Assembly (NCBI GenBank): GCA_001443485.1
Contig: LDXQ01000007.1
Coordinates: forward strand, 1 to 49,066
Length of the DNA: 49,066 nt
From: Candidatus Sysuimicrobiota bacterium CSP1-3
GTDB lineage: Bacteria > Sysuimicrobiota > Sysuimicrobiia > Sysuimicrobiales > Humicultoraceae
Reading direction: 5' to 3'
Below the pieces are notes generated by a model. It did not search any database. It was not told the DNA's origin and saw nothing but the letters and a program-made list of their open reading frames with translations. Below, piece by piece: positions 1 through 49,066 of the stretch. Made by a program: the position numbers and the translations under genes. The number at the start of each line of letters is the position of its first letter. Positions within the stretch are counted from its first letter, which is position 1.

Positions 1-1
1 C

Positions 2-745
2 GGCAAGAAGATGAGCGGCTCCGCGGGACGGGGTGTCCTGGCGCATGAGTTCCTGGAAATCCTCCGTCCCGAACTGGCGCGCTTTCTCATGGTCCGCTTG
101 CACTACCGAGAGCAGAAGAACTTCGATCCCGGTGGCGAAACCATCCCGCGCCTCTACGACGAGTACGACCGGGCGGCACGTGCGTTCCGGGGAGAGGTGG
201 AAGATCCGGAACTGGCCCGCACCTACTGGTACGCGCGCATCGACGGCGCGCGACTGGACGTCGCCCGCCCCCGCTTCAGCAAGGTGGCCTCCCTGGTGCA
301 GATTCCGTCGGTGGACGTGGAGGAGGCGATCGCGGAGGACAAGGGCGAGGCGCTTTCGGCGGAGGACCGCGAGGAGTTGGCGCAGCGGATCGCCGACGCC
401 CGGCGCTGGCTGGCGCACTACGCCCCGGATGCCTACAAGTTCGAGGTGCAGCGCGCCCTCCCGGCGGCGGTGAATGCGCTCTCGCCGGGGCAACAGGAGT
501 TCCTGGCCCGGCTGGCGGAGGTGGCGGAGCAGGCGGAAGCCTGGCGGGGGGACGTGCTGCACAGCCGGATGCACGATCTCAAAGCCACGATGGGCCTGCC
601 GCCGCAGGAGGCGTTCAGCGCCATCTACCGGGCGTTTCTGGGCAAGGACTCCGGTCCGCAGGCGGGATGGCTGCTCGCCGCCCTGGACCGCGACTTCGCC
701 CTGCGCCGCCTGCGCGAGGCGGCGGGGACCAGGACGGCGTCATGA
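2..745 (+). CDS. lysS: Class I lysyl-tRNA synthetase, C-terminal part (5' end outside window)
   Basis: The reading frame is open from base 2 and lacks its N-terminus. It begins with the class I signature lysine loop KMSGS at 8-22, which in class I synthetases stabilises the aminoacyl-adenylate transition state. The next stretch, with RFLMVRLHYREQKNFDP, is typical of class I LysRS, where the -MVRL- helix follows the active site. The rest is helical and should form the anticodon-binding cage. The enzyme charges tRNA-Lys in the cytoplasm. Class I LysRS is the archaeal-type form, found in only some bacteria and unrelated to the common class II enzyme. The stop codon overlaps the next start in an ATGA, indicating translational coupling. 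Confidence 0.9.
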   Translation, partial: GKKMSGSAGRGVLAHEFLEILRPELARFLMVRLHYREQKNFDPGGETIPRLYDEYDRAARAFRGEVEDPELARTYWYARIDGARLDVARPRFSKVASLVQIPSVDVEEAIAEDKGEALSAEDREELAQRIADARRWLAHYAPDAYKFEVQRALPAAVNALSPGQQEFLARLAEVAEQAEAWRGDVLHSRMHDLKATMGLPPQEAFSAIYRAFLGKDSGPQAGWLLAALDRDFALRRLREAAGTRTAS

Positions 746-1701
746 ACGCGGACCCCCTGCGCATCCTGGTCGTGGCCGACGTGGCCGAGCGCCACCTGTC
801 GATGATCCGCGAGGCGGCGCCGCAGGCGCAGATCGAGCAGACCGTCGATCGGGGGCGCGTGGTGCGCCAGGCCGAGAACGCGGACGTGATCGTGGGATGG
901 AACGTGCCGCGCGAGGCGGTGCAGCAGGCCAAGCACCTGCGTTGGATCCACTCCACCGCGGCGGGGGTGGACCAGTTGCTCCATCCGGAAGTGGTGCAGC
1001 GGGACATCATCGTGACGGACAGCAGCGGCATCCACGCCGAGCCGATCACGGAGCACGTGCTGGCCGTGATGCTGGCCTTCGCCCGCCGGCTGCCGGTGGC
1101 CACCCGCAACCAGATGACGCACCGCTGGGACCGCGCCTCGGTCATCGGCGAGGAATTGTGGGGCAAGACGGTGGGCATCCTCGGCCTGGGCAGCATCGGC
1201 CGGGAGGTGGCCGCGCGCTGCCAGGCCTTCGGCATGCGGGTGATCGGCACCAAGCGCACGCCGGCGGCGGTGCCGCACGTGGACCAGGTGCTGCCGCCCG
1301 ACGGGCTGGACGAGGTGCTGCGTGCGGCCGACTACCTGGTGATCATCCTGCCGCTGACGGAGCAGACCCGGGGGTTGATCGGCGCGCGGGAGTTGGGGTT
1401 GATGAAGCCGACCGCCTACCTGATCAACGTGGCGCGGGGGGCGATCGTGCAGGAGGCGGACCTGATCGCGGCGCTGCGCCCCGGCCGGCTGCGGGGAGCG
1501 GGGCTGGACGTCTTCGAGCGGGAGCCCCTGCCGCAGGACAGCCCCCTGTGGGAGATGGAACAGGTCATCCTCACCCCGCACGTCTCCGGGGCCGTGCCCG
1601 ACTACTACGACCGGGCGCTGCCGCTGTTCTGCGAGAACCTGCGCCGCTTCCTCACCGGGGCGCCGCTGCTCAACATGGTGGACAAACGCCAGGGCTATTG
1701 A
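742..1701 (+). CDS. D-2-hydroxyacid dehydrogenase family protein
   Basis: A 319-residue NAD(P)-dependent D-isomer-specific 2-hydroxyacid dehydrogenase, interconverting 2-oxoacids and D-2-hydroxyacids. The Rossmann motif GLGSIG is at residues 148-153. The catalytic triad appears as Arg232 (NVARG), Glu261 (VFEREP) and His280 (LTPHVSG). The ATG at 742 overlaps the lysS stop (ATGA), which fixes the start; the upstream extension in this frame is a shadow of lysS. The substrate cannot be read from sequence. A second, glyoxylate-reductase-like family member lies at 41076-42068. Confidence 0.88.
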   Translation: MNADPLRILVVADVAERHLSMIREAAPQAQIEQTVDRGRVVRQAENADVIVGWNVPREAVQQAKHLRWIHSTAAGVDQLLHPEVVQRDIIVTDSSGIHAEPITEHVLAVMLAFARRLPVATRNQMTHRWDRASVIGEELWGKTVGILGLGSIGREVAARCQAFGMRVIGTKRTPAAVPHVDQVLPPDGLDEVLRAADYLVIILPLTEQTRGLIGARELGLMKPTAYLINVARGAIVQEADLIAALRPGRLRGAGLDVFEREPLPQDSPLWEMEQVILTPHVSGAVPDYYDRALPLFCENLRRFLTGAPLLNMVDKRQGY

Positions 1702-1710
1702 GGTGCGTGT

Positions 1711-3801
1711 GTGAAGCCGTATCCAGCGGACAAGATCCACAACGTCGCCGTGGTGGGACACGGCGGCACAGGCAAGACCTCGCTTGTCGAAGCGATGCTC
1801 TTCGTGGCCAAGGCGATCGACCGCCTGGGGCGCGTGGACGAGGGCACGACGGCCACCGACTTCGACGCCGAAGAGGTGCGGCGCAAGCACACGATCAACG
1901 CCTCGCTGGCGCCGCTGGAGTGGCGGGAGCGGAAGGTCAATCTGATCGACACACCGGGCTATCCCGACTTCATCGCCGAGATGGTCGCCCCGCTGCGGGT
2001 CTGCGAAGGGGCGCTCATCGTGGTGGACGCGGTGGCCGGGGTGGAGGTGCAGACGGAGAAGGCGTGGAGCAACGCCGATGAGAGCCGCACCAGCCGTCTC
2101 GTCGTGGTCAACCGCCTCGATCGGGAGAACGCCGTCTTCGCCCGCACGGTGGAAGGGCTGGCGGCGAAGTTCGGCACCCGCGTCGTCCCCCTGCAGATCC
2201 CTATCGGCGCGGAGGCACAGTTCCGGGGCGCGGTCGACCTGCTGCACATGACGGCCTATACCTGGGCGGACGGCGAGCCCGCGGTCGGCGAGATCCCGGC
2301 CGACCTGAACGCGGAAGCCGAGGCGGCCCGGGAGCGTCTGGTGGAGGCGGCGGCCGAGAGCGACGATGCGCTGACAGAGAAGTATCTAGAGGAAGGGACG
2401 CTATCGCAGGAGGACCTGGAGCGCGGGCTGCACCTGGGGGTGCGGGCGGGCACACTCGTTCCCGTCCTCTGCGCTGCCGGCCTGCGCACCATCGGCATCG
2501 CGCCGATTCTCGACGCCGTCGTCACCCTGCTGCCCACGCCGCCGGAGGCGGGCCCGGTGGTGGGGCAGAAGCCGGGGAGCGGCGAGGAGGTGCGGCGTGA
2601 GCCCAGCGCGGATGCGCCGCTCGCCGCGCTCGTCTTCAAGACCATGGCCGACCCCTATGTAGGCAAGCTCTCCTACTTCCGCGTCTACACCGGGCGCTTT
2701 TCCAGCGACACCCCGGTGTACAACGCCACGCGTGACAAGTTGGAGCGGGTGGGCACGCTCTACTATCTGCGCGGGAAGCAGCAGGAGGCGGTGGGCCAGA
2801 TCGCCGCCGGGGACATGGGCGCGGTGGCGAAGCTCGCGGAGACGGCTACGGGCAACACCCTCTGCGCCAAGGAGGCGCCGGTCGTGCTGCCGCCGGTGCA
2901 GTTCCCCAAGCCGGCGATCACGCTGGCGATCGAGCCGAAGACGCGCGCCGACGAGGACAAACTGGCGAACGCCCTGCACCGCCTGGCCGAGGAGGATCCC
3001 ACCGTCCGGGTGCACCGCGACGGCGAGATGAAGCAGACCGTGATCTCCGGGATGGGGGAGTCTCACCTGGAGATCATCGCCGACCGCTTGAAGCGCAAGT
3101 TCGGCGTCGAAGTGACCCTCACGGTGCCGCGCGTGGCCTACCGGGAGACGATCAGGAAGAAGGCCGCGGCGCAGGGACGCTACGTCAAGCAGACCGGCGG
3201 CCGGGGGCAGTACGGGGTCTGCAGCCTGGAGCTCGAGCCGCAGCCGCGCGGCGGCGGGTTCGAGTTCGTGGACGAGATCTTCGGTGGGGCCATCCCCAAC
3301 CAGTTCATCACCTCGGTGGAGAAGGGCGTGCGCAAGGCGCTGGAAGAGGGGGTGCTGGCCGGATATCCGGTGGTGGACGTGCGGGTGCGCCTGGTGGACG
3401 GCAAGTACCACCCGGTGGACTCCTCGGACATCGCCTTCCAGATCGCCGGCTCGATGGGATTCAAGGAGGCGGCCGCGGAGGCGCAGCTGGTGCTGCTGGA
3501 GCCGGTGATGAACGTCTCCGTGCGCGTCCCCGAGGAGTTCATGGGCGACATCATCGGCGACCTGAACGCCAAGCGGGCGCGGATTTCCGGCATGGAGCCC
3601 CAGGGGGACGGGACGACGGTGGTGAAGGCCCAGGTGCCGCAGGCGGAGACGCTGCGCTACGCCAGCGACCTGCGCTCCATCACCGGCGGCCGTGGGACTT
3701 TTGAGCTGGAGTCCTCCCACTACGAGGAGGTCCCCGCCCACGTCGCGGAGCGGGTCGTGGCGGAGGCGAAGAAGCAGAAGGCGGCGGCCGCGGGCCATTG
3801 A
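1711..3801 (+). CDS. Elongation factor G-like translational GTPase
   Basis: A 696-residue protein with full EF-G architecture. It has a P-loop GHGGTGKT (residues 16-23), the G3 motif DTPGY (80-84), and a G4 motif NRLD (134-137) instead of the usual NKxD. Domain II and domains III-V follow, including a GGRGQYG stretch typical of domain IV and a C-terminal domain with SITGGRGTFE. It should act on the ribosome in translocation or recycling. The divergent G4 and switch regions suggest the EF-G2/EF-G-like subgroup rather than the main fusA, which usually sits with rpsL, rpsG and tuf. The GTG start at 1711 is 9 nt after the previous stop. dnaG follows 9 nt downstream, so co-transcription is likely. 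Confidence 0.85.
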   Translation: MKPYPADKIHNVAVVGHGGTGKTSLVEAMLFVAKAIDRLGRVDEGTTATDFDAEEVRRKHTINASLAPLEWRERKVNLIDTPGYPDFIAEMVAPLRVCEGALIVVDAVAGVEVQTEKAWSNADESRTSRLVVVNRLDRENAVFARTVEGLAAKFGTRVVPLQIPIGAEAQFRGAVDLLHMTAYTWADGEPAVGEIPADLNAEAEAARERLVEAAAESDDALTEKYLEEGTLSQEDLERGLHLGVRAGTLVPVLCAAGLRTIGIAPILDAVVTLLPTPPEAGPVVGQKPGSGEEVRREPSADAPLAALVFKTMADPYVGKLSYFRVYTGRFSSDTPVYNATRDKLERVGTLYYLRGKQQEAVGQIAAGDMGAVAKLAETATGNTLCAKEAPVVLPPVQFPKPAITLAIEPKTRADEDKLANALHRLAEEDPTVRVHRDGEMKQTVISGMGESHLEIIADRLKRKFGVEVTLTVPRVAYRETIRKKAAAQGRYVKQTGGRGQYGVCSLELEPQPRGGGFEFVDEIFGGAIPNQFITSVEKGVRKALEEGVLAGYPVVDVRVRLVDGKYHPVDSSDIAFQIAGSMGFKEAAAEAQLVLLEPVMNVSVRVPEEFMGDIIGDLNAKRARISGMEPQGDGTTVVKAQVPQAETLRYASDLRSITGGRGTFELESSHYEEVPAHVAERVVAEAKKQKAAAAGH

Positions 3802-3810
3802 CGGTGTGCG

Positions 3811-6759
3811 ATGCGTGAAAGGCTGGGGGCGGCGAGGGACGAGATCCGCCAGCGGATCAATCTGGTGGAACTTGTTTCGCAGCATGTTGCCCTGAAGAAG
3901 GCGGGGCGCCAGTACAAAGGCCTCTGTCCCTTCCATCAGGAGAAGACGCCCTCGTTCCACGTCGACCGGGAGAGAGGCCTTTGGTACTGTTTTGGTTGCT
4001 TCCCCCCAGGCCAGCTGGTGAAGACCCCTTTTGGCTACCACCCCATTGAGACACTCACTGATGAGCACCCCATAGTTTCCGGGCAGGGGAACTACCAACG
4101 TGTGCTTGCAACCCACGCGCGAGATTACAACGGTGACTTGATCGAGATCGTTACCCGAAAGATCCGAAGGCCCGTCAGGTTGACCGCCGACCACGAGGTC
4201 TTTATCGTCCGCCCCACGGCGCGTCACGAAACGCGTTTCAAGTACTTTGCCAGGCGATTCCGGGCGTACTTGAGGCGATACGAGGATGACCCCGGTTACT
4301 ACTTCCGCAAAATCGCGAAATGGCTCCCCATCCGAAAGATGGAGGCCACGGAACTACGAGTTGGCGATTTGCTTCTTTATCCAATCAATGATCGGGTAAG
4401 CCGAGTTGAGCAAATTGACCTGGAAGACTACGTGTCAGCGCGAGGAACCCGTGGGAAGCGACCGGCGCGTCTCCCAGTCGTTCCGGTCAGCGAAGACTTC
4501 CTCCGTCTGATCGGCTATTTCATCGCAGAAGGAAGCACCCATCGAGCCTATGTCCGGTTCAGCCTAGGGAATCACGAGGAGGTGTTCGCCAGCGAGATCA
4601 TCAGACTGATCAAATCTCTCCTGGGGATTCGCTCGGGTGTTCACCGGCGGCGAAGCCCAAGCTCGGGACTGGAGATCACAGCATGCCATGCCGCACTAGC
4701 CAATGCCTTCGCCAACCTGTGCGGCCGTGGTGCAGAGGAGAAGCATATTCCCTTCGTTTTCCAGGAATTGCCCCCTTCCCAGAAGCGCATCCTAGTCGAG
4801 GCCATTGCCCGGGGTGATGGCACGCAGTCAGTCGCAAACCAGTCTAGCCATACACGCCGTTCGATTACAACCGTCTCCCCCGTGCTTGCGGAACAGGTGG
4901 TCGACTTCCTTCTTGCATTAGGTCGTTTCCCTAGCGTCCAACTGAGAGAGCCGAGGCGCGACCGGCAGGGGGTGGTCCACAGGGAGGCTTACACGATTCA
5001 ATGGTCGGAGGACGCGCGTGCGCGATATGACCTCGTCTACCGTACGGATAATGGGAGACGATATTGGCTTCTGCCCATAGAACGGTTAGGGAAATTGAGA
5101 TATCGCGGTCCTGTGTACAACCTGACGGTGGAAAAAGATCACTCCTATATTGTGTCCCACATCGCCGTTGCGAACTGCGGTCAGGGCGGCGACGCCTTCG
5201 ATTTCGTCATGCGCACCGGCAACCTCTCCTTCCCCGAGGCGCTGGAGCAGCTGGCCGCGCGCACCGGCGTGCGGTTGGAGCGTAGCCCGGAGGAGGGGCA
5301 GGACCGCTCGGAGCGGGAGCAGATGCTGCGGGCGCTGGACGCGGCGGCGGCGTTCTACCGGGAGCAGCTGGCCGGCGACGCCGGGCAGGTGGCCCGCGCG
5401 TACTTAGAGCAGCGTGGCGTGGACGCGCAGACGCGAGAGCGGTTCGGCCTGGGCGCCGCGCCGCAGGCTTGGGATGCGCTGTTGCGCCACCTGCGCGGCC
5501 GCGGGTACCCGGTCGCGCTGCTGGAGCGCGCCGGCCTGGTGCAGGCGCGCAGCGGGGGAGAGGGGCACTTCGACTTCCTGCGCCACCGCCTGATCTTCCC
5601 AATCCAGGACCTGCAGGACCGCACCGTCGCGTTCGGCGGCCGGGCACTGGACGACGCCACGCCCAAGTACCTGAACTCCCGCGAGTCGCCCGCGTTCAAC
5701 AAAGGGAGGATGCTCTACGCCCTCAACTGGGCGCGGGAGGCGATCCGGGAGGCGGGCGAGGTCGTCATCGTGGAAGGGTACATGGATGTTGTGACCTGCC
5801 ACCAGGTCGGCATCCGCCACGCCGTGGCGTCGCTGGGGACGGCGCTTACCCCGGACCACGTCCTGCTGCTGAAGCGCTTCGCGCCGCGGGCGGTGGTGGT
5901 CTATGACCCCGACGCGGCGGGCATGGCCGCCAGCGAACGGGGGCTACACCTCTTCGAGGAGGCGGAACTGCCGGTGCGGGTGGCGGCGCTGCCCCAGGGG
6001 CGAGATCCCGACTCCTTCCTCCGCCAGGAAGGCCCGGAGAAATTCCGGACGATTCTGGCCACTGCCCTTTCCATGTTCGACTATCAGGTAGCCCAGGCCC
6101 TCTCCCGCCACGACCCCCGCACCTTAGAAGGAAAGATCGCGTTCGTCGACGAATTGCTGCCTGTTCTAGGGTCGGTGGCAAACCCGGTCCGCCAGTCCGA
6201 ATACCTGCGGGCCCTCGCGGAGCGGTTCAAAGTTTCCGAGGATGCGCTGCGCCAGCGCCTCGTCGCTCTCAGACGGTCGGGCCGGGGCGCGGCGAAGCCG
6301 CCAGAGCCGTCGGCCGTCCAGGGCACCAAACGGTTCCGGGCGGAGCGGCTGCTTGTGCACATGATGGTGCAGGCGCCGGAGGCCCGGAAGGTCGTTCGCC
6401 GAGACCTCTCGGTCGAGGATTTCCTCGATCCCCTCCACCGCAATCTGGCGCAGGTCTTGCTGGACGCGGATGCGCCGGCGGAGGCGCTGAAGGACCGCCT
6501 GGCCGACCAGGAGAGCGTGGCCTTGCTGACGCGGCTGCTCTTCGAGCCGCTCGGGGTCGCGGAGAAGGACGAGGAGAAGGTCTTGCTCGGCAACATCACC
6601 ACCCTCCGCCGGGTGGAGGTGGAGGAGAGACTCCGCGAACTGCGGCGGCGGCTGGCCGAGGCGGAGGCGGTGGGGAACGAGGAAGAGGTCGCGAACCTGC
6701 AGCGGGCGATTTGGGCGCTGCGTAGCCAGGAGCCGCGACCACAGGAGGCGCCGCGCTAA
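3811..6759 (+). CDS. dnaG: DNA primase DnaG precursor containing an intein
   Basis: Primase synthesises RNA primers for replication. The 982-codon frame is too long for DnaG (about 600) because a 393-residue intein (3997-5175) interrupts it; the spliced protein would be 589 residues. The N-terminal CHC2 zinc ribbon has Cys39 and His42 (CPFH) and Cys60. The fourth ligand is the Cys after the intein (codon 5176-5178), giving CFGCGQGGD after splicing. The TOPRIM core follows with VEGYMD (catalytic Glu) and YDPDAAG, then a helical C-terminal helicase-binding region. It lies between an EF-G-like gene and the sigma factor gene, matching the classical dnaG-rpoD pairing. Splicing is inferred from motifs only, but without it the zinc ribbon is broken. 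Confidence 0.95.
3997..5175 (+). other. Intein with LAGLIDADG endonuclease, inserted in the DnaG zinc ribbon
   Basis: The 393-residue insert begins with Cys1 (codon 3997-3999, [13 protein letters not shown]) and ends with Asn393 (VAN, codon 5173-5175) followed by extein Cys+1. Block B is TADHEVFIV, with the usual T-x-x-H. Block F reads [21 protein letters not shown]. Two dodecapeptides, [10 protein letters not shown] near 4507-4536 and [10 protein letters not shown] near 4792-4821, keep their acidic residues (Glu, Asp), so the homing endonuclease may be active. The penultimate residue is Ala, not the common His. The insert is visibly less GC-rich than the flanking primase codons, suggesting separate acquisition. 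Removing it restores the ungapped family sequence, which fixes both splice points. Confidence 0.93.
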
Positions 6760-6775
6760 GCGCGGCCCGAGGAGC

Positions 6776-7897
<1,122 letters not shown>

Positions 7898-7925
7898 ATC
7901 CAGCCGGCGAGGTGGGGAGGAACTG

Positions 7926-7962
7926 AAAGGGAGGGGGAGCCCCTCCCTTTCTTCGTTCTTTC
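7926..7962 (+). terminator. Rho-independent terminator after rpoD
   Basis: A perfect 11-bp stem, AAAGGGAGGGG (7926-7936) with CCCCTCCCTTT (7940-7950), has a 3-nt loop and is followed by the pyrimidine tract CTTCGTTCTTTC. It lies 29 nt after the rpoD stop and just before the convergent gene ending at 7974. The opposite strand has no T-run after the stem, so it should act mainly on the + strand. Confidence 0.9.
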
Positions 7963-7973
7963 GGCCCGCGACG

Positions 7974-9656
7974 TTACGGGCCGACCGTGAGCTTTGTCGT
8001 ATAGATGCTCTGGTTTCTGTTGCCGACGCTGTTGGTCGCGCCGGGGCCTGGGATCAGGTCGCACTGCCCAGCGGGCACGTCGCGGTTGTCGGTCCAGACG
8101 ACGTGCACGATGTGGTTCGCCCCGTCCCAGCGGGCGTCCAGTTCGATGTAGTCGCCGTGGAAGGCGACACTGCCACTACCAAACATCTGGCAGTTTCCCT
8201 CATGAGACACGCCGGTGACCCTCGTCTCGGCATCAAATGCGGGCCAGGTGAACCCGTTGCAGTTGGTGCAGCGGTAGTAGACGTCGAGGGCCTCGTTGCC
8301 GGCCGTCACGCTGTTCCGGAAGTCGTACCAGGCCGCGTGCAGGGCGCCCTGAGAAACCTCGATCGTCGGCCAGATCTGATGTCGTGACCCGGGGTCGGTG
8401 TTCACCTGCACAGGTGCTCCCCAGGTCGCGCCGCCGTCCGTCGATCGGGCGGCGTAGATGTCGTAGTCGCCGGCGAAACTCTGGTAGGCGACGTAGACGA
8501 TATTGGGGTTCACATTGTCCGTGGCGATGAACGCGAAGGTGGGCGTGCGGAAGGCCACGCCGGGCGCCTGGGGCGCAGAGATCGCCGCCACGTTCACCGG
8601 GTTCGTCCAGTGGGCTCCACAGTCGGTCGACTTGACCATCTGGATCGACGCAACGTCCGAGTTCGTCGTGAAGGTGCGGTACGCGACGTAGATCGTGCCG
8701 TTGGGAGCCACGGCGATGTCGGATCCCTGGGTTCGCACCGTCCCGGCCCGACCGCCGGTGGAGATGACCCGCGGGCTGGAGAAGCTAGCCCCGCCGTTCG
8801 TCGAGCGGCTGAACACGATAGGGAACGCCCCGCCCAAGCCACGGAAACTGGTGAAGCTCACATACACGCTCCCGGCGCATGGGCTGGCCGCGGCCGGATT
8901 CAGGTCGATCTCCATCCATTCTTTGTCCACGAAGATCCCCGCGAAGCCGAAGGGCTGGTTAGGGACGGCGAAGCCGACGGCGCCGCGGTCCACGATGGCC
9001 GTGCCCGCATACGTGAAGTGCGGCGGTGAACCCGCCGTCGTTGTCGTGCTCGCCGTTGCCGCGGTGCCTGGAGTGAAGTTGTACTTGGCGACATAGACGA
9101 CGTTGTCGACCGGCCGGTCCGGCTGGTCGAAGTTGCGGTTGAAGGCGATGCCGGCGACATACAGGTTGCCGGCCGCATCAAACCGGACGACCGGGTCGCC
9201 CGACCCATCGAGGTTCTTCAGCGGCGAGTTAACCCCGTCGCTGGAAGTGTCGGTGGGGAACCCGGGGACCATCGTGTTGTAGCCGTTGGGGAACGGCGCA
9301 GCGCCGAACCAGGTTGTTCCGCTGTTGAAGGAGAGGTAGACGGGCATCCAGGCATCGCCGAAGTGTGGAACCATGCGGTAGTCGTTGGACGCCGCGGCGA
9401 TGATGTCTCCGACCGCGCCACCTGGAGGGGCCATCGGGCTGATGGCCACCGTGGGCTCGTTGGACTGGCGGTTCCTGGCGTCCCTGCTCGGCGTGGTGGC
9501 CGCAGTGCCACCATCGACGTTGTTGTTATCATCGGTGACCTTGACGTTAGGCCCGACGCCGGCGTGGCCGGCAAAGATACTGGGCGCGGTGATGAGGCTT
9601 AACGCCGCGACCACAGTCAACAGGATCTGTACGTGCCGGTGAACGCGAGAAGACAT
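7974..9656 (-). CDS. Secreted Asp-box (BNR) beta-propeller protein
   Basis: A 560-residue protein with an N-terminal signal peptide (basic HRHVQ, then a hydrophobic run ending near SIFAGHA). Several Asp-box turns of form S-x-D-x-G-x-x-W recur (STNGGASF, STDCGAHW, STDGGATW), typical of sialidase-like beta-propellers. No full set of sialidase catalytic residues was recognised, so an enzymatic role is not claimed. The ATG at 9656 was chosen because GGGGGTGAG lies about 8 nt upstream; a GTG at 9668 sits too close to that site. It is a paralogue of the next minus-strand gene (9952-11598): both carry an NEPxxAxxP motif after the signal region. It is probably extracellular. Confidence 0.8.
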   Translation of the reverse strand: MSSRVHRHVQILLTVVAALSLITAPSIFAGHAGVGPNVKVTDDNNNVDGGTAATTPSRDARNRQSNEPTVAISPMAPPGGAVGDIIAAASNDYRMVPHFGDAWMPVYLSFNSGTTWFGAAPFPNGYNTMVPGFPTDTSSDGVNSPLKNLDGSGDPVVRFDAAGNLYVAGIAFNRNFDQPDRPVDNVVYVAKYNFTPGTAATASTTTTAGSPPHFTYAGTAIVDRGAVGFAVPNQPFGFAGIFVDKEWMEIDLNPAAASPCAGSVYVSFTSFRGLGGAFPIVFSRSTNGGASFSSPRVISTGGRAGTVRTQGSDIAVAPNGTIYVAYRTFTTNSDVASIQMVKSTDCGAHWTNPVNVAAISAPQAPGVAFRTPTFAFIATDNVNPNIVYVAYQSFAGDYDIYAARSTDGGATWGAPVQVNTDPGSRHQIWPTIEVSQGALHAAWYDFRNSVTAGNEALDVYYRCTNCNGFTWPAFDAETRVTGVSHEGNCQMFGSGSVAFHGDYIELDARWDGANHIVHVVWTDNRDVPAGQCDLIPGPGATNSVGNRNQSIYTTKLTVGP

Positions 9657-9668
9657 ACAGGCTCTCAC

Positions 9669-9951
9669 CCCCTATGATGTCTGAAACGAGACCGGGCTCT
9701 CTCACCTCCTCCGGTGAAGGGTTTTCGCGGAAAGCGCTCGGGTGGTCTGGCCTCGGGTGGTCTGGCCTGAGAGAATAGCCATTCAATTCGGGAAGGTCGG
9801 GGTGTTATTCCTCCGTCGGCGGCTGGAAAACTGAACGCGCGCGGCTGCCCTGCAGGATCATGGATAATTCTACGCAGGTTTGAGGCGCATTTCATCCGCT
9901 GGCGATCGCAGCCCGTCGCTGGACTCCCTCCGCTTACTGGAAGAGTCGTGT
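9669..9951. other. Intergenic region between the two propeller genes
   Basis: About 280 bases separate two minus-strand genes. The region holds a perfect tandem 15-bp repeat (9737-9766) and a hexamer TAGAAT on the minus strand near 9866-9871 that could be a -10 box without a clear -35. No RNA gene or credible ORF was seen. Confidence 0.5.
9737..9766. repeat. Tandem 15-bp repeat, two perfect copies
   Basis: CTCGGGTGGTCTGGC occurs at 9737-9751 and again at 9752-9766, followed directly by CTGAGAGA. A closely similar segment, GTGGTCTGGTCTGAGAGA, occurs at 48436-48453. Function is unknown; an operator or the trace of an inserted element are both possible. Confidence 0.7.
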
Positions 9952-11598
9952 CTAGGGTCCGACTGTCGCGTAGAAGATGTTCTCGTTCCGCACCCGGTTG
10001 GGCGGGATCTGCAGGTTGGATGCCACGTTCAGGCGCAGGTCGGTCCAGTTCATGTGCGCCCGGCCGGTCGGGTCGACGGCCAGGCCGTTGTAGTCGCCAA
10101 TGAAGAGAGTCTTTCCGTTGGTCGCGCCGCTGAACCAGCGGGCGTGGTTCGGGTCGGAGAGGGCCGTGTGGACCGTCGTGTACGTCCAGCTGGCGCCACC
10201 GGTGGTCGAGCGGGCCAATGTCATGCCCAGCAGGACCTCGCCAGGGCCGGGGTCGTAGCCGTCGTCGTAGTAAGCGACGTTGATCGTCCCGTTGGGAGCC
10301 ACGGCGATCCAGGGGAAGAACTGATCGCCGGGGGCGTTGCTGACGTTGATCGGCGTTGTGGTCCAGGTCACGCCCTGGTTCGTCGACGTGCTCAGGAAGA
10401 CGTCGGTGTTCGTAGCGGCGGTGCTGCCGATGCGGTTGTCCGACCAGACCAGGTAGACGGTGCCGTCCGGACCCACCGTGACATTCCCTGCCGAGTTGAC
10501 GCGGTACTGCACGTCGGTCAGCGTCTGCCGGCCGTTGATGGCGACGGGGTAATCGAAGACGCCGTCCACCAAGTCAGCAACCTTGAATGGTCCCGCCCAG
10601 GTCATCCCGCCATCGCTGGACCGCACTACCAGATACTGGCTTCGGAAGTCCGGTCCGGCGGTGTTGGTGTTTTCGAAGGCGACGTAGAGGGTGCCGTCGG
10701 GCGCCACTGCGGGGACGGAGAACTGGTCCTCATCACACTGGTTCGCCGGGCCCGAGACCTGCGTGATGCAGAACGGCCCGCTGCCGCTGATCTCTCTTGC
10801 CGGCGACCAGGTGCGTCCCCCGTCCGCGGAGGAGGCAAACCAGATCGCCGACCGCAGATATGCGCCGCCCGGGCCGGATTCAAATCCCGACCAGGTGACG
10901 TAGATCCGGTCGCGGTGGGGACTGCCCGGCCAGGTGTCGACGGTCATCCATTCCTTGTCGTCGAAGAATGACCGTCCCAGGTTGCCGAAGCCTTTGTGCA
11001 CCGCGACGGGGAGCGCGTAGTGCAGGCCCCCGTCGGTGGATTTGGCCACGAGCACCGACCCGTTCGAGGCCGCGGCGCCGCCCTGACTGGTATGATAGCC
11101 GACGTTGGCGTAGTAGGCGTTTCCCTGAGAGTCAAACGCGAAGACCGGATCGGTCGCCGTATTGAACCCGCCCATCTCCAGGAAGCCGGTGGTCCAGGTG
11201 TGACCGCCGTCCATCGAGGCACGGAAATCGTTGAGGGAGCGCACGACCAGCGTGCCGCCCTGGAAGTAGAACTCGTATCCGTTGGCGCCGGCAACCAGAT
11301 TGCTGTCGTTGGTCGGGTTGACGGCGATGTGCGGTTCGTTGTGTGGCGCCACGGCGACGAAGGCGCAGTCGGAGAGGATGTTGCCTGCCGAGCTGGTGGT
11401 GGTGCTGCAGCGCAGTCGCGCCGCCTGGGCCTCCCCGGGGACGTCCTGCAGCAGGGCCGACAATGTCTCGATGGCGCCGGAGAGATGTGGCCCGCGCGCA
11501 GCGGCGGTCGGCTTCGCCGACACCGCCGGATCGGGAGCGAGCAGGGTGCCTGCGCACAGCAAGAGAATGCCGATCAGAACGTGCCGCGTCATGAGCAT
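9952..11598 (-). CDS. Secreted Asp-box (BNR) beta-propeller protein
   Basis: A 548-residue protein with a clear signal peptide (MLMTRHVLIGILLLCAGTLL). It has at least five Asp-box repeats: SMDGGHTW, STDGGLHY, SADGGRTW, SSDGGMTW, STTGGASW. An NEPHIAVNP motif parallels the NEPTVAISP of its neighbour at 7974-9656, supporting a gene duplication. Such propellers are usually exported and bind or process glycans, but no catalytic signature is evident. The start at 11598 is supported by GGAG six nt upstream; the longer frame reaching 11733 overlaps the prepilin-like gene in another frame. The stop of that gene lies just upstream, so the two may be co-transcribed. Confidence 0.8.
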   Translation of the reverse strand: MLMTRHVLIGILLLCAGTLLAPDPAVSAKPTAAARGPHLSGAIETLSALLQDVPGEAQAARLRCSTTTSSAGNILSDCAFVAVAPHNEPHIAVNPTNDSNLVAGANGYEFYFQGGTLVVRSLNDFRASMDGGHTWTTGFLEMGGFNTATDPVFAFDSQGNAYYANVGYHTSQGGAAASNGSVLVAKSTDGGLHYALPVAVHKGFGNLGRSFFDDKEWMTVDTWPGSPHRDRIYVTWSGFESGPGGAYLRSAIWFASSADGGRTWSPAREISGSGPFCITQVSGPANQCDEDQFSVPAVAPDGTLYVAFENTNTAGPDFRSQYLVVRSSDGGMTWAGPFKVADLVDGVFDYPVAINGRQTLTDVQYRVNSAGNVTVGPDGTVYLVWSDNRIGSTAATNTDVFLSTSTNQGVTWTTTPINVSNAPGDQFFPWIAVAPNGTINVAYYDDGYDPGPGEVLLGMTLARSTTGGASWTYTTVHTALSDPNHARWFSGATNGKTLFIGDYNGLAVDPTGRAHMNWTDLRLNVASNLQIPPNRVRNENIFYATVGP

Positions 11599-11608
11599 GG
11601 GGATCTCC

Positions 11609-11875
11609 TCACAGCAATTTTCCCAGGGGCCTAGTGTGAACAGTTCGTGTGCATTGCGAAGCGGTCCTTCCGTAGACCGCGCAATGTGAGGGAGATCTGC
11701 GCGCCGTCGCCACAGCCCGTTGGTTGCTTGCATAGTTGAGGTAGCTTGGCAGACCGATGGCCAACAGGATCCCCATGATCCCCAGCACTACGAGCGCTTC
11801 GACCAGGGTGAACCCCGCCGGCGCAGCGAAAACACGGTGCGAAACCCTGGCGCGGCGCGTACCCTGCAGATCCAT
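11609..11875 (-). CDS. Short prepilin-type N-terminal methylation protein, probably truncated
   Basis: An 88-residue frame with a textbook type IV prepilin N-terminus: a basic leader, then G|FTLVEALVVLG with the conserved Glu5 and the hydrophobic helix continuing to GLPSYLNYA. The sequence after about residue 52 does not look like a pilin globular domain and is rich in Arg, Ser and Cys. The protein is much shorter than normal pilins (about 130-170), so a frameshift or truncation is likely. The frame stops within the ribosome-binding site of the propeller gene at 11598, which suggests a shared transcript. Another prepilin gene is at 23419, but no pilus assembly genes are in the window. Confidence 0.6.
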   Translation of the reverse strand: MDLQGTRRARVSHRVFAAPAGFTLVEALVVLGIMGILLAIGLPSYLNYASNQRAVATARRSPSHCAVYGRTASQCTRTVHTRPLGKLL

Positions 11876-12103
11876 GGTTCGCCGGAACGCTCCGGGTTTG
11901 CCGCTTCCGAGGCTGGCTACGGTCTTCTCCAGGCGTCAGGGTGAAAATTGAGGCGGAGTTCGGCGGCTTCCCGGATTTCCCCTACGCCGATCCATATACC
12001 GAACGACGGATTTTCCCTGGAAAGGAACGTCAAAGAGAACGCGGCCGACGCGTTGACACTTTCCATGCCCCTGTGCCAGCATGGGAATACACGTACGCCG
12101 CCG

Positions 12104-13357
12104 ATGGACTTCCACGTCAACAATCTAGATCTCGTTCCCGCGGGACGTTCCCGCATCGGCTGGGCGGAGCGGGAGATGCCGGTGCTGCGCCGCATCCGCG
12201 ACCGCTTCGCCGCCGAGCGCCCGCTCGCGGGGATGCGCATCGCCGCCTGCCTGCACGTCACCACCGAGACCGCCGCCCTGGTGCGCACGCTCGTGGCCGG
12301 GGGCGCCACCGTGCGGCTGTGTGCCAGCAACCCCCTCTCCACACAGGACGACGTGGCCGCGGCCCTGGTGGAGGAGCAGGTCGGCGTCTTCGCTATTAAA
12401 GGAGAGGACCGGGAGACTTACTACCGGCACATCCGGCAGGCCCTCGACCTCCGGCCGCACATCACGATGGACGATGGCGCGGACCTGGTGACGACAGTAC
12501 ACGAGCAGCGCCGCGACCTGCTGCCGGGCCTCGCCGGAGGCACCGAGGAGACCACGACAGGCGTGATCCGCCTGCGGGCGATGGCCCGCGACGGCGTGCT
12601 GGGGTATCCGATCATCGCCGTGAACGACGCCCGCACCAAGCACCTCTTCGACAACCGCTACGGCACCGGCCAGTCCACCATCGACGGACTGCTGCGCGCC
12701 ACCAACCTGCTGCTGGCGGGACGGGTCGTGGTAGTCTGCGGCTACGGCCTCTGCGGCCGCGGCGTGGCCATGCGCGCCCGAGGGATGGGGGCCCGTGTCA
12801 TTATCACTGAGGTGGATGCGCTGCGGTCGCTGGAAGCGGTGATGGAAGGGTACCAGGTGAGGCCCCTGGCGCGGGCGGCAGAAGAGGGCGAGGTCTTCAT
12901 CACCGTCACCGGCAACCGGGACGTCATCCGCCGCGAGCACCTGGAGCGGATGCGGGACGGCGCGATCCTGGCGAACAGCGGCCACTTCACCGTGGAGATC
13001 GACATCGCGTCGCTGGAGAAGATGGCGACGGGAAAGCAGCGCCTCCGGGAATACGTGGACGAGTACCGGCTCGCCGACGGGCGGCGCCTCTACCTGCTGG
13101 CGGAGGGGCGCCTGCTCAACCTCGCCGCCGCGGAGGGGCACCCCGCCGCGGTGATGGACATGAGCTTTGCTAATCAGGCGCTCTCGGTCGAGGTTCTGGC
13201 GAAGGGCGACCCGAGGCTCAAACCCGATGTCTACCCGGTGCCGTCCGCGATCGATGCCGCGGTGGCCCGGTACAAACTCGAGGCGATGGGCATCGCCATC
13301 GACACCCTCACCCCCGAGCAGCAACGCTACCTCAGTTCCTGGACCGAAGGGACCTGA
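12104..13357 (+). CDS. ahcY: Adenosylhomocysteinase (S-adenosyl-L-homocysteine hydrolase)
   Basis: A 417-residue cytoplasmic NAD-dependent enzyme that splits S-adenosylhomocysteine into adenosine and homocysteine, removing the inhibitory product of SAM-dependent methylation. Family blocks include [33 protein letters not shown], the central [25 protein letters not shown], and the NAD-binding [19 protein letters not shown]. The C-terminus is somewhat divergent. The ATG at 12104 matches the usual family N-terminus; the frame is open upstream to 11948 but that part does not look coding. No Shine-Dalgarno is visible. A TTGACA at 12053-12058 could be a -35 element, but no good -10 is correctly spaced. 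Confidence 0.93.
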
Positions 13358-13495
13358 TTCAGGATCGTGAAGACGGCCGCAGCACCGGCGGCGTCCGCCG
13401 CTGGGCAAAGGCCACTGGGAGCGTGACGCGGGGGCCGCATCCGCCGGCGACTTCACCGCGGCGCAAATCCCGAAAGCGGCGCCGATGAGAAGGGT

Positions 13496-14284
13496 GTGCT
13501 CGCCGGCCTCCTTGATCTCCTCTATCCGCCGCGCTGCTCAGTCTGCCGCTTGCGCAGCGGGGAAACTCTCTGCTCCCGCTGCCGCCTCGAATTCACGCCC
13601 GTCCCTCCGCCGTTCTGCCTGCGCTGCGCCTGCCCGTTGTCCGTCGGGGCAGCGCGGATGTGTCAGCAGTGCCGGACGGGGGAAACGCTCTTCGCCGCCG
13701 CCCGATCGCTGACGCTGTTTGACGGACGGATGCGGACCGCAATCCACCGCCTCAAATTTGGGGGGCGGCGTGAACTTGGGCCGATCCTGGGCGAATTGCT
13801 TGCCGTCTTCGTCCGACAGACCGATTCGCTGGGTCATCCCGAGCTGGTCGTTGCTGTCCCGCTGCACCCGGCGCGCCTGCGAGAGCGAGGCTACAATCAC
13901 GCTCTGCTGCTGGCACAGCCGGTAGCACGGATGCTTGGTGTGCCCCTGATGGCCGAAGGACTGGTACGGGTTGGTGCCACCATTCCCCAGACCGTGCTCC
14001 GACGGGAGCAGCGCTGGGCCAACGTGTTCAACGCCTTTCGTGTGCCCGCGGCATCCGGGGATGTGGTGCGGGGTCGTTCTGTCCTGCTTGTGGATGATGT
14101 CTTGACCAGCGGTGCGACGGCAGCGGAGTGCGCGCGGACCCTGCTCCTGGGCGGAGCAACAGCGGTCTATGTGGTCACGCTGGCCCGGGCGATGCCGCCC
14201 GGTGCCGTTGGGCCAACGGCCGCGTCAGATGGAGGAGGGGGAGCCGACTCACGGAGAGCAATCCGGGAGGCGCGGCCACGATGA
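13496..14284 (+). CDS. ComF family phosphoribosyltransferase-like protein
   Basis: A 262-residue protein with the ComF layout. An N-terminal double zinc ribbon (CSVC, CSRC, CLRC, CQQC pairs within the first 60 residues) is followed by a type I phosphoribosyltransferase fold with the PRPP loop VLLVDDVLTSGAT near residues 200-212. ComF proteins act in DNA uptake for transformation in some bacteria; many homologues are annotated only as amidophosphoribosyltransferase-like. No other competence gene is nearby except prepilin-like genes. The start is GTG at 13496, matching the usual L-x-L-L-x-P-P-R-C beginning. The last 110 nt overlap the 3' end of the convergent gene at 14175. Confidence 0.85.
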   Translation: MLAGLLDLLYPPRCSVCRLRSGETLCSRCRLEFTPVPPPFCLRCACPLSVGAARMCQQCRTGETLFAAARSLTLFDGRMRTAIHRLKFGGRRELGPILGELLAVFVRQTDSLGHPELVVAVPLHPARLRERGYNHALLLAQPVARMLGVPLMAEGLVRVGATIPQTVLRREQRWANVFNAFRVPAASGDVVRGRSVLLVDDVLTSGATAAECARTLLLGGATAVYVVTLARAMPPGAVGPTAASDGGGGADSRRAIREARPR

Positions 14285-15170
14285 ACGGGAGGGCATTGGC
14301 CGCGATCGCCCAGGTGGCGATGTCGCCGTGAATCCCGCCGGCGATGACGAGTCGCAGGGGCGGCGTCCCCTGGATCGCCACCGCATCGTGCGGATCGCGG
14401 GCGCCCATGGCCATGACCAGGTCCAGCATCACGGCGGCCTCAGGGTCGCCGTCTGCGCGGTACCCGCGGGCCACCTGGTGCAGCCCCTGCACCGCGGCGC
14501 CGTCAACCAGCGGGTCGATCTCCTCCGTGATGCGCGACAGTTCCCACCCCAGGGCGCCGGCGATCATCGCCACGGATTCCACCAGGCCGACGTGGCCAAG
14601 GCGGCCTTCGCGCACGCCGGCGCGGAAGGCCTCCGGGGTCATCCCCACGCCGACCTTGCGCTGCAGCGCCGCGCGGCGCTGGCTCACGTCCACCACCCGC
14701 TCCGCGGTGATGCGGGTGACGTCACGGCACGGCGCGGTCAGCATGATCGGTAGGGCGTCCATGACAAACCCGGGATTGACGCCCAACCCCACCACGGTGA
14801 CGCCGCGGCGGCGGGCCAGGTCGTCCAGGCGGCGCGCCTCTTCGGGATGGTGATACCAGGGGTACGCCAGTTCCTCACAGGTGGAGACCACATCCAATTG
14901 CGCCTCGACCGCGGCCTCCAGTTGGGGCAGGACCGCGCGCACCCGCGATCCGGTGCAGTGGATGAGGATGTCCGCGGGCTGGCGCAGCGCCCCGGCGGCG
15001 TCCGCGGTCACTTCCACGCCGAGCGGTGCCGCCTCCAGCAGCGCGCCCAGGTCCTGCCCCGCCTTCGCGGGATCAAGATCGACCGCGGCGACGATGGTGT
15101 GACCGCGCTCGAGCACGAGCCGGGCGATGCCCAGCCCGATGTTTCCGAGTCCCTGATGAATGATGCGCAT
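14175..15170 (-). CDS. DapB-like / 2,4-diaminopentanoate dehydrogenase-like oxidoreductase
   Basis: A 331-residue protein with an N-terminal Rossmann fold (GLGNIGLGIARLVLERG), then IHCTGSR, STCEELAYPW, and GVNPGFVMDALP. These match the dihydrodipicolinate-reductase-like family that includes 2,4-diaminopentanoate dehydrogenase (Ord) of ornithine fermentation. The C-terminal AAPPGLLSVSRLP is also typical; the remaining C-terminal residues lie inside the opposite-strand comF-like gene and may not be conserved. The other ornithine-degradation enzymes are not in the window, so the physiological substrate is uncertain. A TACAAT box 8 nt before the ATG suggests a leaderless mRNA. Confidence 0.78.
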   Translation of the reverse strand: MRIIHQGLGNIGLGIARLVLERGHTIVAAVDLDPAKAGQDLGALLEAAPLGVEVTADAAGALRQPADILIHCTGSRVRAVLPQLEAAVEAQLDVVSTCEELAYPWYHHPEEARRLDDLARRRGVTVVGLGVNPGFVMDALPIMLTAPCRDVTRITAERVVDVSQRRAALQRKVGVGMTPEAFRAGVREGRLGHVGLVESVAMIAGALGWELSRITEEIDPLVDGAAVQGLHQVARGYRADGDPEAAVMLDLVMAMGARDPHDAVAIQGTPPLRLVIAGGIHGDIATWAIAANALPFIVAAPPGLLSVSRLPLLHLTRPLAQRHRAASPGPA

Positions 15171-15178
15171 GGGTGATT

Positions 15179-15187
15179 ATTGTAGCA
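15179..15187 (-). promoter_or_regulatory. Extended -10 box (TGCTACAAT) for leaderless gene at 15170
   Basis: On the minus strand TGCTACAAT is followed by eight bases and then the ATG, so transcription should begin at or next to the start codon. No consensus -35 is evident, in keeping with an extended -10 promoter. No Shine-Dalgarno precedes the ATG. Confidence 0.6.
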
Positions 15188-15279
15188 GAGTGCCGGCGGC
15201 TTCCGGCGCAGGGAGAGGTCCGCGAGGCGGCGAAGGGGGAAGAGGCCCCGAGCACTTGAGCAGTGAAGGAGGCGCAACG

Positions 15280-16467
15280 GTGGAACTGCGGCTGGCAGGA
15301 CGCATGGGCCTGCTGGGGACCGAGACGGCGTTTGAGGTCCTGGCGCGGGCGAAGGCCCTGGAACGGCAGGGGCGGCACATCGTTCACCTGGAGGTCGGGG
15401 AGCCCGATTTCGACACGCCGGACAACGTCAAGGACGCGGCGATCAAGGCGCTGCGCGACGGGTTCACCCACTACACGGCGACGGCGGGGTTGTGGGAAGC
15501 GCGCGAGGCCGTGGCCGAGCACGTCAGCCGGACCCGTGGCATCACAGCCGCGCCGGAGGAGGTCGTCCTCACCGCCGGCGCCAAGCCGATCATGTTCTTC
15601 GCCATGCTCGCGCTGGTGGAGCCGGGCGACGAGGTGATCGTCCCCGACCCCGGCTATCCCATCTACGACTCCATGGCCCGGTTCGCCGGCGGGGTGGTGC
15701 GGCCGCTGGTGCTGCGCGAAGAGAACGACTTCCGCGTCGATCCCGACGAGTTCCGCCGGCTGGTCGGCAAGCGGACGAAACTCGTCGTCCTGAACTCCCC
15801 CCACAACCCCTGCGGCTCGGTGCTCTCGCGGGACGACCTGAAGGCGATTGCCGCGGGGGTGGCCGACACGCCGGCCTGGATCCTCTCCGACGAGATCTAC
15901 GGGCGGATCACCTACGGGGTCGAGGCGGCGAGCCTGGCCAGCCTCCCCGGGATGCAGGAGCGGACGATCATTCTCGACGGCTTCTCCAAAGCCTACGCCA
16001 TGACCGGCTGGCGGCTGGGGTACGGTGTGATGCCCGCCCCGCTGGCGGAGCGGATCACGCAGCTGGCCACGAACGCCACCTCATGCGCGGCGGCTTTCAC
16101 CCAGATCGCCGGCGCGGCCGCGCTGCGCGGGTCGCAGGATTCCGTCGACAAGATGGTGGCGGAGTTCCGCCGCCGCCGCGATTTCATCGTGCAGGGCTTG
16201 AACGGCATCGAGGGGATCACCTGCCGCACGCCGCTGGGCGCGTTCTACGTCTTCCCCAACACAAAGGCGATCGACCCGGACAGCGCCCGCTTCGCCTCGT
16301 TCCTGCTGACCGAGATGGGCGTGGCGGTGCTCTCCGGGACGGCGTTTGGTCCCAACGGCCAGGGCTACCTCCGCCTCTCCTACGCCAACTCCATCCCCAA
16401 CATCGAAGAGGCTTTGCGGCGCATCGCCGAGGGGGTGGCCCGTTACCGGGCGGCGGCGAAGGCGTAG
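15280..16467 (+). CDS. Class I/II pyridoxal-phosphate aminotransferase
   Basis: A 395-residue fold-type I aminotransferase of the aspartate aminotransferase superfamily. Markers are LEVGEPDFDTP, HYTATAGLWEAREAVA, NSPHNPCGSVL (Asn contacting PLP), SDEIYGRITYG (Asp pairing with the pyridine nitrogen, and Tyr), the Schiff-base Lys in DGFSKAYAMTGWRLGY, and a C-terminal substrate Arg in YLRLSYANS. It moves amino groups between amino acids and 2-oxoacids; the exact substrate is not readable. The GTG at 15280 was chosen because GAAGGAGGCG ends about 5 nt upstream. The longer frame from 15160 runs through non-coding sequence. Confidence 0.9.
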   Translation: MELRLAGRMGLLGTETAFEVLARAKALERQGRHIVHLEVGEPDFDTPDNVKDAAIKALRDGFTHYTATAGLWEAREAVAEHVSRTRGITAAPEEVVLTAGAKPIMFFAMLALVEPGDEVIVPDPGYPIYDSMARFAGGVVRPLVLREENDFRVDPDEFRRLVGKRTKLVVLNSPHNPCGSVLSRDDLKAIAAGVADTPAWILSDEIYGRITYGVEAASLASLPGMQERTIILDGFSKAYAMTGWRLGYGVMPAPLAERITQLATNATSCAAAFTQIAGAAALRGSQDSVDKMVAEFRRRRDFIVQGLNGIEGITCRTPLGAFYVFPNTKAIDPDSARFASFLLTEMGVAVLSGTAFGPNGQGYLRLSYANSIPNIEEALRRIAEGVARYRAAAKA

Positions 16468-16539
16468 AGCACGATAGGCCCTGAGGGGCAAACCGCGCGC
16501 CGTCTGCACGCGCCGGCTTCTGGGCATGTCTTTTCTGCA

Positions 16540-17154
16540 ATGCCCAGGATACTCTTCAGCCTGTGTCTCCTCGTCTTGCTGGGTGTTCCGGCGCCCGCTG
16601 TTCGCGCGGCCCCGCCCGCCGACTACTTCCCGCTCGTGCCGGGGACGGTCTGGATCTACCGCACCAATATCGGCCAGGATCTGATCATGACGGTCGGCGG
16701 CGTGGGCCAGGTCGGCGGCGTGGCCTGCCGGGTCCTGGAGGGCATCATCAACGGGATGCTCACCCAACGCGAGTGTTACCGGCGCGACGGCGGGACGGTC
16801 TACGCGTACGTGCGGGCCTATCCTCAGGGCAACGTCGTCCTCACCCCGCCCCAGCCCATGCTCGTGCTCCCGCCGAAGGTGGGACACGGGTGGGTCTGGG
16901 AGGGAAAGGCGGGTGAGGCGCCGGCCAGGGTGGCCCTGCAGTGGGCGCGGGCCGAACAGGTGACGGTCCCCGCCGGGACCTACGCCACGGTGCAGCTGTA
17001 CCTTGAAGGGTCGGTGGGGCAGGAGCGGGTGCAGTCGTGGCGCTGGTTTGCGCCGGGCGTGGGGATGGTGAAGGAGGATTCGGTGGCGCAGGCCTCCGAC
17101 GGTCGCGCCATCCGCGTCTACGCCGAACTCCGCGAGTTCCGCCCCGGGCGATAG
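16540..17154 (+). CDS. Secreted protein of unknown function
   Basis: A 204-residue protein with an N-terminal signal peptide (hydrophobic ILFSLCLLVLLGVPAPA, cleavage probably near VRAAPP). The mature part begins ADYFPLVPGTVWIYRTN. That phrase resembles the start of many exported bacterial proteins in which a YFPL...G..W.Y module repeats, but I do not assign a family. It is rich in beta-strand-like segments with no evident active site. It shares orientation with the DUF2207 gene 28 nt downstream, so the two may be one unit. No clear Shine-Dalgarno precedes the ATG. Confidence 0.7.
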   Translation: MPRILFSLCLLVLLGVPAPAVRAAPPADYFPLVPGTVWIYRTNIGQDLIMTVGGVGQVGGVACRVLEGIINGMLTQRECYRRDGGTVYAYVRAYPQGNVVLTPPQPMLVLPPKVGHGWVWEGKAGEAPARVALQWARAEQVTVPAGTYATVQLYLEGSVGQERVQSWRWFAPGVGMVKEDSVAQASDGRAIRVYAELREFRPGR

Positions 17155-17182
17155 CGCCTCCCGGCAGCCCGGGCCCGCTGCC

Positions 17183-19180
17183 GTGCAAGGGAGACCGTCT
17201 CTCCCCCCGAAATACCCCACCGTGCTGCTCCGCGCCGCCCGCCCGCCGCTGCTCGCCGCCACCATCGCGACCGTGCTCCTGGTGTTCGCCGCGCCGGCGG
17301 GAGCCAAATCCTTCCGCTTCTCCCGCGTGGACATCGCTGCGGACCTCCGTCCGGACGGCTCGATGCGCGTGGTCGAACGGCGCACCTACACCTTCGACGG
17401 GTCCTTCCGCTTCGCTACCCGTAGCGTGGTGCTGCGGGGCGCGGGCGACATCCGGGAGATCAGCGTCGCCGACGAGGGGGGACCCTACCGCCTGGCCAAC
17501 ACCGAGCAGCCCGGCACCTACCAGGTCAACCGCAGTCCCGGTGAGGCGGTGATCAAGTGGTTCTATCAGGCGCGGGATGAGGAGCGCACCTTCGCCATCT
17601 CCTACGCGCTGACGGACGTGGTCACCGTGTACCGGGACGTGGCGGAGGTGTACTGGAAGTTCGTGGGCGCGGAGTGGGAGGTGCCCTCCGACGACGTGAT
17701 CGTGACCGTGCGCCTGCCCGGCCAGGTGGGGAAGGATGAGATCCGGGCGTGGGGACACGGGCCGCTGCACGGTGTCGTGACCATCGCAGACAAGACGGTG
17801 CTCCTTACGGTGCGCGGTCTCCCCGCCTTCACGATGGTCGAAGGGCGGGTGCTGTTCCCGCCGCGCGTCGTCCCCGCGGCGACCAGACGGGCGAACCGAG
17901 CGGCGCTGGAGACGATCGTCGCGGAAGAAACGGGCTTCGCGAACCGGGCCAACCAGGAGCGCGCGAAGGCCCGCGGCTTTGCCGCCGCGTGGATCGCCTA
18001 CCCGCTGGTGGTTGGCGGTCTCTTCCTCTTCCTCTACCTGCGCCGTGGCCGTGAATTCGAGCCCCGGGCGCCCGATGAATACTATCGGGAACTGCCGGGG
18101 GAGTACCCGCCCGCGGAACTGGGGGTCCTCTGGCGCTTCCGCCGGGTGCGCCCGGAGGACTTCGTGGCCACGGTGATGGATCTGGCCCGCCGCGGCTATC
18201 TGACGATTGAGGAGCGGGAGGCCGGGGTGGACGATGAGTACGTCATCGCGCCCAAGAAGTACCGCCCATCGGCCGCGTCACCGACATGGGCGAGCGCCGT
18301 CCGCCAGAGGCTGCGGCTGTCGCGTAAGGTCGACGATGGAACCATTGAGGAATTGGTTGATGCCGGTGCCGACGCCGAACACGGAACAGCCACCCTGTCG
18401 GCCGACGCGCCTGAGGCCGCGGCACTGCAGCCCCATGAGCGGCGGGCGCTAGAGATCCTGTTCGGCCGGAGCAGTCGCCCGGTCGAGATTTCCCGTCGCG
18501 CTGGGATCACGGGCGGCGCCAAGGTCCGGCTGCAGCGGGGGTTTGCGAAATGGACCGGCCTGGTCGGAGAGGGGGCGAAGCGGCACGGCTGGTTTGACGA
18601 GCGGAGTTCACGGTGGCGCACCGCCGTCCGGGCCGGGGGCGTCGTTCTGGCGGCGGGGTCGTTGCTGGCCATGTTCGTCTTCTCGGTCACCGCGCCGCGC
18701 GTGGCGATCCTGCTGCTGGAAGGCATCCCCCTGGGCATCGTCGGCAGCGTGCTCGCCTTCGCCATCGACCGCCGGTCGCAGGAGGGCGCCGACGAGTTCC
18801 GCCGCTGGCGCGGGTTCCAGCGGTTCCTGCGGGACTTCTCGCAGATGAAAGACCAACCCGTGCCCGCCCTGGCACTGTGGGAGCATTTCCTGGTTTATGC
18901 CATTCCGCTGGGCGTGGCCGACCGGGTCCTGCGCCAACTGCGCGCGCTGTACCCGGCGGCCGAATTGCAGCAGAGCGGCATGATGAGCTGGTACTCGCCC
19001 TCCTCCGGTTGGGGGCGCGGGGACGGGGTCAGCTTTGTGGAGAGCTTCCGCTCCTTCACCTCGGCCTTCACCAGCACCGTGGCCACAGCAGCCTCACCGC
19101 CGAGTTCCGGCGGAGGCGGCGGTGGTGGTTTCTCCGGAGGCGGCGGTGGTGGTGGCGGCGGCGGCGGCAGCGCCGGATAG
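17183..19180 (+). CDS. DUF2207 family membrane protein with glycine-rich tail
   Basis: A protein of about 665 residues. An N-terminal hydrophobic signal (LLAATIATVLLVFAAPAGA) precedes an extracytoplasmic beta-rich domain typical of DUF2207 (VDIAADLRPDGSMRVVERRTYTF). A transmembrane helix follows near residue 275 (YPLVVGGLFLFLYLRRG), then a cytoplasmic helical region and two further membrane segments (AAGSLLAMFVFSV and EGIPLGIVGSVLAFAI). The C-terminus is SSGGGGGGGF followed by a run of more than ten glycines, a usual ending in this family. The function of DUF2207 proteins is unknown. The GTG at 17183 has no good ribosome-binding site and GTG at 17222 is an alternative, so the start is unsure. 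Confidence 0.82.
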   Translation: MQGRPSLPPKYPTVLLRAARPPLLAATIATVLLVFAAPAGAKSFRFSRVDIAADLRPDGSMRVVERRTYTFDGSFRFATRSVVLRGAGDIREISVADEGGPYRLANTEQPGTYQVNRSPGEAVIKWFYQARDEERTFAISYALTDVVTVYRDVAEVYWKFVGAEWEVPSDDVIVTVRLPGQVGKDEIRAWGHGPLHGVVTIADKTVLLTVRGLPAFTMVEGRVLFPPRVVPAATRRANRAALETIVAEETGFANRANQERAKARGFAAAWIAYPLVVGGLFLFLYLRRGREFEPRAPDEYYRELPGEYPPAELGVLWRFRRVRPEDFVATVMDLARRGYLTIEEREAGVDDEYVIAPKKYRPSAASPTWASAVRQRLRLSRKVDDGTIEELVDAGADAEHGTATLSADAPEAAALQPHERRALEILFGRSSRPVEISRRAGITGGAKVRLQRGFAKWTGLVGEGAKRHGWFDERSSRWRTAVRAGGVVLAAGSLLAMFVFSVTAPRVAILLLEGIPLGIVGSVLAFAIDRRSQEGADEFRRWRGFQRFLRDFSQMKDQPVPALALWEHFLVYAIPLGVADRVLRQLRALYPAAELQQSGMMSWYSPSSGWGRGDGVSFVESFRSFTSAFTSTVATAASPPSSGGGGGGGFSGGGGGGGGGGGSAG

Positions 19181-19218
19181 CCGGACGGCGCACACGCGGC
19201 GCCGGGGGAGGGAGTGCT

Positions 19219-19419
19219 GTGGCTCGCCAGCCGGAATTTGCTTCACCCGAGGAGGAGCGCGCCTACCTGCAAGGCGTGAAGACGCAGCTAGACCGGGCGC
19301 AGACCAGGGAAGAGGTCATCGCCATCTGGCGCGAGCACTACCTGCGCATCGGCCACCGCAAACTCGGGCGGCTGCTAATCGGCCGGCCGATCGACGAGAT
19401 CCTCAAGGCCCGCGGTTGA
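19219..19419 (+). CDS. Small protein of unknown function
   Basis: A 66-residue protein starting at GTG 19219 behind a strong GGGGGAGGGAG site. It is charged and apparently all-helical (SPEEERAYLQGVKTQLDRA, REEVIAIWREHYLRIGHRK) with no signal or membrane segment. It follows the DUF2207 gene by 38 nt in the same direction and was probably co-transcribed with it. I do not recognise the family. A cytoplasmic partner of the upstream membrane protein is possible but unsupported. Confidence 0.65.
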   Translation: MARQPEFASPEEERAYLQGVKTQLDRAQTREEVIAIWREHYLRIGHRKLGRLLIGRPIDEILKARG

Positions 19420-19423
19420 TCTC

Positions 19424-19876
19424 CTACCGCAGCACGCCGAGCACGTCGGGGTAGGGGGCCGCCTGCGGCCGGCTGCGCGTGATCCGGCGCAGCGCCCTGC
19501 CCAGCGGTTCCTTCTTCACCTGGCGCAGATACCCCAGGGCGACGCTGGGGGAGCGGTTGACCCCTGCGGTGCAGTGCAGGTAGACGGTGTGCCCCGCCGC
19601 GAGCAGACGGTCCAGGGCCTGCACCGCCTGGTCCAGCCGCGCGATCATCGCCTGCGCCGACCAGTCATCGATGGGCAGGCGGTGCGCTGCGATGGCCGCG
19701 GCGCGGTACCACTCCTCCAGTCGGTTCCAGGAGAGCCCCAGCGCGGCGAGGTCATCATCGGTCTGCAGGCTGAGGACCGCGGAAATCCCTCGCCGCTTCA
19801 GACCGGCGACGTCGGCCGCCGTGGCCGGGGCGCGCCCGATGAAGAGGGTAGGGAGGATTCGGGAGGCGTCATCCAC
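19424..19876 (-). CDS. Dual-specificity protein phosphatase-like protein
   Basis: A 150-residue cysteine phosphatase domain with the signature HCTAGVNRSPS (HCxxGxxRS, catalytic Cys and Arg) and a preceding LPIDDW that can provide the general-acid Asp. The N-terminal ILPTLFIGRAP is the usual beginning of dual-specificity phosphatases. It should dephosphorylate phosphoproteins or another phospho-ester in the cytoplasm. The GTG at 19876 overlaps the stop of the upstream oxidase gene (GTGGATGA), suggesting coupling; a TTG at 19897 is an alternative start. It is the last gene of the minus-strand cluster. Confidence 0.82.
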   Translation of the reverse strand: MDDASRILPTLFIGRAPATAADVAGLKRRGISAVLSLQTDDDLAALGLSWNRLEEWYRAAAIAAHRLPIDDWSAQAMIARLDQAVQALDRLLAAGHTVYLHCTAGVNRSPSVALGYLRQVKKEPLGRALRRITRSRPQAAPYPDVLGVLR

Positions 19877-21005
19877 GGGCGAAGCGGTCGAGGGCAAACA
19901 GTGAGATGTCGTGCTCCGTCCGCCCGAGCAACGCCAGGTCCGCGAGAATCTCCCCGACCACCGGGGCGAACTTGAAGCCGTGCCCGGAGAAGCCGCAGGC
20001 GAGGACCACGTTCTGGTGCTGCGGGTGAAAGTCGATGATGAAGTGGCCGTCCGGCGTCATCGTGTACATGCAGGTCGTGCTGGCCAGCAGGGGACCGCTG
20101 GCCGCGGGCATGTAGCGCCCGATGAAGTCCCGACGCAGTTCCGCGATCTCCTCGGGCATGATCTCACGGCGGACGGTGTCCGCGGTGGTGGGATGCCCGG
20201 TCTTGTGCTCCGCGATCTTGACACCCTCGTCCCCCAGCCGGGGAAATCCATAGAAGAAGCGCCCGTCCACATGCCAGACGTACACTGGGCAGGAGCCGGG
20301 GTCGAAGGCCGCCTGCAGATCGACCGGTCGAAACCACCCGACGACTTGGCGCTCGACCGCCAGCGGCAGACCCACCTCTTCCAGCACCTGCGGTGCCCAC
20401 GGGCCGGCGGTGATGACGAGTGCGCCCGCCTCGTAGTGCCCGCGCGGGGTCTGCACCTCGACCGCATGCGGCGCCGCACTCCAGGCCAGCACCGGTTCCT
20501 CGTAGTGCAGTTCCGCGCCCGCGCGCGCCGCCTGCTCCAGGTGCGCCAGGATGCACTCCTCCGGGAACAGCACCCCGGCCCGCGGTTCCAGCACGCCGAC
20601 CATCCCGTCGGCGGGGGCGAAGACGGGGAATTTCCGGCGGATGGCCGCGGCCTCCAGGAATTCGTAGGCCAGGTGATGTACCCGCGCACTCTCCAGTGCG
20701 CCCTGCACCAGGGGCGTGTCCGGCGCGCCGATGAGGATGCCGGTCGTGGTCAGCAACAGCAGTTTGCCGGACGCCCGCTCGAGGTCTTCCCATAGGTCAT
20801 AAGCGCGCCAGACGAGCGGGACGTAGGACGGGTGCTCCCAGTAGGCCTCGCGGATGATCCGGGAACGTCCGTGGGAGGAACCCTGGTCGTGCGCGGCCGG
20901 GAATCGGTCGAAGCCGACTACGCGCCGGCCGCGGCGGGCCAGATGGTAAGCGGCGGCGCTACCCATCCCGCCGAGTCCCAGCACGATGACATCGTAGAGG
21001 GGCAT
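19869..21005 (-). CDS. FAD-dependent N-methyl amino acid oxidase (sarcosine oxidase / MTOX-like)
   Basis: A 378-residue DAO-family flavoprotein. The ADP-binding motif is VLGLGGMGSAAAYHLARRG near the N-terminus. GSSHGRSRIIREAYWEHPSY is characteristic of monomeric sarcosine oxidase and N-methyl-L-tryptophan oxidase. The cysteine in STTCMYTMTPDGHF corresponds to the residue that binds FAD covalently in this family, and CGFSGHGFK is the conserved C-terminal motif. It oxidises a secondary amine or N-methyl amino acid to an imine, with H2O2 formed. The neighbouring transaminase fits an amine or amino-acid catabolic cluster. The substrate is undetermined. Confidence 0.9.
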   Translation of the reverse strand: MPLYDVIVLGLGGMGSAAAYHLARRGRRVVGFDRFPAAHDQGSSHGRSRIIREAYWEHPSYVPLVWRAYDLWEDLERASGKLLLLTTTGILIGAPDTPLVQGALESARVHHLAYEFLEAAAIRRKFPVFAPADGMVGVLEPRAGVLFPEECILAHLEQAARAGAELHYEEPVLAWSAAPHAVEVQTPRGHYEAGALVITAGPWAPQVLEEVGLPLAVERQVVGWFRPVDLQAAFDPGSCPVYVWHVDGRFFYGFPRLGDEGVKIAEHKTGHPTTADTVRREIMPEEIAELRRDFIGRYMPAASGPLLASTTCMYTMTPDGHFIIDFHPQHQNVVLACGFSGHGFKFAPVVGEILADLALLGRTEHDISLFALDRFARG

Positions 21006-21036
21006 AGGGACGGTTTCTCCGCCGCGCCCCGGCCCC

Positions 21037-21201
21037 CTAGCCGGAGTGGGACGGTTCTGCGAGCAGGCCCGCCAGAGCGGAGGTCAGGGCGTCGATGTCC
21101 TCCCGCGTGTTGTATCCCTGGACGGAGATACGGAGCAACCGCCGGTCGTTCCAGGTCATGATCGGGACTTCGATCTTCCGATCGGCGTAAAGCCGTTGCT
21201 G
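21037..21201 (-). pseudogene. C-terminal remnant of a class V aminotransferase-like gene
   Basis: About 54 codons ending at 21037 read RLYADRKIEVPIMTWNDR and then LLRISVQGYNTREDIDALTSAL. This closely resembles the C-terminal end of class V (isopenicillin-N-epimerase-like) aminotransferases. Nothing upstream in the frame continues the family: that sequence is the antisense of the hydrolase gene's 3' region. The gene therefore appears to have lost its 5' nine-tenths by deletion, leaving a fossil between the hydrolase and the oxidase. Confidence 0.65.
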
Positions 21202-21232
21202 CGTGGCCGCTCCCGCAGCCGGCCCGCGCCGC

Positions 21233-21937
21233 TCATCGCGGAGGCACGGCGCGGGCGATGAAGACCAGGATCCTCCCGGTGAGGTCGGGCCCATGTGCAG
21301 AGTCGAAGATGTAGGTGCCGTGGGCGCTGCCGGAGTAGACGTGCAGCGTCTTCCTCCCGCCCGCGGCGGCGTGCATGGCGCGCATCGCCGGCGTGACGCT
21401 GTCGCGTTCGCTGGCGATCCACAAGGACGGCATCGTCAGGCGCCCCAGCTCGGTCTCGCTGACGTTCAGGCCGCGGAAGCGCATCGGGCTGCTGATCGCG
21501 ATCAGCGCATCCACGCCACCCGGGGTCGCGGCTTTGATCGACGCGGTGCCGCCCATGCTCGCCCCCACGAGCACGATGCGGCGCGCGCCCTGGCTGCGCA
21601 GGTACACCGCGGCCGCGCGCACATCGAGGTCGATCTCGTCGACGCGGCGCGAGCCGCCCGACCGCCCGAAGCCGCGGAAGTCAAACGCGAGCGCCCGGTA
21701 GCCCTCCGCGGCCAGCTGGCGCGCAAACGGCTGCCAGCTGGTCTGGTCGGTGGGGAACATGTGCGCCAGCACCACGCCGGCGGAGCCGTCGCCGAACACC
21801 GTGCCGGCCAGCACAACACCGTCCGATGTCGTGAACCGCACGGCCCCGCCGGCGGGCGCGGCGGCCCCGGCCGGCGCCGAGCAGAAGATGACGGCTGCAA
21901 CGAGGGCGGCCCAAAACCCCCGCGCCCTCAGCGGCAC
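21233..21937 (-). CDS. Exported alpha/beta hydrolase
   Basis: A 234-residue protein with a signal peptide (hydrophobic AALVAAVIFCSAPAGAAAP) and an alpha/beta-hydrolase fold. The nucleophile elbow is GASMGG, the likely acid is Asp in SERDSVTP, and the catalytic His is in SAHGTYIF. The oxyanion region has LAHMFPTDQTSW. It is similar to dienelactone-hydrolase/BAAT-like small hydrolases; the ester or amide substrate is unknown. The GTG start overlaps the 3' end of the class III aminotransferase gene and has GGGAGG about 9 nt upstream, so translation is probably coupled. Confidence 0.83.
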   Translation of the reverse strand: MPLRARGFWAALVAAVIFCSAPAGAAAPAGGAVRFTTSDGVVLAGTVFGDGSAGVVLAHMFPTDQTSWQPFARQLAAEGYRALAFDFRGFGRSGGSRRVDEIDLDVRAAAVYLRSQGARRIVLVGASMGGTASIKAATPGGVDALIAISSPMRFRGLNVSETELGRLTMPSLWIASERDSVTPAMRAMHAAAGGRKTLHVYSGSAHGTYIFDSAHGPDLTGRILVFIARAVPPR

Positions 21938-23268
21938 GCCTGGATTGCCTCCCGCAGGATCTCGACGATCCGATCCACTTGTGCTTCGGTGATCACAAAC
22001 GGCGGTGCCAGGCAGATCACGTCTCCGATGGGGTCCTCACCCTTCTGCCCGGCGCGGATGCGCGCCACCAGGCCGCGCTGCCGTGCCTCCGCCAGCACGC
22101 GCGCCCCCAGTCCAACCGCCGGCGCTTTCGTCGCCTTGTCCTCGACCAGTTCGACGCCACACATCAGGCCCAGCCCGCGCACGTCGCCGACGACCGGCAG
22201 GTCCCGCAGCGTGCGCAATCCCTGGAGGAGTCGGTCGCCGAGTGTCGCCGCCCGGGGCACCAGGCTTTCGCCCTCCAGGATGTCCAGGTTGGCCAGCGCG
22301 ACGGCGCAGCAGGTGGCGTGGGCGGAGTAGGTGGCGGCGTGCATGAAGCGCTCCGCGGGCGGGGCCTCCGCAATCGCCGCATGGATCTCCCGCGAGACCA
22401 TCACTCCTCCGAGCGGCAGGTAGGCGCTCGTCACGCCCTTGGCAAACGTGACGACGTCGGGCTGTACGCCCCAGTGGTCGAGGGCGAACCAGCGGCCGGT
22501 CCGGCCGAATCCGGTGATGATCTCGTCGGCGATGAAAAGGACCTGAGATTGATCGCAGATCTCTCGGATGCGCGGGAAGTAGTCTGGGGTCGGCGGGATC
22601 ACACCCCCCGCGCCGATGACCGGTTCGGCGAGGAAGGCGGCCACGGTCCCCGGGCCCTCCGCCTGCAACGTCGCCTCGAGCGCCTCAGCCTGCGAACCGG
22701 CATACCGGTAGGGATAGGACGGCGTGATGTGGATGAACCCCGGCACCGTCGGCGCGAACATCCGGTGGAAGGCGGGGATGCCGGTGGCGCTCATCGCCCC
22801 CAGTGTCACCCCGTGGTACCCGTGGATCCGAGAGATGACTTTGGTCTTCTCCGGTTGCCCGCGGCGCTTCCAGTAGTAGCGGGCGATCTTGAAGGCGGTC
22901 TCATTGGATTCGGCGCCGCCAGTGGTGAAGTAGACCCCGGAGAGGTTCGGGTAAGCCAGACGGATCAGCCGCTCCGCCAGGCGCACGGCCGGTTCGTTAG
23001 AGAAGCCGGCATACGCCGCGGTGTAGGCCATCCGCCGCATCTGGGCCGCGGCCGCGTCCGCCAGTGCGGTCCGGCCGTGGCCGACGTTCACGTTCCACAG
23101 CGACGCCAGTCCGTCGATATACTCGCGCCCCTCCGCGTCCCGCAGGACCGCCCCCGCCGCCTCGACGGCCACCAGGGGGGCGGTGTGTTCGGCCGGAAAG
23201 TGCAGCGGGTGAATCAGGTGAGCCCGATCGGCTTCGACTAGCGCGGCCAGCGCCGTGCGCCTCTCCAT
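21928..23268 (-). CDS. Class III (omega) aminotransferase
   Basis: A 446-residue PLP enzyme of the ornithine/omega-amino-acid transaminase family. Key blocks are SLWNVNVGHG, YFTTGGAESNETAFKIAR (phosphate-binding Gly-Gly-Ala), HGYHGVTLGAMS, FIADEIITGFGRTG (PLP-contacting Asp), and the Schiff-base Lys in TFAKGVTSAYLPLGG. It moves terminal amino groups, as in beta-alanine-pyruvate or amine transaminases. It is first in a minus-strand cluster with a hydrolase and an N-methyl amino acid oxidase, pointing to catabolism of amines. The ATG at 23268 is preceded by GGAGAGG. Confidence 0.92.
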   Translation of the reverse strand: MERRTALAALVEADRAHLIHPLHFPAEHTAPLVAVEAAGAVLRDAEGREYIDGLASLWNVNVGHGRTALADAAAAQMRRMAYTAAYAGFSNEPAVRLAERLIRLAYPNLSGVYFTTGGAESNETAFKIARYYWKRRGQPEKTKVISRIHGYHGVTLGAMSATGIPAFHRMFAPTVPGFIHITPSYPYRYAGSQAEALEATLQAEGPGTVAAFLAEPVIGAGGVIPPTPDYFPRIREICDQSQVLFIADEIITGFGRTGRWFALDHWGVQPDVVTFAKGVTSAYLPLGGVMVSREIHAAIAEAPPAERFMHAATYSAHATCCAVALANLDILEGESLVPRAATLGDRLLQGLRTLRDLPVVGDVRGLGLMCGVELVEDKATKAPAVGLGARVLAEARQRGLVARIRAGQKGEDPIGDVICLAPPFVITEAQVDRIVEILREAIQACR

Positions 23269-23418
23269 GGGGACCTCTCCGGTGAGACGTGGTCGTGTCT
23301 ACATTACGCTCCGCGGCGCCGAAGCCCTCCGCTCGCCCCGTTCCCTGTCCGGCGGAGCTGATCCCGCTGACCCGCAATCCTCCGGCCACCCCCCGATGCA
23401 TTAGAGGGAGGGAGGAGC

Positions 23419-23973
23419 ATGGGATCCCAGGACCGCGGCCTCACGCTGATTGAGGTCATTGTCACCCTGGCGCTGCTGGGGACCGCGCTAGGAGCCATCG
23501 CGGGGATGGTTCAGGCAACTTTCCGCAGCATGCTGCTGACCGAGCGCACGCTGGAGGTGCAGCAGAACGTCCGCGTTGCCGTGGACCGGATGGTGGAGGA
23601 GCTCCGCTGGGGCGAAGCGGTGCTGGCGGATCCGCGGTGCGGCGGTCTGTGCCCCGAACGCATCAGCGTGCGCGTCGCGCCGCACAACCCTCGCCGCCCC
23701 GGGGAGGCGTACACGGTGACCTTTCAGCGAGACCGGGTGCAGCGCGAGCTGGAGCGCCGCATCGGACTGGCCGTGAACAACCTGGCGGGCTCGATCGAGA
23801 GCCTCTCCTTCCGCTACTTCGATTCGGCGGGCGCGCCGGCGACCCGGCCGCAAGATGTGGTGCGCGTGGAGGTCACGGTCGTCGCCTCCGAGACCTCACC
23901 CCAGCCCACGAGCCGGACGTTAGTGACCGATGTCTTCCTGCGAAATCGCCCGGCGGCCTCGCCGCCGCCGTGA
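23419..23973 (+). CDS. PilW/PulJ-like prepilin-type protein
   Basis: A 184-residue minor-pilin-like protein. The leader MGSQDRG ends in G|LTLIEVIVTLALLG, the type III signal cleaved by prepilin peptidase, with Glu5 conserved. A long amphipathic N-terminal helix with VQQNVRVAVDRMVEELRWGEAV follows, then a beta-rich domain ending VEVTVVASETS and TLVTDVFLRN, a pattern usual for PilW/PulJ proteins. It may be a minor pilin of a type IV pilus or type II secretion pseudopilus. No assembly ATPase, secretin or peptidase gene is nearby. The ATG follows GGAGGAGC. Confidence 0.82.
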   Translation: MGSQDRGLTLIEVIVTLALLGTALGAIAGMVQATFRSMLLTERTLEVQQNVRVAVDRMVEELRWGEAVLADPRCGGLCPERISVRVAPHNPRRPGEAYTVTFQRDRVQRELERRIGLAVNNLAGSIESLSFRYFDSAGAPATRPQDVVRVEVTVVASETSPQPTSRTLVTDVFLRNRPAASPPP

Positions 23974-24081
23974 CGTTGGCCGCGTCACCCCACTTTTCCC
24001 CGAGATTTGACACAGCCGTTACATTCCTGCCCGATCGTGAGGCGTAGCCTTAGTGGGACAACCTTGGGGGAGGGAACAAGC

Positions 24082-24534
24082 GTGAAGATCTGGACCGTCG
24101 TTACACTGATTGCGTTGGCGGGTGTCATCATCTTGCCGCAGGTTGTACTGGGGCAGGATCCGGTGGCCGCCGCCCGCACCCAGCTCACCACCGCGCGGTT
24201 CCACGCGGGCGAACTGGCCCAGCGGGGGACGGCCGTCGCGGGGACGCAGCTGCACCTGCGGCATGTGATCAACTGCCTGGAGGGGCCACAGGGCAAGAAC
24301 TTCACCGCCGCAGCCGGCAACGTGTGCCAGGGGCAGGGGAACGGCATCATCCCTGACCTGAAGGCCGCGGCGGCCGCGGGCCACGCTGGGGCGGGGAAGG
24401 CGCTCACCTTCGCGAACGCCGCGCTGACCGTGGCCCTGCAGGGTGTGGTCAGCAACGACGTCAACGAGGCGCAGCCCTTCGCGGCCGTGGTGGCCAAACA
24501 GATTGACTCCGCCCTCGCCGCCCTCGGGAAGTAG
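24082..24534 (+). CDS. Small secreted two-cysteine protein (paralogue A)
   Basis: A 150-residue protein with a signal peptide (VKIWTVVTLIALAGVIILPQ, cleavage near VLGQDP). The mature part is Ala-rich and helical, beginning QDPVAAARTQL, and contains INCLEGPQGKNF followed by AAGNVCQGQGNGI with two cysteines that could form a disulfide. A paralogue lies at 24873-25313. The GTG at 24082 was chosen for the GGGGGAGGG site 8 nt upstream. I do not recognise the family. A TTGACA at 24007-24012 aligns with the -35 of the paralogue, but the corresponding -10 is poor. Confidence 0.75.
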   Translation: MKIWTVVTLIALAGVIILPQVVLGQDPVAAARTQLTTARFHAGELAQRGTAVAGTQLHLRHVINCLEGPQGKNFTAAAGNVCQGQGNGIIPDLKAAAAAGHAGAGKALTFANAALTVALQGVVSNDVNEAQPFAAVVAKQIDSALAALGK

Positions 24535-24578
24535 CGAGTCGGGCCGGCGGAGACGTGGCGGAGGATTTCTCCAGGTCG

Positions 24579-24584
24579 TATAAT
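24579..24584 (+). promoter_or_regulatory. -10 box (TATAAT) for tRNA-Thr
   Basis: A perfect TATAAT lies 12 nt before the tRNA 5' end, giving a start point just before the mature tRNA. At 17 nt upstream there is only TGGCGG, so the -35 is weak. Confidence 0.7.
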
Positions 24585-24596
24585 CCGGGTTGAGTC

Positions 24597-24673
24597 GCCG
24601 CTGTAGCTCAACCCGGCAGAGCACCGCACTTGTAATGCGGGGGTTGTCGGTTCGACTCCGACCAGCGGCTCCA
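24597..24673 (+). tRNA. tRNA-Thr (anticodon TGT)
   Basis: The cloverleaf is complete. The acceptor GCCGCTG (24597-24603) pairs with CAGCGGC (24663-24669). The D arm is GCTC/GAGC. The anticodon stem CCGCA/TGCGG encloses the loop CTTGTAA, with anticodon TGT at 24631-24633. The T arm is GTCGG/CCGAC with loop TTCGACT. The discriminator T and an encoded CCA end at 24673. Confidence 0.97.
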
Positions 24674-24684
24674 GATGAAATACA

Positions 24685-24724
24685 GAAAGAGCGCAGGCGG
24701 AAAGCCTGCGCTCTTTCTTCTCTC
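24685..24724 (+). terminator. Rho-independent terminator after tRNA-Thr
   Basis: A perfect 14-bp stem, GAAAGAGCGCAGGC (24685-24698) with GCCTGCGCTCTTTC (24704-24717), has a GGAAA loop and is followed by TTCTCTC. It starts 12 nt after the tRNA CCA. Confidence 0.9.
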
Positions 24725-24798
24725 CCACCTTCGCTTCACTCTCGGGACACCCAGGCTCAACCCCGGCATGTCCTCGGACCGCGGTCCTCGCGTTCCCT

Positions 24799-24828
24799 TT
24801 GACACCCTCGTCTCATCGTGGCTAAATT
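24799..24828 (+). promoter_or_regulatory. Sigma-70 type promoter for paralogue B
   Basis: TTGACA (24799-24804) and TAAATT (24823-24828) are separated by 18 bp. The expected start lies about 37 nt before the GTG of the gene at 24873, leaving room for its Shine-Dalgarno site. Confidence 0.6.
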
Positions 24829-24872
24829 GTGGGATGTGGCGTTCGCGGCATATCTTCGGAGGGGGACCGCAT

Positions 24873-25313
24873 GTGAGAATCGGGACCGTCGCAGTGCTGA
24901 TCGTGCTCGCGGGCCTGACCGTCCTGCCGGTCGTACACGGGCAGGATCCGGTGGCCGCCGCCCGCACGCAGCTCATGACCGCGCTGTTTGACGTCGCCGA
25001 CCAGACGCAGCGGGGCACAGCCCTCTCAGCCGCGCACCTGCGCCTGCGCCGCATGATCAACTGCCTGGAGGGGCCTGGAGGCAAGAACTTCACGGTTGCC
25101 GCGGGCAACCCATGCCGGGGTCAGGGCAGCGGGATCTTCAATGACCTGCGGGCGGCCACGGGGAACGCCAAGGTGGGTACGGCGCTGCGGTTCGCCGAGG
25201 CCGCGCACGGCTTCGCGCTGCAGGGGATCGCCAGCACCGACGTCGGCGTGGCGCAGACCTACGCGTGGATGGTGGCCTTTGACCTCAACAACGCCCTGGA
25301 CGCACTGAGATAG
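24873..25313 (+). CDS. Small secreted two-cysteine protein (paralogue B)
   Basis: A 146-residue protein with a signal peptide (IGTVAVLIVLAGLTVLPVV, cleavage near VHGQDP). It is a close paralogue of the protein at 24082-24534: both begin QDPVAAARTQL when mature and share INCLEGPxGKNF and AAGNxCxGQGxGI, keeping both cysteines. A 29-nt stretch over the QDPVAAAR codons is identical in the two genes, so duplication looks fairly recent. The GTG at 24873 is preceded by GGAGGGGG. A tRNA-Thr with its own terminator lies between the copies. The function is not recognised. Confidence 0.75.
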   Translation: MRIGTVAVLIVLAGLTVLPVVHGQDPVAAARTQLMTALFDVADQTQRGTALSAAHLRLRRMINCLEGPGGKNFTVAAGNPCRGQGSGIFNDLRAATGNAKVGTALRFAEAAHGFALQGIASTDVGVAQTYAWMVAFDLNNALDALR

Positions 25314-25358
25314 CCGCCGGCCGTTCCGCCCCCGCCAGGTCGTCCGCCGAGTCTGGGT

Positions 25359-25384
25359 GAGCGCCGTCCGGGCGCTCGTCTTCG
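25359..25384 (+). terminator. Possible terminator after paralogue B
   Basis: A 7-bp stem GAGCGCC (25359-25365) / GGCGCTC (25371-25377) with loop GTCCG is followed by GTCTTCG. The T-tract is weak. Confidence 0.45.
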
Positions 25385-25429
25385 TCGCCGTACCGTTGTT
25401 CCGCGGGTAGTCGCTCCGCGCGCCCGGCT

Positions 25430-25559
25430 CTACCCCTTCCGCGCGCTGGCCCGCAGTCCCCGCAGGAAGTACTGCCCCAGGAAGATATGACCACGCGAAG
25501 AGGAACTCGGTCCAGACCGCCGTGGACTGCCAGATCATGACGACGACAAACGGCAGGCC
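25430..25559 (-). pseudogene. Remnant of a MalG-type sugar ABC permease C-terminus
   Basis: On the minus strand one frame reads LPFVVVMIWQSTAVWTEFLFA (25494-25556 approximately), like the loop and helix near the end of CUT1-family sugar permeases. Seven bases further, in another frame, comes FLGQYFLRGLRASARKG and a stop (25430-25483), which matches the usual C-terminus of the same family. The roughly 60 residues that normally separate these parts are missing and the frames differ. This is therefore the deleted, frameshifted 3' end of a permease gene. It lies directly upstream of the xylose-type operon, on the other strand. Confidence 0.65.
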
Positions 25560-25653
25560 GGTGACAGGGGGAGAGGAGAAGGCGTCGAAAGACGCCCACC
25601 GGGCCGAGCCAGCGAAACCGCAGTCGACCGGTCGCAAAGAGGAGGCGAACCCT

Positions 25654-26802
25654 ATGCCGCTGCGTGATCTCCGCACTCAGGCGACCCGGCGCACCCCCGA
25701 AGAACTCGTCGCCCATCTGCAGCGCTTCCCGCTGGCGCCGAAGTTCTCCGCCGGCATCTGGTATTTCTCGCCGATGGCCAGCCGATTTCACGACAAGTAT
25801 CAGAGCGACCTCTCCATCGAGGCGCGCTTGGAGAAGATCGCCGGGCTGCGGGAGATGGGCGTCGTGGGCGTGGAGGCCCATTACCCCAACGAGATCAACG
25901 AAGACAACCTGAATCTCTGGCGGACGTGGAGCCAGCAATCGGGGATCCGTGTCCTCACGATCGTGCCGCTGCTCTTCTTCGACCGGGAGTTCGAGTGGGG
26001 GTCGCTCTCCTCCCCGCTCCCGGAGGCGCGGCGCCGCGCCGTGGAGCGGACGATCAGCACGCTGCGCATCAACAAGGAACTGGGCGCCGATTTTGCCATC
26101 GTCTGGCCGGGGATCGACGGCTATGAACAGCCATTCGGCACCGACTTCATTGCCATGCGCGACCGGTTCGCCGACGGGCTGGCCGAGGCCATGGATGCCG
26201 TTCCCGGCGTGCGGGTGGCCTTCGAACCCAAGCCCTACGAGCCCCGCGGGCGCATCCTCTACGGCAGCACGGCCGAGGGGCTGCTCCTGGCGGAGAAGGT
26301 CGAGGCCCGCCTCACGCATCCCGAGAACCGCCGGTTGCTCGCCGAAGGGCACGCCCTGGTCGCGCTCAACCCCGAGATCGGCCACATGCTCATGGGCTCC
26401 GAGGATCTGGCCTACGCCTTGAGCCAGATCTGCGAGTACGGCCGCCTCGCGCACACCCATTGGAACAGCCAGCCTCTCGGCAATTACGACCAGGACCTGA
26501 ACGTCGGCGTCGTGGCGCCGGAGCAGGCGGAGGCCGCGCTGTACGCGCTGAAGATGGCCGGGTACGCGGAGCACTTCGGCATCGACGTCAATCCCGAGCG
26601 GATGCCGGTCGAAGTGGCCGTCCGCAATTCCATCGACGCCATCCGTGCGGCCGCAGACCGGATCAACGCCCTGGACCACGAGCAGGTGATCTGGGCGACC
26701 GGCCATCCCGATCGGGCCCGGGGCTGGCTCGAAGCCTACCTGATTCGCCAGCGGGCGCCGGCGGCCAGCAAGCTCCCTCCCCTCCCGCCGCTGCCCAGGT
26801 GA
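25654..26802 (+). CDS. xylA: Xylose isomerase-like TIM-barrel sugar isomerase
   Basis: A 382-residue protein of the class I xylose isomerase family, converting an aldose such as D-xylose to the ketose. It matches XylA residues: His76 (EAHYPNE, ring-opening), Glu191 and Lys193 (EPKP), Glu241 and His244 (NPEIGH), Asp279 and Asp281 (YDQDL), Asp311 (IDVNPER). The metal ligand equivalent to Asp245 of Streptomyces XylA is His269 (HTHWNSQ). Spacing between Glu241 and Asp311 is exactly that of XylA, so the change is real. Substrate preference may differ. The ATG at 25654 has GGAGG 8 nt upstream. The stop overlaps the start of the kinase gene (GTGA), and a sugar importer follows. Confidence 0.82.
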   Translation: MPLRDLRTQATRRTPEELVAHLQRFPLAPKFSAGIWYFSPMASRFHDKYQSDLSIEARLEKIAGLREMGVVGVEAHYPNEINEDNLNLWRTWSQQSGIRVLTIVPLLFFDREFEWGSLSSPLPEARRRAVERTISTLRINKELGADFAIVWPGIDGYEQPFGTDFIAMRDRFADGLAEAMDAVPGVRVAFEPKPYEPRGRILYGSTAEGLLLAEKVEARLTHPENRRLLAEGHALVALNPEIGHMLMGSEDLAYALSQICEYGRLAHTHWNSQPLGNYDQDLNVGVVAPEQAEAALYALKMAGYAEHFGIDVNPERMPVEVAVRNSIDAIRAAADRINALDHEQVIWATGHPDRARGWLEAYLIRQRAPAASKLPPLPPLPR

Positions 26803-28334
26803 GGAGCGCGCCTCACTCGAGCGCACTCCTCGGTCTCGACGTCGGGACGACCGGCGCCAAGGCCGTGCTGATCGACCCCGACGGGCGGCTCCTCGGCGTC
26901 GCGACGACCGAGTACCCGCTGCTGACGCCCCGGCCGGGGTGGACCGAGCAGGACCCCGAAGCCTGGTGGGAGGCCAGCGTGGCCAGTATCCGCCGGGTAG
27001 TGCAGCAATCCGGAGTCGGCGCATCCGCGATCGCCGCAGTGGGACTCACCGGTCAGATGCATGGGCTGGTGGCCCTCGATGCCGCCGGCCGTGTCCTCCG
27101 CCCGGCGATTCTCTGGAACGACCAGCGGACCGTGGAAGAGTGCGCCTGGATTACCGAGCGCGTGGGCGCCTCCCGGGTGCTGGAGTTGACCGGCAACCCC
27201 GTGCTCACCGGGTTCACCGCACCGAAGATCGTCTGGATGCGGCGCCACGAGCCTGACCTGTACGCCCGGATCGCACACGTTCTCCTGCCCAAAGACTATG
27301 TGCGCCACCGGCTGACCGCAGAGTTCACGATCGACGTTGCGGACGCGTCCGGGACGTCGCTCTTCGACGTACGGCGCCGTGCCTGGTCGGGAGAGATGCT
27401 CGACGCCCTAGACATTCCGGCCGCGTGGCTCCCCTCCGTGGTGGAATCCCCTGTGCCTGCCGGAGCGGTCACGGCAGCGGCCGCGGCCGTCACCGGACTC
27501 GCACCGGGCACCGTGGTCGTGGGCGGGGCCGGTGACCAGGCGGCGCAGGCCGTAGGCAGCGGTGTCGTGCGTCCGGGCCTGGTCTCCGTGACCATCGGTA
27601 CCTCCGGCGTTGTCTTCGCTCACCTGGATGCCGTGGAGGTCGATCCCCTCGGTCGGCTCCATACCTTCTGCCACGCCGTCCCCGGCCGCTGGCACGTCAT
27701 GGGTGTGATGCTGTCGGCCGGCGGTTCACTGCGGTGGCTGCGGGACAGCCTGGGCCGCCAGACCTGGGGCGCCGAGGGCGGCGATCCGTACGACGTGATG
27801 ACCGCCGAGGCCGCCGGCGTGCCGCCGGGGGCAGAGGGCGTGGTCTTCCTGCCGTACCTCACGGGAGAGCGGACCCCACACGGCGATCCGCACGCGCGCG
27901 GGGCGTTCGTGGGCCTCACGCTGCGGCACCAGCGGGGCCACCTCGTCCGGGCGGTGCTGGAGGGGGTCGCCATGGGGCTGCGGGACGTCCTCGAGATCAT
28001 GAAGGACATGGGTGTGCGGATTGAGCAGGTTCGGGGCTCGGGCGGCGGGGCGCGGAGTCCCCTGTGGCGCCAGATCCTGGCCGACGTATTCGACAAGGAA
28101 GTCGTGACCGTGACGGCGACCGAGGGCGCGGCGTTTGGGGCGGCGATGCTGGCCGGGGTCGGCTCTGGAGTATTCCCATCTGTGGAGGCCGCCTGCGATC
28201 GGACGATCGCCATCGTCGACGCCACGGCCCCGAATCCGGCGGCCGCCGCCGTCTATGAGCGGCTGTACGATGTCTACCGCGGCCTGTACCCATCCCTCCG
28301 GTCGTCCATGCGCGACCTCGGGGGATTCGCCTGA
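26799..28334 (+). CDS. xylB: Xylulokinase (FGGY family)
   Basis: A 511-residue sugar kinase that phosphorylates D-xylulose to xylulose 5-phosphate with ATP. FGGY features are the N-terminal phosphate-1 motif LGLDVGTTGAKAVLID, the xylulokinase-typical GLTGQMHGLVALD, catalytic Asp in GGAGDQAAQAVG, and the C-terminal VRGSGGGARSPLWRQILADV. GQMHG favours xylulokinase over glycerol or gluconate kinases. The GTG at 26799 overlaps the isomerase stop, indicating coupling. Together the two enzymes feed pentose into the pentose-phosphate pathway. Confidence 0.93.
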   Translation: MRSAPHSSALLGLDVGTTGAKAVLIDPDGRLLGVATTEYPLLTPRPGWTEQDPEAWWEASVASIRRVVQQSGVGASAIAAVGLTGQMHGLVALDAAGRVLRPAILWNDQRTVEECAWITERVGASRVLELTGNPVLTGFTAPKIVWMRRHEPDLYARIAHVLLPKDYVRHRLTAEFTIDVADASGTSLFDVRRRAWSGEMLDALDIPAAWLPSVVESPVPAGAVTAAAAAVTGLAPGTVVVGGAGDQAAQAVGSGVVRPGLVSVTIGTSGVVFAHLDAVEVDPLGRLHTFCHAVPGRWHVMGVMLSAGGSLRWLRDSLGRQTWGAEGGDPYDVMTAEAAGVPPGAEGVVFLPYLTGERTPHGDPHARGAFVGLTLRHQRGHLVRAVLEGVAMGLRDVLEIMKDMGVRIEQVRGSGGGARSPLWRQILADVFDKEVVTVTATEGAAFGAAMLAGVGSGVFPSVEAACDRTIAIVDATAPNPAAAAVYERLYDVYRGLYPSLRSSMRDLGGFA

Positions 28335-28516
28335 GTGAACCCGGGCCTGCGCCGGATGCAGGGAAGATGAAGCGACGGCCAGAACAAAGGTAGAACATTC
28401 CGGGCGATGCAGCGGTGCAGTCTTGGCTGACCTTTCGCGGGGAGGTGGTATCCGCAGGGACCGGGTCGGCGTGTCGGCTTTGGCCTGAAGCCCACAAGGC
28501 TATGGAGGGGATGCCC

Positions 28517-29569
28517 GTGAAGGGGAGACGTTTGGCCGCAGTTGTTGTGACGCTCCTGTTCGTGTTCACTTCGTTAAGCCTGGTTTCCGCGCAGCAGAAA
28601 ACGATCACCGTCGGTGTGAGCTGGGCCAACTTCCAGGAGGAGCGCTGGAAGATTGACGAGGCGGCGATCAAGGCCGCGCTGGCGAAGGCGGGCGCGCGCT
28701 ACGTCAGCGCCGACGCCCAGAGCTCCAACGAGAAGCAGATCTCGGACGTCGAGGGGCTCATCGCCCGCGGCGTGAACGCGCTGATCATTCTGGCCTGGGA
28801 CAAGGACGCCGTCCTCCCAGCCGTGAACAAAGCCAAGGCCGAGAAGATCCCGGTCATCGGCTACGACCGTCTCATCGAGACGCCGGGCGTCTTCTACATC
28901 ACCTTCGACAACCGCGAAGTCGGCAGGATGCAGGCGCGGGAGGTGTTCAAAGTCCGGCCGAAGGGGAACTACGTGTTCATCAAAGGCAGCAGCACCGACC
29001 CCAACGCCGACTTCGTTCACGGGGGCCAGCTGGATATCCTGGGCGCGGCGATCAAGAAGGGCGACATCAAGGTCGTCGGCGAGCAGTATACCGACGGGTG
29101 GCGACCCGAGGTCGCGCAGAAGAACATGGAGCAGATCCTCACCCGGACCAACAACAAAGTGGACGCGGTCGTCTCCTCCAATGACGGGATGGCCGGCGGG
29201 GTCATCGCGGCGCTCGCCGCCGTCGGTCTGGCCGGCAAGGTGCCGGTGTCTGGCCAGGACGGCGACATCGTCGCGCTGAACCACGTGGCCAAGGGCAATC
29301 AGACCGTGAGCGTCTGGAAGGACGCCCGCGACCTGGGCCGCGCCGCCGGCGAGGTGGCGGTGGCGCTGGCAAGGGGGACGGCCCTCAACAAGGTCAAGGG
29401 GGCGGTCAAGTTCAAGGGGCCCAGGGGCGTGACGATGGACTCGATCCTGCTCAAGCCCGTCCCCATCGTCTTTGGGAACCTGGACCTCGTGATCAAAGCG
29501 AAGTGGGCCACCAAGGCCCAGGTCTGCCAGGGGGTCAATCCAGCCAAGGCGCCCCCGGCCTGCAAGTGA
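28517..29569 (+). CDS. xylF: D-xylose-type ABC transporter substrate-binding protein
   Basis: A 350-residue periplasmic-binding-protein-like I sugar binder. The signal peptide ([20 protein letters not shown]) ends near SAQQK. The mature sequence with [50 protein letters not shown], and [11 protein letters not shown] matches XylF. It should capture D-xylose (or a related pentose) outside the membrane for the permease. The GTG at 28517 is preferred because GGAGGGG lies 7 nt upstream; ATGs at 28502 and 28511 overlap that site. A weak promoter (TTGGCT at 28423, TGGTAT at 28446, 17-bp spacing) may give extra expression. A stem-loop follows at 29586. Confidence 0.93.
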
Positions 29570-29585
29570 TGCAGCGGTAGCGATC

Positions 29586-29628
29586 GAGGTGCCGCCGGTT
29601 AGACCCACCCGGCTCCCGGCGGCACCTC
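29586..29628 (+). terminator. Intercistronic stem-loop between xylF and xylH
   Basis: A perfect 13-bp stem, GAGGTGCCGCCGG (29586-29598) with CCGGCGGCACCTC (29616-29628), has a 17-nt loop and is followed by only AATTT. It probably acts as a partial terminator or an mRNA stabiliser that raises binding-protein output over permease. Confidence 0.65.
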
Positions 29629-29649
29629 AATTTCACGCGGGGAGACGTT

Positions 29650-30915
29650 GTGTCGGTCGAAACCACAGCTCCGCGCCAGACCCCGGCTGAGGCTCCCCCC
29701 CCGGCGCGCTTCGGCCGGGTGAACGTCTTCCAGCGGTTCGCCGCTTGGGCCGGCTTCGACACCCGCCTGATGGGGATGGTGGCGGCGCTGGCCGTCATCT
29801 GGGTCGGCTTCCACCTGCAGACAGGGCTCTTCCTTACCCCGCGCAACCTGTGGAACCTGATGGTTCAGAGCAGCGTGGTCGGGGTCATGGTGGGCGGTAT
29901 GGTCCTGGTGATCGTCGCCCGCCAGATCGACCTCTCTGTGGGGTCCGTCCTCGGTTTCGTGGGCATGGTTATGGCCTTTATGCAGGTCCAGGTCTTCCCG
30001 CTGGAGGTCTGGTGGAACCCGCTGGCCACGATCCTGATCGGCCTTTCCTTAGGCGCTCTCATCGGGGCGTTTCACGGCTACGTCGTCGCCTACCTGGAGG
30101 TCCCGTCCTTCATTGTCACGCTGGGCTCGCTGCTGGCGTTCCGCGGAGGTGCCTGGCTGGTCACGAGCGGGCGCACGATGGCCCCGCTCGATACGACCTA
30201 CCAGATCTTCGGCGGGGGCATCAACGGTTCCATCGGGGCTACCTGGAGCTGGGTCGGCGGTCTGGCGGCCATCGTCATCCTCGTCTGGTACTTCGTCAGC
30301 TCACGCGCCAGGCGGCGGAAGTACGGGTTCACGGTGCGGCCGCTGTGGGGCGAGTTCCTGGTCATCGCGATCAACGTCGGCTTCGTGGCCGGGTTTGTCC
30401 AGCTGATGAACTCCTACCCCTTCCCCGGAACGACCGTGCCCCGGGGGCTCCCCGTGCCCGTCCTGATGATGCTCGGGCTGGGGATACTCATGAGCACCGT
30501 CCTGCGCTCGACCCGATTCTGGCGCTACGTCTTCGCGATCGGCGGCAACCCGGAGGCGGCGCGCTTTTCGGGGATCCCCACGCGCCGGATCACGTTGGTC
30601 GTCTTCGTGATCATGGGCGTCCTGGCGGCGATCGCGGGGATCATCGCCACCGCCCGGTTGAACGCGGGCACGAACTCCGCGGGCGAACTGGCGGAGTTGA
30701 GCGTCATCGCCGCGGCGGTCATCGGCGGGACGTCGCTGTCCGGGGGCGTCGGCAGCATCCCGGGGGCGATGATCGGGGCGGTCCTGATGGAGAGCCTGCG
30801 GAACGGCATGGTGCTGATGGACCTGCCCAGCGCGCTGCAGAACGTCGTGCAGGGCGCGGTCCTGGTGCTGGCTGTCTGGCTGGACGTCGTCTATCAACGG
30901 TACCGTCGGCGGTAG
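29650..30915 (+). CDS. xylH: D-xylose-type ABC transporter permease
   Basis: A 421-residue inner-membrane permease of the BPD_transp_2 (ribose/xylose) family with about ten hydrophobic segments. Conserved stretches are [40 protein letters not shown], the cytoplasmic EAA-like loop [15 protein letters not shown], and [16 protein letters not shown]. The length and the insert between helices ([15 protein letters not shown]) match XylH rather than the shorter RbsC. The GTG at 29650 follows GGGGAGACGTT. It would pair with the ATPase gene 28 nt downstream. Confidence 0.92.
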
Positions 30916-30943
30916 CTCGCCGGCGTCGATGGAGGGGGCGCGC

Positions 30944-31717
30944 GTGGAACGACAGCCTCTCGTAGAGATGCGCAGTATCTACAAGGCCTTCGGTGGCGTC
31001 CACGCACTCGAGGATGTCACGGTCGACCTCTACGCAGGCGAGGTGGTCGGCCTCGTCGGCCACAACGGGGCAGGAAAGTCTACGCTGATCAAGATCCTCT
31101 CCGGCGTCTATGGAGCGGACAGCGGGCGGATCTTTATCGACGGTCAAGAGGTGACGATCCGCAATCCGCGGGACGCGCGCGGGCACGGGATCGAGACGAT
31201 CTACCAGAACCTGGCCCTGGCCGATAACCTGGACGCGCCGGCCAACATCTTCCTGGGCCGCGAGATCATGCGGGGAATCTCGCTGAACGAGGACGCGATG
31301 GAGGCGGAGAGCCGCAAGGTGCTGAACCGCCTGCGCATCAGCGTCCCTTCCCTCCGCGAGAGCGTCCTCAACCTCTCCGGCGGACAGCGCCAGGCGGTCG
31401 CCATCGGGCGGGCGATCTACTTCAATGCCCGCATCCTGATCATGGACGAGCCGACGGCCGCGCTGGGCCCGCAGGAGGCCCGCCAGGTCGGCGAGCTGAT
31501 CAAACAGCTCAAGGGACAAGGGCTGGGTATCTTTCTGATCAGTCACGACATCCACGACGTCTTCGACCACGCCGACCGCATCAGCGTGCTGAAAACCGGG
31601 CGCCTCGTGGGGACGGTGCGCACCGCCGAGGTCACCAAGGACGATGTTTTGACGATGATCATCGCCGGCACCCTGCCGGGAAAGACCCAGGGCAACGCGG
31701 CGGTCGCCGGCGGGTAG
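30944..31717 (+). CDS. Sugar ABC transporter ATPase, single nucleotide-binding domain
   Basis: A 257-residue ATPase that powers the sugar importer. It has a Walker [11 protein letters not shown]-loop YQNLALAD, signature [14 protein letters not shown], Walker [12 protein letters not shown] and H-loop ISHD. E. coli XylG and RbsA contain two fused nucleotide-binding domains (about 500 residues); this protein has one, like FrcA-type ATPases, and would act as a homodimer. The GTG at 30944 has GGAGGGGG 5 nt upstream, so the ATG at 30929, which overlaps that site, is unlikely. Confidence 0.9.
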
Positions 31718-31720
31718 GGT

Positions 31721-33064
31721 GTGGACGTTCAGTTCGTTGAACTGAGCCTGCCGGAGTTCGACGTCCCGACGGAAGTCCCTGTTCTCCCCCCACGCATCTT
31801 CCACGAACGGTACCGGCGGCTGGAACGCGCCCGCGAGGCCGCGGGATTTGACTGCCTGGCGGTTTACGCGGACCGGGAGCACAGCGCCAACCTGGCCTGG
31901 CTCACCGGCTTCGACCCCCGCTTTGAGGAAGCCCTCTGGCTCCAGGGGTTAGCCGACAGACCGACTCTCCTGGTCGGCAACGAAAACCTCGGCTACGCCC
32001 CCTCGCAACTGCAGGTCCCCGCCGACATCGCCCTCTATCAGCCCTTCAGCCTGCCGAATCAGGACCGGAGCCGGAGCGCCGACCTCGTCGGTCTGCTGAA
32101 GAAGGCGGGAGTAGGGGGTCCGCTCCGCTGCGGCCTGGTCGGGTGGAAGCCGCAGCCCCTCCCGGACGTGCCCTACTGGATCGTGCAGGCCTTCGCCGGA
32201 CTCACGGGCCAGACTCCGGCCAATGCCGCGGGCCTCCTGATGGCCCCGGACGACGGCCTGCGGGTCGTCCTCGAGCCCGAGATGATCCGCTTCTGCGAGT
32301 ACGCGTCCTCTCTCACCAGCGCGGCGCTCCGCACATGGGTGTTCTCCCTGCGCGAGGGGATGACCGAACGGGAGGCCGCGGCGAGCCTCGTCTCCTTGGG
32401 CCTGGAACTGAGCTGCCACCCGATGGTGAACTTTGGGCGCCCTATCCCCAGCGGGCTGAAGAGCCCACGTAACGGGCGCGCGGTGCGCGGCGAGTACGCG
32501 CAGGCGGCGTTTGGTGTGATCGGGGCACTGACCTGCCGGGCCGGAAGGCTTATCGATGCCCGGGACGCGGAGGATGAGGATCGCTACTTCGACCTCGTGG
32601 AGAATTACCTCCGGGTCGTCCACGCCTGGTACGCGGCGGTGGGCGTGGGCGCGCGCGGGGGCGACGTCGTGGCCGCGGCGGAGCGGGCGAAATCCGACCA
32701 GTGGGATTTCGCCGTCAATCCGGGGCACCTGATCCACCTGGACGAGTGGGTGGGCAGTCCCTTCTCTCCCGGCTTCGCCGGCACGCTGAAGTCAGGGCAC
32801 GCCATCCAGCAGGACATCATCCCCGTGCCCCGGCAGGGGGCCGCCGTCGTCAACATGGAAGACGGTTTGGTCCTGGCCGATGACGACCTCAGGGCACGCC
32901 TGCGGCGTCTGGATCCTCAGATGACGCAGCGGTGCGACGCGCGGCGGGCGCTGATGGAGCACCTGGGGTACGAGATCCGGCCGGAGGTTGTGCCTCTCAG
33001 CAACATTGCGGGCGCCTTCTTTCCCTACTTGCTCGACGCCCGCTACGTCGCGAAGTTCTCGTAG
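31721..33064 (+). CDS. M24 (Xaa-Pro peptidase/creatinase)-like protein with degenerate metal site
   Basis: A 447-residue protein. The N-terminal half resembles the creatinase N-domain ([40 protein letters not shown]). The C-terminal half follows the pita-bread fold order: [11 protein letters not shown] stands where GHGxG...HE is expected and [11 protein letters not shown] where RxED lies. However, the two metal-binding Asp positions (normally DxGxxxxGYxxDxTRT) read [13 protein letters not shown], with no Asp. The dinuclear metal centre is thus probably absent or altered. The gene follows the ATPase by 3 nt and closes the pentose operon. A role in sugar metabolism is not established. Confidence 0.72.
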
Positions 33065-33079
33065 CAGGCTACCGTGGCC

Positions 33080-34738
33080 TCACTTCCCGGGCGGGCGCCA
33101 CGGCACCGCCTGGTTCGCGCCGCGCTCCAGGGAGACGAACTGATTGGCGGACACGCGCACCGGCGGGCCCCATTCCCCGGCGGGCCACTGCACGCGGACG
33201 ACCGCGTCCCGGGCCCGCCCCAGGCCAAAGTGGATCCAGCCGAGCTGGCCGCCGGCGTGGCCGCCGCCGATGGTCACCTCGCGGCGCAGCGTGCGCTCCC
33301 CCACCTGCACCTCGACCCAGGCGCCGATCGCGTCCCGATTGCCGCCCGGCTGGCGTAGTCGCAGGGCGAGCCAGTTGCCTAGCGGCCGGGAGCGGCCGGC
33401 GGTGCCGCGGCCCACGTTGCGCCAGAGCTTCACGTTCTCCCGGCGGTTGACGACGACGAGATCCGGCAGACCGTCCAGGTTAAAGTCCGCCAGGGCGGCG
33501 CCGCGGGCCCGGGCGAAGGTGAGGATGCCGGCGGCTTCGGCGGCCTCCACGAACTGGCCGTCGGGCTGTCCCAGCAGCAGGTTGCTCGGATCGCGCTGCG
33601 CGGCTTCCGCCATCGCTTCGACGTTCCCCTTGGCGATGAAGAGGTCGATGAACCCGTCGTTGTTCACATCACAAAACTCCGCGTGCCAGGCGGTGGAGGG
33701 GCGCGTGTCGCCCCCGGTGAAGGGCCGATGGGCGGTCACGCCGCGCGCGCGGGCCATGTCGGTATAGGCCGGTCGCCCCGGCCCTTCGGCCAGGCTGCGC
33801 AGCTTGTTGTCCGCCATGCTTGTGAGGAAATATTCAGGGTAGCCGTCGCCGGTCACGTCGTAGGAGGCGATCCCCATGCCGTTGATCTCCAACTTCTGCC
33901 AGCCGTCGGCCCGCCCGTAGAGCGCCGGCGCCTCGCCCGGCCGGACGCGCCAGAGCTGGTCTTCTCCTCCGCGGTAGTAGTGCCGGTCGTTCGTCACCAG
34001 CAGGTCGGCATGGCCCGATCGGTTCCAGTCGCTGAAGAGAGTCGAGAGCGTGCAGTAGCCGGGCGTCAGGGGGATGGGCGCGGCGAAACCACGCCCGCCC
34101 TCCGCGGGCCGATAGAGGACATTGTCGTGACAGGTGCCAAACGGTGCGCCGGGTCGGCTGCGGTCGACGTAGTTCCCCACGGCGAGGGTCGGCCAGCCGC
34201 TGCCGGCCTCCCAGTGGGCGCTGAACGCGGTCGTCCAGGCATCACCGCCGGCGAAGCCCCAGGCTTCGTTGGCCCGCTCGAACCGGCAGTCCCCGCGGCC
34301 CCGCAGCAGGACGTTTTCGCCCACGCGGAGGACGGCGAGGTCGACGTTCCCATCGCCGTCGATGTCGACGGGATAGGCGCCGGTCACCGCCTCGAGGCCG
34401 ACGGCGGGGTCGGTCAGGTGCGTGAAGCGCAGCGTGGCGCCGACGAGACTGTCGTTGCGATACAGCGCGGCGGGGTTCTGCCCTCCGGCGACGAACAGGT
34501 CCGGACGCCCGTCCGCGTTGCAGTCGAAGACCGCGACGCCCCCGCCCACGTAGAACTCCCAGTCGCCGTCGTAGACCTGGGCGAGACTAGCCGGCGCGGC
34601 CTCCTCCACAAAGCGCGGTGGCCGGACCGCCGCCGTCGAGGCGCAGCCCACCGCCACGATGAGGCTGAGGCCGATGGCCAGCGCGGCGCTGCGCCGGCGG
34701 GATGCGGGTCGCGGAACCTGGAGTTCACCGGGGGACAT
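33080..34738 (-). CDS. FG-GAP/VCBS repeat lipoprotein with ASPIC/UnbV C-terminal domain
   Basis: A 552-residue exported protein. The N-terminus has a lipobox-like LIVAVGC (Cys near 32), suggesting a lipoprotein. Repeated calcium-binding D-x-N/D-x-D-G motifs (FDCNADGRPDL, DIDGDGNVDL, DVTGDGYPEY, DVNNDGFIDL, DFNLDGLPDL) mark FG-GAP/VCBS blades of an integrin-like beta-propeller. The end (GNRDAIGAWVEVQVGERTLRREV, GGQLGWIHFGLGRA) is the ASPIC/UnbV domain, as in CRTAC1-like proteins. Its role is probably extracellular binding. It is convergent with the pentose operon and shares its direction with the lipoprotein gene upstream. Confidence 0.88.
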   Translation of the reverse strand: MSPGELQVPRPASRRRSAALAIGLSLIVAVGCASTAAVRPPRFVEEAAPASLAQVYDGDWEFYVGGGVAVFDCNADGRPDLFVAGGQNPAALYRNDSLVGATLRFTHLTDPAVGLEAVTGAYPVDIDGDGNVDLAVLRVGENVLLRGRGDCRFERANEAWGFAGGDAWTTAFSAHWEAGSGWPTLAVGNYVDRSRPGAPFGTCHDNVLYRPAEGGRGFAAPIPLTPGYCTLSTLFSDWNRSGHADLLVTNDRHYYRGGEDQLWRVRPGEAPALYGRADGWQKLEINGMGIASYDVTGDGYPEYFLTSMADNKLRSLAEGPGRPAYTDMARARGVTAHRPFTGGDTRPSTAWHAEFCDVNNDGFIDLFIAKGNVEAMAEAAQRDPSNLLLGQPDGQFVEAAEAAGILTFARARGAALADFNLDGLPDLVVVNRRENVKLWRNVGRGTAGRSRPLGNWLALRLRQPGGNRDAIGAWVEVQVGERTLRREVTIGGGHAGGQLGWIHFGLGRARDAVVRVQWPAGEWGPPVRVSANQFVSLERGANQAVPWRPPGK

Positions 34739-34756
34739 GGTAAGGCTAATTGGACT

Positions 34757-34784
34757 GCGGGCGCGCGCACTCCTGCGCGCCCGC
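34757..34784 (-). other. GC-rich hairpin between two minus-strand genes
   Basis: GCGGGCGCGC (34757-34766) pairs perfectly with GCGCGCCCGC (34775-34784) around an 8-nt loop. In the minus direction it lies after the lipoprotein gene and is not followed by a T-run, so it may stabilise mRNA or terminate weakly. Confidence 0.5.
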
Positions 34785-34798
34785 GGGCGGAGTCGAGG

Positions 34799-35329
34799 TT
34801 AGGAGAGCGGACCCGGGCGAAACGCCTTGAGGATTTCGTCGCACTGCTTCTGTCCATCCCGCCACCGGTCCAAGGGTTTGGCGCAGACGACGTAGTGGAA
34901 GGCCTGCCGGCCGGTCACCAGCAGTCCGACCGAGGCCCACTCCCGACCCCGCGACGTCCCCGTGACCTCGAAGCGGTGCCAGACCGCGCCCTGTTCTTCT
35001 TTGAACCGCCGGAAGCCCGAGACCCCGTGAATCGGCAGCAGGTTCAACCCGAGCTGCCGGGCTTCGTCGTCGCTGAGGGGTCCGGGTTGGGCATCCGTCA
35101 GGACCAGCAGGAACTCGGCCGCGGACTGGGGCGTCCCGCCGGCGCTGGAGGGCAGGAACCAGACGCGGGCGTCGTCGGCGACCGTGACGATCTCCCAGCC
35201 CCGCGGGTAGGCGATTGAGAACTTCTGCTTCTCGCTCGTGAAGGAGGCGAAGGCCGGCGGGCGCGCACAGGCGGCGGCCAGCGCGACCGCGCCGAGCAAG
35301 ATCACCAGCGTGCCGGGGAGCCATCTCAT
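34799..35329 (-). CDS. Putative lipoprotein of unknown function
   Basis: A 176-residue exported protein with a lipoprotein signal (MRWLPGTLVILLGAVALAAAC, lipobox LAAAC). The mature part begins with SFTSEKQKFSIAYPRGWEIV, like the PsbP/DUF1795-type fold of small exported proteins in which a F.I.YP.GW phrase opens the domain. Two further cysteines (VVCAKPLDR, KQCDEIL) lie near the end. The function is unknown. A TAGGAT box 9 nt before the ATG suggests a leaderless mRNA. Confidence 0.72.
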   Translation of the reverse strand: MRWLPGTLVILLGAVALAAACARPPAFASFTSEKQKFSIAYPRGWEIVTVADDARVWFLPSSAGGTPQSAAEFLLVLTDAQPGPLSDDEARQLGLNLLPIHGVSGFRRFKEEQGAVWHRFEVTGTSRGREWASVGLLVTGRQAFHYVVCAKPLDRWRDGQKQCDEILKAFRPGPLS

Positions 35330-35338
35330 CCGGACTCT

Positions 35339-35344
35339 ATCCTA
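35339..35344 (-). promoter_or_regulatory. -10 box (TAGGAT) for leaderless gene at 35329
   Basis: On the minus strand TAGGAT is followed by nine bases and the ATG. No Shine-Dalgarno is present and the -35 region has no consensus. Confidence 0.5.
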
Positions 35345-35424
35345 ACGCGCCGCGCCCGCTTCGGGATGGCCCAAACATACTCTTGACCGCCGCGGGGCGT
35401 GACGGAATAGTTGTGGCAGACGCC

Positions 35425-36087
35425 ATGATCACCGTGACGATTGATCCCCAGGTTGGAGAGTACGTCCGCATCGGGCTCGTGGAAGCGCGCCAGGTCTTGG
35501 TCCGGCCCGCGGAGGAGGCGCTGCGCGCCGAACTGGACTCCGTGGCCCGCGCCCTGCGCGACCGCTACACCGGCCTCGAGCCGGCGCAGATCGACGGCCT
35601 GCAGCCCGCCCGCGAATTGTACAGGCGGCTGGGCATCGATCCCACGCGGCTCCGCCCCTCGTCGGAGGCGCTGCTGCGGCGCGTCCTGCGCGGAGAAGAG
35701 GTCCCCGCCGTCAACTCCCTCGTGGACACCGGCAACCTCTGCTCCCTGGACTTCCTCCTCCCCGTGGGCATGCACGACCTGGGACTCGTGCACGGCGGGG
35801 TGACGTTGCGCCGCGGCCGGCCCATCGAGATGTTCGAGGCCATTGGGAAGTCCTACTACAGCGTGGAGGGAAGGCTCGTGCTGGCAGATGAGACCGGACC
35901 CTGCGGCACGCCCACCAGCGATTCGGTGCGCACGATGATCACCGACGCCACGGTGCGCTGCCTGATGGTGCTGTACGCGCCCAGCACGCTGCCGGCGGAG
36001 CGGATGGCAGACCACGTGCGCACCGTCGCCGCCCGCGTCCAGCGGTACACCGGCGGCACCATCGTCGGCACGGCCGTGCTGCCCTGA
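35425..36087 (+). CDS. B3/B4 (tRNA synthetase beta-like) domain protein
   Basis: A 220-residue stand-alone B3/4 domain, a fold otherwise found in the beta subunit of phenylalanyl-tRNA synthetase. Typical features are SLVDTGNLCSLDFLLPVGMHDL, the central GGVTLRRGRPIEMFEAIG, and DETGPCGTPTSDSVRTMI. Free-standing versions are suspected of editing or amino-acid-binding roles, but this is not settled. The ATG at 35425 fits the family start (ITVTIDPQVGEY). A possible promoter lies upstream: TTGACC at 35383 with AATAGT about 17 bp further. No Shine-Dalgarno is visible. Confidence 0.82.
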   Translation: MITVTIDPQVGEYVRIGLVEARQVLVRPAEEALRAELDSVARALRDRYTGLEPAQIDGLQPARELYRRLGIDPTRLRPSSEALLRRVLRGEEVPAVNSLVDTGNLCSLDFLLPVGMHDLGLVHGGVTLRRGRPIEMFEAIGKSYYSVEGRLVLADETGPCGTPTSDSVRTMITDATVRCLMVLYAPSTLPAERMADHVRTVAARVQRYTGGTIVGTAVLP

Positions 36088-36105
36088 CCACGGCCCAGCG
36101 CGGCG

Positions 36106-37104
36106 ATGCGCGTCCAGGAACTGCGCCGGCCGGCACCAATCGAGTCCAATCCCCTCACTCTCGCCTCGCGCCCCGTCCCGTCCCCCGGGCCGGGTGAGGT
36201 GCTCCTGCGGATCGTCGCGACCGGAGTGTGCCACACCGACCTGCACATCGCGGAAGGCGAGTTGCCGCCGCGCCGGGATGTGGTCGTCCCCGGGCACCAG
36301 GTCGTCGGCCTTGTGGAGCAGGTCGGTCCCGGCGGGGACCTCGTCCAGGGGCAGCGGGTGGGCGTGACCTGGCTCTTTCGCTCCTGCGGGCAGTGTGCCG
36401 CCTGCCGGCGCGGCGAGGAGAACCTCTGCCCCGAGGCGCGCTTTACCGGCTACGACGTGGATGGCGGCTATGCCGAATTCATGTGTGCGGACGCCAGGTT
36501 CGTCTACCCGATCCCCCAGCGCTTTTCCGCCGCGGAGGCGGCGCCGCTGCTCTGCGCGGGGATCATCGGCTACCGTGCGCTGCGCAAAGCGGACGTGACC
36601 CCGGGTGAGCGCGTGGGGCTGTTCGGCTTCGGGGCCTCGGCCCACCTGGCGATCCAGGTGGCGGTGCACTGGGGGTGCGAGGTTTTCGTCTTCACGCACA
36701 GCGCCGGGCACCGCGCGCTGGCGGTCGAGTTGGGTGCGGCCTGGACCGGATCGGCCGACGACCGCCCACCCCGGCCGCTCGACCGGGCGATTCTCTTTGC
36801 GCCGGCGGGCGCGCTCATCCCGCAGGCGCTGGCGGCCCTGCGTCCCGGTGGAACACTGGCGATCAACGCTGTGTACCTGGATCGGATTCCCGAGATGGAG
36901 TACGGCCTGCTCTACGGCGAGCGCACCCTGCGCTCGGTCAGCAACCTGACCCCGCAGGACGCCCGGGAGTTCCTTATCCTGGCCGCGGCGATCCCCGTGC
37001 GCACGGAGGTGGAACGCTTCTCGCTCGAGGAAGCGAACGCGGCGCTGCAGAAACTGAAGCGCCGCCAGATCAAAGGCGCCGCCGTCCTGGCTATCGCCAC
37101 TTGA
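36106..37104 (+). CDS. Zinc-dependent alcohol dehydrogenase
   Basis: A 332-residue medium-chain dehydrogenase oxidising alcohols to aldehydes with NAD(P). The catalytic zinc ligands are Cys42 (VCHTDLH) and His64 (GHQ; the usual GHE is GHQ here). The structural zinc lobe has Cys94, Cys97, Cys100 and Cys108 (SCGQCAACRRGEENLC). The coenzyme motif is VGLFGFGASAHLAIQ, a variant of GxGxxG like that of AdhP/YahK-like enzymes (GFGASAH). The gene lies 18 nt after the B3/B4 gene. Its 3' end overlaps the convergent thioredoxin-like gene by 14 nt. Confidence 0.9.
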   Translation: MRVQELRRPAPIESNPLTLASRPVPSPGPGEVLLRIVATGVCHTDLHIAEGELPPRRDVVVPGHQVVGLVEQVGPGGDLVQGQRVGVTWLFRSCGQCAACRRGEENLCPEARFTGYDVDGGYAEFMCADARFVYPIPQRFSAAEAAPLLCAGIIGYRALRKADVTPGERVGLFGFGASAHLAIQVAVHWGCEVFVFTHSAGHRALAVELGAAWTGSADDRPPRPLDRAILFAPAGALIPQALAALRPGGTLAINAVYLDRIPEMEYGLLYGERTLRSVSNLTPQDAREFLILAAAIPVRTEVERFSLEEANAALQKLKRRQIKGAAVLAIAT

Positions 37105-37621
37105 TGGAGCAGCCGCGGGGCGGCGTCTCCGCTACCGCCGGCGCTTGATCCGCCAGCACCGCCTCGACCGCGTCCCGCAGGTAGTGTTGCCGCACCGCCT
37201 GGGGGTCCTCGGAGTTGTCGTCCGGCGCGCCATGATAGCGCAGCGTCCGGGCGGCGTCAAAGAGGAAGATCTCCGGCGTGCGCGTGGCGCCGTAGCGCCG
37301 CGCCACCTCCTGGTTCTCGTCGAAGAGGTAGGGGAAGGGATAGTCCTTCAGCCGCGCCCGCACCTGCATCTGCTCGAAGGAGTCCTCCGGGTACTTCGCC
37401 GGGTCGTTGCTGTTGATCAGCACGAAGCGCACGCCCCGCCCGGCGAACTCGTGCTGCAGGGCGATCACCCGGTCCTCCCAGGCTCGCACGTAGGGGCAGT
37501 GGTTGCACCAGAAGATCACGGCGAGGGCCTTCGCCTCGCCGAAGTCCTCGGGCGAGGAGGTCGTCCCGGCCACACCGGGCAGTGCAAAGGAGATGAACTG
37601 CTGATTTGTCGCCAGCGTCAT
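37091..37621 (-). CDS. Thioredoxin-family (AhpC/TSA-like) protein
   Basis: A 176-residue cytoplasmic thioredoxin-fold protein. The active-site CNHCP has Cys39 and Cys42 after the strand ALAVIFW. INSNDPAKYPEDSFEQM and a cis-proline in ATRTPEIFLFD follow. This matches the AhpC/TSA or RedB-like 'thioredoxin family protein' group, which handles thiol redox reactions; the partner is unknown. Its ATG at 37621 overlaps the stop of the upstream thioredoxin-like gene (ATGA), so the two are translationally coupled. Confidence 0.87.
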   Translation of the reverse strand: MTLATNQQFISFALPGVAGTTSSPEDFGEAKALAVIFWCNHCPYVRAWEDRVIALQHEFAGRGVRFVLINSNDPAKYPEDSFEQMQVRARLKDYPFPYLFDENQEVARRYGATRTPEIFLFDAARTLRYHGAPDDNSEDPQAVRQHYLRDAVEAVLADQAPAVAETPPRGCSIKWR

Positions 37622-37971
37622 GGCTGCGTTCCTCCCAGTGAGTTCGTCGCCGCTGCCGGCGCCTGCGCCGCGCGGACCGCCCGGCGGATCATCTCCGCCG
37701 AAGGGAGCGGCGAGGGCCGCCCGTCGTCCAGCAGGTAGAGGCGGCAGGTGAGGCGGCCGTCGGCGGCCACCGTCTCCGGCTGGATGTCGCGCCCGTCCAC
37801 GCGGATCGTGGGCGACCCGGGGAAGCGTAGCGCGCGGGCCAGTTCCTCGGTGTCCACGTGGGTCACCTGCACCTCCGCGGCGATCTCGTCCTCGGTCAGG
37901 ACCGCGCGCAGGCGCCGCAGCGCTTCGTCGTGGGAGGGACAGTCCTCCCAGTACAGAAAGTCAATGCGCAT
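37618..37971 (-). CDS. Small thioredoxin-like protein
   Basis: A 117-residue protein starting MRIDFLYWEDCPSHDEAL. Cys11 is in a WEDCPSH context, and FPGSPTIRVDGRDI supplies the thioredoxin-fold cis-proline and strand. It resembles small DUF2703/glutaredoxin-like proteins. There is one Cys where CxxC is usual, plus a later Cys in RLTCRLY. The start at 37971 was chosen over the longer frame because TATAAT lies 9 nt before it and the family begins here. It is the first gene of a two-gene unit with the CNHCP protein. Confidence 0.8.
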   Translation of the reverse strand: MRIDFLYWEDCPSHDEALRRLRAVLTEDEIAAEVQVTHVDTEELARALRFPGSPTIRVDGRDIQPETVAADGRLTCRLYLLDDGRPSPLPSAEMIRRAVRAAQAPAAATNSLGGTQP

Positions 37972-37980
37972 GACGTATCT

Positions 37981-37986
37981 ATTATA
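37981..37986 (-). promoter_or_regulatory. -10 box (TATAAT) for leaderless gene at 37971
   Basis: A perfect minus-strand TATAAT is followed by nine bases (AGATACGTC) and the ATG. This places the transcription start almost at the initiation codon. No Shine-Dalgarno is present. Confidence 0.7.
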
Positions 37987-38092
37987 AACGGGTTCCCTGT
38001 GCCTATCGCGGAAGGAGCCGCCCGCCATCGCCGTCGTCCGCGCCGCCTGGCTTCGCCTGCACGTCATCACGCGCTACCGGGCGCGGACCGCG

Positions 38093-38278
38093 GTGGAGCG
38101 CTGGCAGATCCAGGACCAACTCCGCCTGCGGCTACGGGGTGTTCTGCCGGACGGACGGCCGCATTTCTACGAGACGGCGGCAGGGGAGCTGGCTTTCGTC
38201 CTCTGGGCAGGATGGCGGCCGGCGGTGCACGTCCGCGACGCGCTGCGGCGCATTGACGGCGAGGAGGCGCGGGGGTAA
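38093..38278 (+). CDS. Small protein of unknown function
   Basis: A frame of at least 61 residues from GTG 38093 (ERWQIQDQLRLRLRG, HFYETAAGELAFVLWAG). The frame stays open upstream to about 38000 with plausible codons, and a GGAAGGAG lies at 38009-38016, so the true start may be nearer 38024 at a non-standard codon (ATC). It carries no signal peptide. The family is not recognised. It is convergent with the gene ending at 38283. Confidence 0.5.
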   Translation: MERWQIQDQLRLRLRGVLPDGRPHFYETAAGELAFVLWAGWRPAVHVRDALRRIDGEEARG

Positions 38279-38282
38279 CACG

Positions 38283-39074
38283 CTACCGCCGGCAGCTGCC
38301 GTTGAAGCAGTGATTGCTGAAGCGCAGGCTCATTTTGCCCTCCACCCGGCCGATCCCGCGCACGTCCATGGCGGCGTCCATCTTCACCTCGCGCCAGATC
38401 AGGCGGCCCCCGACGTTGGCCCAGTCGAGCTCGGTGCCCACCGGACCCCAGTCGTAGATGAGCTGGAGGCCGTAGTACGTCCCCTGCTCGTCCACGACGG
38501 CGGTGACGATGTACGGACCGCCGGGACGCGTCACCAACTCGCGCTGCCGGGGGAGGTAGAGCCACTTGGCAATCGCGCGGCGCACGTTGACGTCCTTCAG
38601 ATCGCTCGCCCGGCCGTACCGCTGCATCACATCGGTGACGATGTCTTTGCGCACGGCGCCCAGGACGTAGCGGCCGTTGGGGAGTTCCTCGGCGATGAAG
38701 ACGTCATAGTCGTCCAGCAGGGAGAGCGCGCCCTCCTCCCGCTCGATCCGCTGCTCGATCAGGCTCTTCAGGTTGCCCTCGAAGGGCCGCAGGACGAAGG
38801 GCAGGTCCAGCCTGGTGATAGTGACCTGACGCCGCCGCGGCGCGCCGAAGGTGAGCCGCCACTCCCGGTAGGAGCCGGCGGCCCTCGCGGTGATGCGCCC
38901 GGCCCGCCACGTGATTACCACATCCCCGTCGAAGTCGGCCGTGGCATCATACGGCGTCGGCGCGGGGTCGGTGAACATCCGTTGGAGGAGCGTCTCCACC
39001 GGGATGTGGTTCGCCGCCGCCGGCAGAGGCACGGCTAGCGCAAGGACAACAACTCCCAAGATTACGTACCGCAT
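38283..39074 (-). CDS. Secreted protein of unknown function
   Basis: A 263-residue protein with a clear signal peptide (RYVILGVVVLALAVPLPAAA, cleavage near ANHIP). The mature part includes LLQRMFTDPAPTPYDATADFDGDVV and later regions of beta-strand character, weakly reminiscent of outer-membrane lipoprotein-sorting (LolA-like) proteins. A cysteine pair (NHCFNGSC) sits at the very C-terminus and could form a disulfide. A TATAAT box lies 9 nt before the ATG at 39074, indicating a leaderless mRNA; longer frames reach over the promoter and are unlikely. Confidence 0.72.
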   Translation of the reverse strand: MRYVILGVVVLALAVPLPAAANHIPVETLLQRMFTDPAPTPYDATADFDGDVVITWRAGRITARAAGSYREWRLTFGAPRRRQVTITRLDLPFVLRPFEGNLKSLIEQRIEREEGALSLLDDYDVFIAEELPNGRYVLGAVRKDIVTDVMQRYGRASDLKDVNVRRAIAKWLYLPRQRELVTRPGGPYIVTAVVDEQGTYYGLQLIYDWGPVGTELDWANVGGRLIWREVKMDAAMDVRGIGRVEGKMSLRFSNHCFNGSCRR

Positions 39075-39083
39075 CGCACGGGC

Positions 39084-39089
39084 ATTATA
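39084..39089 (-). promoter_or_regulatory. -10 box (TATAAT) for leaderless gene at 39074
   Basis: A perfect minus-strand TATAAT is followed by nine bases (GCCCGTGCG) and the ATG. This is exactly the geometry seen at 37981. Confidence 0.7.
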
Positions 39090-39191
39090 CATGGGAGACC
39101 CGCCGTCTCGTAAATACCCACAGATTGTGATCTCAGGCAGCCGGGGTTGCATCTTCAGAATAACGCATACCGCGGGGGCCGTCTTCCCGCA

Positions 39192-39241
39192 CGGGTCCAC
39201 AGACCCGGCCGCAGCCGGCGCGGGTCCCGGTTTTCCGGGAC
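39192..39241. other. Two hairpins in the divergent intergenic region
   Basis: CGGGTC/GACCCG (39192-39197 and 39202-39207) and GTCCCGG/CCGGGAC (39224-39230 and 39235-39241, loop TTTT) lie between the divergent genes at 39074 and 39277. They could be operators or weak terminators; nothing more can be said. Confidence 0.4.
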
Positions 39242-39259
39242 GGGACCCTTGCCGCAACC

Positions 39260-39268
39260 TGCTACTAT
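39260..39268 (+). promoter_or_regulatory. Extended -10 box (TGCTACTAT) for leaderless gene at 39277
   Basis: CTGCTACTAT is followed by eight bases (GGGCTGCG) and the GTG at 39277. It matches the TGCTACAAT arrangement at 15187-15179. No Shine-Dalgarno precedes the GTG. Confidence 0.6.
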
Positions 39269-39276
39269 GGGCTGCG

Positions 39277-39873
39277 GTGACCGAGAACCGAAGCCCCGAG
39301 GTGTTGTCGATGGACGTCCTGGAGTTGATCAAGACCCGCCGCAGCGTCGCCCGGATGAAGCCCGACTCTGTGGATCGGGACCTGATCGAGCGGGTCCTGG
39401 AGGCGGCGGTCTGGGTGCCGAACCACCGGCTGACCGAACCCTGGCAGTTCTTCGTCCTCCAGGGGGAGGCCAAGCGCCGGTTCGCCGAGATCCGGCGAGA
39501 CTTCCGGCGTACCGCACTGCCGAATCCGGACGCGCCGGAGGTACAACCGGCGCTGGAGCGCCTCTATACCGAGACCGTGCAGACGCCGACGATCATCGTG
39601 GTCACCGCGTTCGTGGCCGAGGATGCGGAGACGCGCGAAGAGGACATGTGGGCCACCTTCGCCGCCACCTACGCCCTGATGCTGGGGTCGTGGAGCTTTG
39701 GCGTGGGCACCTACTGGCGGACCGGTCCACTGCGCGACTACCCGCCGTTCCGGGAGTTCCTCGGCCTGCCGGCGGACCGCCGCATCACCGGGGTGCTCTA
39801 CGTCGGCTACCCGGCGGAGATCCCCCAGAAACGCCGCACCCCCCCGGCCGAGAAGACGGTCTGGCTGGAGTAA
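39277..39873 (+). CDS. Nitroreductase family protein
   Basis: A 198-residue FMN-dependent oxidoreductase. LELIKTRRSVARMKPDSVD is the typical FMN-binding N-terminus (RRS). PNHRLTEPWQFFVL follows, and the C-terminal ADRRITGVLYVGYPAEIPQ is the usual end of YdjA/NfnB-like nitroreductases. Substrates may be quinones, flavins or nitroaromatics. The GTG at 39277 fits a leaderless promoter; the ATG at 39310 (MDVLEL) is also plausible and closer to the common family start. Confidence 0.88.
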   Translation: MTENRSPEVLSMDVLELIKTRRSVARMKPDSVDRDLIERVLEAAVWVPNHRLTEPWQFFVLQGEAKRRFAEIRRDFRRTALPNPDAPEVQPALERLYTETVQTPTIIVVTAFVAEDAETREEDMWATFAATYALMLGSWSFGVGTYWRTGPLRDYPPFREFLGLPADRRITGVLYVGYPAEIPQKRRTPPAEKTVWLE

Positions 39874-39944
39874 CGCGCCCGCGGGGGAGAGGGGGGCACC
39901 TTCCGGGCGACGAATGGACTCCTAATCTTTCCCCAGGGGGGTCA

Positions 39945-40370
39945 ATGGTGGCGGAAGTCGCTCACGTTGAGTACTTGAAGAAGGTGCCCATCTTCAAGAG
40001 TCTGCCGGCCAGAGATCTGGAGGCCGTCGCCCGGTCGCTCAAGGAGCGCGTCTACGAACCCGCTGCGGTGATCGTCAAACAGGGCGATCCCGGCGTCGGG
40101 TTCTTCCTCATCGTCGAGGGGCGGGTGGAGGTGAGCCACGACGGACACCACATCCGCGACATGGGTCCGGGCGAGTTCTTCGGCGAACTGGCGCTGCTCG
40201 AGGAGCGCGTCCGCACCGCCACGGTCACGGCGAAGGAGCGGACGCGCTGCCTGCAGCTGGTGCGCTGGGACTTCCGGGCGCTGATCAAAGAGCACCCCGA
40301 GATGGCGGTCAAGGTCCTGGAGGTCGTCGTCCAGCGGCTCCGCGAGCACCCAGTGCACGAGCACGACTGA
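39945..40370 (+). CDS. Cyclic nucleotide-binding domain protein
   Basis: A 141-residue protein that is essentially one cNMP-binding domain. It has LKKVPIFKSLPARDLEAVARSL, KQGDPGVGFFLIVEGRVEV, the phosphate-binding cassette GPGEFFGELALLEERVRTATV, and a C-terminal helix. The cassette Glu and Arg (GEL...RTAT) are present, so cAMP or cGMP binding is plausible. No DNA-binding domain follows, unlike CRP. It may be a sensor for a separate partner. The ATG follows AGGGGGG. The DUF3307 gene starts 9 nt after its stop. Confidence 0.88.
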   Translation: MVAEVAHVEYLKKVPIFKSLPARDLEAVARSLKERVYEPAAVIVKQGDPGVGFFLIVEGRVEVSHDGHHIRDMGPGEFFGELALLEERVRTATVTAKERTRCLQLVRWDFRALIKEHPEMAVKVLEVVVQRLREHPVHEHD

Positions 40371-40379
40371 CCGCATCCA

Positions 40380-41054
40380 GTGGGGGTCTTTGGGGCTCTG
40401 CTCCTGGCGCACCTCCTCGGGGATTTCCCCTGTCAGCCCTACCCGCTGATCCGGTGGAAGATCGCCTCGCTCCGGGGGCTGGCGGTGCACGTCGCCATTC
40501 AGGTGGCGCTGACCCTGCCGGTGCTGATCTGGTTCGTGCCCGCCTGGGGGTGGTGGGCGCTGATCCTGGTATCATCCCACTTCCTGATCGACTGGCTGAA
40601 AGTTCGTCTCACCCGCGCCGGGTGGGTGGAACTCGCCGCCTTCTTTCTCGACCAGGCGGCGCACTTCGCCGTGCTCTGGGTCATTGTCCGCGCCTCGGGC
40701 GCCGCGACAACCTTCGGCGGCGTGACCGCCGAGGTGCTGCGCCTGGGAATCATCCTCGTGCTGGCCATCTACGCCGGGGCGGTGGTGGTCTTTCTGGTGG
40801 GGGCGGCGCTCAAGGGGCCCGACGGCGGGTTCGCCCCGATCCCGTCCCCAGAGCGGTGGCGGGGGACGCTGGAGCGCACCATCATGGTGGTGGGGGTGCT
40901 GCTGCTGCCCGCCGCGATCTGGATTGTCCTGGCCGCCGGGTACGTGCTGGCGGCCGTGCTGCTAAAGCGTGAACGCCAGGTCCTGGTGAAACACATCGTC
41001 AGCGTGACCTGGGCGCTGGCCGTGACCCTCCTCGTGGGTCAGGTCACGGTCTGA
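40380..41054 (+). CDS. DUF3307 family membrane protein
   Basis: A 224-residue integral membrane protein. The N-terminal LLLAHLLGDFPCQPYPLIRWK, then LRGLAVHVAIQVAL and SSHFLIDWLKVRL are the DUF3307 pattern of conserved His and Asp within helices. About five or six hydrophobic segments are visible, the last near VLLLPAAIWIVLAAGYVLAAVLL. The function of this family is unknown. The GTG start at 40380 is close behind the cyclic-nucleotide-binding gene, so the two are likely co-transcribed. Confidence 0.83.
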   Translation: MGVFGALLLAHLLGDFPCQPYPLIRWKIASLRGLAVHVAIQVALTLPVLIWFVPAWGWWALILVSSHFLIDWLKVRLTRAGWVELAAFFLDQAAHFAVLWVIVRASGAATTFGGVTAEVLRLGIILVLAIYAGAVVVFLVGAALKGPDGGFAPIPSPERWRGTLERTIMVVGVLLLPAAIWIVLAAGYVLAAVLLKRERQVLVKHIVSVTWALAVTLLVGQVTV

Positions 41055-41075
41055 AGGACGAAGCGGAGGGATCTG

Positions 41076-42068
41076 ATGGCCCGCCCGAAGATCTACGTCT
41101 GCCGCCCGCTGCCCGAGAAGGCGCTGGCCCTGCTGCGGGGACGTACGGAGATGCGGCTCTGGGAGCAGAACGAGATCCCGCCGCCGCGCGAGGTGCTGCT
41201 CCGGGAGGTCGCCGACATCGACGGCCTGCTCTCCCTGCTGACCGATCGCGTCGACGGGGAACTGCTCGACCGCGCGCCCCGGTTGCGCGTGGTCTCCAAT
41301 TACGCGGTGGGGTTTGACAACATCGACGTCCCGGCGGCGACCCAGCACGGCGTCGTCGTCACCAACACCCCCGGCGTGCTCACCGAGACCGTGGCCGACT
41401 TCGCCATGACGCTGATCCTGGCCACCGCCCGCCGCGTAGTGGAGGCGGACAAGTACACGCGGGCGAACCTCTGGCGCTCCTGGGAGCCGATGCTCTTCCT
41501 GGGCCAGGACGTGCACGGCGCGACGTTGGGATTGATCGGGCTGGGCCGCATCGGCAGCGCCGTGGCCCGCCGGGCCAGAGGCTTCAACATGCGCATCCTC
41601 TACCACGACGTGATCCGGCGCGAGGACCTGGAGGGCGAACTGGGGATCGAGTACCGGCCGTTCGAGGAGGTGCTGCGGGAGGCGGACTTCGTCAGCGTCC
41701 ATGTGCCGCTGATGCCGGAGACGCGCCATCTCATCGGCCGGGAGCAGTTGAAGATGATGAAGCGCACCGCCGTCCTGGTGAATACCGCCCGCGGGCCGAT
41801 CGTGGACACCCTGGCCCTGGCGGAGGCGCTGCGCGAGGGGTGGATCTGGGCCGCCGGGCTTGACGTCTTCGAGAAGGAGCCCATAGAGCCCGACCACCCG
41901 CTGCTCGCCCTGGACAACGTCATCGTCGTGCCGCACATCGCCAGCGCCAGCATCGAGACCCGGACGAAGATGGCGGTGATGGCGGCGGAGAACCTGCTGG
42001 CGGTGCTGGAGGGGCGGCGCCCGCCCAACCCGGTCAACCCGGAGGTGCTGGCGGGCGGGCGGCCGTGA
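41076..42068 (+). CDS. Glyoxylate/hydroxypyruvate reductase-type D-2-hydroxyacid dehydrogenase
   Basis: A 330-residue NAD(P)H-dependent dehydrogenase of the glycerate dehydrogenase (GyaR) subgroup, reducing glyoxylate or hydroxypyruvate. It has [35 protein letters not shown], the Rossmann motif [16 protein letters not shown], the catalytic Arg in NTARGPIVD, Glu in [15 protein letters not shown] and His in VPHIASAS. The NTPGVLT and FDNID stretches favour GyaR over phosphoglycerate dehydrogenase. The ATG at 41076 has GGAGGGA upstream. Confidence 0.9.
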
Positions 42069-42153
42069 GGGCAGGACTGGCCGGGCGGTTCCCGAAATAG
42101 GGGGGCGTATCCCCTGCGTGTTTGTCCGGCGGTATTCGAAGGGAGGGGTTGGA

Positions 42154-43767
42154 TTGAGGTATCGGTTTCGTATCCTGGTTCCCGTTCTACTGTTGACGGC
42201 GGCGCTGCTGATCGCCCCCGTGAACCTGCAGGGCGCGGCGATGGCCCGGACGTCCTGGGACGCCAAAGCCTGCGGGGCTACCGGTGGCACACTGGTCTTC
42301 GCGCAGGCCGACGACGCGGTGTCGCTCGACCCGAACGACATCGAAGACGGGTTCTCCGTCAACATCGACTCGAACATGTTTGACACGCTGGTGCGTTTCC
42401 GGGCGGACGGCACGCAGGTGGAGCCGTCGCTGGCCGAATCGTGGAGCGTTTCCGCCGACGGCAAGACCTGGACCTTCAAGCTGCGCGCCGGCGTGAAGTT
42501 CCACGACGGCACGCCGTTCAACGCCGAGGCCGTGAAGTTTACCTACGATCGGCAGATCAACAACAAGCACCCCTACTTCCCCGGCGCGGCGCCCTACGCC
42601 AGCTTCTCCTATCAGAACGTGACCAAGGTGGACGCAGTGGACGCGCAGACCGTGCGCTTCAACTTGAGCGCGCCGTTCGCGCCGTTCCTGACCAATATGG
42701 CTATGTTCTCGACGGCCATCGTCAGCCCGACCGCCGTGAAGAAGTACGGCAAGGACTTCTTCAAGAACCCGGTGGGCACGGGGCCGTTCCGCTTCGTCGA
42801 GTGGGTGAAGAAAGACCACGTCACGATGGCCGCTAACCAGGATTACTGGGCGGGGCGGCCCTGCGTGGACCGGCTGATCGCGCGGGCGATCCCGGACAAC
42901 ACCGTGCGGTTGCTGGAGCTGGAGAACAGGAGCGTCCACGTGATCGACCAGGTGAACCCGCCGGACTACGAGCGCATCCGCAAGAACAAGGACCTGGTCC
43001 TCTTCACCGGACCGGGGCTGAACACCGGCTACATCGCGCTGAATGTGGAGAAATCCCCGTTCAACGACGTGCGCATTCGCCGCGCGGTCAACTACGCCGT
43101 GAACAAGGCGGCGCTCATCCGCGCCTTCTACGCTGGCGTGGGCGCGCCGGCGAAGAACCCGATCCCGCCGACCATCTGGAGCTACAACGACGCCGTGCCC
43201 GCCTACGAGTACAGCGTCGAGAAGGCCAAGCAGTTGCTGGCCGAGGCCGGCTATCCCAATGGCTTCTCTACCGAACTGTGGTGGCCGAACCGTGCCCGCC
43301 CCTACCTGACGCAGCCGCCGAAGATCGCCGAGGCGCTGCAGGCCCAGCTGGCCGCGGCGGGTATTCGGGCCAGGCTCGTCACCTTTGAGTGGGGGACATA
43401 CCTGGAGAAGATTCGCAACGCCGAGCACTCCATGGCGATCATCGGGTGGATCGGCGACAACGGCGATCCCGACAACTTCCTCTACGTCCTGCTGGACAAG
43501 GACAACGCCGAGAAAGGGAAGGCGAACAACTACGCCTTCTACAAGAGCGAAGCCGTCCACAGCCTCTTGATCAAGGCGCAACAGGTCGGCGAGCAGAGCC
43601 AGCGCGCTGCGCTCTACCGCCAGGCCCAGGTGATCATTCACAACGACGCGCCGTGGGTGCCGCTGGTGCACGCGGCGCGGGTGGCAGCCTACCGCAAGGC
43701 GGTGCAGAACTACTTCCCGCACCCCCTGGAGATCCGCTGGCTGCACCGCGTCTGGCTCGCCCGCTAG
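42154..43767 (+). CDS. Peptide/nickel-type ABC transporter substrate-binding protein (SBP family 5)
   Basis: A 537-residue exported solute receptor of the DppA/OppA family. After a signal peptide (ILVPVLLLTAALLIAPVNLQGAA), the mature sequence has DDAVSLDPNDIEDGFSVNI, LAESWSVSADGKTWTFKLR, GVKFHDGTPFNAEAVKFTYD, NPVGTGPFRFVEW and VRIRRAVNYAVNKAALI, all diagnostic. It should bind oligopeptides or other solutes outside the membrane. The TTG at 42154 is preferred because GGGAGGGG lies 5 nt upstream; the GTG at 42118 has no such site. A stem-loop separates it from the two permease genes. Confidence 0.9.
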   Translation: MRYRFRILVPVLLLTAALLIAPVNLQGAAMARTSWDAKACGATGGTLVFAQADDAVSLDPNDIEDGFSVNIDSNMFDTLVRFRADGTQVEPSLAESWSVSADGKTWTFKLRAGVKFHDGTPFNAEAVKFTYDRQINNKHPYFPGAAPYASFSYQNVTKVDAVDAQTVRFNLSAPFAPFLTNMAMFSTAIVSPTAVKKYGKDFFKNPVGTGPFRFVEWVKKDHVTMAANQDYWAGRPCVDRLIARAIPDNTVRLLELENRSVHVIDQVNPPDYERIRKNKDLVLFTGPGLNTGYIALNVEKSPFNDVRIRRAVNYAVNKAALIRAFYAGVGAPAKNPIPPTIWSYNDAVPAYEYSVEKAKQLLAEAGYPNGFSTELWWPNRARPYLTQPPKIAEALQAQLAAAGIRARLVTFEWGTYLEKIRNAEHSMAIIGWIGDNGDPDNFLYVLLDKDNAEKGKANNYAFYKSEAVHSLLIKAQQVGEQSQRAALYRQAQVIIHNDAPWVPLVHAARVAAYRKAVQNYFPHPLEIRWLHRVWLAR

Positions 43768-43787
43768 CGCGTCCGATATTGCAGGCG

Positions 43788-43820
43788 AGGGGCCGGAGGG
43801 CGCGTGTCCTCCGGCCTCTT
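43788..43820 (+). terminator. Stem-loop after the peptide-binding-protein gene
   Basis: GGCCGGAGG (43791-43799) pairs with CCTCCGGCC (43808-43816), extended by A-T, G-C and G-T pairs, and is followed by TCTTCG. It probably terminates most transcripts of the binding-protein gene. Confidence 0.7.
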
Positions 43821-43824
43821 CGCA

Positions 43825-43833
43825 TGCTAGCAT
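43825..43833 (+). promoter_or_regulatory. Possible extended -10 box (TGCTAGCAT) inside a 12-bp palindrome
   Basis: CATGCTAGCATG (43823-43834) is a perfect palindrome. It contains TGCTAGCAT, which ends eight bases before the ATG of the permease gene. This matches the spacing of the other leaderless starts in the window. It may be a promoter, an operator or both. Confidence 0.45.
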
Positions 43834-43841
43834 GACCACGG

Positions 43842-44846
43842 ATGGGCAGGTATCTGGGGCGCCGCCTCCTCGAACTGATTCCGGTTTTCTTCGGAGTCCT
43901 GCTGGTCGTCTTCATCATCACCCGTCTCACCCCCGGCGATCCGGCGGTGGTGATGCTGGGCGAGAAAGCCACGCCCGAGGCCGTGGCCCGCCTGCGCGAG
44001 GTCCTCGGCCTGAACGAACCCCTGCCCGTACAATTCCTCCGCTACCTGGGGCGCACCGTGCAGGGAGACCTCGGCCGGTCCATCCAGAGCAACGAGCGCG
44101 TTCTCGTCGAACTGATCGCCCGGTTCCCGGCGACCATCGAACTGACCTTCGCCGCGATGCTCATCGCCTCAGGCGTCGGCATCCTCACCGGGGTCATCGC
44201 CGCGGCCCGGCAGAACTCCTGGTTCGACGGGGTGAGCATGATCACGGCGCTCTTTGGCTTCTCCATGCCGATCTTCTGGCTGGGGATCATGCTCATTCTG
44301 CTCTTCGCCTCCTACCTCGGCTGGTTTCCGATCTCCGGTCGGCTGGACTACACGATCGACCTCGCCCGGCAGACGAATCTTTACTTCGTGGATGCCTTGC
44401 TCGCGCGCAACTGGGCGGCCGCCGCCAACGTCCTGCGCCACCTCGTCCTCCCAGCGGTGACGCTCTCGACCGTGCCGCTGGCGATCATCGCCCGGATGAC
44501 CCGCAGCAGCCTGCTGGAGGTGCTGCGCCAGGACTACGTGCGCACCGCGCGGGCGAAGGGACTGACGGAGGGCGGGGTGATCGCGCGCCATGCGCTGCGC
44601 AACGCCTTCATCCCCGTGATTACGGTGATCGGGCTGAACGTCGGCAGCCTGCTGGGCGGCGCGATCCTCACCGAGACCATCTTTGCCTGGCCGGGCATCG
44701 GCCGCCTGGTGGTGGACGCGATCTTCGCCCGGGATTATCCGCTGGTCCAGGGCGCGGTCCTGGTCATCGCCCTCCTCTTCGTCCTGGTGAACCTGCTGGT
44801 GGACCTCTCCTACGCCTATCTCGACCCCCGGATCCGCTATGGCTGA
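43842..44846 (+). CDS. Peptide ABC transporter permease (DppB-type)
   Basis: A 334-residue inner-membrane permease. The N-terminus GRYLGRRLLELIPVFFGVLLVVFIITRLTPGDP is the DppB/OppB hallmark. Then come LGLNEPLPVQFLRYL, GDLGRSIQSNERV and the cytoplasmic EAA loop VRTARAKGLTEGGVIARHALRNA that contacts the ATPase. It forms the channel with the following DppC-type permease, whose ATG overlaps this gene's stop by 8 nt. No ATPase gene for this system lies in the window. Confidence 0.93.
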   Translation: MGRYLGRRLLELIPVFFGVLLVVFIITRLTPGDPAVVMLGEKATPEAVARLREVLGLNEPLPVQFLRYLGRTVQGDLGRSIQSNERVLVELIARFPATIELTFAAMLIASGVGILTGVIAAARQNSWFDGVSMITALFGFSMPIFWLGIMLILLFASYLGWFPISGRLDYTIDLARQTNLYFVDALLARNWAAAANVLRHLVLPAVTLSTVPLAIIARMTRSSLLEVLRQDYVRTARAKGLTEGGVIARHALRNAFIPVITVIGLNVGSLLGGAILTETIFAWPGIGRLVVDAIFARDYPLVQGAVLVIALLFVLVNLLVDLSYAYLDPRIRYG

Positions 44847-45729
44847 ACGGGCGGCGCTTCTGGGCCGTCCCGCGGCCCCGCGGGCGGCCACGGGGTTTTA
44901 CGGCGACGCTTGGCGCCGCCTCCGGCGCAACCGTGCGGCCATGGGTGGACTGGGCGTCGTGCTCGTCTTTGGCCTCGCCGCCGTGTTCGCGTCCCTGGTG
45001 GCACCGGCCGATCCGATCGCCCAGGATCTCGATGCCCGCCTGCTGCCGCCCACGCGCGCCCACCTGCTGGGTACGGATGACCTGGGGCGCGACCTCCTCT
45101 CGCGGATCATCTACGGCGGCCGCGTGTCGCTCACGGTGGGCATCGTCTCGGTGGGCTTGGCCCTGGCGATCGGCACGCTGCTCGGACTGATCGGCGGCTA
45201 CTATGGTCGCTGGGCCGACAGCGTGACCATGCGAACGATGGACATCATGCTGGCCTTCCCGGCGACGCTGCTGGCGATCTTCATCGTCGGCGTGCGCGGG
45301 CCCGGGCTGAATAATGCGATGCTGGCGATCGGCGTGATCAATATCCCGATCTTCGCCCGCATCGTCCGGGGGTCGGTGCTGCGCGTGCGCCAGGAGGACT
45401 TCGTGGAGGCGGCCCGCGCGCTGGGCGCGAGCCACGCGCGCATCCTGGGCCGGCACATCCTGCCCAACACCCTGGCGCCCCTGATCGTGCAGGCGACGCT
45501 GGGCGTGGGGTCGGCGGTGCTGGAGGCCGCGGGGCTCTCCTTCCTGGGGTTGGGCGCGCAGGCACCGACGCCGGAGTGGGGGGCGATGCTGACGAACACC
45601 CGGGAGTTCCTGCGGGACGCCCCCTGGGCGGCGACCTTCCCGGGGATCGCCATCCTGCTGACCGTGGTCGGCTTCAACCTGCTGGGCGACGGGCTGCGCG
45701 ACTCCCTCGATCCCCGGCTGCGCCAGTAG
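44839..45729 (+). CDS. Peptide ABC transporter permease (DppC-type)
   Basis: A 296-residue permease partner of the upstream DppB-type protein. It has an N-terminal helix (GLGVVLVFGLAAVFASLVAP), then HLLGTDDLGRDLLSRIIYGGRVSL, which is diagnostic of DppC/OppC, and the EAA loop VEAARALGASHARILGRHILPN. The end (EAAGLSFLGLGAQAPTPEWG) is also typical. The start overlaps the upstream stop, so the two subunits are translationally coupled. The operon ends here, 21 nt before a convergent transporter gene; the ATPase is missing. Confidence 0.93.
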   Translation: MAERAALLGRPAAPRAATGFYGDAWRRLRRNRAAMGGLGVVLVFGLAAVFASLVAPADPIAQDLDARLLPPTRAHLLGTDDLGRDLLSRIIYGGRVSLTVGIVSVGLALAIGTLLGLIGGYYGRWADSVTMRTMDIMLAFPATLLAIFIVGVRGPGLNNAMLAIGVINIPIFARIVRGSVLRVRQEDFVEAARALGASHARILGRHILPNTLAPLIVQATLGVGSAVLEAAGLSFLGLGAQAPTPEWGAMLTNTREFLRDAPWAATFPGIAILLTVVGFNLLGDGLRDSLDPRLRQ

Positions 45730-45750
45730 CCCTTCCCGAACGAACGCCCC

Positions 45751-46569
45751 TCAGTGCTTGCCGCGGGAGGCCCAGCGCTCGATCCCACGCACGCCCACCG
45801 AACCGATCAGACTCATCGACAGATAGAGGAGGGCCACCATGTTGTAGGTCTGGAAGGAGCGGAAGGTCCGCGCGTTCAGCAGTTGCCCCGAGTAGGTCAG
45901 CTCCTGCACCGAGATTATCGACGCCAGGGACGAGTCCTTCAACATGGAGATGAAGTCGTTGGCCAGCGGCGGGAGGATCACGCGGACCGCCTGCGGCAGG
46001 ACGATGAAGCGCATGGCCTGCCAGTAGGTCAGGCCGACGGAGCGGGCCGCCTCCATCTGCCCGCGGGGAATGGACTCGATCCCGGCGCGGTAGATCTCCG
46101 CCAGGTAGGCCCCGTAGCCGATGCCCAGGCCCAGCGTCGCCCGCACGATGTCGTTGCGCAGCCAGCGGATCCCCGTCAGGTCGGAGAGCGCCGGCGTCAG
46201 GACGAAGGCGATGTAGAGTAGTTGGACCAATAGGGGAACGCCGCGGATGACCTCGATGTAGAGCCGCGCAATCGTATAAGGCACCGGGTGCCGGGAGAGC
46301 TGCGCCAGGGCCGCGAAGAGCCCCAGGACCATCGCCGCCGCGTAGGCGAGGACGGCCAGCCGGATCGTCATGACCACGCCCGAGGCGAGAAAGTGGTAGG
46401 TCTCGATGTAGATCGGGGAGTTGAGGATGCCGTAGAGCGCCAGCAGCCCGCCGATGACCAGGACCACGGCCCACCAGGGTACACGCTGGAGAATATCGGC
46501 GGGGAGCAGCCGTCCCTGACCGGGGAGGGGAGGGGTGGCGTCGGACGGGGTTGTCGGAGACGGGCTCAT
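45751..46569 (-). CDS. Polar amino acid ABC transporter permease
   Basis: A 272-residue permease of the HisM/GlnP family. It has an N-terminal cytoplasmic tail rich in Pro and Thr, a first helix (WWAVVLVIGGLLALYG), then GVVMTIRLAVLAYAAAMVLG. YIEVIRGVPLLVQLLYIAF is a family mark, and the EAA loop is GQMEAARSVGLTYWQAMRFIVLPQA. It should import an amino acid together with the binding protein encoded upstream. The gene starts 87 nt after that binding-protein gene, with a hairpin in between. No cognate ATPase gene is visible on this side. Confidence 0.92.
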   Translation of the reverse strand: MSPSPTTPSDATPPLPGQGRLLPADILQRVPWWAVVLVIGGLLALYGILNSPIYIETYHFLASGVVMTIRLAVLAYAAAMVLGLFAALAQLSRHPVPYTIARLYIEVIRGVPLLVQLLYIAFVLTPALSDLTGIRWLRNDIVRATLGLGIGYGAYLAEIYRAGIESIPRGQMEAARSVGLTYWQAMRFIVLPQAVRVILPPLANDFISMLKDSSLASIISVQELTYSGQLLNARTFRSFQTYNMVALLYLSMSLIGSVGVRGIERWASRGKH

Positions 46570-46588
46570 GCAGGGTGGAAAAGTTCGG

Positions 46589-46622
46589 GTGCGGGGAGAA
46601 GACTCCCTCCCCGCCCCCGCAC
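46589..46622 (-). other. Intercistronic hairpin between amino-acid-binding protein and permease genes
   Basis: Two alternative 8-bp stems compete: GTGCGGGG (46589-46596) with CCCCGCAC (46615-46622), or GCGGGGAG (46591-46598) with CTCCCCGC (46607-46614). No T-run follows. It is placed like the stem-loops after the other two binding-protein genes. Confidence 0.5.
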
Positions 46623-46656
46623 GACGGTTACCGACCGGCTGACGGGGCCGGCTCGC

Positions 46657-47478
46657 CTACGACGGCTTCCACTCCACGAACCACTTCTGGTAGAGCGTGT
46701 CCAGGAAACCGTTCTCCTTCAGTACCTTGAGGGCGGCGTTGAAGGCGTCCTGCAGCTCCTTGTCGCCTTCGCGCACAACAATCCCCAGTCCCTCGCTCGT
46801 GAGCTTCTCGCCGACCACCTTCAGCTTGCCGGGGTTGGTGCCCATGTAGCCGGCGGCACCGACGCTATCGATCAGGACGGCGTCCGCATCCTTCTGCAGC
46901 AGCGACTGCACGGCCAGGTCAAAGGTGGGGAAGCGCTTGACTTCCTTGATCTTCCCCTCGCTCTGCATCTTCGAGGCCAGTTCGTCGTTGGTCGTGCCCT
47001 TCTGCACGGTGACGACCTTGTCCGCCAGATCGTCGGCGCTGTTGATGCGGTCCTCGTCGGTGCGCACCAGGACCACCTGTCCCACCTCGATGTAGGGGGT
47101 GGTGAAGTCCATGGTCTTGTCGCGTTCCTCGGTGACGGTCACGCCGGAAATGACGGTGTCGTAGTCGCCCTTCTGCAAGGCCGGGAAGATGCCGTCCCAG
47201 GCCGTGCTCTTGATGTCGGCCTGGCAGTTGGCCAGCTTGCAGATCTCGGTGATCAAGTCGATGTCGTACCCGATGATGTTCTTGTCTTTGTCCAGCAACT
47301 CAAACGGTGGGTAGGTCGCGTCGGTGGCCACGCGGATCGTTTTCCCACCCAGATCCGGAACCTGTGCGGCCGGCTGCGGCGCGGGCGCCGGCTGCTGCGC
47401 CTGCTGGCGCTGGCAGCCCGCGGCGACGAGCGCCACCGCCACCAGGATAACCGCGAACAACCCCGCGTATCTGCGCAT
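46657..47478 (-). CDS. Polar amino acid ABC transporter substrate-binding lipoprotein (SBP family 3)
   Basis: A 273-residue receptor. The lipoprotein signal is RYAGLFAVILVAVALVAAGC, with Cys22 as the acylated residue. A Gln/Pro/Ala-rich linker follows, then TIRVATDATYPPFELLDKDKN and IIGYDIDLITEICKLANC, typical of FliY/HisJ-like amino-acid binders. DYDTVISGVTVTEERDKTMDFTTPY is also diagnostic. It should bind a polar amino acid. The ATG at 47478 has GGGAGGGGGAG a few bases upstream, ruling out the longer frame to 47520. Confidence 0.93.
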   Translation of the reverse strand: MRRYAGLFAVILVAVALVAAGCQRQQAQQPAPAPQPAAQVPDLGGKTIRVATDATYPPFELLDKDKNIIGYDIDLITEICKLANCQADIKSTAWDGIFPALQKGDYDTVISGVTVTEERDKTMDFTTPYIEVGQVVLVRTDEDRINSADDLADKVVTVQKGTTNDELASKMQSEGKIKEVKRFPTFDLAVQSLLQKDADAVLIDSVGAAGYMGTNPGKLKVVGEKLTSEGLGIVVREGDKELQDAFNAALKVLKENGFLDTLYQKWFVEWKPS

Positions 47479-47629
47479 AGCTCCCCCTCCCTGAGATGAG
47501 GCTGATGACGTCCTCAGCACGTCGTGAGTTGGAATGCTGTGTATTTCTTTGGCCTGCGGTAATCTCCTCTCCTATGGGGGCAGGGACGGCCCCGGGCGCC
47601 TGCCTCCTCGACGGACAACGCGCCTGGGA

Positions 47630-47635
47630 TATACT
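47630..47635 (+). promoter_or_regulatory. -10 box (TATACT) for the ECF S-component gene
   Basis: TATACT lies 38 nt before the ATG at 47674, giving a leader of about 30 nt. The -35 region (near 47607) holds only CTCGAC. The sequence between 47479 and 47629 shows no recognisable riboswitch. Confidence 0.45.
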
Positions 47636-47673
47636 GGAGGGCGGTTCGACCCTCACGTTGCGAGGTGGTCGGT

Positions 47674-48192
47674 ATGAAGCCCCGAGACCTGGCCGCAGCC
47701 GCGATCTTTGCCGCCTTGACCTTCGTCGTCACCCGGTACACGCTGATCCCCATCCCGGCGACGAAGGGGTACTTCAACCTCGGGGAGGTCGTGATCTACA
47801 TCGCCGCGCTGGCGTTCGGCCCCGTCGTCGGCCTGTTGGCCGGTGGCGTCGGTTCGGCCCTGGCGGATCTGGTCGCGGCGCCGCAATTCGCCGTCTTCAC
47901 GTTCGTGATCAAGGGAATCGAAGGCTATCTGGTCGGCCGCCTGGCCGGCCCGACCACGGCGTCTCGTCTACGGGCGACGATCATCGGCGGCGCCTGGATG
48001 GTCGCCGGCTACTTCCTGGCGGAGACACTCTTCGCCCGTGTGCTCGGCATCGCCCCGACCCCGGCCACCGCGGTGGCGGCCGCGCTGACGGAGCTTCCGT
48101 TCAACGTCGTCCAGGTCACGGCCGGGATCATCGTGGCGGTGCTGGTGGCGGTGCGTCTGGTTCCTCTGATGGCGGAGAAGCCGTCGCGCTAA
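47674..48192 (+). CDS. ECF transporter S component
   Basis: A 172-residue membrane protein with about five or six helices. It has the S-component pattern: AAAAIFAALTFVVTRY near the N-terminus with an A-x-x-x-A motif for EcfT contact, GYFNLGEVVIYIAALAFGPVVGLLAGG, and FVIKGIEGYLVGRLAG. These proteins capture a vitamin or related micronutrient and dock on a shared EcfA-EcfA'-EcfT module, not present here. The substrate is not readable; no riboswitch helps. The ATG at 47674 has GAGGTGG upstream. Confidence 0.87.
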   Translation: MKPRDLAAAAIFAALTFVVTRYTLIPIPATKGYFNLGEVVIYIAALAFGPVVGLLAGGVGSALADLVAAPQFAVFTFVIKGIEGYLVGRLAGPTTASRLRATIIGGAWMVAGYFLAETLFARVLGIAPTPATAVAAALTELPFNVVQVTAGIIVAVLVAVRLVPLMAEKPSR

Positions 48193-48257
48193 CCGGTTCG
48201 CGCGCGGCTGAGTGGGGCCCCGCCCGCGCGACCTTCCTCCAGATCGGCCTCCTGAGG

Positions 48258-48263
48258 TATACT
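48258..48263 (+). promoter_or_regulatory. -10 box (TATACT) for tRNA-Val
   Basis: TATACT lies 18 nt before the tRNA 5' end. No consensus -35 is seen (CTTCCT region near 48233). Confidence 0.5.
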
Positions 48264-48281
48264 GCCACCGGCGAGACGCGT

Positions 48282-48356
48282 GGGCGCTTAGCTCAGAGGA
48301 AGAGCGCCTCTCTGACGCAGAGGAGGTCGGAGGTTCAAGTCCTCCAGCGCCCACCA
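48282..48356 (+). tRNA. tRNA-Val (anticodon GAC)
   Basis: The acceptor GGGCGCT (48282-48288) pairs with AGCGCCC (48346-48352). The D arm is GCTC/GAGC. The anticodon stem CCTCT/AGAGG encloses the loop CTGACGC, with anticodon GAC at 48314-48316. The T arm is GGAGG/CCTCC with loop TTCAAGT. The discriminator A is at 48353 and CCA is encoded. Confidence 0.96.
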
Positions 48357-48685
48357 TCACAAAACCCGCACCAGTCCTAGCGATAATTCCCGGTTACCGA
48401 AGCGGGTGTCGTTGCCTCAAAACAGGTGTTACCGAGTGGTCTGGTCTGAGAGATTCCACATAACTTCTGCTCATCCCCATCCTGCAGGCCGCTGAAAGCC
48501 TTCTGCTGACCAGGCGGGTCGCCGGTTGCACAGACAGCGCCGCTGGCGGTGCGGGCCTACTTCGCCCGTCTAGGGAGGGAAGCCTAGTGGGCAGGAAGTA
48601 ACAGACCCAGCGAATAGAGGTGGGCTGCGAGGCTGCAGCTGAGGTCGTTGTTGGGAGCGTCCCGCATCGCCGGAGGCATCGGCTG
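48357..48685. other. Intergenic region after tRNA-Val
   Basis: About 330 bases without a credible gene. The region is less GC-rich than most of the window and holds a segment (48432-48453) resembling the tandem repeat at 9737-9774. No terminator with a T-run was found directly after the tRNA and no inverted repeat of an insertion element was recognised. Confidence 0.5.
48432..48453. repeat. Dispersed copy of the 9.7-kb repeat motif
   Basis: GTGGTCTGGTCTGAGAGA at 48436-48453 differs at one base from GTGGTCTGGCCTGAGAGA at 9757-9774. The preceding CCGA versus TCGG is also similar. The role is unknown. Confidence 0.5.
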
Positions 48686-49066
48686 ATGGCCGATAACGCC
48701 CTCATTCGCCTGGGGTATTGGATGCACGCCGCTCGGTTGTACCGTGATTTGCTCACCGCAGCACAACTGTCCCCTTCTGCGCTGGCCCAATTGCGGCGGC
48801 GGCGGCTCGCCGCTACCGTCCGGCACGCGTACGCGACGGTCCCGTATTACCGCCACCTGTTTGACCGGGCCGGCATGAAACCCGGCGACGTCCGCTCCGA
48901 GGAAGACCTCGCCGGACTGCCGATCACTTCGAAAGAGGTTCTGCGGCAACTGCCCCGAGAGGAGATTGTCTCATCCGCGGTCCCACTGGAGCGTTTCAGA
49001 GGATACACGACCTCAGGTTCCACCGGCGTCCCCTTTACGCACTACAAGACGATGGATGATCGGCTC
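48686..49066 (+). CDS. CapK/PaaK-like adenylate-forming enzyme, N-terminal part (continues past window)
   Basis: The 127 codons present begin with an ATG preceded by GGAGG. They read like the phenylacetate-CoA ligase/CapK family: LRRRRLAATVRHAYATVPYYR, LFDRAGMKPGDV, DLAGLPITSKEVLR, and the ATP-binding loop YTTSGSTGVPF. CapK-type members occur in polysaccharide or secondary-metabolite clusters; PaaK activates aryl acids with CoA. The absence of neighbours in view leaves the role open. Confidence 0.85.
   Translation, partial: MADNALIRLGYWMHAARLYRDLLTAAQLSPSALAQLRRRRLAATVRHAYATVPYYRHLFDRAGMKPGDVRSEEDLAGLPITSKEVLRQLPREEIVSSAVPLERFRGYTTSGSTGVPFTHYKTMDDRL

Follow-up and report, generated by a model that had tools for sequence, protein, structure and literature searches.

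The DNA primase (DnaG) of Candidatus Sysuimicrobiota bacterium CSP1-3 is interrupted within its zinc-binding motif by an insert that is very probably a class 1-type intein, self-splicing and mobile by homing, placed at a CFG/C junction (the slash marks the point of insertion) that is occupied in many phyla. The gene lies in the window, as we call the whole analysed stretch of 49,066 nucleotides. The same insert is present at the same spot in at least six phyla, and therefore we regard the DnaG-site intein as an element that is mobile and widespread, and not as a zinc switch unique to one bacterium. The anatomy of the insert, its distribution among genomes, the incongruence of the intein and extein trees, and the conservation of the catalytic residues are direct observations.

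Anatomy of the interrupted primase

The exteins of the precursor make up a bacterial DnaG (Table 1). Pfam models of the zinc ribbon (1.5e-30), DNAG_N, Toprim, and DnaB_bind domains match the translated gene, and the NCBIfam dnaG model matches it (1.6e-124) as two segments adjoining at approximately model position 60/61. The extein sequence reads CPFH...CFG before the insert and CGQGGD after it. Residues 10-63 of the precursor align with the zinc-binding domain of Bacillus stearothermophilus DnaG (1d0q) without a gap through C39, H42, C60, and C63, and C63 is the first residue of the intein (Cys1). The alignment and the splitting of the NCBIfam match bear out the first-pass annotation, which had placed an intein exactly before the fourth zinc ligand of DnaG.

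Table 1 Features of the intein-interrupted dnaG gene in the window
Feature	Position	Strand	Remarks
dnaG precursor (intein-interrupted DNA primase)	3811..6759	+	single open frame, 982 aa
N-extein, CHC2 zinc ribbon to CFG	3811..3996	+	Pfam, 1d0q alignment
Zinc ligand codons C39, H42, C60	3925-3927, 3934-3936, 3988-3990	+	N-extein
C60-F-G/C, third zinc ligand (extein -3) and intein Cys1 in the place of the fourth ligand	3988..3999	+	
Intein with LAGLIDADG homing endonuclease, class 1 type, 393 aa	3997..5175	+	in-frame, 393 codons
Intein block B TADH, T63 and H66	4183..4194	+	conserved in 49/49
Putative endonuclease acidic residue E178 in GYFIAEGS	4528..4530	+	49/49
Putative endonuclease acidic residue D274 in IARGDGT	4816..4818	+	47/49
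Intein C-terminus Ala-Asn, Ala in place of penultimate His	5170..5175	+	AVAN/C end
C-extein: Cys+1 (5176-5178), then catalytic core, Toprim, helicase-binding domain	5176..6759	+	

A gene for an EF-G-type GTPase (1711-3801) precedes dnaG, and one for a sigma-70 factor (6776-7897) follows it. Beside the latter, rpoD, a gene on the reverse strand (7974-9668) encodes a protein of about 563 residues with a signal-like N-terminus and BNR-like repeats (E 2.7e-6, which is below the family cut-off). The host assembly contains a single copy of dnaG, so that DnaG must splice, provided that it is essential; the assembly is an 89% complete draft and leaves some room for a second copy.

Within the insert, the Pfam LAGLIDADG_3 model matches at 1.8e-8 and the NCBIfam model of intein C-termini scores above its cut-off, while the Intein_splicing, Hint_2, and intein N-terminal models remain below theirs. 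The insert has the features of class 1 inteins (PMC4031507), namely Cys1, the TxxH motif in the form TADH, Asn393, and Cys+1. The penultimate His, which is usual and non-obligatory in the class, is replaced by Ala392, a detail absent from the first-pass annotation. The 49 DnaG-site inteins compared have Gly (34), Ala (5), Ser (4), His (4), or Cys (2) in this position, and the absence of His from 45 of them makes their splicing rates unpredictable. Block F contains Asn or Asp. Cys1 is present in 49 of 49, as demanded by the motif with which the set was collected; the terminal Asn followed by Cys was likewise demanded in the search for the intein boundary, and every insert free of truncation or frameshift passed. 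The endonuclease domain has two LAGLIDADG motifs, both with acidic residues. A chance insert is excluded by the recurrence of an equal insert at the equal codon in dozens of genomes. Judged from sequence, the DnaG intein is probably capable of self-splicing, and its LAGLIDADG domain is a putative active endonuclease.

The host genome contains additional inteins, whose host genes were named by inspection. Its DnaB (L144, contig 43) has two, one of them at the Walker A motif GK/T, and with inteins in both DnaB and DnaG, both enzymes of the primosome would depend on protein splicing. An intein follows GAQYE in SufB (L145, contig 66), another interrupts the Walker A motif of a RadA/Sms-type ATPase (L147, contig 1), and contig 11 (26024-27595) gives a further Hint/intein signal within a frame of 1006 codons.

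Recurrence of the intein site across bacterial phyla

Contigs of GTDB species were scanned for the motif CPFH, 17 residues, and CFGC, and next a codon whose middle base is T. Beyond the window, 53 of the 90 stretches scanned carry an intein at exactly CFG/C. The suggestion in the first-pass annotation that the site is special thus fails: at least 53 other DnaG proteins are interrupted at this point. Both intein ends are present in 48 of them. The remaining five (L025, L074, L077, L085, and L099) are truncated at a contig end or contain a frameshift or deletion; L025 and L077, with frameshift or deletion, are Campylobacterota sequences from metagenome assemblies and are likely assembly errors. 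Most of the other scanned stretches are uninterrupted primases, which read CFGC, then Leu, Val, or Met, then Gly and Asp or Asn, and a few are chance matches.

The hosts, assigned by record title, belong to Patescibacteria, Campylobacterota, Omnitrophota, Acidobacteria, Chloroflexi, and Bacteroidetes. An essential replication enzyme is thus interrupted, at a recurrent intein site within its zinc-binding motif, in at least six phyla besides that of the window. Patescibacteria hosts include Levybacteria, Gottesmanbacteria, Collierbacteria, Harrisonbacteria, Colwellbacteria, Moranbacteria, Magasanikbacteria, and others, and those from Campylobacterota are Sulfurimonas, Sulfurovum, and Arcobacter. 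An Acidobacteria/Bacteroidetes-type lineage at the site (L026, L035, L043, and L109) retains the penultimate His, and a Chloroflexi-type lineage (L032 and L094) has a penultimate Cys in VCN/C.

The four ligand positions in the set from the scan are forced by the scan motif itself. As a check independent of the motif, three groups of genomes were surveyed with the dnaG HMM alone. Split DnaG genes were found in 9 of the 148 genomes with a dnaG match in the Sulfurimonas family (a further candidate, G164, lies at a contig edge and is ambiguous), in 2 of 72 genomes of the Levybacteria order, and in 1 of 38 genomes of the window's phylum. All of these splits are located at approximately model position 60/61, and no inteins elsewhere in DnaG were seen among the three groups surveyed. 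CPFH, CFG, Cys1, and Cys+1 are kept in all nine HMM-found split genes that were read, three of which (G049, G179, and G115) are on contigs of about 2 Mb.

Descent and horizontal transfer of the intein

The trees of inteins and exteins were quick searches with SH-aLRT support only. Its counterpart in Ca. Levybacteria (58% identity) is the sister of the window's intein in the intein tree (SH-aLRT 98), and both lie within a clade of Patescibacteria inteins; the identity together with the shared clade indicates common descent with the other DnaG-site inteins. In the extein tree, the DnaG of the window is sister to an uninterrupted DnaG from the same genus (81% identity, support 99), and the two group within Ca. 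Sysuimicrobiota, a label taken from the ANGP1 loci L050 and L054. The G+C content is 56.9% in the intein versus 70.4% in the C-extein. The incongruence of the trees and the gap in G+C point clearly to horizontal acquisition of the window's intein. The source was presumably of Patescibacteria type, a direction of transfer deduced from the position of the intein in its tree.

Omnitrophota inteins likewise nest among those of Patescibacteria, whereas Omnitrophota DnaG proteins do not, and in two pairs (L041/L076 and L093/L097) the inteins are more alike than the C-exteins. The Chloroflexi inteins are on a long branch and may represent a separate arrival. The inteins at the DnaG site move between phyla, apparently including from Patescibacteria-type donors. 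Their dN/dS values of 0.06-0.18 correspond to purifying selection.

Inteins in radical-SAM, SufB, RNR, and FtsH genes of the window's phylum fall outside the DnaG-site clade. This placement led us to abandon a local jump from the phylum's own radical-SAM CVF/C inteins, which are 35% identical to the DnaG intein and occupy a similar CxxC site. A viral or plasmid origin was also dropped: tblastn searches, with the precursor against phages and the intein against plasmids, gave no evident site intein among the matches listed, and a motif scan of viral contigs found eight primases, all uninterrupted or cut off. Co-conversion of donor flanks was considered and set aside, since the junction codons are not clearly different from the empty allele of the same genus.

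The zinc-ribbon junction and the question of conditional splicing

In the precursor, Cys60 and the intein Cys1 form a CxxC pair, which could bind zinc or form a disulfide. An AlphaFold2 model of the precursor, built from 45 aligned precursors (mean pLDDT 88), fits the 1d0q ribbon to 0.9 Å over 54 columns with 44% identity, matching in length and identity the sequence alignment that ends at Cys1. The model is metal-free and may merely copy the fold of the family, with a pLDDT of about 72-80 in the ribbon. In the modelled ribbon, Cys1 apparently occupies the position of the fourth ligand, and it is sterically conceivable that zinc is held through it. The earlier proposal that Cys1 stands in for the fourth ligand, which Cys+1 would restore upon splicing, is supported by the 1d0q alignment and the precursor model.

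A zinc or redox latch in the DnaG precursor is plausible. A latch of the kind suggested in the first-pass annotation, based on zinc bound by C39, H42, C60, and Cys1, would mask the nucleophile and couple primase activation to the supply of zinc, a possibility that we consider improbable. The reproduction of the 1d0q ribbon by the model is consistent with it, subject to the limits of the model given above. Splicing of the DnaBi1 intein of Mycobacterium smegmatis is inhibited in vivo by zinc on its nucleophile (PMC7360933), and the title of a cited work reports zinc inhibition of the Ssp DnaE intein without a penultimate His, so that we no longer use the missing His of the DnaG intein as an argument against zinc inhibition. 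However, the precursor has Phe or Leu after the fourth Cys, where Gly is usual, and a tight latch would be a cost to an essential gene. Uninterrupted DnaG proteins with Leu, Ser, or His after the fourth Cys do exist.

A disulfide between Cys60(-3) and Cys1 in the oxidised precursor would block the first step of splicing and free the primase under reducing conditions. Such a function is compatible with a mobile intein, to which it would be an addition, but we hold it to be doubtful. The exact CxxC spacing (-3/1) is imposed by the zinc motif and recurs in the window and all DnaG-site inteins seen, and disulfides between the same positions are native in the Pyrococcus abyssi (Pab) MoaA intein, a close precedent that the first-pass annotation does not mention, and were engineered in Ssp DnaE (PMC3922620; PMC10663303). 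Matching geometry is also found in radical-SAM inteins of the window's phylum (L004, L007, L008, and L020), which sit directly in front of the third Cys of the Fe-S motif CxxxCxxC (junctions CVF/C or CPY/C ... N/CQN) and share with the DnaG intein the combination of a metal ligand and a Cys-3/Cys1 pair. However, DnaG needs the Cys pair for zinc, and the conservation of the pair is therefore no evidence of a switch; moreover, the bacterial cytoplasm is usually reducing, and carriage of the intein is sporadic. We give little credence to the broader claim that zinc or a disulfide captured through Cys1 gates splicing and the supply of active primase in many bacteria, with the metal moving from Cys1 to Cys+1. 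Mobility and sporadic carriage count against an essential switch.

In the strict form of the mobile-element reading, the intein would be a purely selfish element that splices fast and completely under all conditions, unaffected by its location at a zinc ligand. Sporadic carriage, transfer across phyla, and the intact acidic residues of the endonuclease make this rather likely, although conditional splicing is known for some inteins in similarly Cys-rich positions (PMC10663303). A regulatory role, too, would leave purifying selection and conserved residues.

Proposed mechanism of splicing and spread

We favour the mobile homing intein, with which the sporadic, horizontally moved distribution fits as expected for a LAGLIDADG element, and the following mechanism can be proposed. 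The precursor of DnaG would have an incomplete zinc ribbon. Cys1 would attack the bond of Gly(-1), the N-extein would pass to Cys+1, and Asn393 would then cyclise. Ligation of the exteins would set Cys+1 as the fourth zinc ligand of the mature DnaG. A transient latch between Cys-3 and Cys1 on the precursor, whether by zinc or disulfide, is possible and would be secondary. The LAGLIDADG domain probably cuts intein-free dnaG alleles at a highly conserved stretch, which would lead to spread by homing and horizontal transfer, and the copy in the window presumably arrived from a Patescibacteria-type source. The preference for a zinc-ligand site is probably explained by the general need of inteins for Cys, Ser, or Thr at position +1 and for targets that hosts cannot easily mutate.

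The junction bears on conditional protein splicing: since Cys1 replaces one zinc ligand and another is located at -3, a single construct can test gating by metal or by redox state in a natural extein. Even if the DnaG inteins prove ordinary, they provide a set of natural inteins with known site and spread.

Comparison with known inteins

DnaG is among the bacterial intein hosts tabulated for Eubacteria (PMC5874633); these inteins have the host protein in common with ours, and the review text does not state their insertion site. In the literature searched, which lacked the main catalogues (InBase and Novikova 2016), no paper was found to describe a DnaG intein by its site. Thus, DnaG was already known as an intein host, and the new result is the spread of the zinc-site inteins across phyla.

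The inteins DnaBi1 and DnaBi2 of M. smegmatis are similar in belonging to the replicative primosome, and DnaBi1 is sensitive to zinc and peroxide. In contrast to the DnaG intein, DnaBi1 is of class 3 with the internal nucleophile Cys118, and its zinc is bound by C118, V119, and Y128 rather than by a zinc finger of the extein (PMC7360933).

The closest solved structures to the precursor model are the endonuclease-bearing inteins TliVMA (7qsu, 1.6e-20) and PhoVMA (7qst), which together with PI-SceI (1jva) are the best structural matches and share the combination of Hint and LAGLIDADG domains. They differ in residing in VMA hosts and have 13-17% identity to the DnaG precursor model.

The Cys residues of the MoaA extein serve an Fe-S cluster. 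The intein of P. abyssi MoaA, a radical SAM protein, resembles that of DnaG in having Cys1 and an N-extein Cys at -3, and in both hosts Cys residues of the extein contribute to a metal site. The native Cys-3/Cys1 disulfide of the MoaA intein controls splicing (PMC3922620; PMC10663303). The C60-F-G/C junction of DnaG has the same pair of Cys residues as this redox trap. The two systems differ in that the metal site of MoaA is Fe-S and not zinc, its host is an archaeon, and the disulfide has been demonstrated in MoaA alone.
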